DNA from: Acidobacteriota bacterium
GTDB lineage: Bacteria; Acidobacteriota; Thermoanaerobaculia; Multivoradales; Multivoraceae
Reading direction: 5' to 3'
Length of the DNA stretch: 41,095 nucleotides
NCBI GenBank assembly: GCA_011523565.1
Contig: WTGL01000229.1
Coordinates: 747 to 41,841, forward strand
The notes beneath the pieces are model-generated. The model had not been told where the DNA came from and made no database searches. It saw only the letters and a program-made list of their open reading frames with translations. Each line of letters begins with the position of its first letter. The first letter of the stretch is position 1. Both the position numbers and the translations under genes were made by a program. Positions 1-41,095 of this stretch are shown here, piece after piece.

Positions 1-486
1 CAGATCCCAGGCCTGCTCCACCTGCGAGAACAGGACCTGGTGGTACGTGTGCGGATGGGTCAGGCTCTCGTTGTGATTGATCTTGACGATGAACGGAATC
101 TTGTGGGCATAGCGCCGGCCGATGCTGCCCAGCACGCCCAGGGTCGAGGCGACACCGTTGCAGCCGCCCTCGATTCCCAGCCGGATGATGTTCTCCGGAT
201 CGAAGTAGATCGGGTTCGGCGCGAACGAGGCCGCACCGGAGTGCTCGATCCCCTGGTCCACGGGCAGGATCGAGACGTAACCGGTGCCCGTGAGCCGTCC
301 GTGCCCGAGCAGCCTCTGAAGGCTGGCCAGGGTGCGGTTGTTGCGGTCCGAAGGGCCGAAGGCCCGGTCCACGGTATCCGGATCCGGCACCGTGAGCAGC
401 TCTTTCGGGATTCCTGTGCAGACGTGTCCGAGGAGGCTCTCCGCCTCACTGCCTAGAAGCTGTTCGATGCGCGCGATATCGGCCAT
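1..486 (-). CDS. fbaB: Class I fructose-bisphosphate aldolase, DhnA/FbaB type (partial, N-terminal part)
   Basis: The reverse-strand frame is open from an ATG at 486 to the window edge, giving 162 codons with no stop, so the C-terminal half lies outside. The protein begins MADIARIEQLLG and carries the family segments YVSILPVDQGIEHS, GCNGVASTLG and IPFIVKINHNESL, as in archaeal-type (DhnA) class I aldolases. These cleave fructose 1,6-bisphosphate to dihydroxyacetone phosphate and glyceraldehyde 3-phosphate through a lysine Schiff base. Which lysine serves here cannot be checked from the fragment. A GAGGAGGT ribosome-binding site lies about a dozen bases upstream. It is the last gene visible in the minus-strand series prfB, glycosyltransferase, Nudix-like, aldolase. 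Cytoplasmic, glycolysis/gluconeogenesis. Confidence 0.88.
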   Translation of the reverse strand, partial: MADIARIEQLLGSEAESLLGHVCTGIPKELLTVPDPDTVDRAFGPSDRNNRTLASLQRLLGHGRLTGTGYVSILPVDQGIEHSGAASFAPNPIYFDPENIIRLGIEGGCNGVASTLGVLGSIGRRYAHKIPFIVKINHNESLTHPHTYHQVLFSQVEQAWDL

Positions 487-575
487 GGGTGCTCTTGCGA
501 CCTCCTCAGGAAAGGTATCGGTGGGTCAGGCTCGGCGCGATTGTAGCGCCGCCGCAGGCGGCTCTGCGCCACCGC

Positions 576-1163
576 TCAGTTGAGGCTGCCGACCGGGAAT
601 TCGGGGCCGGATTCGCGCTCTTCCAGGCGTTCGAGCAGCCGGAGGAGCACATCGAGCGGAGGCCCCCAGAGACGGTGACGTCCAACGTGGTACACGGCAA
701 GCGGTACGTTCTTCCCCTCGATGTCGAAGGTCCGCTCCTCGATCAGCCGCGGGTGCCTCAGAGCCGACAGCGGCAACCGCACGGCCGGTACTTCCACGTT
801 GCTGCCGTCGCCCTCGGGAGACGGCACGGCGACGACACAGGCCCTCAGCCGGTAACCACCGGACCCGCCCAATTCGTCCAGTTCGCCCAGGCGGAGAACC
901 CGTGACGGTTCGACACCGAGTCCGACGCTGACGAGCCGCGCCACCGTCGGCCACGGGTCATCACCGTCGAAGGGCGTGGCGGGGAAGCTCAGCGGCGGTG
1001 TCTCCTGCGGTTCCTCCCGCAGCAGGGTCCAGAGTTCGGCCGCCTCGACGTACAGCGGCACCACCAGGACCACCTGGGTGCCGCTTCCTCCGGCGGCCGG
1101 CAGCCGTTTCGATTCGTCCAGCATGCGCCGGACTTCGAGGATCCAACTCACTGCCGCCGACAC
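576..1163 (-). CDS. Nudix-fold protein resembling CoA pyrophosphatase, with eroded Nudix box
   Basis: The 195-residue product has the layout of the NudL/CoA-pyrophosphatase branch: a first strand VVLVVPLYV, then LSFPATPFDGDD where the family has an SFPGG loop, a middle strand SGGYRLRACVVAV, PLSALRHP, and a terminal RLWGPPLDVLLRLLERL matching the usual WGATA helix. The catalytic Nudix box (GX5EX7REUXEEXGU) is gone: the matching stretch reads ARLVSVGLGV, without the metal-binding glutamates. The fold assignment is therefore inference and hydrolase activity is doubtful. The start is a GTG; a second in-frame GTG lies four codons in. It sits between a glycosyltransferase and the aldolase on the same strand. 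Confidence 0.6.
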   Translation of the reverse strand: MSAAVSWILEVRRMLDESKRLPAAGGSGTQVVLVVPLYVEAAELWTLLREEPQETPPLSFPATPFDGDDPWPTVARLVSVGLGVEPSRVLRLGELDELGGSGGYRLRACVVAVPSPEGDGSNVEVPAVRLPLSALRHPRLIEERTFDIEGKNVPLAVYHVGRHRLWGPPLDVLLRLLERLEERESGPEFPVGSLN

Positions 1164-1205
1164 TATCCCCCGGGATTCCGCACTTCCTCACCGCGCGCTG
1201 AGAGT

Positions 1206-2831
1206 TCAAAGGTCGCGGTCGAAGACCTCGGCGCCGCAGTGGATCATCGAGCCGCCGCCGAACAGGTGGGGCTCGAGGCGAAGCCGGGCCGGTCCGATCG
1301 GCCGGCGGAGCCTCAGGCCGATCCGGCACGCTTCTCCCGGGGCGAGATCGCGCGGCAGGGGAATCCACGGCCTGCCCTTGAACAGATCGCGGCCGTCGCT
1401 CAGGAGCTGGGGTTCGAGCACGACGCCGCCGTCGGCGCGGCGGCCCGACAGCCAGGTGGCGAAGCCGGTGTTCGTGACCACGATCTCCACCTCGCGCCGT
1501 TCACCCTCAGCCCAGGGTCGTTCACAGCCTTCGACTTCGATTCGACCCGGCAACCAGCCCCACGTCAACGACGTGGGCGGCAATGGATGCGGCGGCCGGC
1601 GTGCGGAAGCCACGTTTTCCGGGGGGCCGGACCACTCGGCGAGAGCCTCCGCAACGGCGTTCGCCGCCTTCGCCGGCCGGTGCTCGCGCTCGATGAAGGA
1701 GCGGGCCGCATCGCCCATTCCCCCCAACCGGTCGGGAGTCGCCAGCAGCCGGCCCAGGAGTGCGGCGAGCGCCTCCGCCTCCGCTTCTGGTTCGTCGGCA
1801 AGCGGCGCCTTGACCACCACGTCGTCCGGCAGGTCGGTGAACTGGCCGTAGTCCGAGACCACCGCGGGCCGTCCGAGAGCCAGAATGCGAAGCAGTGACG
1901 CCGAGGTCTCTCCCGCGCTGGGATAGCGCAGATTGAGGCACAGGTCGCAACCGGCAATCGCGACCGGGAAGGTGGCCTCGTCGAGAAAGCCGGTCACGGT
2001 GACGCGGTCCTGGACTCCCAGGTCCCGAATCAGTGTCGCCAGATCGAGCTGCGGCGCCACTTCCCCGGCAACCACCGCATGCACGTCCGCCATGCCGGGT
2101 TCCGCCAGCGCCCGCAACAGCACGTCCGTCCGCTTGATCGGCGTCTGGAAGCCGAAGGAACCGAGAAGGACCGCCGAAGAGGGAACACCCAACTGCTGCC
2201 GCCAGGCCGCGGCGGCCCGCCGGCTCGGCGGATCGGGCACCGGCATCGGCATCGGCACGCACCGGATCTCCGGCAGTGGATGGCCGGACGCCCGCTCTTC
2301 CAGTTCGTCCTCGAGAAAACGCCGGCCCCACTCGCTGTGAACCAGCAGGCCGCGCTGGCGAACAAGCAGCGAGCCATGGGCCGGCATCTCGAACAGCCGC
2401 GCCCGGCCGTGCGCACCCCATCGGGTGGGTATTGCCGCGGCGGCCCCCTCCCAGCCGTGCTCACCGCCGAGGGCCGCCACGTATGCGTCCAGATCGCCGC
2501 TGGCCAGCGTGGCCTCGACCAGAAGGTGATGCAAGCGCAGGTCATGAACGGTCACGACGCCGGGAGATTCCAGGGCGAGCCGCCGCACACCTTCGTGGTA
2601 CACGTTGTTGCCCAACTGGTAGAAGGGAAGGCGCCGCGCCGGATCAAGCGCCGCGGGTTCGATGACCTCGTAGCGGCGGCGCACGTCGGTCGCCACCTCC
2701 TGACCGGGCAGGCGCACCAGGCGCAGGTCGCACAGAGGCGCGAGTTCCTCCAGCAGGTCGACGCTGTAGTCGGCGATCCCCGACCGCACCGGAGGCAGCG
2801 GCGAAACGTAGTCGACCGCCGGGCCACTCAC
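1206..2831 (-). CDS. GT4-family glycosyltransferase with C-terminal Ig-like domain
   Basis: 541 residues from a GTG start 12 bases after the prfB stop. The N-terminal half begins VDYVSPLPPVRSGIADYS, the usual opening of a GT-B glycosyltransferase. The C-terminal Rossmann half has LLGSFGFQTPIKRTDVLLRA, DRVTVTGFLDE and the donor-site region LNLRYPSAGETSASLLR followed by GRPAVVSDYG, typical of GT4 enzymes using nucleotide sugars. Residues from about 425 (TNTGFATWLSG, then LPRDLAPGEACRIGL) look like an Ig-like beta-sandwich of the kind appended to surface-polysaccharide enzymes. Acceptor and sugar cannot be read from sequence. Cytoplasmic or membrane-associated. Probably cotranscribed with prfB and the Nudix-like gene. 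Confidence 0.8.
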   Translation of the reverse strand: MSGPAVDYVSPLPPVRSGIADYSVDLLEELAPLCDLRLVRLPGQEVATDVRRRYEVIEPAALDPARRLPFYQLGNNVYHEGVRRLALESPGVVTVHDLRLHHLLVEATLASGDLDAYVAALGGEHGWEGAAAAIPTRWGAHGRARLFEMPAHGSLLVRQRGLLVHSEWGRRFLEDELEERASGHPLPEIRCVPMPMPVPDPPSRRAAAAWRQQLGVPSSAVLLGSFGFQTPIKRTDVLLRALAEPGMADVHAVVAGEVAPQLDLATLIRDLGVQDRVTVTGFLDEATFPVAIAGCDLCLNLRYPSAGETSASLLRILALGRPAVVSDYGQFTDLPDDVVVKAPLADEPEAEAEALAALLGRLLATPDRLGGMGDAARSFIEREHRPAKAANAVAEALAEWSGPPENVASARRPPHPLPPTSLTWGWLPGRIEVEGCERPWAEGERREVEIVVTNTGFATWLSGRRADGGVVLEPQLLSDGRDLFKGRPWIPLPRDLAPGEACRIGLRLRRPIGPARLRLEPHLFGGGSMIHCGAEVFDRDL

Positions 2832-2843
2832 GGAGAACCCGCC

Positions 2844-3954
2844 CTACGCGGTCTCGAGCTGCTGCCCGAGCCAGGCATCGATGAACGGGTCGATCTCACC
2901 GTCGAGGACGCGCTCGACAGCCGAGACCTCGAGTTTCGTACGGTGGTCCTTGACCATGCGATACGGGTGCAGCACGTAGCTCCGGATCTGTGATCCGAAG
3001 CCGATCTCCATCTTCTGCCCCTCGCGCTCGGCCTGTTCCTCGCGCCGCTTCTGCAGTTCCCGGTCGTAGAGCCGCGCCTTGAGGATCTTCATCGCCATCG
3101 CCCGGTTCTTGATCTGGCTGCGCTCGTTCTGACAACTGACGACGATCCCGGAGGGATGGTGGGTGATGCGCACCGCCGAGTCCGTCACGTTCACGTGCTG
3201 ACCGCCGGCGCCGGACGACCGGAAGGTGTCGATGCGGATGTCCTTGTCCTCGATCTCGATGTCGATGTCGTCGTCGATCTCGGGGTAGGCGTAGACCGAC
3301 GCAAAGGAGGTGTGGCGCCTCTTCGCCGCGTCGAACGGCGAGATACGGACCAGCCGGTGAACGCCGCTCTCGCCGCGCAGGCGACCGAACGCGTAGTCGC
3401 CGCGCACGGCAACAGTCGCACTCTTGAGGCCCGCTTCGTCGCCGTCGAGCCGTTCGAGCAGCGTGACGTCGAATCCGCTCTGCTCGGCCCACCGCAGATA
3501 CATTCGCAGCAGGATTTCAGCCCAGTCCTGGGAGTCGGTGCCGCCCTCACCGGGGTGGATGGCGAGCAGGGCGCTCCGGTCGTCGTCTTCGCCCGAGAGC
3601 TTCAGCTCCAGATCGAGCGCCTCGGTCTCCCGCTCAACCCGCGCGATGAACTCGCCGAGTTCCGCCTCTCCCTCGACCGCCTCCGCACTCTCCGCGAGCA
3701 GTTCGAGCCAGGCCTCGACCTCGTCGCCGTCCTCGTTCAGCCGGTCGACGGTCTTCTGACGCCGTTCCAGCGTCCGGCGGCGCCGCAGCAGAGGCGCGCT
3801 CTTTCTGGGGTCGTCCCAGAATCCCGGCTGCTCCATCTCATGATCGAGCGCGGCGAGCTGTTCCCGGACTTCGGCCGGGTCAAAGATACCTCCGCAGACC
3901 GTCCAGACGGGCCCTGAGTTCGGTTAGCGAGCGGTTCGCGTCGGCAGCGATCAT
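2844..3954 (-). CDS. prfB: Peptide chain release factor 2, with programmed +1 frameshift
   Basis: RF2 recognises UGA and UAA and triggers peptide release. The downstream frame alone starts at MEQPGFW (3836) and lacks the usual N-terminus. That N-terminus is found upstream in the other frame: ATG at 3954, 24 codons ending RRYL, then UGA at 3882-3880 inside a GGAGG-UAU-CUU-UGA-C site. A +1 slip at CUU joins it to DPAEVREQLAALDHEMEQPG. The joined protein is 369 residues. The anticodon-mimic SPF falls at 205-207 and GGQ at 250-252, the same numbering as in E. coli RF2. Expression is thus self-regulated: low RF2 favours the slip. The glycosyltransferase gene follows after 12 bases. Confidence 0.95.
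3879..3893 (-). promoter_or_regulatory. RF2 programmed +1 frameshift site
   Basis: On the minus strand GGAGG (internal Shine-Dalgarno) is followed by UAU, the slippery CUU and the in-frame UGA, then C. The three-base gap between the Shine-Dalgarno and CUU and the UGAC context match the E. coli prfB signal. Frame 0 from 3954 and the RF2 body frame are linked only through this site. Confidence 0.93.
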
Positions 3955-4024
3955 CTGCGGAGTCTACGAAGAAGTGGACACAACGAGGCGAAGCCGGGCT
4001 CCAGCCGCCGACACGGCAGCCGAG

Positions 4025-5548
4025 TCACCGTCCACGCAGTATGGCAAAGGCCGCCAGTGCGAGGCAAAGCAGCGGCACCAGCAGGGGGGCGCGGGTGAAC
4101 AGGGTCATCCTGTCGAGCGGGAAAACTGGTGTGTCCAGGCCGTAGACCTCATCGATCGGCGCTGTCATCTCGGTCTCGCCCCGGTGGTTGATCACCGCCG
4201 AGATGCCCGTAATCGCCGCGCGGATCAGGGGCCGGCTGTTCTCGGCCGCCCGGAAGCGGGCCGGGCGCAAGTGCTGGTAAGGCGCCCAGGTACGGCCGTA
4301 CCAGGAGTCGTTCGTCATCGTGACCAGCACGGAGGCTCCGCGACGTACCCGCGCCGCCACCTGCGCCGGAAAGACGATTTCGAAGCAGATCGAGACGCCG
4401 AGCCGGACATCGCCGTGATCAAGCAGACGGACTTCGTTGCCCGGTGAGTAGCTGCCCGTGTTCCGTGCAAGTTGGCGCAACCGCGGCAGAAGACGGCCAA
4501 ACGGTACGTACTCGCCAAACGGCACGAGATGCATCTTGTCGTAGATCTGGCGCTCGGCGGCGCCCTCCGACGGGTTCAGCAGGTAGGCGGAGTTGTAGGC
4601 GCCCTCTTCGTCGCCGGATCCGAACCGGCGGGTGCTGTTGAAGAGAAGTGAGCATCCGCCGGCAACCAGGTCTTCGACATCTCGGGCGAACGCGGCGTCA
4701 CGCTCCAGTTCGTAAGGCCAGCCCGCGCTCTCCGGCCAGACGACAAGGGCGCCGGGCTCACAGCTCAGCCTGCTGAAAGCGAGGAGCGACTGGTAGTTGG
4801 TCTGAATGCGGGTAAGCCGCACGGCCGCGGACTCCTGCTGCATCTCGACCGTCTCCATGTGGATGTTCGGCTGCTGCAGCCGCACCTCCAACGGGGCCGC
4901 CGCGCGCGGCGGCCAGTCGGGGTTCGTCCACCGCGCCACCCCCAGGAGCGCAACAACGACGGCGACCGCGACAGCCGCAAACCGCCGGGTCTTTCCGTCG
5001 GCGAGCCCCAGCAGAGCGAGACCGAAGGCCACGACGAGGCCGGAAAGACCGTGGCTGCCAACCCAGCGGGTGACATCGAGAGCTCCCGGAACATCGACCC
5101 AGGCGTAACCGAGCAGGTTCCAGGGGAAACCGGACGGCCCGAGCCCGCGCACCCACTCCAGACTGACCCAGACGGCAGGCACAAGAAGCAGGGAGAGGAC
5201 ATCCCGCCGGGCAAGAGCGGGACCGGCAAGCCAACAGAACAGACCGTGATAGAGGCCCAGGTAGAAGGCCAGAAGGGTCAGGAGCGAGGCGGACGCGACA
5301 CTCGGCAGACCGCCATAGAGGGTGAGCGTGCTCGCAATCCACGGCACCGCCACCAGCCAGGCCACCGTGCCATGAAGCCAGCCAAGCCATAGACGCCTAC
5401 CAGGTTTCCGCACCATCGCCACGATCAACAGGAGCGGTACTGTCGCCGCGACCGGAACCAGCAACCCGGGGCGCTCGTCGAAACAGAACGCCCACCACAC
5501 CCCGCCGACGACGCTCAGGCCAAGTTGGAACCAGAGGGACGCCGCCAC
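4025..5548 (-). CDS. lnt: Apolipoprotein N-acyltransferase
   Basis: 507 residues. It adds the third acyl chain to the N-terminal cysteine of lipoproteins in the inner membrane. The N-terminal 205 residues hold about six hydrophobic helices. The rest is a periplasmic nitrilase-type domain with the catalytic triad: Glu273 in VVWPESAGWP, Lys338 in YDKMHLVPFGEYVP and Cys388 in GVSICFEIVFP. A last membrane helix ends the protein. Length and spacing match the family. The start is a GTG at 5548; no in-frame ATG lies between it and the preceding gene, and the ATG at 5577 is in another frame. It sits upstream of prfB on the same strand and implies an outer membrane with lipoproteins. Confidence 0.92.
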   Translation of the reverse strand: MAASLWFQLGLSVVGGVWWAFCFDERPGLLVPVAATVPLLLIVAMVRKPGRRLWLGWLHGTVAWLVAVPWIASTLTLYGGLPSVASASLLTLLAFYLGLYHGLFCWLAGPALARRDVLSLLLVPAVWVSLEWVRGLGPSGFPWNLLGYAWVDVPGALDVTRWVGSHGLSGLVVAFGLALLGLADGKTRRFAAVAVAVVVALLGVARWTNPDWPPRAAAPLEVRLQQPNIHMETVEMQQESAAVRLTRIQTNYQSLLAFSRLSCEPGALVVWPESAGWPYELERDAAFARDVEDLVAGGCSLLFNSTRRFGSGDEEGAYNSAYLLNPSEGAAERQIYDKMHLVPFGEYVPFGRLLPRLRQLARNTGSYSPGNEVRLLDHGDVRLGVSICFEIVFPAQVAARVRRGASVLVTMTNDSWYGRTWAPYQHLRPARFRAAENSRPLIRAAITGISAVINHRGETEMTAPIDEVYGLDTPVFPLDRMTLFTRAPLLVPLLCLALAAFAILRGR

Positions 5549-5607
5549 TCGCCCCAGTCTGTCCGGGAAAGAGCCATCAGTCCGGGCCGGATCGGACGGC
5601 TCGCCGG

Positions 5608-6177
5608 TCAGTTGTTCGGCGTGATCCAGGTCTCGAGCCCGTACTGTTTGGTCAGCAGCTCGGCAGCCGCCGCGGCGGAATCCTGGTCCTCGAACGGGCC
5701 CACCCGCACCCGTTGCATCACCTGGCCGTCCAGCGTCTGGGGCGACAGGAAGGCGCGATGTCCGTCAGCGCGCAGCTTCTGCTCCACCGAGGCCGCCTGC
5801 CGGGCGTCCGCGCTGGAGAAGACCTGAACGACCAGGCCAGAGGCGGCAGGCCCAGCGGCCGCAGCCGGGCGAGCGGTCTCGACCGGTCCGGCTCCGTCTT
5901 CGCCGGCGCCGAAGAAGCGCACGACCGCGGCCGGCGCTTCCTCACTGTCCGCGTCGGCCGCAGCGGGAGCCGCCGGCCTGGTGACCGGCTCCGGAAGCGT
6001 CGCTTCAGGCGGCGTGACGGCCGCCCCGGTCGCGGCGGGGTCGACGTCGTTCGACCGGCCCCACCACACGCCGGCGGCGAACGCTCCCACCAGGGCCAGC
6101 GCCAGCAGAGCTACGAAGGCAGCGATCTGACTGTTGCTGACCGCGACCTCGTACGGCTCGTAGGCGTCGCCCTTCAC
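5608..6177 (-). CDS. SPOR-domain single-pass membrane protein
   Basis: 189 residues. A short N-terminal cytoplasmic stretch is followed by one hydrophobic helix at about 19-42 ([22 protein letters not shown]), an Ala/Pro/Glu-rich linker, and a C-terminal SPOR domain at about 112-187, with [17 protein letters not shown], a middle [11 protein letters not shown] and an ending [12 protein letters not shown] domains bind denuded peptidoglycan glycan strands at division septa. The GTG start overlaps the slipin stop by four bases, so the two are probably translated together. The link to a slipin/NfeD operon suggests an envelope-quality role, which is inference. Confidence 0.82.
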
Positions 6178-6938
6178 TCTTCGGGCGGTTTGAGTGCCGA
6201 GAACGCCCTGAAGAGTTCAAGCGGCAGCGGGAAGAGAATGGTCGAGTTCCGCTCGGTGGCGATGTCCGAGAGGGTCTGCAGGTACCGCAGTTGCAGCGTG
6301 ACCGGGTTGGTGCTGATCGTGTTCGCCGCCTCGGCAAGTGATTCGGAGGCCTGCAGCTCACCGCTGGCGTGGATCACCTTGGCCCGCTTCTCCCGCTCCG
6401 CCTCGGCCTGCTTGGCCATCGCTCGCTGCATTTCCTGCGGCAGATCGACGTGTTTCACCTCCACCATGGAGACCTTGATGCCCCAGGGGTCGGTCTGCTG
6501 ATCGATCACCGTCTGCAGGCGGTCATTCAACTGCTCGCGCTCGCTCAGCAGTTGGTCGAGCTCGATCTGGCCCAGGATCGAACGCAGCGTGGTCTGGGCC
6601 AACTGGCTGGTCGCGAACAGGAAGTTCTCGACCTCCACGATCGCCTTGGTCGGCTCGAGCACCCGGAAGTAGACGACGGCGTTGACCTTCACGGACACGT
6701 TGTCGCGCGTGATGATGTCCTGCGACGGTACGTCGAGCACCACGGTGCGCAGCGACACCTTCACCATGCGGTCGATGGGCCACAGGATCAGGACCAGACC
6801 CGGACCCTTCGGCCGCTCCAGGATGCGACCCAGCCGAAACACGACGGCGCGCTCGTACTCGGCCATGATGTTGATCCACCGGGTGAGCAGGAACAGACCC
6901 AGAACGACCAGAAAACCAATAAAGGGAAGAGAACTCAT
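6174..6938 (-). CDS. Slipin / stomatin-like SPFH-domain membrane protein
   Basis: 254 residues. One N-terminal membrane helix ([16 protein letters not shown]) is followed by the SPFH/Band 7 core: [45 protein letters not shown] and [20 protein letters not shown], then an Ala/Glu-rich coiled coil. These proteins oligomerise into membrane microdomain scaffolds. The next gene upstream encodes the NfeD protease, the standard slipin partner, which in archaea cleaves the slipin C-terminus. The downstream SPOR gene overlaps by four bases. Confidence 0.9.
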
Positions 6939-7026
6939 ACCGATTCAGGTCCTTTCTTCTGTATGCCCGGCAGTCCGCGGCTGCCACATCGCGCCGCTCT
7001 CGCCACGGACTCCCACTACTCGCTTC

Positions 7027-8463
7027 TCAGCCGTCTCCGGCTGGTTCCACGCGCAGGGTCATGCCGTCGACCCGCAGGACCCTCACGCGGTCGCCAACCC
7101 CGACCTCGACGTCGGATTCGGCGTTCCAGATCTCGCCGTGCAGCCGGACTTTGCCCGGCGAACCGGCATCGATGGCGGCGCTCACCAGCGCAAGTTCGTC
7201 CCGCAGACCCTCCCGCCCGGTCGCCACGCGGCCACGCTGCGCCTTGAGCGCCAGGCGAGCTAGAGCGAGCGCCACGAGCGCGATCGTGATGCCAACCGCG
7301 ATGATCAAGTTCAGGCTCGCTCGAAGTGCCGGGTCGGCGTCCCTGAACAGCATCATCGCACCGAGACAGAAGGAGATCGCGCCGCCCAGCGTCAGCATGC
7401 CGAAACTGGGAATCTTGACCTCGAGCACCCAGAGGACGACCGCCAGAAAGAGCAGGGCCAGACCCGCGTAGTTGACCGGCAGGACGGACATCGCCCACAA
7501 ACCGAGGATCAGACAGAGGGCTCCGACGACCCCCGGGAAGATCGATCCGGGGTGCGTGATCTCGAAGATCAACCCGATCGACCCCAGCGACATCAGGAGA
7601 ATCGCGACGTTCGGGTGCGCGATGATCGACCGCACACGCTGGAAGGCCGACATCTCCATGCGGCGTACCGTCGCCTCGCGGGTCGAGAGCGTCAGCTCCC
7701 GCCCTCCCTTCTCGACGACGCGGCCGTCGAGATCGACGAGCAGGGACTGCAGGCTTGGCGCGACCAGATCGACCAGGCCCAGGTCGAGCGCCTCCTGCGC
7801 CGTGAACGACTTGCTCTCGAGCACCGCCGACTCCGCCAGCTTCTCGTCCCGGCCGCGACGGGCCGCCAGGGAACGGATGGTCGCCGCCGCATCCTGGGTC
7901 ACCTTCTCGCCCATCGCGCCGGGGATGTCCTCGCCGCCCCCGGCGACCGGGTGAGCCGCGCCGGTGTTCGTTCCAGGCGCCATCGCGGCGACATCGGCCC
8001 CCAGCAGGATGAAGAAGCCGGCCGACGCGGCCTGGGAACCGCTCGGGGAGACGTAGACGACGACCGGTGTTGCGGCCTCGAGGAAGGTCGTGAAGACCTT
8101 TCGCATCGCCTGCATCTCGCCGCCCGGCGTAGACAGCTCGACGATCAGGGCCTCCGCGCGAACCCGGTCAGCCTCCGCCACCACCTCTTCGATGAACTCG
8201 GCCACGACGACCTGGATCACGGAATCCACGGCGGCGACGATCACCTGCGGCCCGGACTCTCCGGGCGGTTCGTCCTCCCCGCCGGGGGGATCGGCGTCCG
8301 CGGGCTCCAGGTCTTCCGCCTCCTCCGGTTCGGCGGCGCCGGTATCTTCCGATTCCGATCCGGGTCCGTCCGCGAGCAGGACCAGCGGCGCCAGGGCCAG
8401 AACGAGGGCCAGCACCAGCAGCGGGAGACTTCCCGGTCGTGTCAGCTTCAGCGAGCTGCGCAT
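7027..8463 (-). CDS. nfeD: NfeD-family ClpP-like membrane serine protease (long form)
   Basis: About 478 residues: signal helix or anchor at about 12-32, an acidic Pro-rich linker to about 70, a ClpP-class protease domain at about 75-235, four to five membrane helices (about 270-405), and a soluble OB-like NfeD C-terminal domain (GKVRLHGEIWNAESD, VGDRVRVLRVDGMTLRV). The catalytic serine lies in GSQAASAGFF (about 147) and the lysine in MGEKVTQDAAATIRSL (about 187), the Ser-Lys dyad of long NfeD proteins. GTG at 8466 directly precedes ATG at 8463; the ATG is chosen. It forms an operon with the slipin 88 bases downstream. Likely role: quality control of membrane microdomain proteins. Confidence 0.9.
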   Translation of the reverse strand: MRSSLKLTRPGSLPLLVLALVLALAPLVLLADGPGSESEDTGAAEPEEAEDLEPADADPPGGEDEPPGESGPQVIVAAVDSVIQVVVAEFIEEVVAEADRVRAEALIVELSTPGGEMQAMRKVFTTFLEAATPVVVYVSPSGSQAASAGFFILLGADVAAMAPGTNTGAAHPVAGGGEDIPGAMGEKVTQDAAATIRSLAARRGRDEKLAESAVLESKSFTAQEALDLGLVDLVAPSLQSLLVDLDGRVVEKGGRELTLSTREATVRRMEMSAFQRVRSIIAHPNVAILLMSLGSIGLIFEITHPGSIFPGVVGALCLILGLWAMSVLPVNYAGLALLFLAVVLWVLEVKIPSFGMLTLGGAISFCLGAMMLFRDADPALRASLNLIIAVGITIALVALALARLALKAQRGRVATGREGLRDELALVSAAIDAGSPGKVRLHGEIWNAESDVEVGVGDRVRVLRVDGMTLRVEPAGDG

Positions 8464-8510
8464 CACGAACAGTCTACTTGACGAAGGGCCGCCTACTGTC
8501 GGCGGAATGG

Positions 8511-8584
8511 TCGGGGCGAGAGGATTTGAACCTCCGGCCTCACGGTCCCGAACCGTGCGCTCTACCAGGCTGAGCTACGCCCCG
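8511..8584 (-). tRNA. tRNA-Pro(CGG)
   Basis: The reverse strand folds into a full cloverleaf. The seven-base acceptor CGGGGCG (8584-8578) pairs with CGCCCCG (8518-8512), with discriminator A at 8511. The D arm is GCTCAGCCTGGTAGAGC. The anticodon stem CACGG/CCGTG encloses loop TTCGGGA with anticodon CGG, reading CCG (proline). The T arm is GGAGGTTCAAATCCTCT. No CCA is encoded. It lies just upstream of nfeD, on the same strand. Confidence 0.96.
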
Positions 8585-8591
8585 CAGCACC

Positions 8592-8628
8592 GGTACCCGA
8601 ATGGCGCGGTCCGCGCCATTCGGGTACC
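8592..8628. repeat. Perfect 17-bp inverted repeat beside tRNA-Pro
   Basis: The 17 bases at 8592-8608 (GGTACCCGAATGGCGCG) are the exact reverse complement of 8612-8628, separated by three bases. It lies between the RodZ-like stop at 8721 and the tRNA 5' end, eight bases from the tRNA. As RNA it would form a strong hairpin, but no T-run follows on either strand, so an intrinsic terminator is not clear. It could also be a protein-binding palindrome or a processing signal. The rest of 8629-8720 shows nothing I can name. Confidence 0.8.
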
Positions 8629-8720
8629 AGTCCGCACGTCCGTCATCGGGCGCACGGATGGCACGCCGCAGGATACGGCCACGCAGTCAGGAAGTCCAGC
8701 TTTGCCCAGCGGAGCCTGCG

Positions 8721-9467
8721 TCAAGCCGCGCCGGCGGACCCGGGAGCCGAAATCAGGATGTCCTCGTCGTCTCCCGCCCCGTGCTCGAACGGCTCGCCAT
8801 TCACTTCGATGGTCGCCGCGTCGACGTTTCGGAGTCTGAGCCGGATCTCGTCGTCGGCGGTGACGGTCAGGGACTCGCCCTGAACCCGCAACTCGCTGAC
8901 CGTGCGCTCGCCGTCGCTATGGACATCAACCCAGCTCGTCGCCCGGAACTCCAGCGTGACCCGCAGCGCCTGCTCAGGCAGCGGCTCCGGCGTCGGCGGC
9001 GCAGGCGCTACTTCGGTAATCGGCGGCGCCATCGTCTCCATGTCCTCGGCCGCGTCCGGATCTCCACTGGCGAAGAAGCGCCACACGAGGAACAGGAGGA
9101 TCGCCACGACGACCAGTCCAACCGCAACCGTCCGTCCGGTCGGCCATGTCGCGGGCCGACTCGACACGTTTTCGATTCCTCCCTCGAGGTCGTCCCGGGC
9201 CGAAGCGGCGAGATAGAAGTTGAGCACCTCGTCCGCATCGAGACCGACGATCCGCGCGTACTCGCGGAGGAAACCCCTGACGAAGATGGTCGCCGGCAGC
9301 AGGTCGAACCGATCGTGCTCGAGCGCCTCCAGATACCGGATGTTGATCTTGCTCGACTGCGTGATCGACTTCAGCTCGATCTGGCGAACTTCACGCTGGC
9401 TGCGAAGCCAGGAGCCGAACGACTCCCCCTCGCCCGGAGACGGCACGGCCTGACGCTCTTCGGTCAT
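8721..9467 (-). CDS. RodZ-like helix-turn-helix membrane protein
   Basis: 248 residues from ATG 9467, preceded by GGAGAG. An in-frame ATG at 9518 would add 17 residues and cannot be excluded. Residues about 14-75 form an Xre-type HTH of the RodZ kind (FGSWLRSQREVRQIELKSI, SKINIRYLEALE, ATIFVRGFLREYARIVGLDAD). One membrane helix follows at about 112-130 (AVGLVVVAILLFLVWRFF), then a Pro/Glu-rich linker and a C-terminal beta domain (LRVTLEFRATSWVDVHSDG) of the DUF4115 type. RodZ links MreB filaments to the wall-elongation machinery. No mreB or rod genes are nearby, so the exact role is inferred from architecture. Confidence 0.82.
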   Translation of the reverse strand: MTEERQAVPSPGEGESFGSWLRSQREVRQIELKSITQSSKINIRYLEALEHDRFDLLPATIFVRGFLREYARIVGLDADEVLNFYLAASARDDLEGGIENVSSRPATWPTGRTVAVGLVVVAILLFLVWRFFASGDPDAAEDMETMAPPITEVAPAPPTPEPLPEQALRVTLEFRATSWVDVHSDGERTVSELRVQGESLTVTADDEIRLRLRNVDAATIEVNGEPFEHGAGDDEDILISAPGSAGAA

Positions 9468-9567
9468 CTCTCCATCGGGTTTCTCGGGACCCACCTCACC
9501 CACGTCGGCAGGGCCCATTCTAGTCTGATCGCGCCTGGAGGCGGTCCCCAACCCCATTTCGGGCTGA

Positions 9568-9573
9568 TACGAT
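9568..9573 (+). promoter_or_regulatory. Possible extended -10 element for the GreA-like gene
   Basis: TACGAT preceded by TGA resembles an extended -10 (TGnTAtaaT). A start of transcription a few bases downstream would lie beyond the GTG at 9574 and so favour translation from the ATG at 9634. No convincing -35 is visible. Weak evidence, noted because it bears on the start choice. Confidence 0.3.
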
Positions 9574-9633
9574 GTGCGGCCCGCATACGCCCCCGGCTCA
9601 GCCGCGACCCCGACCGGGCGCGCCCGCCGCCGC

Positions 9634-11709
9634 ATGAGGATCCCGCCACGCATACAAGACAGCCTCGCCAGCGGTGACATCGACGCAGTCGAGGCGGAGT
9701 GGCTGGCCGCGGTCGACGGAGAGATCGCGGTCGATACCTTCCTGGCCATCACCAGGGGGCTGGTTCGACTGGGTGAGGCCGAGCGCGTAGGCACCCTGCT
9801 CGAACTGCTCGACGACCAGCTGCAGGAGCGTGGCCTGTGGGCTGAACGCCTCGATCTCATCCGCGGCGCCGGCAGCAGATACGTGCGAAGCGGTCAGATC
9901 TACGAGACCGTTCTCGACACCCTGCACGACCTCTACCGAGACCGCGAGTCGGACCTCGGCGAGCTGCTGCACGAGCTGGGCCTGGACAGGGGACGGCAGG
10001 AGACGGTCAAGCTCTGGGACAAGGTGGATCGGCTCCGCAACCTGATGGCATTCCAACGCGGCGACATCGTTGAGATGGCCGGCCGCGGCGTCGGCCGCAT
10101 CGCCCAGGTCAACATGCCGCTCCAGACGTTCAAGGTCGACCTCGAGAACGTGAAGGGAGTCGCGATCGGTTTCCGTGCCGCCGGGAAGATGCTCTCCCTC
10201 CTGCCCCCGGAGCATGTGCTGCGCCGGAAACTCGAAGAACCGGAGCAGCTGGCAAAGATGAAGCCGCCGGAATTGCTCGAGCTGACGCTGAAGAGCTACG
10301 ACCGCCCGCTGACCGGGGCCGAGGTGCGGTCCGTCGTGGTCGGCATCATCCCCGAACGACGCTGGTCAAGCTGGTGGACGAGCGCCCGGAAGCAGGCGCA
10401 GGTTCTGTCGTCGGGCGGGTCGCGGCAGACCTACCGCTGGGTCGCGGCGTCGGACGCCGAGAGCTCGCTCTGGCAGGAATTCGCGCAGGCTCCAAACCGG
10501 GCCAAGATCGCGCTTCTCCGACGCGCCGCGAACCAGTCCCAGGACCTGCGGGATCGGATAGCAACCGCGCTGGACGAGTTGAGCCAGCGGCTTGGACGCC
10601 GCCAGCCCGCGCTCGCGTTCGAGATTCGATGCGCACTGGAGCGCTTCGGCGCCGAGCCCTCGTGGCCGGCCGAGGAACTCCTGGCCGACCTGGAGGATCC
10701 GCTGGACTTCTTCTCGTCGATCGAACAGCGCGGTCCACGGGAACAGGCATACATTCTCCTGCCCGCGAACCGCAGCGATTGGCGCGAGGTGCTCGAGAAG
10801 CGATTTCTCCTGGAAACCGACACGAAGGCAATCGGCACGATCGCCGGCATCGTCGACGAGGAGCTGCTGCGCCGCTGTGCCGCCCGCGCGGGTGTGCAGC
10901 CACATCGCACACCGGCGGCCTTCACCTGGCTCGCGGAGCAGGCCGCGGCCGAGCCGGCTCTTCGTGCGGGCCGGCAGAACCGCCTGCTCAACCTCCTGAT
11001 CCAGGCGCTCCGACAAGACGCCTTCGCCCCCTTCAGGCCCCGCCTGAAGGCCCTTTTCGACTCGGGTGGCACGGTACCGAAGCTGTTGCCCGAACTGACC
11101 CTGGAAGAGGCCCGCCAGGCCGAGGTCTCGATCCGTCACGCCGCGCTCGAGGACTACCGGCGTGAACCTCTGCTGGCGGCCCTGCACCTGAAGTTCCCCG
11201 ATCTTCTGGCCGACCAGGACGCCGGTGAGGACGATCTCTACGCCCTGCCGGCTTCGATTGCAGCGAAGCGGGACCGGCTGCGTGAGCTCGTCGAGGAGGA
11301 GCTGCCGGCCAATCGCAGGGCGATCGAGGAAGCGCGCGCCCTTGGCGACTTGCGTGAGAACTTCGAGTACAAGTCCGCGCGCCAGCGCCACGAGTACCTG
11401 ACTTCCCTCGCCACCGAACTGCAGCAGGACCTTCAGCGTTCCACGCCGATCGACCTCGACAGCGCGGCCTGCGACAAGCTACGAATCGGCAACCGGGCGA
11501 TCTTCGAGTCGAAGAGCGGCGAACAACGCAGTCTGGCCATCCTCGGCCCATGGGAGAGCGCACCCGAGCGCGGCATCATCTCGTACGAGTCCGATCTCGC
11601 CGTTCGCCTGCTCGGCTCCGAGCCAGGCGCCGAGGTCGAGATGGACGGCGAGACGTTCACCCTGCAGGCGATCGAGAACCTGGAAGCCGGCAGTCTGGCG
11701 CACCCGTAG
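9634..11709 (+). CDS. Large GreA/GreB-domain transcription factor with long N-terminal extension
   Basis: 691 residues from ATG 9634; a GTG at 9574 would add 20 low-complexity residues. Only the last ~150 residues are GreA-like. The coiled coil starts near 540, with tip motif GDLRENFEY (Asp572 and Glu575, the residues that position the catalytic metal in RNA polymerase), and is followed by the FKBP-like domain (KLRIGNRAIFES, GIISYESDLAVRLLG). GreA itself is about 158 residues and rescues backtracked RNA polymerase by stimulating transcript cleavage. The ~540-residue N-terminal part is largely helical, with a segment around 135-200 (LMAFQRGDIVEMAGRGVGRI) resembling a small beta domain. Similar long GreA proteins are known in Chlamydiae. 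It stands alone ahead of gatC. Confidence 0.8.
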   Translation: MRIPPRIQDSLASGDIDAVEAEWLAAVDGEIAVDTFLAITRGLVRLGEAERVGTLLELLDDQLQERGLWAERLDLIRGAGSRYVRSGQIYETVLDTLHDLYRDRESDLGELLHELGLDRGRQETVKLWDKVDRLRNLMAFQRGDIVEMAGRGVGRIAQVNMPLQTFKVDLENVKGVAIGFRAAGKMLSLLPPEHVLRRKLEEPEQLAKMKPPELLELTLKSYDRPLTGAEVRSVVVGIIPERRWSSWWTSARKQAQVLSSGGSRQTYRWVAASDAESSLWQEFAQAPNRAKIALLRRAANQSQDLRDRIATALDELSQRLGRRQPALAFEIRCALERFGAEPSWPAEELLADLEDPLDFFSSIEQRGPREQAYILLPANRSDWREVLEKRFLLETDTKAIGTIAGIVDEELLRRCAARAGVQPHRTPAAFTWLAEQAAAEPALRAGRQNRLLNLLIQALRQDAFAPFRPRLKALFDSGGTVPKLLPELTLEEARQAEVSIRHAALEDYRREPLLAALHLKFPDLLADQDAGEDDLYALPASIAAKRDRLRELVEEELPANRRAIEEARALGDLRENFEYKSARQRHEYLTSLATELQQDLQRSTPIDLDSAACDKLRIGNRAIFESKSGEQRSLAILGPWESAPERGIISYESDLAVRLLGSEPGAEVEMDGETFTLQAIENLEAGSLAHP

Positions 11710-11730
11710 CGCCGTCCGCCACGGGTGCGC
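11698..11730 (+). terminator. Hairpin at the end of the GreA-like gene
   Basis: GCGCACCCGT (11698-11707) pairs perfectly with ACGGGTGCGC (11721-11730) around a 13-base loop that contains the end of the stop codon. A ten-pair GC-rich stem suits a transcription end signal, but AAACGCGGG follows instead of a T-run, so a Rho-independent terminator is only possible. Confidence 0.4.
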
Positions 11731-11760
11731 AAACGCGGGCACTGCTAGACTTATAGCGAA

Positions 11761-12069
11761 GTGTCTCTGGATGTCGAGGAGGTTCGGCGGATTGCCGAAC
11801 TGGCGAGACTGCAGCTCTCGGTCGGTGAGGAAGCGACGTTCGCGTCCCAGCTTTCGGAGATCGTCGACTACATCGACCAGCTCCGCGCATTCGACGCGGG
11901 AGTCGCGCTATCGGGTGGAGCCGATCCGGAGGAACAGGGGGTGGCGGCGAACGATGTACCCGCTGGAGGCCGTCCGCTCCTCGACGACTTCCTGGACAAC
12001 GCACCCGCATCCCTCGACCGCTTCCTTCTCGTACCCCAGGTCAAGGCGACGCCCGGCGGCGCGGAGTGA
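11761..12069 (+). CDS. gatC: Aspartyl/glutamyl-tRNA amidotransferase subunit C
   Basis: 102 residues, GTG start. It matches GatC along its length: VEEVRRIAELARLQLSVGE, then LSEIVDYIDQL and the C-terminal FLLVPQVKAT. GatC holds the GatA amidase and GatB kinase together in the GatCAB complex, which converts Glu-tRNA(Gln) or Asp-tRNA(Asn) to the correct amide form. The stop overlaps the proposed gatA GTG by four bases. gatB is not in the window. Confidence 0.93.
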   Translation: MSLDVEEVRRIAELARLQLSVGEEATFASQLSEIVDYIDQLRAFDAGVALSGGADPEEQGVAANDVPAGGRPLLDDFLDNAPASLDRFLLVPQVKATPGGAE

Positions 12070-13526
12070 GGGCAACCGTGACTGTTGAAACACTCGCGGC
12101 TGCCGTTCGTTCGGGCGAACGAACCGCGGTCGAGACCGTGGCGCAGGCATTCGCACGCATCGAGGAAGTCGACGCTTCGGTCGGCGCCTTCCTTGAACTC
12201 TGGCGGTATGAGGGGATCGAGCGCGCAAGCGAGATCGATCGGCGCAGGGATGCCGGCGAAACCCTGGGCCCTCTGGCCGGCGTACCCACGGCGCTCAAGG
12301 ACAACCTGTCCGTGGCGGGACACGAACTGAACTGCGGCTCGAAGATCCTGTCCGGCTACCGCGCCCCCTACACCGCCGGGGCCGTCGACCGCCTGCTGGC
12401 TGCGGACGCGGTACCGGTCGGCCGCGTGAACATGGACGAGTTCGCCATGGGCTCCTCGTGCGAGAACTCGGCTCTGGCCGTCACCCGCAATCCGTGGAAT
12501 CTCGACATGGCGCCCGGGGGTTCGAGCGGCGGGTCGGCCGCGGCGGTCGCGGCCACCGAGGTGCCGCTGGCTCTGGGCTCCGATACCGGGGGCTCGATCC
12601 GCCAGCCGGCCGCCTTCTGCGGTGTCGTGGGCGTCAAGCCGACCTACGGCCGCGTTTCCCGCTACGGCCTGGTCGCCTTCGCCTCGTCGCTCGACCAAAT
12701 CGGACCGCTCACCCGAACGGTCCGCGACGCCGCACTGGCGCTCGGCTCGATCGCCGGCCCCGACCCCCGCGATTCGACCTGTAGCGACCTGCCGGTCGAG
12801 AACTACCTCGAGTCGATCGAAGACGGCATCGAAGGTCTGAAGGTCGGTACGATTCGCGAAGTCAGAACGTCGGCGCTCGACGAGGACGCGGCAGAGGGCT
12901 ATCGACGGGCTCTCCGCGCCCTCGAGGCGGCGGGCGCCGAGCTGGTCGAGGTGAGCGTTCCGCTGATCGAGGCCGCGGTCGCCACGTACTACGTGCTCGC
13001 CAACAGCGAGGCGAGCGCGAACCTGGCCCGCTTCGACGGCAGCCGCTACGGACATCGTGCCGCCGGCGCCCGTTCGCTGCAGCGAATGTACACGGACAGC
13101 CGCAGCGAGGGCTTCGGCAGCGAGGTCAAGCGCCGGATCATCCTCGGCACGTTCGCGCTGTCCTCCGGCTACTACGACGCCTACTACGGCCGTGCCGCGC
13201 ACATCGCCGGAGCCATGCGGCGCCAGTTCGCCAGCGCCTTCGAAACCGTCGACCTCCTGGTGACTCCTACCTGTCCTTCCGGCGCCTTCGCCCGCGGTGA
13301 GCGGGTCGACGATCCGCTCTCCATGTACCTGTCGGACGTGTTCACGACCCCACCCAGCCTGGTCGGGATTCCCGGCGTGTCCGTACCGTGCGGTCTGGAC
13401 AGCCGCGGGCTTCCCCTCGGCCTCCAGATCCTGGCCCCGCCGTTCGCCGACGCCATGGCCCTGCGGGCGGCCAGGGCGGTCGAGCTCGCGATCGGTTTCG
13501 AGTGCAGCCCGGAGGCGATTCCATGA
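12066..13526 (+). CDS. gatA: Aspartyl/glutamyl-tRNA amidotransferase subunit A
   Basis: 486 residues of the amidase-signature family. It hydrolyses glutamine to feed ammonia to the tRNA-bound Glu/Asp. The Ser-cisSer-Lys triad is present: Lys78 in GVPTALKDN, Ser153 in MAPGGSSGGSAAAVAA and Ser177 in LGSDTGGSIRQPAAFCG, numbering close to B. subtilis GatA. The length is normal. The GTG at 12066 overlaps the gatC stop; an in-frame GTG at 12078 is an alternative. The next gene overlaps the stop by four bases, so gatC, gatA and the cell-wall amidase look like one transcript. Confidence 0.95.
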   Translation: MRATVTVETLAAAVRSGERTAVETVAQAFARIEEVDASVGAFLELWRYEGIERASEIDRRRDAGETLGPLAGVPTALKDNLSVAGHELNCGSKILSGYRAPYTAGAVDRLLAADAVPVGRVNMDEFAMGSSCENSALAVTRNPWNLDMAPGGSSGGSAAAVAATEVPLALGSDTGGSIRQPAAFCGVVGVKPTYGRVSRYGLVAFASSLDQIGPLTRTVRDAALALGSIAGPDPRDSTCSDLPVENYLESIEDGIEGLKVGTIREVRTSALDEDAAEGYRRALRALEAAGAELVEVSVPLIEAAVATYYVLANSEASANLARFDGSRYGHRAAGARSLQRMYTDSRSEGFGSEVKRRIILGTFALSSGYYDAYYGRAAHIAGAMRRQFASAFETVDLLVTPTCPSGAFARGERVDDPLSMYLSDVFTTPPSLVGIPGVSVPCGLDSRGLPLGLQILAPPFADAMALRAARAVELAIGFECSPEAIP

Positions 13527-15298
13527 GGGGCAGGGGCGCCATCGTCCGCGCCGCGGCTCTGGCCGTTCTCCTGCCGGCAGCGACGCACGCGGCAACCAAG
13601 CGGGTCGCCGTGCCGGAGATCGGATCGCCGACACCGATCGCCGTGATGAACACGCGCGGCTCGATTCACATCGAGGCGAAGCCGCGCGCCAACGAAGGCC
13701 TGCTCGCTTTCGCCCAGCGCCTCTGCGGGGACTCGAGACACTCCTCCGCACTCAGCCGGGTCAACGGCGGCGTGCGACGCCTACGGCGCGGGGTCCGCTA
13801 CAAGGTCCCCTTCGACCTGCTCCCCAGGAAGAGCCAGCAGGCGGTGATCGTCGCCCTGCTGCCCAAGGACCAGGCTACCGCCGACGGCTGGAAGCACCGG
13901 GTCGCGTCTTCCGCACGCGGCCGTAGGGCTGAGAGCCTGTGGACCATCGCGGAGTGGTTCACCGGCGACGGCGAGAACCACCGCGTCCTGCGGCACGCGA
14001 ACCGCCTGACCAGCAATGTCATCCGGCCGGGACAGACGATCCTCGTCCCGCGCCGCCTGCTCGTTCCACCCTTCGCGGGCATGCTGCCCGCTCCGCCGCC
14101 CCGGACGGCGGCCGTCCACACCGCCACGGAGCCGACGCCCTTCGTCCGCTACGGATCGGACGAGCAGGGGGAGTATGCGAGCTACCGCCTGAAGGCGGGC
14201 GAAGCCCTCTACTCGAGCGTGGTGATGCGGTTCACCGGCCGCCTGCACGCGGCGGACGTCAACGAACTGGTACACGAGATCAGGCAGCGCAACGACATCG
14301 GCAACGTGAGAGACATGCCGGTCGGATTCGAAGTGAAGATCCCGCTCGACCTGCTCTCCGCACGCTACCTGCCTGCGGATGATCCGCGCCGCGTGGAGTG
14401 GGAGGCGCAACGCGCCGCGGGCCAGGAGATCGAAAACGAGGTGCTGGCGCTCGACCTCGACGGCGTGACAGTGGTGCTCGACGCGGGCCATGGAGGCCGC
14501 GACACCGGCACGCTGGTGGGTGGCATCTGGGAGAGCAACTACGTCTACGACATCATGCTGCGCACGAAAAAGGTGCTGGAAAGCCGCACCGCGGCAACCG
14601 TCGTGCCGACGACCCGCGAGGGCTCGACGTTCCGGATCAACGATAGAGACGTGCTGCCGAAGTCCCGGGGCCACACCGTGCTCACGAGTCCGCCCTACCG
14701 GATCGACGACGCCGCCGTCGCGACGAACTTCCGCTGGTACCTCGCGAACTGGATCTACCAGCAACGGCGGAAGGCGGGCGTCGACCCCGGCCAGGTGATC
14801 TTCATCTCGATCCACGCCGACTCGCTGCACCCCTCACTGCGCGGGGCGATGGTCTACATCCCGGGCCTCGTCGGCATCACGAACAACTACGGAAAGACCG
14901 GCGCGCCGTACTCCTCGCGCCGCGAAGTCAGAGCGGATCCCCGGGTGTCCTTCACGCGCAGCGAACGCACGACCAGCAGGGGACTGTCCCGCGACCTGGC
15001 CGAGCACATGCTGGCCAGCTTCCGGAACTCCGACCTGGCGGTTCATCACAACACGCCCATCCGGGACCGGATCGTCCGCCGCCGGAGGGCCTACGTACCG
15101 GCACAGATCCGATGGAACCGCGTGCCGGCCAAGATCCTGCTCGAGGTCGGCAACCTGGCCAACGAGCAGGACCGCCGGTTGATGAAGACGCGCGCCTACC
15201 GGCAACGGGTCGCCGAGGCCATCATCGACGGGATCCTGTCGTACTACGGCGTTCCCCAGGGCGGCGCGGACCGCGCCATCACCGCCGGAGGCAGTTGA
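13523..15298 (+). CDS. N-acetylmuramoyl-L-alanine amidase (Amidase_3) with LysM-type domains
   Basis: 591 residues from an ATG overlapping the gatA stop (ATGA). A basic signal peptide (residues 1-23, ending ATHAA) directs export. Residues about 135-180 form a LysM-like glycan-binding unit (AESLWTIAEWF, NVIRPGQTILVPRR), and a second, weaker one spans about 218-275. The Amidase_3 domain runs from about 315 to 575 with zinc and catalytic residues His323 (LDAGHGGRDTG), Glu337 (WESNYVYDI), His431 (FISIHADS) and Glu541 (ILLEVGNLANEQD). It cleaves the bond between MurNAc and the stem peptide, as AmiA/B/C do in cell separation. An insertion at about 365-400 separates the zinc ligands more than usual. 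Confidence 0.88.
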   Translation: MRGRGAIVRAAALAVLLPAATHAATKRVAVPEIGSPTPIAVMNTRGSIHIEAKPRANEGLLAFAQRLCGDSRHSSALSRVNGGVRRLRRGVRYKVPFDLLPRKSQQAVIVALLPKDQATADGWKHRVASSARGRRAESLWTIAEWFTGDGENHRVLRHANRLTSNVIRPGQTILVPRRLLVPPFAGMLPAPPPRTAAVHTATEPTPFVRYGSDEQGEYASYRLKAGEALYSSVVMRFTGRLHAADVNELVHEIRQRNDIGNVRDMPVGFEVKIPLDLLSARYLPADDPRRVEWEAQRAAGQEIENEVLALDLDGVTVVLDAGHGGRDTGTLVGGIWESNYVYDIMLRTKKVLESRTAATVVPTTREGSTFRINDRDVLPKSRGHTVLTSPPYRIDDAAVATNFRWYLANWIYQQRRKAGVDPGQVIFISIHADSLHPSLRGAMVYIPGLVGITNNYGKTGAPYSSRREVRADPRVSFTRSERTTSRGLSRDLAEHMLASFRNSDLAVHHNTPIRDRIVRRRRAYVPAQIRWNRVPAKILLEVGNLANEQDRRLMKTRAYRQRVAEAIIDGILSYYGVPQGGADRAITAGGS

Positions 15299-15325
15299 CG
15301 AGGGAGCGGCTCACCCCCACTCCCC

Positions 15326-15949
15326 TCAGTAACGCCGCATCAGGCCGACCACGACACCCTGAATGCGCAACTCGTCGGCCGGTACGTAGATCGGGTCCAT
15401 CTCCCGGTTGGCCGGCTGCAGGCGAACCGTGTCGCCCTCGGGGTAGTAGCGCTTGAGCGTCGCCTCGTCGCCGACCAGGGCCACGATCATCTCGCCCGGG
15501 TGGCCCTCCTCCCGCTGGGCGACCACGACCAGGTCGCCGTCGCAGATGCCGTCGTCGACCATCGAGTCGCCTTCCACCTCGAGAACGTAGTGGCGACCGG
15601 CGGCGCCGCCCGCGAGCAGGTGCTCCGGCACCGCGAGGTCGTCGACGCCCGCCACCGCCTCGATCGGCTGACCGGCCGCGATCCGGCCGTGGAAGGGAAC
15701 GGCGAAGGGCGCCGGACGGCGGGAGCGGAGTGTCTTCTCGGTCAGCTCGAGCCCTCGCTTCTGATTCCAGCCGCCGCGCAGGTAGCCCTTCTGCCTCAGG
15801 AGCTTCAGGTGCTTGTGGACGGTGCCGTAGGAGCGATAGCCGAACCGGCGACGAATCTCCAGATGGGTGGGCGCCACGCCACGTACGGACACGAAGTCAC
15901 ACACGAAGTCGAGAATCTGCTTCTGCCGCTCGGTCAGGAAGTCGTCCAC
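15326..15949 (-). CDS. lexA: LexA repressor, SOS-response regulator
   Basis: 207 residues from a GTG at 15949; the open frame continues upstream but only as an antisense run over the neighbouring gene. The N-terminal winged helix (LTERQKQILDFVCDFV, TVHKHLKLLRQKGYL) is followed by a peptidase S24 domain with Ser129 (VEGDSMVDDGICDGD) and Lys166 (GDEATLKRYYP). The self-cleavage site is Ala92-Gly93 in GRIAAGQPI. LexA represses DNA-repair genes until RecA filaments trigger cleavage. The helix GVAPTHLEIRRRFGYRSYGT departs from the E. coli recognition helix, so its operator probably differs. The gene is divergent from the M16 pair. Confidence 0.92.
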   Translation of the reverse strand: MDDFLTERQKQILDFVCDFVSVRGVAPTHLEIRRRFGYRSYGTVHKHLKLLRQKGYLRGGWNQKRGLELTEKTLRSRRPAPFAVPFHGRIAAGQPIEAVAGVDDLAVPEHLLAGGAAGRHYVLEVEGDSMVDDGICDGDLVVVAQREEGHPGEMIVALVGDEATLKRYYPEGDTVRLQPANREMDPIYVPADELRIQGVVVGLMRRY

Positions 15950-15957
15950 GGCCTCGG

Positions 15958-15986
15958 ATACTAGACGCAAACCGAGCGTAAGACAA
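15958..15986 (-). promoter_or_regulatory. Predicted sigma-70-type promoter of lexA
   Basis: On the minus strand TTGTCT (15986-15981) and TAGTAT (15963-15958) are 17 bases apart. The GTG of lexA begins nine bases after the -10 box, so the mRNA would have almost no leader. I see no clear palindromic SOS box in the 80-base gap. Confidence 0.4.
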
Positions 15987-16030
15987 GCCTCGTAGGCTCC
16001 GCCTCTCCGGCCGCATACACTACGCGACCG

Positions 16031-17326
16031 ATGCCCCGACAGCACCTGGAGCAGCACGAGCTCGCGAACGGTCTGCGCGTCGTGCTCCACGAGAACCGGC
16101 GCCTGCCCCTGGCGGCGCTGAACATCTGGTACCACGTGGGCTCCCGGAACGAAGAGACCGGCCGCACCGGGCTGGCGCACCTGTTCGAGCACATGCTGTT
16201 CCAGGGCTCCGCCCACGTTTCCGAGAACGGGCACTTCGAGCACATCCAGAGCGTCGGCGGTGTCGCCAACGGCTCCACCTGGTACGACCGCACGAACTAC
16301 TACGAGACCCTTCCCTCCAATCACCTCGAACTCGGCCTGTGGCTCGAGTCCGACCGTCTCGGCTTTCTGCTCGAGGCCCTGACTCAGGAGAAGTTCGAGA
16401 ACCAGCTCTCCGTCGTCATGAACGAACGCCTGCAACGGGTCGACAACCAGCCCTACGGCCAGGCGATCGAGCGTCTCAGCGAACTGCTGTACCGCCAGCT
16501 CGACGGCGGGAGCCATCCCTACGCATGGCCGGTGATCGGCTACATGGAGGATCTCGAAGCAGCCACGCTCGACGGGGTTCGCGACTTCTTCCGCACCTGG
16601 TACCGGCCGAACAACGCGGTACTGACCCTGGCCGGCGAGTTCGACAGCCCCCGGGTGCTCGATCAGATCAGGCGCTACTTCGAGGACATCCCCTCCGGAT
16701 CGCTGCCGGGGGCGCCGCAAGTCGACCCGGTTGCCGCGATCGGCCCACGCGGGACTGCTCGGGAGGTGCTCGAGGACGCGATCGAACTGCCTCGCTCCTA
16801 CTCGGCCTGGTGCCTCGACGGGTACGGCAGCGACGACTGGTACGCCGGCGCGATGCTGGCGACCATTCTCTCCTCCGGAATGATGAGCCGGCTCCACCGC
16901 GATCTGGTCTACGAGCGCCAGATCGCGCAGTCGGTTTCCGCGCTGATCCTCCCCACGGAGCTCTGCGCGACGTTCGCCGTCGTCGCCACCTGCCAGAGCC
17001 GCGAGCCCGACGCCCTCGGCAACGCCGAGGTCCTCGAGCAGGCGGTGCTCGAACACATCGAAGCGATCCGCGTGGAGGGTCCCACCGAGTCCGAACTCGA
17101 GCGGGCGCGGCGGATTCTGCTGCTCGACTACCGCGACAGCGAGCAGGACCTGGCGCTTTGCGCCGACCGGCTATCGGCCGCGGCGACGTTCCTGGGCGAT
17201 CCGGAGCTGGCCTGGGCCGAACCGGATCGCCTGGTCCAGGTCGACGGCGAGCAGATTCGCGGTCTGGCCGAGCGCGCACTCGGCCAGGAGCGGCGGGCAG
17301 CCGTCGTGGTGGTGCCCGGACAGTGA
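16031..17326 (+). CDS. M16-family zinc metallopeptidase (active-type subunit)
   Basis: 431 residues, ATG start. It has the inverted zinc motif HxxEH (His50, Glu53, His54 in GLAHLFEHMLFQGS) and the distal glutamate Glu132 in VVMNERLQRVDNQ, so it should bind zinc and cleave peptides. The R/Y-type C-terminal half is present but lacks the tight RxxxxxYxYGV pattern seen in the next gene. No signal peptide is evident. In bacteria these occur as pairs of an active and a structural subunit, as in mitochondrial processing peptidase. The next gene is that partner and overlaps by four bases. Confidence 0.88.
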   Translation: MPRQHLEQHELANGLRVVLHENRRLPLAALNIWYHVGSRNEETGRTGLAHLFEHMLFQGSAHVSENGHFEHIQSVGGVANGSTWYDRTNYYETLPSNHLELGLWLESDRLGFLLEALTQEKFENQLSVVMNERLQRVDNQPYGQAIERLSELLYRQLDGGSHPYAWPVIGYMEDLEAATLDGVRDFFRTWYRPNNAVLTLAGEFDSPRVLDQIRRYFEDIPSGSLPGAPQVDPVAAIGPRGTAREVLEDAIELPRSYSAWCLDGYGSDDWYAGAMLATILSSGMMSRLHRDLVYERQIAQSVSALILPTELCATFAVVATCQSREPDALGNAEVLEQAVLEHIEAIRVEGPTESELERARRILLLDYRDSEQDLALCADRLSAAATFLGDPELAWAEPDRLVQVDGEQIRGLAERALGQERRAAVVVVPGQ

Positions 17327-18681
17327 AGGACGCAACGCACCCCGCACTCGACCGTAGCCGGCCTCCGGCCGCGGCGCCCAGCCGGCCCTGTGCGTTTCCC
17401 CGCTTCGAGCACGAGCGCCTCGAATCCGGCGTCAGGTTGTGGACGCTCGACGTCCCCGACCGCAATCTCGTCACCGTCACCCTCCTCGTGCCCGGTGGCA
17501 GCGAACTCGACCCGCCGCATCTTGCCGGACTCGCTTCGTTCACCGCTGGACTCCGTAGCAAGGGAACAACGCAGCGCACCGCACTCGAGTTCGCCGCCGC
17601 GGCCGAAGACCTGGGAACGGCTGTCTCGGCCTCCTGCTCCTGGGAGATCGCGGGGGTCGGCACCACGATGCGCTCCGAAGACGTCGCCGCCGGTCTGGAA
17701 CTCGTCGCCGAAGCCGCGGTGCAACCCGCGTTCGAGGAGGAGGAGATCGAGCGTGCGCGCCGGCGTCGCCTGGCCGAGATCGAACGGAGGCGCAGCGATC
17801 CCGCGAGTCTCGCCGGAGCAGCCTTCGCGCGCGCCGTCTATGACGAAACGCCCTACGGCAAACAGACGATCGGCGATCGCGAGTCCACCCAGGCGATCGC
17901 CAGGAGCGACATCGCCGCGTTCCACGACCGGGCCCTCGCCGCGCGTTCCTGCCACCTGATCGCGGTCGGCGATCTGGGTCCCGACCGCCTGCGGCGAACC
18001 ATCGAGGACAAGATCGAGCGGCCCCTCAGGTCCCACACCGGAGACTTCGACGACGAACCGGCGCGCCTCGAACCGGAGCAGCCGGGAACACCGACACGCC
18101 AGGTCGTGATCGTCGACCGCCCCGGTGCGGCGCAGACCGAACTGCGCGTCGGCCACGTCGGAATACCGCGCCGTCATCCCGACCGCATTCCCATCCAGGT
18201 GGCGAACTCGATCCTGGGCGGCAAGTTCATGAGCCGCCTCAATCTCAATCTCAGGGAACGGCACGGCTACACCTACGGAGTCTCCAGCAGCTTCAGTTCG
18301 CGCCGGGGGCCGGGACCGTTCGTGGTCGGTACGGCGGTGGCCAACGAAGTGACCGGCGCCGCCTGCCGCGAGATCGTCGCCGAACTCGAGCGTCTCTGCT
18401 CCGAACCGCCGAGCGAAGCTGAACTCGACGATGCCCGCAACTACCTGGTCGGCGTCTTCCCGTACACGATGCAGACGATCCAGAATCTCTCTTCCCGGCT
18501 GAAGGCGCTCGCCACGTTCGACCTGGACCACGACGAGTACGAGCGCTGGCCGGAACGGATCCGCGCCACGACCCGCGAAGATGTCCGCGAGGTCTGCCGC
18601 CGGCACCTGTTCCCGGACCGGCTGACGATCACCGCGGTCGGCCCCGCTTCCGAGCTGGAACCGCAACTCGAAGACCTCTGA
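17323..18681 (+). CDS. M16-family peptidase-like protein without zinc motif (partner subunit)
   Basis: 452 residues from a GTG overlapping the previous stop. The fold is M16 (LVPGGSELDPPHLAGLASF, GGKFMSRLNLNLRERHGYTYGVSSSF), but the position of HxxEH reads LAGLASFTAG, so no zinc site exists. The conserved Arg and Tyr pair of the R/Y motif is kept in RERHGYTYG, which in heterodimeric M16 enzymes supports substrate binding by the active partner. Ends with the usual helical stretch. The frame is open far upstream over the first gene, but that is a shadow frame. Function as a complex is inferred from family precedent. Confidence 0.85.
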   Translation: MKDATHPALDRSRPPAAAPSRPCAFPRFEHERLESGVRLWTLDVPDRNLVTVTLLVPGGSELDPPHLAGLASFTAGLRSKGTTQRTALEFAAAAEDLGTAVSASCSWEIAGVGTTMRSEDVAAGLELVAEAAVQPAFEEEEIERARRRRLAEIERRRSDPASLAGAAFARAVYDETPYGKQTIGDRESTQAIARSDIAAFHDRALAARSCHLIAVGDLGPDRLRRTIEDKIERPLRSHTGDFDDEPARLEPEQPGTPTRQVVIVDRPGAAQTELRVGHVGIPRRHPDRIPIQVANSILGGKFMSRLNLNLRERHGYTYGVSSSFSSRRGPGPFVVGTAVANEVTGAACREIVAELERLCSEPPSEAELDDARNYLVGVFPYTMQTIQNLSSRLKALATFDLDHDEYERWPERIRATTREDVREVCRRHLFPDRLTITAVGPASELEPQLEDL

Positions 18682-18737
18682 ACGGTCCAGGCGCGTGGTA
18701 TCTTTCGCGGCCCGCAACGCCAGGAACGGGAGCCTCG

Positions 18738-20834
18738 ATGCAACTCGAAAGTTCGGAACTGATACGCAACCTCGCCGTCGTCGGACACAACGACGCCGGC
18801 AAGACGACTCTGCTCGCGGGTCTGCTCTACACCGGCGGCGTGTTCAATCGGCAAAACCGGGTCGAGGACGGCAATACCGTGACCGACTTCGACGACGAGG
18901 AGATCCGTCGCGGTATCTCGATCGGCCTCGCCCTCTGCTACACCCCCTGGTCGGACGGTTCCGGTGAGCACAAGGTCAATCTGATCGACTGTCCCGGTTC
19001 AGGCATCTTCGTCCACGAGAGCTGCTCGGGCATGCGCGCGGCCGATGCCGCCCTCCTGTGCCTGAACGCCGCGTCGCCGACCCAGGTCATGGCCGAGAAG
19101 GCGTGGGAGATCGCCGAGGCTCTGGAGCAGCCGGTGATGCTGCACCTGACCAAGATGGACCGCGACAACATCGACTTCGAAGGCTGTATCGCCGAACTGC
19201 AGCAGAACTTCCACCGCATGGCGTTGCCGGTGCAAATCCCCATCGGAGCCGGCAAGGACTTCACCGGCGTGGTCGATCTGCTGAGCCGCAAGGCGTACGT
19301 CTACGACCGCGACGGCAACGGCCGCAGCCAGGCGTCCGACCCGCCGGCCGACCTGCAGGACCAGATCGACGAGTGGCGGAGCCAGCTCACCGAAGCCGTC
19401 GCCGAGAGCGACGACGACCTGATGGAGGCCTACTTCGACCAGGGCGACCTCGACCAGGAGCAGTTGGTCGAGGGGCTGAAGAACGCGATCAGGAACCGGG
19501 CCCTGTTCCCGGTCACCATGTCCTCGGCCGGACACGGCATCGGAAACTCCGCCCTGCTCGACACGGTCGTCAAGGTGTTGCCGTCGCCGGTCGGCGCCCG
19601 GTCGATGCCGGCCGCCGATCTCGGCGGAGAGCCGGTGGAACTCGACCGCGGGGACGGCGCGCCGGTCAGCGCGATCGTCTTCAAGACGATGAACGACCCG
19701 TTCACCGGCCGCATCTCCCTGCTCCGCGTCGCCTCGGGCTGCATGAGTTCCGATACCGGCTACTGGAACCCTCGACGCGAAGAGGCGGAACGCGTCGGCC
19801 ACCTGATGCACATGCAGGGCAAGACCGGCCGTGACGTCCCGCGACTCCTCGAGGGCGACATCGGCGGCGTCGCGAAGCTCAAGAGCAGCGTCACCGGCGA
19901 CTCGATCACGAGCCGCGAACGCCCGCTGAGAATCGACTTCCCCACCCCGCCGGTCGCCGCCATCTCGTTCGCCATCGAGCCGAAGACGAAGGGCGACGAG
20001 GAGAAGATCGGCGAGGCGGTGAACCGGCTGGTCGAGGAGGATCCGAGCCTTCGCGCCGGCCGCGACCCCCAGACAGGGGAGTTCCTGCTCTCGGGCGCCG
20101 GCCAACTCCACGTCGAGATCGCGGTCTCCAAGCTGAAGAACCGCTCGAAGGTCGAGGTCATCCTGCACCCGCCCAAGGTCCCCTACCGCGAGACGATCAG
20201 AAGGACCGCCGTCGGCCACGGCCGGCACAAGAAACAGAGCGGCGGCCGCGGCCAATTCGCCGACTGCACGATCACGATGGAACCGGTCGCCACCGCGGAC
20301 GACTACGAGTTCATCGACGAGATCTTCGGCGGCTCCATCCCCCAGAACTACCGCCCGGCGGTCGAGAAGGGCCTCCTCGAAGCAGCCGGACGCGGCTACG
20401 TCGCCGGCTACCCCGTCGGCAACTTCCGCGTCCGCCTCCAGGACGGCAAGTACCACGATGTCGACTCATCAGAGATGGCCTTCAAGGTCGCCGGCTCCCT
20501 CGCCTTCAAGGACGCCATGGCCAAAGCCGCTCCCACACTGCTCGAGCCGATCATGCAAGTCGACATCAACACGTCCGAAGACTTCATGGGCGACATCATG
20601 AGCGACCTGTCCTCCCGCCGCGGCCGCCCCCAGGGCATGGAAGCCAAGGGCAACGCCCAGATCGTCAAGGCCACCGTCCCGATGGCCGAAATGCTCACCT
20701 ACGCCCCCGCCCTCCGCTCCATGACCCAGGGCCGCTCCAGCTTCACGATGGCCTTCTCCCACTACGACGAAGTCCCCCGCCAGATCCAGGAGAAGATCAT
20801 CGCCGAAGCGAAACGGGCGGAAGAAGAGGACTAG
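18738..20834 (+). CDS. EF-G-like translational GTPase (EF-G-2/FusA2 type)
   Basis: 698 residues, ATG preceded by GGGAG. All EF-G domains are present. The GTP-binding motifs are G1 GHNDAGKTT (16-24), switch I RRGISIG, G3 DCPGS (84-88) and G4 TKMD (138-141). Domain IV carries GGRGQFADC and domain V ends MTQGRSSFTMAFSHYDEVP. The histidine that follows DxPG in canonical EF-G and activates the hydrolytic water is a serine here (Ser88). The overall form recalls Thermus EF-G-2, which also lacks this histidine. It is therefore probably a paralogue with altered GTPase, not the main fusA. The canonical copy is not in this window and is absent from the ribosomal cluster end seen here. Confidence 0.85.
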   Translation: MQLESSELIRNLAVVGHNDAGKTTLLAGLLYTGGVFNRQNRVEDGNTVTDFDDEEIRRGISIGLALCYTPWSDGSGEHKVNLIDCPGSGIFVHESCSGMRAADAALLCLNAASPTQVMAEKAWEIAEALEQPVMLHLTKMDRDNIDFEGCIAELQQNFHRMALPVQIPIGAGKDFTGVVDLLSRKAYVYDRDGNGRSQASDPPADLQDQIDEWRSQLTEAVAESDDDLMEAYFDQGDLDQEQLVEGLKNAIRNRALFPVTMSSAGHGIGNSALLDTVVKVLPSPVGARSMPAADLGGEPVELDRGDGAPVSAIVFKTMNDPFTGRISLLRVASGCMSSDTGYWNPRREEAERVGHLMHMQGKTGRDVPRLLEGDIGGVAKLKSSVTGDSITSRERPLRIDFPTPPVAAISFAIEPKTKGDEEKIGEAVNRLVEEDPSLRAGRDPQTGEFLLSGAGQLHVEIAVSKLKNRSKVEVILHPPKVPYRETIRRTAVGHGRHKKQSGGRGQFADCTITMEPVATADDYEFIDEIFGGSIPQNYRPAVEKGLLEAAGRGYVAGYPVGNFRVRLQDGKYHDVDSSEMAFKVAGSLAFKDAMAKAAPTLLEPIMQVDINTSEDFMGDIMSDLSSRRGRPQGMEAKGNAQIVKATVPMAEMLTYAPALRSMTQGRSSFTMAFSHYDEVPRQIQEKIIAEAKRAEEED

Positions 20835-20882
20835 CCGAAGAACGTCGGCGGCTGCTGCGCGGACGTCGGCGGCACCCGCCTG

Positions 20883-21046
20883 CCGCGGTCCGGGGAGAGG
20901 GTCCCAGGGGCCGCTCACGCTTTCCTGGTGAAAAGGGACTGAGGCGTTCGCTTCGGTCGGCTGCGCTCCGGTTTCGTGTCGGCTCATGAGCGGGCATGGG
21001 CCGTCGCTTGCCGACAGCCCCCTGGGACCCTCTCCCCGGACCGCGG
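20883..21046. repeat. Long imperfect palindromic repeat, copy 1
   Basis: The arms at 20883-20910 and 21019-21046 are perfect 28-base inverted repeats around a 108-base spacer. Inside lie two blocks shared with copy 3: 25 bases at 20948-20972 and 20 bases at 21001-21020, both present there in reverse orientation. The element fills most of the 356-base gap between the EF-G-like gene and the membrane-protein gene. It could fold into a long hairpin in either transcript. No transposase is encoded. It looks like a dispersed non-coding family of the MITE or REP type. Confidence 0.85.
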
Positions 21047-21082
21047 CGGGCTGGAGGTTGTCGGGATGCGTGCCCTCGGTCA

Positions 21083-21111
21083 TTGACGGCGCAACGAGAC
21101 TCGAATAGAAC
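21083..21111 (+). promoter_or_regulatory. Predicted sigma-70-type promoter for the membrane protein/MBL pair
   Basis: TTGACG (21083-21088) and TAGAAC (21106-21111) are exactly 17 bases apart on the plus strand. They lie between repeat copy 1 and the ATG at 21191, leaving a leader of about 70 bases. This is the best-spaced promoter-like pair I see in the island. Confidence 0.5.
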
Positions 21112-21190
21112 TCATCAGCCACGCACGCGGGGGAACACCAATGCGATTCAGGGACCACACGAAGAAGGCGGACCACGGTCTCAACCGACG

Positions 21191-21913
21191 ATGGACATGA
21201 AGTTCGATGCCTACACTTGGCGAGCACGCGTTCTGCCGGTGTACTTCACGGCTGCACCGGCCGTGCTGGCCGTCGCAGCGGCCCTCCCCGAAGGGTTGAC
21301 GCTGCCGCTCGGCGGCGCGTCAGCCATCGTGTTTCTGTCTTTCCCGTACTTCATGGGCCAAGTCGCCTCGGACTTCGGAAAGCGCCGGGAGCCAGCTCTG
21401 TGGGACTCCTGGGGCGGCCCGCCCACAACCCGGTTCCTGCGGCATGACAACGGTGAGGTCAACGCTGCCACCCGCGTGCGGATTCATACGCAACTCCGGG
21501 CGTTGGGGCTCAGGGTGCCTACGGCCGACGAGGAGGAAAGTGACCGCGAGCACGCACTCGTCCTCTACGCCTCAGCTGTTGACGAGCTTCGTCGGCAGAC
21601 CCGTGATTCCCGACGCTTCAATCTCCTCTACAAGACCAACATCGAGTATGGGTTTCGGCGAAACCTGCTTGGATTGAAGCCAACTGGCGTCGCGATCACC
21701 ACACTCGCACTGCTGGTTACGGCATGGTCCCTCTACAGGGGGTGGCATACCGATGGAGTCGTTCCACCAGTATCCCTCATCACCACTCTTCTCAACACCT
21801 GTATTGCACTCGGGTGGCTAGTCGGCGTGCGCGCCAAGACGGTTCGAACCACCGCTGAACGCTACGCTCAACGCCTCCTGGAGGCGGCACTTGACTTGGA
21901 GCCCCGCACTTGA
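21191..21913 (+). CDS. Uncharacterised four-helix membrane protein, partner of the MBL hydrolase
   Basis: 240 residues from ATG 21191 (a second ATG two codons on). Hydrophobic helices lie at about 13-32, 36-56, 164-182 and 195-214. The ~100-residue stretch between the two pairs is charged and probably cytoplasmic. It holds a striking segment at about 70-84, LWDSWGGPPTTRFLRH, and a second, YGFRRNLLGLKPTG, just before helix 3. From memory, similar WGG-P-TTRFLRH proteins exist as uncharacterised membrane proteins; I cannot name a family. The frame is open upstream through repeat copy 1, but the island promoter and the protein start argue for 21191. The next gene overlaps by four bases, implying coupled synthesis. 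Confidence 0.75.
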   Translation: MDMKFDAYTWRARVLPVYFTAAPAVLAVAAALPEGLTLPLGGASAIVFLSFPYFMGQVASDFGKRREPALWDSWGGPPTTRFLRHDNGEVNAATRVRIHTQLRALGLRVPTADEEESDREHALVLYASAVDELRRQTRDSRRFNLLYKTNIEYGFRRNLLGLKPTGVAITTLALLVTAWSLYRGWHTDGVVPPVSLITTLLNTCIALGWLVGVRAKTVRTTAERYAQRLLEAALDLEPRT

Positions 21914-22800
21914 GCATCGTCAAATCCCTTGCCGTGGGAAACGGCGACATGTTCTACATTCGGCACGGCGCAGACAGCTTCTCGGTTATCGACTGCTGTC
22001 TGCCAGATGATCGCGAAGACGAGATTCTTAACGAGATCGAAACTCAGCATGCCAACAAGACGATCCGCCGGTTTATCTCCACCCATCCGGACCAAGACCA
22101 CATATCGGGGTTGGCCAGCTTCGACGATCGCTTCCCCATCGTCAACTTCTACGCCGTCAAGAACGGTGCCACGAAGAGCGAGGAAACCGAGGACTTCAGG
22201 AGGTACAAGAGCCTCCGCGACGACAGCAAGAAGGCTTACTATCTCAAGGAAGGATGCCAACGAAAATGGCTGAACGAGTCGGACGGAGCGCGCCGCTCGG
22301 CAGGTATCAACATACTCTGGCCAATCCTGACCAACGAGGACTTCAAAGCCGCCCTCGAGCAAGCTGAAGACGGCGGAAGTCCCAACAACACCTCGCCGAT
22401 CATCCGCTACAGCCTCAATGGTGGAGCTTCCGTGCTCTGGATGGGCGACCTTGAGACTGACTTCATGGAGGCGGTCGAGGACGACGTCACACTCCAACCC
22501 TCCCACATTCTCTTCGCGCCACATCACGGACGAAAGAGCGGGCGGGTACCCAAGTCCTGGCTGGACAAGATCGACCCCACGATCATAGTCGTCGGACAGG
22601 CTCCCTCATCCGACCTCACCTACTACGACAAGTGGGACACCATCACCCAGAACTCCGCCGGGGACATAGTCTTCGAGTGTCTTAGCGGTAAGACACACGT
22701 CTTCGTGTCGAGTTCGACCTACGCGGTGGATTTCCTTACGGAAGAGTCAGGCGTAGACAACCGACATGGTTGCTACTACATCGGGACTTTCTACACGTAG
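21910..22800 (+). CDS. ComEC/Rec2-like metallo-beta-lactamase-fold hydrolase
   Basis: 296 residues from a TTG that overlaps the previous stop (TTGA). Metal-site motifs of the MBL fold are all present: STHPDQDHISGL (58-68, the HxDxDH form typical of the ComEC hydrolase domain), the second aspartate in LWMGDLE (177-182) and the late histidines in FAPHHGRKSG (202-211). NNTSPIIRYSLNGG before the GD motif also matches ComEC-type enzymes. Unlike ComEC there are no membrane helices; these are supplied by the partner gene. A nuclease or phosphodiesterase acting on nucleic acid or nucleotides is the likeliest activity, by fold only. Codon use is visibly less GC-rich than in the flanking core genes. 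Confidence 0.8.
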   Translation: MSIVKSLAVGNGDMFYIRHGADSFSVIDCCLPDDREDEILNEIETQHANKTIRRFISTHPDQDHISGLASFDDRFPIVNFYAVKNGATKSEETEDFRRYKSLRDDSKKAYYLKEGCQRKWLNESDGARRSAGINILWPILTNEDFKAALEQAEDGGSPNNTSPIIRYSLNGGASVLWMGDLETDFMEAVEDDVTLQPSHILFAPHHGRKSGRVPKSWLDKIDPTIIVVGQAPSSDLTYYDKWDTITQNSAGDIVFECLSGKTHVFVSSSTYAVDFLTEESGVDNRHGCYYIGTFYT

Positions 22801-22935
22801 GCTCCAAGGACCGGGGGCCCAAGCGGATGACCGACGCCACCCGCTATCGACGGCCAGCAGGTAGCAAGCAACCCGGAGGCAGAGCTGCGTCGCGGGCCGC
22901 GAGTACGTCGGAGACGCCTTGGTGCCGTGGCGCGA

Positions 22936-23080
22936 GGGAGAAGGTCTCAGGGGCCGCTCACGTCTTCCCGGTGAAGAGGAAGGAGTGTTCGCCTCGGTCG
23001 GCGGTGCTCCGCCTGGGCGTCGGCTACCAGAGGACGGAGCCGTGGCTTACCCAGGCCTCTTGGGTCCCTCTCCCTCTGCC
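22936..23080. repeat. Degenerate palindromic repeat, copy 2
   Basis: Lies in the 338-base gap between the MBL gene and the methyltransferase, in the same orientation as copy 1. AGGGGCCGCTCACG (22949-22962) and the following stretch with TTCGCCTCGGTCGGCGGTGCTCCG track copy 1 closely with scattered changes. The arms (22936-22953 and about 23056-23073) pair only partly. The rest of the gap (22801-22935 and 23081-23138) shows no gene and no clear promoter. Confidence 0.7.
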
Positions 23081-23138
23081 CATACCAAGTCCATCAGCGC
23101 TTAGAACTGACGGCGGGCACCCTTGCTACCATCCAGCA

Positions 23139-24773
23139 ATGGTCGTGGAGCCCACCCACATATCGACCGCTAGCAGCTTCATCCCTCCTCCGGCTCCGGG
23201 CGAGCGACCTACCGAGTATGCGGATCGCATCGGTGAGTACCACGTCGCCACCAAGTCAGAATCGCACCGCAAGCAGCACGGTCTGTACTTGACGCCTGTC
23301 GCAGCCGCCGACTTCATGGCGGCTCAGATCCAGGCCGCCGGTGACCGCCTTCGGGTTCTGGACCCCGCGGCCGGCACCGGCATCCTTTGTTGCGCGACCA
23401 TCGAGGAACTCGCCAACCGAGACACTTCGCCGAGTTCGGTTGAGCTCGTCGCCTACGAGATAGACGCTGAGCTCACCGAACCGCTGGAAGCCGTCCTCGA
23501 GTACCTCAGACAGTGGTGTCGCGAGGAGCACGAAGTCGAACTCGACGTGCGAATCGAGTCCGCGGACTTCGTGATGGCGCTTGGCGAGGCTCTTCGGCGC
23601 AAAGACAGTCTGATTCCCCCCGAGCCGGACGACGGAGAGTTCGACATCGCCATCTCCAACCCGCCGTACTTCAAGATCAGCAAGAGCGACCCGCGGGCCG
23701 TTCTCGCTTCGACAGTGGTCTACGGCCAACCGAACATCTACGCCCTATTCATGGCCGTCAGCGCGGCCCTGGTCCGCCCTGGAGGTGACTTCATCTCCAT
23801 CACACCCAGGAGCTTCACCTCTGGCCTGTACTTCCGGCAGTTCCGCCGCATCTTCTTCGACCTCGTCCAGCCGACCCTGGTTCACGCCTTCGGATCGCGT
23901 CGGGAGGCGTTCGAACGCGACGATGTCCTCCAGGAGAATGTCATTCTGCGCGGTACCCGGCTGAAGACACCGCCGGACGATCGCCAAGCGCCCCTTGTCA
24001 TCTCAAGCAGCCGAGGCGTTCGCGATCTGGACGAGTCCTGCCGGCGCGGCACGACCCTCGACGCGGCGATCGATCTCGACGACCGCGACCGCGTGCTCCG
24101 GCTTCCCGTGTCCGAGCAAGACGCTCGCGTGCTTGACCTGGTGGACTCGTGGCCCAACACGTTGGCCAGCCTGGGCCTCGGTATATCGACGGGACCGGTG
24201 GTCCCCTTTCGCGCGCAGGATCTGGTCGACCGCGAGGGTCAGGTACCCGACTCGCACGTTCCTCTCCTCTGGATGAACCATGTACGTCCAATGCAGGTCA
24301 CGTGGCCATTGAATCGGCACAAGCCGGAGTACATCAAGCGTCAGGGTGCCGAGAAGCTGCTCCTACCGAACCGAAACTACGTTCTCCTGCGTCGCTTCAC
24401 CGCGAAGGAAGAGGCTCGTCGACTCTCCGCAGCACCCTACGTTGCCCAGTCCATGCCCGTTCCCCAGGTGGGTCTCGAGAACCACCTGAACTACATCTAT
24501 CGACACGCCGGTTCGCTCACGCGGGAAGAAGCGTGGGGGCTGGCGGCGCTCTACAACAGCCGCCTCCTCGACACCTATTTCAGGTGCCTGAACGGGCACA
24601 CTCAGGTCAATGCAACAGAGCTGCGCGCCATGCCACTTCCGGCGAACGACTTCATCGTTGAACTCGGTGAGCGAGTCAAACAACTCGACAACCCGATCGA
24701 CTATCTCGACCCACTGATCGCGGGCATTCTGTCTGCCGACACCTCCCGGAAGTCCGTCGTTGGCCACGGTTGA
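23139..24773 (+). CDS. Type II adenine-N6 DNA methyltransferase (BsuBI/PstI-system type)
   Basis: 544 residues from ATG 23139. An open frame upstream runs through repeat copy 2 and is not counted. The S-adenosylmethionine site (motif I) is LDPAAGTGILC (75-81 core), preceded by KQHGLYLTP as in this family. The catalytic motif IV is AISNPPYF (NPPY 174-177), diagnostic of N6-adenine methylation. The C-terminal half carries the target-recognition region and ends GHTQVNATELRAMPLP. The restriction enzyme gene overlaps its stop by 14 bases. Partner identity suggests the PstI/BsuBI target CTGCAG with methylation of its adenine; this is inference. It protects host DNA from the partner nuclease. Confidence 0.88.
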   Translation: MVVEPTHISTASSFIPPPAPGERPTEYADRIGEYHVATKSESHRKQHGLYLTPVAAADFMAAQIQAAGDRLRVLDPAAGTGILCCATIEELANRDTSPSSVELVAYEIDAELTEPLEAVLEYLRQWCREEHEVELDVRIESADFVMALGEALRRKDSLIPPEPDDGEFDIAISNPPYFKISKSDPRAVLASTVVYGQPNIYALFMAVSAALVRPGGDFISITPRSFTSGLYFRQFRRIFFDLVQPTLVHAFGSRREAFERDDVLQENVILRGTRLKTPPDDRQAPLVISSSRGVRDLDESCRRGTTLDAAIDLDDRDRVLRLPVSEQDARVLDLVDSWPNTLASLGLGISTGPVVPFRAQDLVDREGQVPDSHVPLLWMNHVRPMQVTWPLNRHKPEYIKRQGAEKLLLPNRNYVLLRRFTAKEEARRLSAAPYVAQSMPVPQVGLENHLNYIYRHAGSLTREEAWGLAALYNSRLLDTYFRCLNGHTQVNATELRAMPLPANDFIVELGERVKQLDNPIDYLDPLIAGILSADTSRKSVVGHG

Positions 24774-25734
24774 CGAGGCGCGAATAGTCCTCCGCGGCCT
24801 GGGTATGCCCCCACCGCAGTCGAATGAGATGGCGGGGCTGACCCTGCTCGCACTGTGCGGACTGACGGAGCACGACTCCTGGTCTGGAGCGTCACGCGGT
24901 CGACGAACCGTGACTAAAGGCATCATGGACTACGTCCGCGAGCACTTCGGCGGCGACTACGCCCCCAACACCCGCGAGACGTTTCGCCGCCAGGTACTCC
25001 ACCAGTTCGTACTCGCGGGCGTCGCTGAGCACAACCCCTTCGAACCTGACCTCCCAACCAACAGTCCACGGTCCCACTACGCCATCAGCGAGGCGGCGCT
25101 TCGCGTCGTCCAGTCCTTCGGGACCGCCGAATGGGAGTCGAACGTTACCGCGTTTCGCCGCGACCTAAGCGCTTGGCTCGCAAAGTACGAAGACTCGCGA
25201 TCCCGGAACCTGGTCCCCATTCGGTTCCCCGATGGCCAAGAGGTGCGACTCTCGCCAGGCTCGCACAACGAGCTTCAGAAGGCAGTGATCGAGGAGTTCG
25301 GCCCACGCTTCGCCCCTGGCGCCAACGTCCTCTATCTCGGCGACACAGCCAAGAAGAACCTCCACGTCGACCAGCACCGCCTTCTTGAAGTCGGCCTTCC
25401 GCTCACGGAGCAGGACAAACTGCCCGATATCGTCCTCCACAACCGAGGCCGCGACCGCCTCTTCCTCATCGAGGCGGTGACGTCACACGGCCCGGTCGAC
25501 CGAAAGCGCCTCACCGAGTTCGAGGCGCTACTCGAGTCCTGCCACTCTCAGCCTGTCTACGTGAGTGCCTTCCCAGGTTTCGACGAGTTCCGCAAGCACA
25601 TGAAGGCCATCGCCTGGGAGACCGAAGTGTGGCTTGCCGAGGTGCCGGACCATCTGATCCACTTCAACGGCGACAAGTTTCTCGGGCCGACGTTTGCGGC
25701 AGAACCAACCCGCCGCAGCCAAGCCCCGGAATGA
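24760..25734 (+). CDS. BsuBI/PstI-type restriction endonuclease
   Basis: 324 residues from a TTG start inside the methyltransferase end. The N-terminal ~125 residues look like a winged-helix domain (NTRETFRRQVLHQFVLAGVAEHN). The catalytic domain from about 165 has SHNELQKAVIEEFGPRFAPG, LYLGDTAKKNLHVD and the PD-(D/E)xK-type core KLPDIVLHN (Asp223) followed by FLIEAVTSHGPVDRKR (Glu238). The EAVTSHGPV string is the signature I associate with BsuBI and PstI endonucleases, which cut CTGCAG. The ATG of the KwaA-like gene overlaps its stop (ATGA), so restriction and Kiwa genes are translationally linked. Confidence 0.87.
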   Translation: MATVDEARIVLRGLGMPPPQSNEMAGLTLLALCGLTEHDSWSGASRGRRTVTKGIMDYVREHFGGDYAPNTRETFRRQVLHQFVLAGVAEHNPFEPDLPTNSPRSHYAISEAALRVVQSFGTAEWESNVTAFRRDLSAWLAKYEDSRSRNLVPIRFPDGQEVRLSPGSHNELQKAVIEEFGPRFAPGANVLYLGDTAKKNLHVDQHRLLEVGLPLTEQDKLPDIVLHNRGRDRLFLIEAVTSHGPVDRKRLTEFEALLESCHSQPVYVSAFPGFDEFRKHMKAIAWETEVWLAEVPDHLIHFNGDKFLGPTFAAEPTRRSQAPE

Positions 25735-26303
25735 GTAGGCCAGCCAACCCAGAGGGGCTGCCATTAGGCCGTTTCCTCATGGTGCTCAGCAGTTTCGCGC
25801 CTCTCTTCGTTCTCCTAGCCATACGTGGGATCGGACGTATCCCGGACCTCTACGTGGCTGCCCCCTGTGCCGTCCTCGCAGTAGGCCCCACGCTCTATCT
25901 TTGGTCCCGGGTGCGCCTCGCCAAGAAGAAGGAGAACCGCACCGTCTTCCGCCGCACGGTCGGCCAAGCCGAGGATCATCGTCACCAAGTGCTGGCGTAC
26001 CTCTTCGCCACGCTTCTGCCGTTCTATCGAAGCGATCTGACATCGGCCCGCGATGTGTTCGCTCTCGGCTTCGCTCTTGCGCTGGTCCTCTTTCTCTTCC
26101 TATACCTCAACCTTCACTATCTGAATCTCTGGTTCGTCGCCTGTCGTTACCAGGTGTACACTGTCGTTCCACCGCCAAGCAACAACCCCCTTTCCGACCA
26201 AACACCGTTCGTTCTGATAACGCGCCGCCCCTACCTGCCGAAAGGCCTGACAGTCAGTACGCTGCGGCTAAGCAATACGGTTTACCTTGAAAAGGACACT
26301 TGA
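25731..26303 (+). CDS. kwaA: KwaA-like membrane protein of a Kiwa anti-phage system
   Basis: 190 residues from ATG 25731. Four hydrophobic segments lie at about 15-35, 40-58, 86-104 and 115-140 (ALALVLFLFLYLNLHYL), with a basic loop RVRLAKKKENRTVF between the pairs. The C-terminal tail FVACRYQVYTVV, then PFVLITRRPYLPKG, resembles the cytoplasmic tail of KwaA. Length, helix count and position directly before a DUF4868 gene match Kiwa, in which membrane-embedded KwaA assembles with KwaB and senses phage at the envelope. The call rests on architecture and neighbour, not on a computed alignment. Its stop TGA shares one base with the next ATG. Confidence 0.72.
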   Translation: MSRPANPEGLPLGRFLMVLSSFAPLFVLLAIRGIGRIPDLYVAAPCAVLAVGPTLYLWSRVRLAKKKENRTVFRRTVGQAEDHRHQVLAYLFATLLPFYRSDLTSARDVFALGFALALVLFLFLYLNLHYLNLWFVACRYQVYTVVPPPSNNPLSDQTPFVLITRRPYLPKGLTVSTLRLSNTVYLEKDT

Positions 26304-26497
26304 TGATCGACTTCGATCTACACGCACCGACAACAATAGAGTTCGGAGTCGGTCTTGACACGGAGGATGACCCCCTGTTCGTCCTACTTCCCGCTGACGA
26401 AGATGTCGCTGAGGCACTCATCGATATGGTGCGGACCACGGTCCAACAACTGGAGGAGGAGTCCGAGCCGCGGCCCTATGAACCATCGGAGAAGTAA
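26303..26497 (+). CDS. N-terminal fragment of KwaB-like protein, ended by in-frame TAA
   Basis: 64 codons from ATG 26303: MIDFDLHAPTTIEFGVGL, then LFVLLPADEDVAEALIDMV and YEPSEK before TAA at 26495. Acidic and without membrane helices. The same frame continues after the TAA through SGKEC into the DUF4868 gene at 26513, with no shift needed. With the stop counted as a residue the joined protein is 300 positions, close to KwaB length (about 315). TAA is one base from TAC or TAT, so YEPSEKY was probably the ancestral text. I read this as the broken N-terminus of KwaB, but a stand-alone small protein is possible. Confidence 0.6.
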   Translation: MIDFDLHAPTTIEFGVGLDTEDDPLFVLLPADEDVAEALIDMVRTTVQQLEEESEPRPYEPSEK

Positions 26498-26512
26498 TCG
26501 GGCAAGGAGTGT

Positions 26513-27205
26513 TTGCGAGCCGACCTTGAAGGCGGTCTCGCCACCGTAGTTCACAACCTGCATACAGCCGATAATCTGACACCGGACCCACAAGGTCTGG
26601 CAGCCCCCAAGAAGGTCTTCTGCTATTTTGCCCGGCTCTTCGGCCAGGGCGGCCAAAGCCTCACAGCGTTGAAACGTGCCATCTGGTTCAAGGGGCTTCT
26701 GAAGAGGCCCCTACTACACTGGTTCGACGACGCCTACGGAATCGTAGACGGGCCGCTGTTCAAGCTGGACTTGGACTTCGACATACTGGTGGATTCCCAA
26801 GTCATTCATATCTTGCGGCCGAGCGGCTTCGAGTACGTGGCCCGTATTCAGCGAGAGGTCCTGCAGGCGGTGCCGCAGATCTTCTCCGATCTTCAGGCGG
26901 ACTTGCCTTTCGTGGATCTCTCGAGTGTGGAAGAGTTTGCGAGGGACCGTTCTCAGGCAGCACGCTTGGCCGCTTCCGTCAGGAGCCGCAGGCGAGTCGA
27001 GAACGTCAACCAGATCGCCCTACTCGACCAGTGCGGTCGAACGGACGTCAGAGTTGAGACTGGAGAGAACGGTCGTCTTCGAGTCGCCAAGGGCCACGAA
27101 CTCGGGTTCCTAGAAGTACTGGATCGGCGGCGATACGACGTTGAACTGGTCACTGGCGCGCCCGAGGCGTTTCGCGCTGCAAGTCGCACCAAGATCTCCG
27201 CATGA
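26513..27205 (+). CDS. kwaB: KwaB-like DUF4868 protein (C-terminal part after the in-frame stop)
   Basis: 230 residues if started at TTG 26513, which follows AAGGAG by three bases, so re-initiation after the TAA is conceivable. The body fits DUF4868: KVFCYFARL, LDFDILVDSQVIHILRPSGFEYV, FVDLSSVEEFARDRSQAARL and a final FLEVLDRRRYDVELVTG. In Kiwa, KwaB is the cytosolic DNA-binding effector attached to membrane KwaA. The missing 69 residues sit just upstream in frame, so the gene is either a recent pseudogene, a split gene, or altered by a base-call error. It is the last gene of the island; repeat copy 3 follows after 135 bases. Confidence 0.68.
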   Translation: MRADLEGGLATVVHNLHTADNLTPDPQGLAAPKKVFCYFARLFGQGGQSLTALKRAIWFKGLLKRPLLHWFDDAYGIVDGPLFKLDLDFDILVDSQVIHILRPSGFEYVARIQREVLQAVPQIFSDLQADLPFVDLSSVEEFARDRSQAARLAASVRSRRRVENVNQIALLDQCGRTDVRVETGENGRLRVAKGHELGFLEVLDRRRYDVELVTGAPEAFRAASRTKISA

Positions 27206-27340
27206 TCGTCTCTCGCTCGGTTCGCGACGGCGGGTATCGACGAACCCGTTGTCATGAACGCTCGTGGCGATGGGCGCGACCTCACGAGACTCTAGGGCAC
27301 TCGACGCCACGTCGATAACCGGCGACGTCCAGCCTGCTGG

Positions 27341-27497
27341 GGGCCGAAGGAGGGGGTCCCAGCGGGCTGTCGGCAAGCGACGGTCGACGCCCAATTGTCG
27401 TCCGACGACCAACCGGAGCGCAGCCGACCGAAGCGAGCACCCCCCTCTCATCTACTCAGAAAGTGCGAGCGGCCGCTGGGACCCCCTCCTTCGGCCC
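27341..27497. repeat. Long imperfect palindromic repeat, copy 3 (inverted relative to copy 1)
   Basis: The arms at 27341-27365 and 27473-27497 are perfect 25-base inverted repeats. In reverse complement the element follows copy 1 in order, with exact shared blocks at 27412-27436 (25 bases) and 27364-27383 (20 bases). It lies in the 372-base gap between KwaB and rplQ, marking the right edge of the island. Apart from this repeat and two small hairpins next to rplQ, the gap holds nothing I recognise. Confidence 0.85.
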
Positions 27498-27530
27498 GCG
27501 GCAGGCGGGTGCAACCGACGCCGCCACACT

Positions 27531-27545
27531 GCCGCCGAAGGCGGC
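27531..27545 (-). terminator. Hairpin 2 beyond rplQ
   Basis: GCCGCC-GAA-GGCGGC on the plus strand; in the minus-strand transcript the loop becomes TTC. It follows hairpin 1 by about a dozen bases. No T-run, so its role as terminator is tentative. Confidence 0.4.
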
Positions 27546-27556
27546 CAGAGACACGC

Positions 27557-27573
27557 GCCGGCCGAAGGCCGGC
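27557..27573 (-). terminator. Hairpin 1 directly after rplQ
   Basis: A perfect seven-pair stem (GCCGGCC/GGCCGGC) with a three-base loop begins four bases after the rplQ stop. It is well placed to end the S10-spc-alpha transcript or to protect its 3' end. It lacks a T-run. Confidence 0.5.
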
Positions 27574-27577
27574 TCCG

Positions 27578-27940
27578 CTACTCGTCGGTGTCGACGAACT
27601 CGATGACGGCGCGTTCGGCGGCGTCGCCGCGGCGGGGACCGAGCTTGGTGATGCGGAGGTAGCCGCCGGGGCGGTCGGCGTAGCGGGGGGCGATCTCGTC
27701 GAAGAGCTTCTTGACGTGGTCGCGGTTCGGGAGCCAGCGGCGTACGAGGCGCCGGGCGTGGACGGAGTCCTCGCGGCTCCGGGTAATGACCTTCTCGGCG
27801 ACCGGGCGAAGGGCCTTGGCCTTGGCCAGGGTGGTGTGGATCCTGCCGTGCTCTACCAGGGAGGCGAGCTGGTTGCGGAACATTGCCCGCCGGTGGGCCG
27901 TCGTCCGGCCCAGTTTCTTGTAGCCAATTCCGTGACGCAT
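27578..27940 (-). CDS. rplQ: 50S ribosomal protein L17
   Basis: 120 residues. The family start MRHGIGYKKLGRTTAHRRAM fixes the ATG at 27940; the frame is open further upstream but that part overlaps rpoA out of frame. HGRIHTTLAKAKALRPVAEK and VITRSRED are the conserved core that binds 23S rRNA near the exit tunnel. The C-terminus FVDTDE is acidic. It is the last gene of the cluster and borders the accessory island. Confidence 0.96.
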   Translation of the reverse strand: MRHGIGYKKLGRTTAHRRAMFRNQLASLVEHGRIHTTLAKAKALRPVAEKVITRSREDSVHARRLVRRWLPNRDHVKKLFDEIAPRYADRPGGYLRITKLGPRRGDAAERAVIEFVDTDE

Positions 27941-27983
27941 CTTCGCTCCTTTGCGGGGAAGCTCGAAGGCGGTCCAGCGGCCG

Positions 27984-28970
27984 TCAGGCCTGGACGCCGC
28001 TCTCCGCGTTCTCCGGAAGCTCCATGCCGAAGGACAGTCCCATCCTGTCGAGCACCTTCTGAATCTCTTCGAGCGACTTGCGGCCGAAGTTCTTCGTCTC
28101 CAGCATCTCCTTCTCGCTCCGCACGACGAGGTCGCCAACCGTGTTGATGTTGGCGTTCCTCAGACAGTTCGCCGAGCGAACACTCAGGTTCAGATCGTCG
28201 ATCTCCTTCTGGAGCAAGGCACCGATATCGACGCCATCGACTTCCTCCTCGGCCACCACTTCGACCACCAGGCTCTCCTCGGCTTCGATGAAGATCGTCA
28301 GGTGGTCGCGCAGCAGGGTGCCGGCACGGGATACCGCCTCTTCCGGCGTCACCGTTCCGTCCGTCCAGACTTCGAAGATCAACCGCTCGAAGTCGGTCGT
28401 CCGGCCAAGTCGCGCCGCCTCCACGCGGTAGTTCACGCGCTTCACCGGGCTGTGGACGGAGTCGAGCGGAATCCAGCCGATGCCCATCGACTCGTCGAGG
28501 TTGCGGTCCGCGCCGACGTAGCCGCGTCCGTTCTTGACCTGCGCCTCGAGGCGGAGCCGGCCCCGTTCGTTCAGCGTCGCCACCTTGCTCTTCGGGTCGC
28601 GAATCTCGACGTTCGGGTCGCCGTTGAAATCGCCCGCCGTCACTTCCCGCGGGCCCGTCACGTCCAGCGTGATGACCCGCGTAGTGTCGTCGAACGCGCG
28701 CAGCGGCACCTGCTTCAGGTTCAGAATGATGTCCGTCGTGTCCTCCACCACCCCTTCGAGTGAAGAGAACTCGTGCAGCGCACCGTCGATCCGCACCGCG
28801 GTGATCGCCGCGCCCTCGATTGCCGCGAGGAGGCTGCGACGCAGCGCGTTGCCGACCGTGGCGCCGAAGCCGCGTTCGAACGGCTGGGCCGAGAACTTGC
28901 CGTAGGTATCGGTCAGGGTCTCGGTATCGATTTCGACCCGCTTCGGGCGTTGGAATCCCTTCCAGAGCAT
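27984..28970 (-). CDS. rpoA: DNA-directed RNA polymerase subunit alpha
   Basis: 328 residues from ATG 28970, which sits five bases after AGGAG; a GTG at 28976 overlaps that ribosome-binding site and is rejected. The N-terminal domain has YGKFSAQPFERGFGATVGNA and LRRSLLAAIEGAAI, needed for dimerisation and assembly of beta and beta-prime. The C-terminal domain has LNLSVRSANCLRNANI and GRKSLEEIQKVLDRMG, which contact UP elements and activators. The 73 bases to rpsK upstream hold no gene, although many bacteria have rpsD there. Confidence 0.97.
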   Translation of the reverse strand: MLWKGFQRPKRVEIDTETLTDTYGKFSAQPFERGFGATVGNALRRSLLAAIEGAAITAVRIDGALHEFSSLEGVVEDTTDIILNLKQVPLRAFDDTTRVITLDVTGPREVTAGDFNGDPNVEIRDPKSKVATLNERGRLRLEAQVKNGRGYVGADRNLDESMGIGWIPLDSVHSPVKRVNYRVEAARLGRTTDFERLIFEVWTDGTVTPEEAVSRAGTLLRDHLTIFIEAEESLVVEVVAEEEVDGVDIGALLQKEIDDLNLSVRSANCLRNANINTVGDLVVRSEKEMLETKNFGRKSLEEIQKVLDRMGLSFGMELPENAESGVQA

Positions 28971-29049
28971 GTTCACTCCTACAATCTCGATTGCGTTCCA
29001 GGTTGAAACGTTGATGTCTCGGTTCGGTACCGGCGTAGCGTTGCCGGGT

Positions 29050-29427
29050 CTACACCCGACGCCGCTTGCGGGGGCGGCAGCCGTTGTGCGGAATCGGCGT
29101 CACGTCACGGATCGACCGGATGCTGATGCCAGTGGCCTGAAGAGCCCTGACGGCCGATTCGCGGCCGCCTCCCGGACCCTTGACCAGCACGTCGACCGAC
29201 CGGACGCCGAGGTCCTTGGCCTGATAGCCGACCGCCTGCGCGGCGACCTGAGCCGCGAACGGCGTTCCCTTCCGCGACCCCTTGAAGCCGTTTCGGCCCG
29301 ACGACGACCACGTCAGGACGTTGCCGTCCGGATCGCTGATGCAGACCAGTGTGTTGTTGAAGGTCGCGTTGACGTGCGCCACGGCGTGGGGCACGACGCG
29401 CTTTTCCTTCTTCCTCGCCTTTGCCAT
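29050..29427 (-). CDS. rpsK: 30S ribosomal protein S11
   Basis: 125 residues, full length. Conserved pieces are [33 protein letters not shown] and the basic end [15 protein letters not shown]. It lines the platform of the 30S subunit beside the mRNA exit and S18/S21. A ribosome-binding site AAGGGC lies upstream. It lies 19 bases after rpsM; the next gene downstream is rpoA, with no rpsD between. Confidence 0.97.
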
Positions 29428-29446
29428 CTGGGTAGCCCTTTCTCGC

Positions 29447-29827
29447 CTACTTCCCGACCTTCTTCTTTCCGGCCACGGTGGCGCGCCGCGGTCCCTTGCG
29501 GGTCCGTGCGTTGGTGTGCGTGCGTTGACCCCTGACGGGCAGGCTCTTGCGATGCCTGACGCCGCGGTAGCTGCCGATCTCCATCAAGCGCTTGATGCTC
29601 TGGGTCACTTCCTTGCGCAGATCCCCCTCGACCGATCCCGCTTCCTGAACGACCCGGCGGATGCGTCCGGTCTCGTCCTCGGTCAGATCCCTGACCTTGA
29701 TCTCGGCACCAACACCCGCCTGATCGAGCAGCGTCAGCGCCCGCGAGCGGCCGATGCCATAGATGTAGGTGAGGCCGATGCCGACCTGCTTGTTCTGCGG
29801 TAGATCGATACCCGCGATTCTCGCCAT
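29447..29827 (-). CDS. rpsM: 30S ribosomal protein S13
   Basis: 126 residues starting [19 protein letters not shown]. The helix-turn motif [19 protein letters not shown] and the basic C-terminal tail [17 protein letters not shown] are typical. It sits at the head of the 30S subunit, bridging to L5 and contacting P-site tRNA with its tail. Between rpmJ and rpsK, the standard alpha-operon place. Confidence 0.97.
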
Positions 29828-29847
29828 GCCAGTCTCTCCCGTCCTTC

Positions 29848-29961
29848 TCAGCCCTGCCGCTGCTTGTGCTTGGGGTTCTCACAGATAACGCGGATCACTC
29901 CGCGGCGGCGGACGACCTTGCACTTCACGCACATCCTCTTCACTGACGCTCGTACTTTCAT
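29848..29961 (-). CDS. rpmJ: 50S ribosomal protein L36 (zinc-ribbon type)
   Basis: 37 residues, read directly from the sequence: [37 protein letters not shown]. Cys11, Cys14, Cys27 and His32 form the zinc ribbon, so this is the zinc-binding (C+) form. Two ATGs are adjacent; the one at 29961 gives the family start MKVR and GGAG lies upstream. It lies between infA and rpsM. Confidence 0.95.
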
Positions 29962-29991
29962 CATCGTTCTCCTCGGATTCCCAACCGACCT

Positions 29992-30213
29992 TCAGGTCCG
30001 CAGCCTGTACACGATCCGGCCGCGGCCGGGGTCATAGGGCGACAGTTCGACCAGAACGCGATCCCCCGGGAGAATGCGGATGAAGTGCTTGCGCATCTTT
30101 CCCGAGATGTGGGCCAGGGCCTGGTGCTTGTTGTCCAGTTCGACCTTGAAGACTGCATTCGGCAGCGTCTCCACGACGGTTGCCTCGACCTCGATCGCCT
30201 CTTCCTTCTTCAC
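29992..30213 (-). CDS. infA: Translation initiation factor IF-1
   Basis: 73 residues from a GTG that overlaps the adk stop by four bases. A single S1/OB-fold: [37 protein letters not shown] and [16 protein letters not shown]-1 occupies the 30S A site during initiation. The N-terminus MKKEEAIE differs mildly from the usual MAKED form. It follows adk directly; the map gene often found between them is absent. Confidence 0.96.
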
Positions 30214-30803
30214 AGCGTTCCCTTCGCTCCGTTTCCCTCTTCCGCTTCGGCAAGCGCCGCCTCGATGGCGGCCGTCACCTGTTCAATGGGAAAGTTGCCC
30301 TGGACCCGGCGCAGCAAGCCCAGCGCCTCGTAGTGCGCGATCAGCGGCTCCGTCTGCGCGGTGTAGACCTGCAGCCGTTCGCGCACCACGTCTTCGCGGT
30401 CGTCGGCGCCCCGGCCTCGCAGAACGATCCGTTCGATGAGGACTTCGTCCGGAACGTCGATCGTCACCACGTGGTCGAGCTTGTTGCCGTCGAGAATATC
30501 ACTGAGCGTCTCGGCCTGCGACGCCGTGCGGGGGTAGCCGTCCAGCAGGAAGCCGCCCCTGGCGTCCTCCTGGCCCAGCCGGTCCCGAACCACATCGGCC
30601 ATCAGGTCGTCGTCGACCAGGGCCCCGGAAGCCATCACCCCTTCGACCCGCTCCCCGAGTTCGCTGCCCGCCGCGACCGCCGCCCGCAGCATGTCTCCGG
30701 TCGAGATCGCGGGCACGCCGAGCGACGCCTGCAAGCGCTCCGCCTGCGTGCCCTTGCCGCAGCCCGGAGCTCCGAGCATCACGATGCGAAGGGAGTCAGC
30801 CAC
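30210..30803 (-). CDS. adk: Adenylate kinase (short, LID-less form)
   Basis: 197 residues. It interconverts ATP, ADP and AMP. The P-loop is [16 protein letters not shown], the AMP site follows at AISTGDMLR, and [14 protein letters not shown] is the conserved middle. After [10 protein letters not shown] the sequence passes straight to [11 protein letters not shown], so the ~30-residue LID insert (with or without zinc cysteines) is missing, as in short adenylate kinases. The GTG start overlaps secY by eight bases, and infA overlaps the end. Confidence 0.95.
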
Positions 30804-32181
30804 GGCGTCCCTTGATCCGGCCCCGCTTCATGAAGCCCTCGTAGTTGCGCATGACGAGCTGGCTCTCGATCTGTTGCAGCGTGTCCATCGCTACGCTGAC
30901 GACGATCAGGAGCGACGTGCCGCCGAAGTAGAAGTTGATCCCCATGCCCTCGGTCAGCCACAACGGCGCGTAGTTGTCCAGGGTGGAGCCGATGAAGGGG
31001 AGCCCCCCGACCTTGAAGCCGGCAATCAGGAACTCGGGAAGCACCGAGACACCGGCCAGGTACAACGAGCCGACCAGGGTCAGGCGGGTCAGCACGCGGT
31101 CGATGTACTCCGACGTGCGCCTGCCGGACCGGATGCCGGGAATGAACCCGCCGTACTTCCGCATGTTTTCGGCGAGATCGTTCGGATTGAAGATGATCGA
31201 CACGTAGAAGTAGCAGAAGAAGATGATCGCCGCCACGTAGAGCAGGTAGTAGATCGGCTGCCCCCACTGCAGCGCGGCGGCGATGCGCTGCACAGGCTCG
31301 TACTGGATCATCTGCGCGACCGTGGCCGGCACGGTGACGACGGAACTGGCGAAGATGACCGGGATCACGCCGCCGGTGTTCACCCGGAGCGGCAGGTAGG
31401 TGCTCTGCCCGCCGTACTGGCGCCGGCCGACGATCCGCTTCGCGTACTGCACCGGAATGCGACGCTGCGCCCGCTCCATGTAGACGATGAAGGCGACGAC
31501 CACGAGCATGAACGCCGACAGGAAGAGGATCTTGAGCAGGGACATCGCGCCGCTCTGAAGCTGGCTGAAGAGGTTGAGCACGGCGCCCGGAAGCCCCACC
31601 ACGATGCCGGCGAAGATGATCAGCGAGATGCCGTTGCCGATGCCGCGCTCGCTGATCTGCTCGCCCAGCCACATGACGAAAGCGCAGCCCGTGGTCAAGG
31701 TAAGCACGGTCATGAACTTGAACCCGAGGCCCGGGTCCAGAACCAGTGGCGCGCCTCCCGGCGAGGTCAGGTTCTCCAGGAAGAAAGCGATGCTCGTGCC
31801 CTGGATGATCGAGATGACGACCGTCCCGTAACGCGTGTACTGGGTGATCTTCCGCCGTCCCATCTCGCCTTCCTTCGAGAGCTTCTCGAGATGGGGCGAG
31901 ACGACGGTCAGCAGTTGCAGGATGATGGACGCCGAGATGTACGGCATGATGCCGAGAGCGAAGATGGCCACCCGGCCCAGACTGCCGCCGGTGAACGTGT
32001 TGACGAACCCCAGCACGGTGCCCTGCATCTGGTTCATGAATTCGAGCAGGGCCTGGGGATCGATCCCCGGCGTCGGAATGATGCAACCGATCCGGTAGAC
32101 CGCCAGGAGGCCGAACATGAACAACACCCGATTCCGGAGGTCCGGAATCGCGAAGATGTTGCGGAAGCTCTCGACGCCCAC
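30796..32181 (-). CDS. secY: Protein translocase subunit SecY
   Basis: 461 residues from a GTG start, with ten hydrophobic helices. It forms the protein-conducting channel of the inner membrane with SecE and SecG. Typical pieces are YRIGCIIPTPGID, GRVAIFALGIMPYISASII (plug and helix 2), VQYAKRIVGRRQYGG (cytoplasmic loop contacting SecA) and PGIRSGRRTSEYIDRVL. It lies between rplO and adk, its normal place in the spc operon, 12 bases after rplO. Confidence 0.97.
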   Translation of the reverse strand: MGVESFRNIFAIPDLRNRVLFMFGLLAVYRIGCIIPTPGIDPQALLEFMNQMQGTVLGFVNTFTGGSLGRVAIFALGIMPYISASIILQLLTVVSPHLEKLSKEGEMGRRKITQYTRYGTVVISIIQGTSIAFFLENLTSPGGAPLVLDPGLGFKFMTVLTLTTGCAFVMWLGEQISERGIGNGISLIIFAGIVVGLPGAVLNLFSQLQSGAMSLLKILFLSAFMLVVVAFIVYMERAQRRIPVQYAKRIVGRRQYGGQSTYLPLRVNTGGVIPVIFASSVVTVPATVAQMIQYEPVQRIAAALQWGQPIYYLLYVAAIIFFCYFYVSIIFNPNDLAENMRKYGGFIPGIRSGRRTSEYIDRVLTRLTLVGSLYLAGVSVLPEFLIAGFKVGGLPFIGSTLDNYAPLWLTEGMGINFYFGGTSLLIVVSVAMDTLQQIESQLVMRNYEGFMKRGRIKGRRG

Positions 32182-32193
32182 GTGCCAGCTCCC

Positions 32194-32628
32194 TCAGGCG
32201 ATCTCTTCGCAGGCGCCGCCCGCGGCTTCGATCTTGGCGCGCGCGGACGCGCTGAAACGGTGCGCGCGCACGGTCAACCCGGCCGGCGCATCGCCCTGGC
32301 CGAGCACCTTCAGCTTCATCCCCCGGCGCACGCGACCGCGGGAAACGAGGAGATCGACATCGACCGTATCGCCCAGACCCTCGAGGTCGCCGACGTTGAT
32401 CACCGTGTACTCGGTGCGGAAGATGTTCGTGAACCCGCGCTTCGGAACCCGCCGGATCAGGGGCATCTGGCCGCCCTCGAAACCGGCGCGGCGCGAGAAG
32501 CCGGCCCGCGAGCGCTGGCCCTTGTGGCCTCGGCCAGCGGTCTTGCCCGTACCGGATCCCGGCCCACGGCCGACCCGCTTGCGGGGACGGCGACTGGACT
32601 TTGCCGGCTTGAGTTCATGCAGTTTCAT
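32194..32628 (-). CDS. rplO: 50S ribosomal protein L15
   Basis: 144 residues. The glycine- and arginine-rich N-terminus (RKRVGRGPGSGTGKTAGRGH) threads through 23S rRNA. The globular end has FTNIFRTEYTVINVGDLE and AHRFSASARAKIEAAGG. One base separates it from rpmD. Confidence 0.96.
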   Translation of the reverse strand: MKLHELKPAKSSRRPRKRVGRGPGSGTGKTAGRGHKGQRSRAGFSRRAGFEGGQMPLIRRVPKRGFTNIFRTEYTVINVGDLEGLGDTVDVDLLVSRGRVRRGMKLKVLGQGDAPAGLTVRAHRFSASARAKIEAAGGACEEIA

Positions 32629-32629
32629 G

Positions 32630-32815
32630 TCAGTCCTCCAGCACCCGAACGAGGTGCGGGATCTTTCGCACCATGCCGCGCACCGCCGGAGAATCCTCCC
32701 GCTCGACGATGTGGCGAATGCGCCTCAAGCCCAGACCGCGCAGAACCTCGCGCTGCGGTCTCGGCCGGCCGATCGCGCTACGCACCTGCTGTATCCGTAT
32801 CGTCCCGTCAGCCAC
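32630..32815 (-). CDS. rpmD: 50S ribosomal protein L30
   Basis: 61 residues, GTG start overlapping the end of rpsE by eight bases. [29 protein letters not shown] and [11 protein letters not shown] match the family. It binds 23S and 5S-proximal rRNA on the large subunit surface. Its presence is not universal in bacteria, so it is worth noting. Confidence 0.95.
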
Positions 32816-33341
32816 TCTCGGCTCCTTCCTGATCGGCGTTCATCGCCGCGCCGTCCAGCGAGTCCAGGCCGCGCAGTACCCTGACCTGCTCCTCGCTGCG
32901 CAGGGACATGAGCCCGGCGAATGTCGCCTTGACCACGTTCTGCGGGTTCGTCGTTCCCAACGACTTGGTCAGGATGTCCTGGATGCCGGCGCCCTCGACC
33001 ACCGCGCGCACCGCGCCGCCGGCGATGACCCCGGTTCCCTCCGAGGCCGGCTTGAGCATCACCCGGCCGGCGCTGAAGACGCCCACGGTCTCGTGCGGAA
33101 TCGTCGTTCCGGAGAGCGGCACACGCACCAGGTTGCGCTTCGCGATCTGAATCCCCTTGCGAATCGCGGCCGGGACCTCCTTCGCCTTGCCCGAGCCGTA
33201 GCCAACCCGGCCGGCGCCGTCGCCGATCACGACCAGGGCGGTAAAGGAGAAGTTCTTCCCGCCCTTGACGACCTTCGTCACCCGGTTGATGTCGACAACC
33301 TGCTCGAAAAACTCGCTGTCGAGATCGATGTCCCTAGCCAC
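32808..33341 (-). CDS. rpsE: 30S ribosomal protein S5
   Basis: 177 residues, GTG start. The N-terminal RNA-binding part has [20 protein letters not shown] and [14 protein letters not shown]. The C-terminal part has [20 protein letters not shown] and [20 protein letters not shown]. It is involved in decoding accuracy and helicase-like mRNA entry with S3 and S4. S4 itself (rpsD) is not in the cluster. Confidence 0.97.
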
Positions 33342-33368
33342 TGCTGTCTCCTTCGTTGCTCCTAGGCA

Positions 33369-33755
33369 TCAGAACTTCAGGCCTCCGGCGCGTGCGCTGT
33401 CCGCCAACGCCTGGATGCGGCCGTGGTACAGGAACCCGCCGCGGTCGAAGATGACCGACTCAACGCCCTGCTCCGTGGCGCGCGCCGCGAGAGCCGCGCC
33501 GACGGCCTTCGCCGCACTGCAGCTACCGGTCGAGCCCTTGAGATCGTCCGAGAGTTCCGACTCGAGCGAGCTCGCGAACGCCATCGTGTGCCCGGCCCGA
33601 TCATCGATCAGTTGGGCGTAGATGTGACGGCGGCTCTTGTGGACCGCCAGACGAGGCCTCTCCTGTGAGCCGCGGAGCTTCTTCCGCACGCGGTAACGCG
33701 CGCGGCGCCGGCGGCGGCTCCGATCCAACGTTCTCTTTCTTCGCAGGTCGCTCAT
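33369..33755 (-). CDS. rplR: 50S ribosomal protein L18
   Basis: 128 residues. A basic N-terminus ([20 protein letters not shown]) is followed by [20 protein letters not shown] and the C-terminal [20 protein letters not shown]. It binds 5S rRNA together with L5 and L25. It lies between rplF and rpsE as usual. Confidence 0.96.
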
Positions 33756-33794
33756 GACTTCGATGTCCCTGTTTCCAAACTCGTCCTGAACGGT

Positions 33795-34340
33795 CTAGAC
33801 CGTCGCTGCCGCCTTGCCGACCTTGAGCCGGACGATCTCGTCGCGGTAGCGGATCCCCTTGCCCTTGTACACATCCGGCTTGCGCAGGCTGCGGAGGTCG
33901 GCCGCTACCTGCCCCACCTGCTGCTTGTCGATGCCCGAGACGGTGATCCGGTTCGCCCGGTCGTCTACCTCTACGTCGATCCCTTCCGGGATCGGATAGA
34001 CCACCGGATGGGAGTACCCCAGCGCCAGGTGGACTTCACGCCCCTTGACCTCTCCTCGGTAACCGACGCCGACGATCTCCAGCTCGCGCCGGAAGCCCTC
34101 CGTGACGCCCAGGACGGCGTTCGCGAGCAGCGCCCGCGCCAGCCCGTGCAGGGCCCGTTCCGGCCCGCTCGAACCGGAACGGTGCAGCGTGACGACGCCG
34201 TCTTCGACCCGGACCTCGATGCCCGGCTGGAGCGGCTGCTCCAGCTTTCCCTTCGGACCCTCGATGGTCACGGTACCGCCGTTCGTCGCCACCTTCGTCT
34301 TGTCCGGCAACTTGATCGGCGCCTTGCCTATGCGTGACAT
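33795..34340 (-). CDS. rplF: 50S ribosomal protein L6
   Basis: 181 residues. Two repeated alpha/beta domains: the first begins MSRIGKAPIKLPDKTKV, the second contains GYRGEVKGREVHLALGYSHP. The signature DLRSLRKPDVYKGKGIRY near the end is complete. It sits near the factor-binding stalk base on the 50S subunit. Confidence 0.97.
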   Translation of the reverse strand: MSRIGKAPIKLPDKTKVATNGGTVTIEGPKGKLEQPLQPGIEVRVEDGVVTLHRSGSSGPERALHGLARALLANAVLGVTEGFRRELEIVGVGYRGEVKGREVHLALGYSHPVVYPIPEGIDVEVDDRANRITVSGIDKQQVGQVAADLRSLRKPDVYKGKGIRYRDEIVRLKVGKAAATV

Positions 34341-34360
34341 CTCATTCCACCTCGTGCCGG

Positions 34361-34759
34361 TCAGTACACTTCACAGAGGACTTCACCGCCGACCCGCTGG
34401 CGCCGCGCCTGCGCGTCCGTGAGCAACCCCTTTGAAGTCGAGACGATCGCAACGCCCAACCCGTTCAGAATCGGCTTCAGATCATCAGCGCGCCGGTACA
34501 CCCTGCGCCCGGGCTTGCTGATCTTGCGCACCTTCGTGATGGTCGGCACACCCTCGTCGTTGTACGCCAGGAAGATCCGCAGCGTCCTGCCGGGAGGCGA
34601 GTCGTAGACCTCGTAGTGCCTGATGTAGCCCTGGTCCCGCAGCACGCGGCACAGGGCGATCTTCTGCTTTGAAGCCGGCGCCTCGGTCTGATCGTGCTTG
34701 ACGATCAGGGCGTTGCGAATCGTGGTCAGAAGATCCGCGATCGGGTCGGTCATGGTCAT
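34361..34759 (-). CDS. rpsH: 30S ribosomal protein S8
   Basis: 132 residues. MTDPIADLLTTIRNAL is the family start; the proposed ATG at 34759 adds Met-Thr in front of it. The C-terminal signature is GLGVAIVSTSKGLLTDAQAR. S8 binds the central domain of 16S rRNA early in assembly. Only 36 bases separate it from rplE, which leaves no room for the rpsN gene normally placed here. Confidence 0.96.
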   Translation of the reverse strand: MTMTDPIADLLTTIRNALIVKHDQTEAPASKQKIALCRVLRDQGYIRHYEVYDSPPGRTLRIFLAYNDEGVPTITKVRKISKPGRRVYRRADDLKPILNGLGVAIVSTSKGLLTDAQARRQRVGGEVLCEVY

Positions 34760-34795
34760 CGTGGCAATCCTTGGTGGGAGAAGTTCGTACCGGGT

Positions 34796-35365
34796 TCAGG
34801 CCGCGAACGGCATGCCGAGGCCGCGCAGCAGATGGAGCGCCTGCGCATCGGACTCCGCCGAGGTGACGAGGGTCACGTTGATGCCCTTGGAACCGTCGCT
34901 CTTCGAGTAGTCGACCTCCGGGAAGATCAGGTGGTCCCGGATGCCCAGGGTGTAGCTGCCCCGGCCGTCGAAGCTCCGGTCCGAGATGCCGCGGAAGTCG
35001 CGGACCCGCGGCAGCGCGACGGTAACCAGACGATCGAGGAAGTACCACATCCGGTTGCGGCGCAGCGTGACCCGGCAACCGATCGGCATGCCTTCGCGCA
35101 ACTTGAACGCGGCGATCGACTTGCGGGCACGGGTGATCACCGGCCGCTGACCCGCGATCGAGGCCAGTTCGGGCACGGCGTTCTCGAGGATCTTGATGTT
35201 CTGGATCGCTTCACCGATCCCCATGTTGAGGACGATCTTCTCCAGCCGCGGCACGGCCATCGGGTTGGAGATGCCGAATTCCTGCTGCAGGGAGGCCTTT
35301 ACCTCCTCCTCGTAGAGCGTCTTCAGTCGGGGAACCATGGTCGTTTTCTTCAACTCAGACGTCAA
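34796..35365 (-). CDS. rplE: 50S ribosomal protein L5
   Basis: 189 residues from a TTG overlapping the rplX stop by four bases; ATG at 35338 ([13 protein letters not shown]) would be closer to the usual start and is equally possible. [39 protein letters not shown] and [14 protein letters not shown] are the family core. L5 binds 5S rRNA and forms the bridge to S13. Confidence 0.96.
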
Positions 35366-35685
35366 CTCAAGACCGCCCCGCTCACCTTGGCGTAGCGCGT
35401 GGACTTGCCGTCCTCGAGGCGCCGCTTGCCGACCCGCGTCGGCTTGCCGGTGTCCGGGCAGATCACCTTCAGATTCGAGATATGGATGGGCGCCTCCCGT
35501 TCCAGGATGCCGCCCTGAACCTGGCGCTGCGGGTTCGGCCGCTCGTGCTTCTTGACCAGGTTCACCCGTTCGACGATGGCGCGGTTCTCGCCCGGAAGCA
35601 CCCGTAACACCTTGCTACGCACGCCCCGGTTCCGGCCCGCGATGACCAGCACCTCGTCGCCCTTCTTGACTCTCACCTTGGGCAT
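35362..35685 (-). CDS. rplX: 50S ribosomal protein L24
   Basis: 107 residues. The KOW motif is in [20 protein letters not shown], followed by [19 protein letters not shown] and the C-terminal zinc-less tail. It starts 50S assembly by binding the 5' end of 23S rRNA. One base separates it from rplN. Confidence 0.96.
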
Positions 35686-35686
35686 G

Positions 35687-36055
35687 TCAGATCACCTCCG
35701 GCGCCAGCGACACGATGCGCATGAACCGCCGCTCGCGCAGCTCGCGGGCGACCGGGCCGAAGACGCGGGTTCCGATCGGTTCCCGCGCCTCGTTGATCAG
35801 GACCGCGGCATTGTTGTCGAAGCGGATGTAGCTACCGTCCCGGCGCCGCCGCTCCTTGCGGGTCCGCACGATCACCGCGCGCACCACCTGTCCCTTCTTG
35901 ACCGTGCCTTCGGGCACCGCCTCCTTGACCGAGGCCGTGATCACGTCCCCGAGCACGCCGTACTGGCCGGTGGAACCGCCCCGCAGTTGAATGCAGGCGA
36001 TCCGCTTGGCCCCCGAGTTGTCGGCGACGTCGAGCACCGTTCCCATCTGGATCAT
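35687..36055 (-). CDS. rplN: 50S ribosomal protein L14
   Basis: 122 residues, a length typical of the family. [19 protein letters not shown] is the start and [20 protein letters not shown] the signature. It lies at the subunit interface and forms bridge B8 to 16S rRNA; the silencing factor RsfS binds it. It sits between rpsQ and rplX. Confidence 0.97.
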
Positions 36056-36063
36056 CGCCGCAC

Positions 36064-36339
36064 CTATCCTTCCGCGCGCTGGACGATCCGCTGTACGCGC
36101 CAGCGCTTGCGGCGCGACATCGGCCGGGTCGAAATCAGGGAAACGACGTCTCCCTCACGACAACTGTTCGACTCGTCGTGCGCGACGAACCGCGACGACT
36201 TCTTCATCAGACGGTGGTAAAGCCGGTGCATGACCGTCTTCTCGACCGTCACGACGACTGTCTTGTCCATCTTGGCGCTGACCACCTGGCCCACCCGAAC
36301 CTGGCGGCGCCCCCGGGCTTGCTGTTCTTCCACGCTCAT
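36064..36339 (-). CDS. rpsQ: 30S ribosomal protein S17
   Basis: 91 residues with an N-terminal Gln/Arg-rich extension ([19 protein letters not shown]) before the OB fold. [20 protein letters not shown] and [20 protein letters not shown] match the family. It is a primary 16S-binding protein of the body. The start overlaps the rpmC stop by four bases. Confidence 0.95.
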
Positions 36340-36533
36340 GTCGTTCCTGTCGCTCTCTCGCGCCGAATCGTCAGCACCCGCGCCAACTCGACCCGGGCCT
36401 GCCTGATCCTGCTCGGCTTCTCCAGTTGGCCAATCGACTTCTGCAGCCGCAGGGCGAACAACTGATCAGCCAGTTCCTCCTCCTTCTGCCGCAGTTCGTC
36501 TTCGGTCAACTCCCTGAGTTCGCTTGCCTTCAT
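36336..36533 (-). CDS. rpmC: 50S ribosomal protein L29
   Basis: 65 residues, two helices: MKASELRELTEDELRQKEEE and RLQKSIGQLEKPSRIRQARV. It sits by the exit tunnel and contributes to docking of trigger factor and SRP with L23. It is coupled by a four-base overlap to rpsQ. Confidence 0.96.
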   Translation of the reverse strand: MKASELRELTEDELRQKEEELADQLFALRLQKSIGQLEKPSRIRQARVELARVLTIRRERATGTT

Positions 36534-36545
36534 CGTCTTCCACCC

Positions 36546-36965
36546 TCAAACCTGGACGCCGTGGCGCCCGACGAAGCGGGTCTTGATGCCGAGCTTGTGG
36601 GACGCCAGCCTCATCGCCGACTTCGCCAACTCGGGCGACACGCCCTCGATCTCGTAGAGGATGCGGGCCGGCCGGACGACCGCGACCCATTCCTCCGGGT
36701 TGCCCTTGCCCTTGCCCATCCGCGTTTCCAGAGGCTTCTTGGTGATCGGCTTGTCCGGGAAGATCCGGATCCAGACCTTGCCGCTGCGCTTGATGTGGCG
36801 CGTGATCGCGATCCGCGCGGCCTCGATCTGGCGGGCGGTCACCCACCCCGCCTCCTGGGCCTGCAAGCCATACTCGCCAAAGGTCACCGTGTTGCCGCCC
36901 TTGGCCAGACCCCGGCGGCGGCCGCGGTGATGCTTGCGGAACTTGACCTTCTTCGGCATCAACAT
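36546..36965 (-). CDS. rplP: 50S ribosomal protein L16
   Basis: 139 residues starting [39 protein letters not shown] and [20 protein letters not shown] are diagnostic. It binds near the A site and stabilises tRNA accommodation. The arginine hydroxylated in some bacteria lies in the ETRMGKG loop region. It lies between rpsC and rpmC. Confidence 0.97.
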
Positions 36966-37002
36966 CGTCGTACCTCCCTCGATTCCCTCAGCCTTTCGAC
37001 CT

Positions 37003-37653
<651 letters not shown>

Positions 37654-37661
37654 GAACGCTC

Positions 37662-38018
37662 CTAGCTTGGCTCTGCCGCGGCGCCGCGGGAATCGAGCTT
37701 GATCGTGACGTGGCTCTGCCGCTTCAGGATGCGGAACGCCCGGCCCATGGGCTGGGGCCGCAGACGCTTCAGCGTCGGACCGCCGTCCACGAAGATCTCC
37801 TTGACGTAGAGCTGCCCCACGTCGACCGCCGCGTCGCGGTTCTCGGCGTTGGCGACAGCGGACCGCAGCAGCTTGGCGACCGGCCGCGCGGCCGCCTTGG
37901 TGGAGAGCTGCAGCAGCGTCGAGGCCTCCTCGACATTCCGGCCGCGGATCAGGTCCGCCACCAGACGCACCTTCTGCGGCGACGCCTGCAGGTACCTGAG
38001 TCGAGCAATTGCTTCCAT
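37662..38018 (-). CDS. rplV: 50S ribosomal protein L22
   Basis: 118 residues from ATG 38018 ([20 protein letters not shown]); the open frame goes further but overlaps rpsS. The long beta-hairpin that lines the nascent-chain tunnel is [20 protein letters not shown], and the sequence ends soon after [12 protein letters not shown]. Macrolide resistance in other species maps to this hairpin. Confidence 0.96.
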
Positions 38019-38034
38019 CGTTCTGTCTCTTGAC

Positions 38035-38322
38035 CTACCGGGGGCGCGCGCGGCGCTCCCTCTTCCCGCCCGCATGACCGCGGAACGTCCTGGTTTGGGC
38101 GAACTCACCGAGCTTGTGCCCGACCATGTTCTCGCTGACGAAGACCGGGATGAACTTCATGCCGTTGTGAACGGCAATCGTGTGACCGACCATGTCCGGA
38201 ATGATCGTGGACCGGCGCGACCAGGTCTTGATGACCCTCCGGTCGTGGCTCGCATTCATCGCCGTCACCTTGTTGTACAGGTGGTTGTCGATGAAGAACC
38301 CCTTCTTGAGTGAACGTCCCAT
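38035..38322 (-). CDS. rpsS: 30S ribosomal protein S19
   Basis: 95 residues. [19 protein letters not shown], then [20 protein letters not shown] and the signature [20 protein letters not shown]. It sits on the 30S head with S13 near the A site. The gene order rplB, rpsS, rplV is standard. Confidence 0.97.
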
Positions 38323-38351
38323 GTAGACCTCTGTTTCGTGCTTCGCCGGTC

Positions 38352-39182
38352 CTACTTCCGGCGTCCCCGCCGCCGTACGATCATGCCGGTCGTGCGCTTG
38401 TTTCTCCGCGTCTTGTAGCCCTTCGTCGGTTTGCCCCAGGGCGTGGTCGGATGCCGACCCCCGGAGGCCTTGCCCTCGCCGCCGCCCATCGGATGGTCGA
38501 CCGGATTCATGGACACGCCGCGGTTATGCGGCCGGCGGCCGCGCCAGCGATTGCGGCCGGCCTTGCCGAGCGCAATGTTGGAGTGTTCCGAGTTGCTGAC
38601 CTGGCCGATCGTGGCGGAACAGTCGATGTGAACCCGGCGAACCTCGCCCGAGGGCAGGCGAATCTGAGCGTAGACGCCCTCCTTGGCCATCAACTGGGCG
38701 CCCGTTCCGGCGCTGCGCACCATCTGCCCGCCGCCGCCGATCTTCAGTTCGATGTTGTGGATCATCGTGCCCAGAGGAATGAACCGGATCGGCAGGCAGT
38801 TGCCGACGTCGATCTCGGAGCCTTCACCCGACTGGACCACCGCGCCCACCTTCAAGCCCTGGGGATGGAGGATGTACCGCTTCTCCCCGTCCGCGTAGTG
38901 CAGAAGCGAGATCAACGCGCTCCGGTTCGGGTCGTACTCGATCGTGGCCACCTTCGCGGGCACGCCGATCTTGTCGCGCCGGAAGTCGATCCGCCGGTAG
39001 CGGCGCTTGTGCCCGCCGCCCCGGAACCGGAGCGTCTGCCGTCCCTTGTTGCCGCGGCCGCTGATCCGCTTCTTGCCCTCGACGAGGGCCTTGTGCGGCT
39101 TGTCGGTCGTGACCTCCAGACGCTGCGCGTACTCCTGGAACCGGCTGGCCGGATTGGTCGGTTTGAGTTTCTTGATCGCCAT
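38352..39182 (-). CDS. rplB: 50S ribosomal protein L2
   Basis: 276 residues, full length. [20 protein letters not shown] near the N-terminus and [20 protein letters not shown] near the C-terminus are intact; the latter holds the histidine implicated at the peptidyl-transferase centre. It binds 23S rRNA domain IV and is needed for subunit joining. It lies between rplW and rpsS. Confidence 0.98.
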
Positions 39183-39196
39183 GTTCCTGGCTCTCG

Positions 39197-39484
39197 CTAC
39201 ACGTTGTCGAAGAGTTCGATCTGGCCTTCGGCCAGTCGTACGTATGCCTTCTTCCAGTCGGGGCGGCGGCCGACGAAGCGGCCCTGGCGGCGGACCTTGC
39301 CGTGCATGTTCACGATCCGCACTTCCGCCACCTTGACGCCCTGGAACTGGGCCTCCACCGCCCGCCGGACCTCGATCTTGTTCGCCCGGGAGTCGACGAC
39401 GAAGGCGATGATGTTCCGTTCGTCACGGAGCTCGGTCGACTTCTCGGTGATCAGCGGCCGGCGCAACACCTCCTGCACTCTCAT
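39197..39484 (-). CDS. rplW: 50S ribosomal protein L23
   Basis: 95 residues. [20 protein letters not shown] fixes the ATG at 39484, which shares one base with the rplD stop; the much longer open frame upstream is a shadow of rpl[21 protein letters not shown] is the conserved core. It forms the main docking site for trigger factor and SRP at the tunnel exit. Confidence 0.96.
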
Positions 39485-40131
39485 CACGGGCCCCCGTTCT
39501 TCCGCCGCTTCTGCAGTACGCCGGACAGACGGCCGATCGCACTCTCGCTGAACAGCAGGTATCCGCGATCGACGACATCGTAGACATTGACACCCAGCGC
39601 ATCGACCGTCTTGAGTTTCGGGTGGTTGCGGGAAGCGAGGACCAGGTTCCGGTTGCCGCGGTCGTCGACGATCAGGGTCTTCTCGTCGATTCCCAGACCC
39701 CGCAGACGGGCGGCCAGGGCGGCCGTCTTGTGGCTGTCGAGCTCGAGCGAGTCGATCACGACGATCCGCTCTTCGGCCAGCTTGCGCGAGAGCGCCGACT
39801 TGAGCGCGTTCCGCTTCTCGTTGCGCGACAACTTGTTGCGGTGGCTGCGGGGATGCGGCCCGTGGACGACGCCGCCGCCGCGCCGGAGCGGCGAGCGGAT
39901 GCTGCCTGCGCGAGCTCGACCGGTGCCTTTCTGCCGATACGGCTTTGCCCCGCCGCCGCGTACCTGGTGCCTGCCCTTGACGCTGTGCGTGCCCGCTCGC
40001 TGGGCGGCGCGGACCGACACCACCGCCATGTGGATCAGGTGCTCGTTGTACGGATACGTGAAGACCTCTTCCGGTAGCTCGAGGCTGCCGACCGCCTCGT
40101 TGTCGAGGCTCCTGATGGCGACCCTTGGCAT
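39484..40131 (-). CDS. rplD: 50S ribosomal protein L4
   Basis: 215 residues. The tunnel loop reads KGRHQVRGGGAKPYRQKGTG and continues into RARAGSIRSPLRRGGGVVHG. The globular domain ends GVNVYDVVDRGYLLFSESAI. In E. coli L4 represses the S10 operon; no leader is visible here because the operon start is outside the window. One-base overlaps link it to rplC and rplW. Confidence 0.97.
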   Translation of the reverse strand: MPRVAIRSLDNEAVGSLELPEEVFTYPYNEHLIHMAVVSVRAAQRAGTHSVKGRHQVRGGGAKPYRQKGTGRARAGSIRSPLRRGGGVVHGPHPRSHRNKLSRNEKRNALKSALSRKLAEERIVVIDSLELDSHKTAALAARLRGLGIDEKTLIVDDRGNRNLVLASRNHPKLKTVDALGVNVYDVVDRGYLLFSESAIGRLSGVLQKRRKNGGP

Positions 40132-40775
40132 CAGACCGAACTCCGAACCATGACCAGACCGTTGCGGCCGCCGGGAACGGCGCCGCGCACATAGAGAAGG
40201 CGGTTCTCCTCATCCACTTTCACCACCACGAGCTTCTTCGTCGTCACCCGCTTGCCGCCCATCCGGCCCGGGAACCTCATTCCCGGAAAGACACGCGAGG
40301 GGCTCGCCGACTGTCCGACCGAACCCGGAGCCCGATGGAACATCGAGCCGTGGCTGGCCCGGCCGCCGCCGAAGCCGTGGCGGCGCATGACGCCCTGGAA
40401 CCCCTTCCCCTTGCCGGTGCCGATCACGTCCACGCGGGAACCGACCTCGAAGACGGAAACCGCGATCTCGTCACCGGGCTGCGACTCGTTCGCCGCGTCG
40501 ACCCGCACCTCGGCCAGGTGACGCATGGCTTCGACGCCCGCCTTCTTGAAGTGGCCCCTCCGGGCCTCGGTGATCCGCTTCGGCGGCCGCTTCTCGACCA
40601 GGCCGATCTGCACCGCCTCGTAGCCGTCGGACGCCGCCGTCTTTCGTTGCACGACCCGGCACGGCCCGAGCTCCAGCACGGTGACCGGTACGACGGCGCC
40701 ATCTTCGGCGTAGATCTGCGTCATGCCGACCTTGCGTCCGAGCAGTCCCTTCGCATGACCCTTGCTATCGCTCAC
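40131..40775 (-). CDS. rplC: 50S ribosomal protein L3
   Basis: About 214 residues. The start is chosen as GTG 40775 because AAGGAG lies nine bases upstream of it; the ATG at 40784 touches that same AAGGAG and is too close. LLGRKVGMTQIYAEDG is the N-terminal signature, and GKGKGFQGVMRRHGFGGG the loop reaching the peptidyl-transferase centre; its glutamine is methylated in E. coli. It initiates 50S assembly. Confidence 0.95.
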   Translation of the reverse strand: MSDSKGHAKGLLGRKVGMTQIYAEDGAVVPVTVLELGPCRVVQRKTAASDGYEAVQIGLVEKRPPKRITEARRGHFKKAGVEAMRHLAEVRVDAANESQPGDEIAVSVFEVGSRVDVIGTGKGKGFQGVMRRHGFGGGRASHGSMFHRAPGSVGQSASPSRVFPGMRFPGRMGGKRVTTKKLVVVKVDEENRLLYVRGAVPGGRNGLVMVRSSV

Positions 40776-40803
40776 CGCCCTCATCTCCTTCGCTCACACC
40801 AAC

Positions 40804-41095
40804 TCAACTGCCGAAGGCCTTGATCTCGACATCGACGCCCGCCGGAAGCTCCAGCTTCATCAGAGCATCGACCGTCTGACTGGTCGGTTCGAAGATGTCC
40901 AGCAACCGCTTGTGGGTGCGGATCTCGAACTGCTCCCGCGACTTCTTGTCCACATGCGGTGAACGGTTCACCGTGTAGCGCGCGATGTGGGTCGGCAACG
41001 GAATCGGTCCGACGACGCGCGCGCCACTACGCCGCGCGGTGTCGACGATCTCGTGCGTCGACGTATCCAGGATGCGGTAGTCGAAGGCCTTGAGC
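40804..41095 (-). CDS. rpsJ: 30S ribosomal protein S10 (partial, first residues outside window)
   Basis: The frame is open to the window edge and reads [20 protein letters not shown] at its start, so about eight N-terminal residues are missing. [20 protein letters not shown] and the mRNA-channel loop [20 protein letters not shown] match S10. In E. coli S10 (NusE) also takes part in transcription antitermination. First gene of the S10 operon order rpsJ, rplC, rplD. Confidence 0.95.

Follow-up and report, generated by a model that had tools for sequence, protein, structure and literature searches.

An MBL-fold hydrolase and a four-helix membrane protein as a candidate two-gene anti-phage module in an Acidobacteriota defence island

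CBASS operons, whether of the two-gene type I or of type II with Cap2 and Cap3, combine a constant enzyme with exchangeable membrane effectors such as patatins and small TM proteins. The C-terminal Gly/Ala of the CD-NTase is conserved only in operons that also encode Cap2 and Cap3, where it is the conjugation point, and conjugation increases signal output (PMC10097602). A related arrangement appears in the passages of Iyer et al. 2006 (PMC1779556) on row 6a, an operon usually of two genes, E2-E1-JAB and MBL, and on row 6b beside it, which joins E2-E1, JAB and a nucleotidyltransferase and corresponds to today's type II CBASS; read in parallel, the two rows place the MBL in the position that the CD-NTase holds in CBASS. 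The passages of that paper returned by a term search tie no membrane protein to row 6a. NCBIfam describes a 6A-MBL anti-phage system, PADLOC holds PDC-M48 as a candidate, and a literature search found no paper under either name. Further MBL-fold defence proteins are LmuA of Lamassu-Mbl, Avs1a and the DRT-associated MBL, and the competence protein ComEC/Rec2 carries a beta-lactamase-like domain.

Here, we analyse two overlapping genes in a stretch of 41,095 nucleotides from an Acidobacteriota bacterium (the window), encoding a membrane protein with four predicted helices (4TM) and an MBL-fold hydrolase (MBL). A sequence-only reading knew of no named system with such a pair, a view that is not supported, given that the hydrolase is PADLOC candidate PDC-M48B over its full length (PDLC04673, E=1.2e-136, 453 bits, residues 1-294) and that the 4TM family also occurs in 6A-MBL context. 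As in PDC-M48, the gene of a small membrane protein adjoins, but the window's membrane protein is longer than PDC-M48A, carries roughly 100 residues of cytosolic sequence and gives no PDC-M48A match in PADLOC at E up to 1; the 162-aa partners at other loci do match. 6A-MBL operons carry the window's 4TM family beside a related MBL, but the window has no E2-E1-JAB and its MBL belongs to another subfamily, without the glycine-ended tail and below the cut-off of NF058524 (29.8 bits, cut-off 220). No ORF adjoining the pair encodes an E2-E1-JAB fusion (NF058523), and the window genome (88.7% complete) holds only a 31-bit sub-cut-off match to that model, similar to those in 10 of 14 control genomes. 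The constant enzyme with exchangeable membrane effectors recalls CBASS, and the optional E1-E2-JAB module of the MBL family recalls its type II, but the enzyme here is an MBL-fold hydrolase and there is no CD-NTase among the genes adjoining the pair. With the ComEC/Rec2 domain the hydrolase shares fold (Z 24.1, 244 residues) and metal motifs, yet it is a stand-alone soluble enzyme without a competence channel. Likeness to the MBL-fold proteins of Lamassu-Mbl, Avs1a and DRT stays far below family level (26-35 bits, weak, against PADLOC LmuA and RTasMBL), and no SMC, STAND or reverse transcriptase gene adjoins. We found no published phage test of the two-gene 4TM/MBL form.

The gene pair and its proteins

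Both open reading frames of the sequence-only reading are present at the positions given, with the TTGA overlap. The features of the pair are:

21191-21913, + strand: 4TM membrane protein, predicted membrane effector, 240 aa, start ATG 21191, stop TGA 21911-21913 (ORF call, hydropathy, AlphaFold2)
21410-21445, + strand: codons of WGGPPTTRFLRH (residues 74-85), where the conserved cytosolic stretch that separates TM2 from TM3 starts (family alignments)
21641-21685, + strand: codons 151-165, IEYGFRRNLLGLKPT, the most conserved 4TM block (R157 and N158 invariant in alignment A6)
21910-21913, + strand: TTGA overlap, hydrolase start codon atop the 4TM stop codon, kept in a second species
21910-22800, + strand: MBL-fold hydrolase, PADLOC PDC-M48B, 296 aa, start TTG 21910, stop 22798-22800 (PDLC04673, Lactamase_B, ComEC fold)
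22084-22101, + strand: codons of the HxDxDH metal site, H59 P60 D61 Q62 D63 H64 (motif, homologue alignment)
22447-22449, + strand: codon of D180 in the WMGD motif, predicted metal ligand (invariant in 86/86)
22522-22527, + strand: codons of H205-H206 in the APHHGRKSG motif, predicted metal site (invariant in 86/86)

In the 4TM protein, hydropathy places four helices (residues 14-32, 36-54, 159-177 and 195-213), with the cytosolic stretch separating TM2 from TM3; AlphaFold2 predicts an all-helical fold (pLDDT 92.5), in keeping with the four-helix membrane protein first described. The protein belongs to a real family, found in 46 plasmid records and many chromosomes, with the consensus WGGxPTxxxLR ... 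ENIxYGFxRNLxG, in which R157, N158 and Y225 are invariant; within WGGPPTTRFLRH, P78 is nearly invariant in alignment A6 and L83 in alignment A2. Searches of Pfam (E up to 10), PADLOC and NCBIfam returned zero family matches, and on the empty Pfam result at that threshold we rejected membership of S-4TM, SLATT and the other Pfam membrane families. The fold search in the PDB and BFVD gave nothing significant, the top PDB scores being a Foldseek E of 0.41 (ExbB) and a VIA-align Z of 6.6, which is meaningless for a helical protein. Common origin with PDC-M48A was also rejected (hhalign probability only 14% against the 162-aa family).

The hydrolase scores above the Pfam Lactamase_B cut-off, and among solved structures the ComEC beta-lactamase-like domain 9ic4 comes closest to it both by sequence (profile against PDB, E 9.6e-9) and by fold (3.0 A over the aligned residues), followed by phosphorylcholine esterase Pce (Z 20). 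The proposed kinship to the ComEC domain is thereby borne out, as is the ComEC-type metal site, whose H59, D61, D63 and H64 are all present. The motifs read T58-H-P-D-Q-D-H64, W177-M-G-D180 and A203-P-H-H-G-R-K-S-G. Among 86 MBL homologues D61, D63, H64, D180, H205 and H206 are invariant and H59 is kept in 85, a count that the scan patterns bias at positions inside them (the THPD stretch) and leave unaffected outside. That every copy has an intact active site argues for catalysis.

Within the genus, a second species (a Holophagales MAG, G019, the record behind L033) keeps the pair and its overlap, with protein identities of 87% (4TM) and 76% (MBL) to the window. The two genes are therefore not chance ORFs, as the dN/dS of 0.31 (4TM) and 0.18 (MBL) also indicates, which amounts to purifying selection. 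Among 21 genomes of the genus that were searched, just 3 have the 4TM gene, one of them the window genome; the gene is hence an accessory trait. The promoter credited to the pair was not recovered: the upstream scan gave zero sigma-70-like sites, and the stretch TTGAC(G/C)-17-TAGAAC, conserved in the second species, is weak evidence for one.

The window pair sits between an EF-G gene (18738-20834) and rplQ/rpoA, and in the second species it adjoins the same EF-G gene and then the same RM methylase. The defence genes that follow it are:

22770-25734, + strand: type II RM context, BsuBI/PstI type (Pfam/PADLOC)
22770-24773, + strand: Eco57I-type methylase ORF, real start probably further in (Pfam/PADLOC)
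24760-25734, + strand: BsuBI/PstI-type endonuclease (Pfam/PADLOC)
25629-26303, + strand: kwaA of Kiwa (PDLC00218, E=3.1e-63)
26303-27205, + strand: kwaB of Kiwa, broken by an in-frame TAA at 26495-26497 (PDLC00228 matches)

RM and Kiwa neighbours had been named from the letters alone and both are real; what needs amending is that kwaB is interrupted.

Partner exchange and the link to 6A-MBL operons

With the MBL as bait, a genome scan yielded 80 genome loci, spread over many phyla, along with five full-length viral-contig loci. The gene beside the MBL encodes a member of the 4TM family in 29 of these and another membrane protein in 34, mostly the 162-aa PDC-M48A. A third class of 234 aa (L009, L031, L086) aligns to 4TM with an hhalign probability of 95% over 145 columns, on the basis of three sequences. 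A patatin-like phospholipase directly adjoins the MBL at four loci (L057, L059, L085, L109), and additional patatins lie close to it at L012, L027 and L089. It is because phospholipases and other membrane proteins swap with 4TM that we assign the latter a putative effector role. At least 23 partner changes fall on the MBL tree, which is of a quick kind and has some open forks. The closest instance of exchange involves the window: its MBL and that of a Gemmatimonadetes MAG (L026) are 78% identical, and the L026 4TM protein is about 20% identical and stands on the opposite side.

Seen from the 4TM side, in a survey of about 30 loci, the MBL accompanies 22 of 24 plasmid loci and 8 of 8 intact genome loci; the two plasmid exceptions (L146, L150) are remnants beside insertion sequences. 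The two families are thus linked well beyond the window, as had been anticipated. Order and orientation vary, with MBL first, 4TM first, convergent genes (Staphylococcus, L010) or divergent ones (Acinetobacter, L151). No third gene is constant in the MBL loci; some of them do have 6A genes or an additional MBL close by. The phage collection yielded no phage-borne copies, and in IMG/VR five contigs carry the MBL.

Loci of the MBL family sit in defence islands. For 12 loci other than the window, all with long contigs, the 120 genes on the flanks match 165 PADLOC families (1e-20); in the same 12 genomes, 122 genes taken from arbitrary regions match 6. Overlapping models inflate these family counts, and the contrast is still large. 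The suspected enrichment near defence genes is therefore real, and a defensive role for the pair is well supported by genomic context.

The 4TM family partners three MBL subfamilies, 6A-MBL with E2-E1-JAB among them. At many loci the 4TM gene lies downstream of an MBL and an E2-E1-JAB fusion that together are the NCBIfam 6A-MBL system (NF058524 419 bits, NF058523 549 bits), and the family was found inside ten such operons (L002, L004, L006, L007, L014, L016, L134, L141, L143, L149). The published 6A-MBL definition includes no 4TM protein.

The C-termini of the MBLs differ between subfamilies. An exact terminal glycine is present in 11 of 22 6A MBLs, against 2/86 of the window type, 0/17 of MBL-iii and 40/603 of neighbouring ORFs. 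In these 11 the tail that it closes is flexible and commonly reads ...AHG, ...EHG or ...PRAG, and in the remaining 11 the last eight residues hold a glycine with a few residues beyond. Tails with a glycine end are a feature of the E1/E2-containing loci, the pattern known from the CD-NTase of CBASS. By analogy with Cap2 and the CD-NTase, E2-E1-JAB probably conjugates the 6A MBL through its C-terminal glycine, an idea that the glycine-ended tails make directly testable.

Possible modes of action

We infer that the pair defends and that 4TM harms the membrane, and the same applies to the nature of the signal, its chemistry and the direction of control. The best reading, which we hold with even confidence for and against, is a minimal, self-contained, CBASS-like abortive anti-phage module in which the MBL controls a membrane-damaging 4TM effector. 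The MBL-fold enzyme would be the constant core, and 4TM would belong to a set of membrane-damaging effectors that can replace one another. As a metal phosphodiesterase or nuclease of the ComEC type, the MBL would most likely respond to infection by yielding or releasing a small activating ligand, perhaps a nucleotide or oligonucleotide product; this ligand, or the MBL itself, would gate 4TM, which would then permeabilise the inner membrane, so that the cell arrests or dies and phage growth stops. The pair would be an analogue of two-gene CBASS with its cyclase and effector. Neither a ligand-binding pocket nor a signal was identified for the pair. Activation is favoured as the direction of control, since CBASS output rises when the core enzyme is conjugated and since a separate signal source is not encoded.

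A broader proposal, which we offer tentatively and as a possibility only, extends this module to the whole family. An MBL hydrolase in the cyclase's place would cleave nucleic acid or nucleotides and in this way make or control the ligand, opening 4TM, PDC-M48A or patatin effectors, with E1/E2 conjugation as an optional amplifier, and the family would form a third signal-based immunity beside CBASS and Pycsar. If the MBL truly replaces the cyclase, this would be a hydrolysis-based chemistry of immune signalling, with the two-gene form as its simplest version. The comparison also unites PDC-M48, a catalogue candidate, and 6A-MBL, a described system, as a family of MBL-centred defence modules, and it supplies a membrane component for which three family libraries have no model. 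As far as the searched libraries tell, what is new is the membrane component, its occurrence in 6A-MBL loci as well, the exchange of partners and the glycine-ended tails; the hydrolase was already a known candidate.

The direction of control could also be the reverse, with the MBL as a guard or antitoxin-like protein that degrades a host-made ligand or otherwise restrains the effector, so that phage inhibition of the MBL frees 4TM or the patatin. Some MBL phosphodiesterases are known to clear immune nucleotides, and the destruction of an immune signal by one of them, phage Apyc1, counts against the MBL as activator (Apyc1 and YhfI, PMC9117128). Also in favour of a guard, the MBL loci have no constant cyclase, and at L011 a broken MBL frame comes together with a shortened 4TM gene. 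However, the source of the ligand to be degraded is not encoded either, and the MBL stands in the CD-NTase position at 6A loci, where conjugation would, by analogy, raise output and make it an activator. We consider a guard the main rival, unlikely but worth serious attention.

Still less probable is that the effector is the MBL, acting as a nuclease that cuts incoming phage DNA at the membrane, with 4TM as its anchor or sensor. The ComEC beta-lactamase-like domain, its top sequence and fold match, is a nuclease. Replacement of the partner by patatins and by membrane proteins without significant sequence similarity would be odd for an anchor, however, and the two genes may be convergent or divergent. 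The first interpretation of the pair, ComEC split into two proteins that act in or against DNA uptake, has the ComEC type of the MBL domain in its favour and is hardly credible, given that 4TM has no Pfam match to ComEC membrane domains even at E 10, that partners are frequently exchanged for another membrane protein or a patatin, and that the context is one of restriction, Abi, prophage and plasmid genes; we reject the split, and a DNA-uptake-blocking role is likewise not supported.

Further observations on the island and related loci

Several composite loci resemble two units built around one effector. At L085, L089, L136 and L140 a single effector is surrounded by a 6A-MBL unit together with a second MBL, of the window type or the iii type, and at L027 only the E2-E1-JAB gene of the 6A-MBL unit was seen; the effector at these five loci is a patatin or a 4TM protein, as if common to two MBLs. 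The MBL-patatin pairs of L059 and L109 lie within prophage surroundings, P2-like (tail hub gene) and Mu-like (Mor), respectively.

The window MBL is 75-78% identical to those of L026 and L027, the latter a Rhodothermales MAG, both from sample series jk18x9, a sign of recent transfer between phyla. Within the pair, dS differs across the overlapping genes (4TM 0.25, MBL 0.86; window 21191-22797 against L019 1501-3107), suggesting recombination inside it. Both pieces of the interrupted kwaB match PDLC00228 (model 3-66 and 73-299), and Kiwa is probably inactive in the window, unless the base behind the stop is an assembly error.

The defence island is bracketed by a palindromic repeat element:

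20864-21054, no strand assigned: palindromic repeat element, left edge of the island (repeat search)
27329-27520, no strand assigned: inverted copy of the left-edge element, right edge of the island (repeat search)

The element is MITE- or REP-like and about 190 bases long, and its inverted ends measure about 40 bases. A degenerate copy lies at about 22936-23080, and the genome holds about 20 copies at 69-94% identity.
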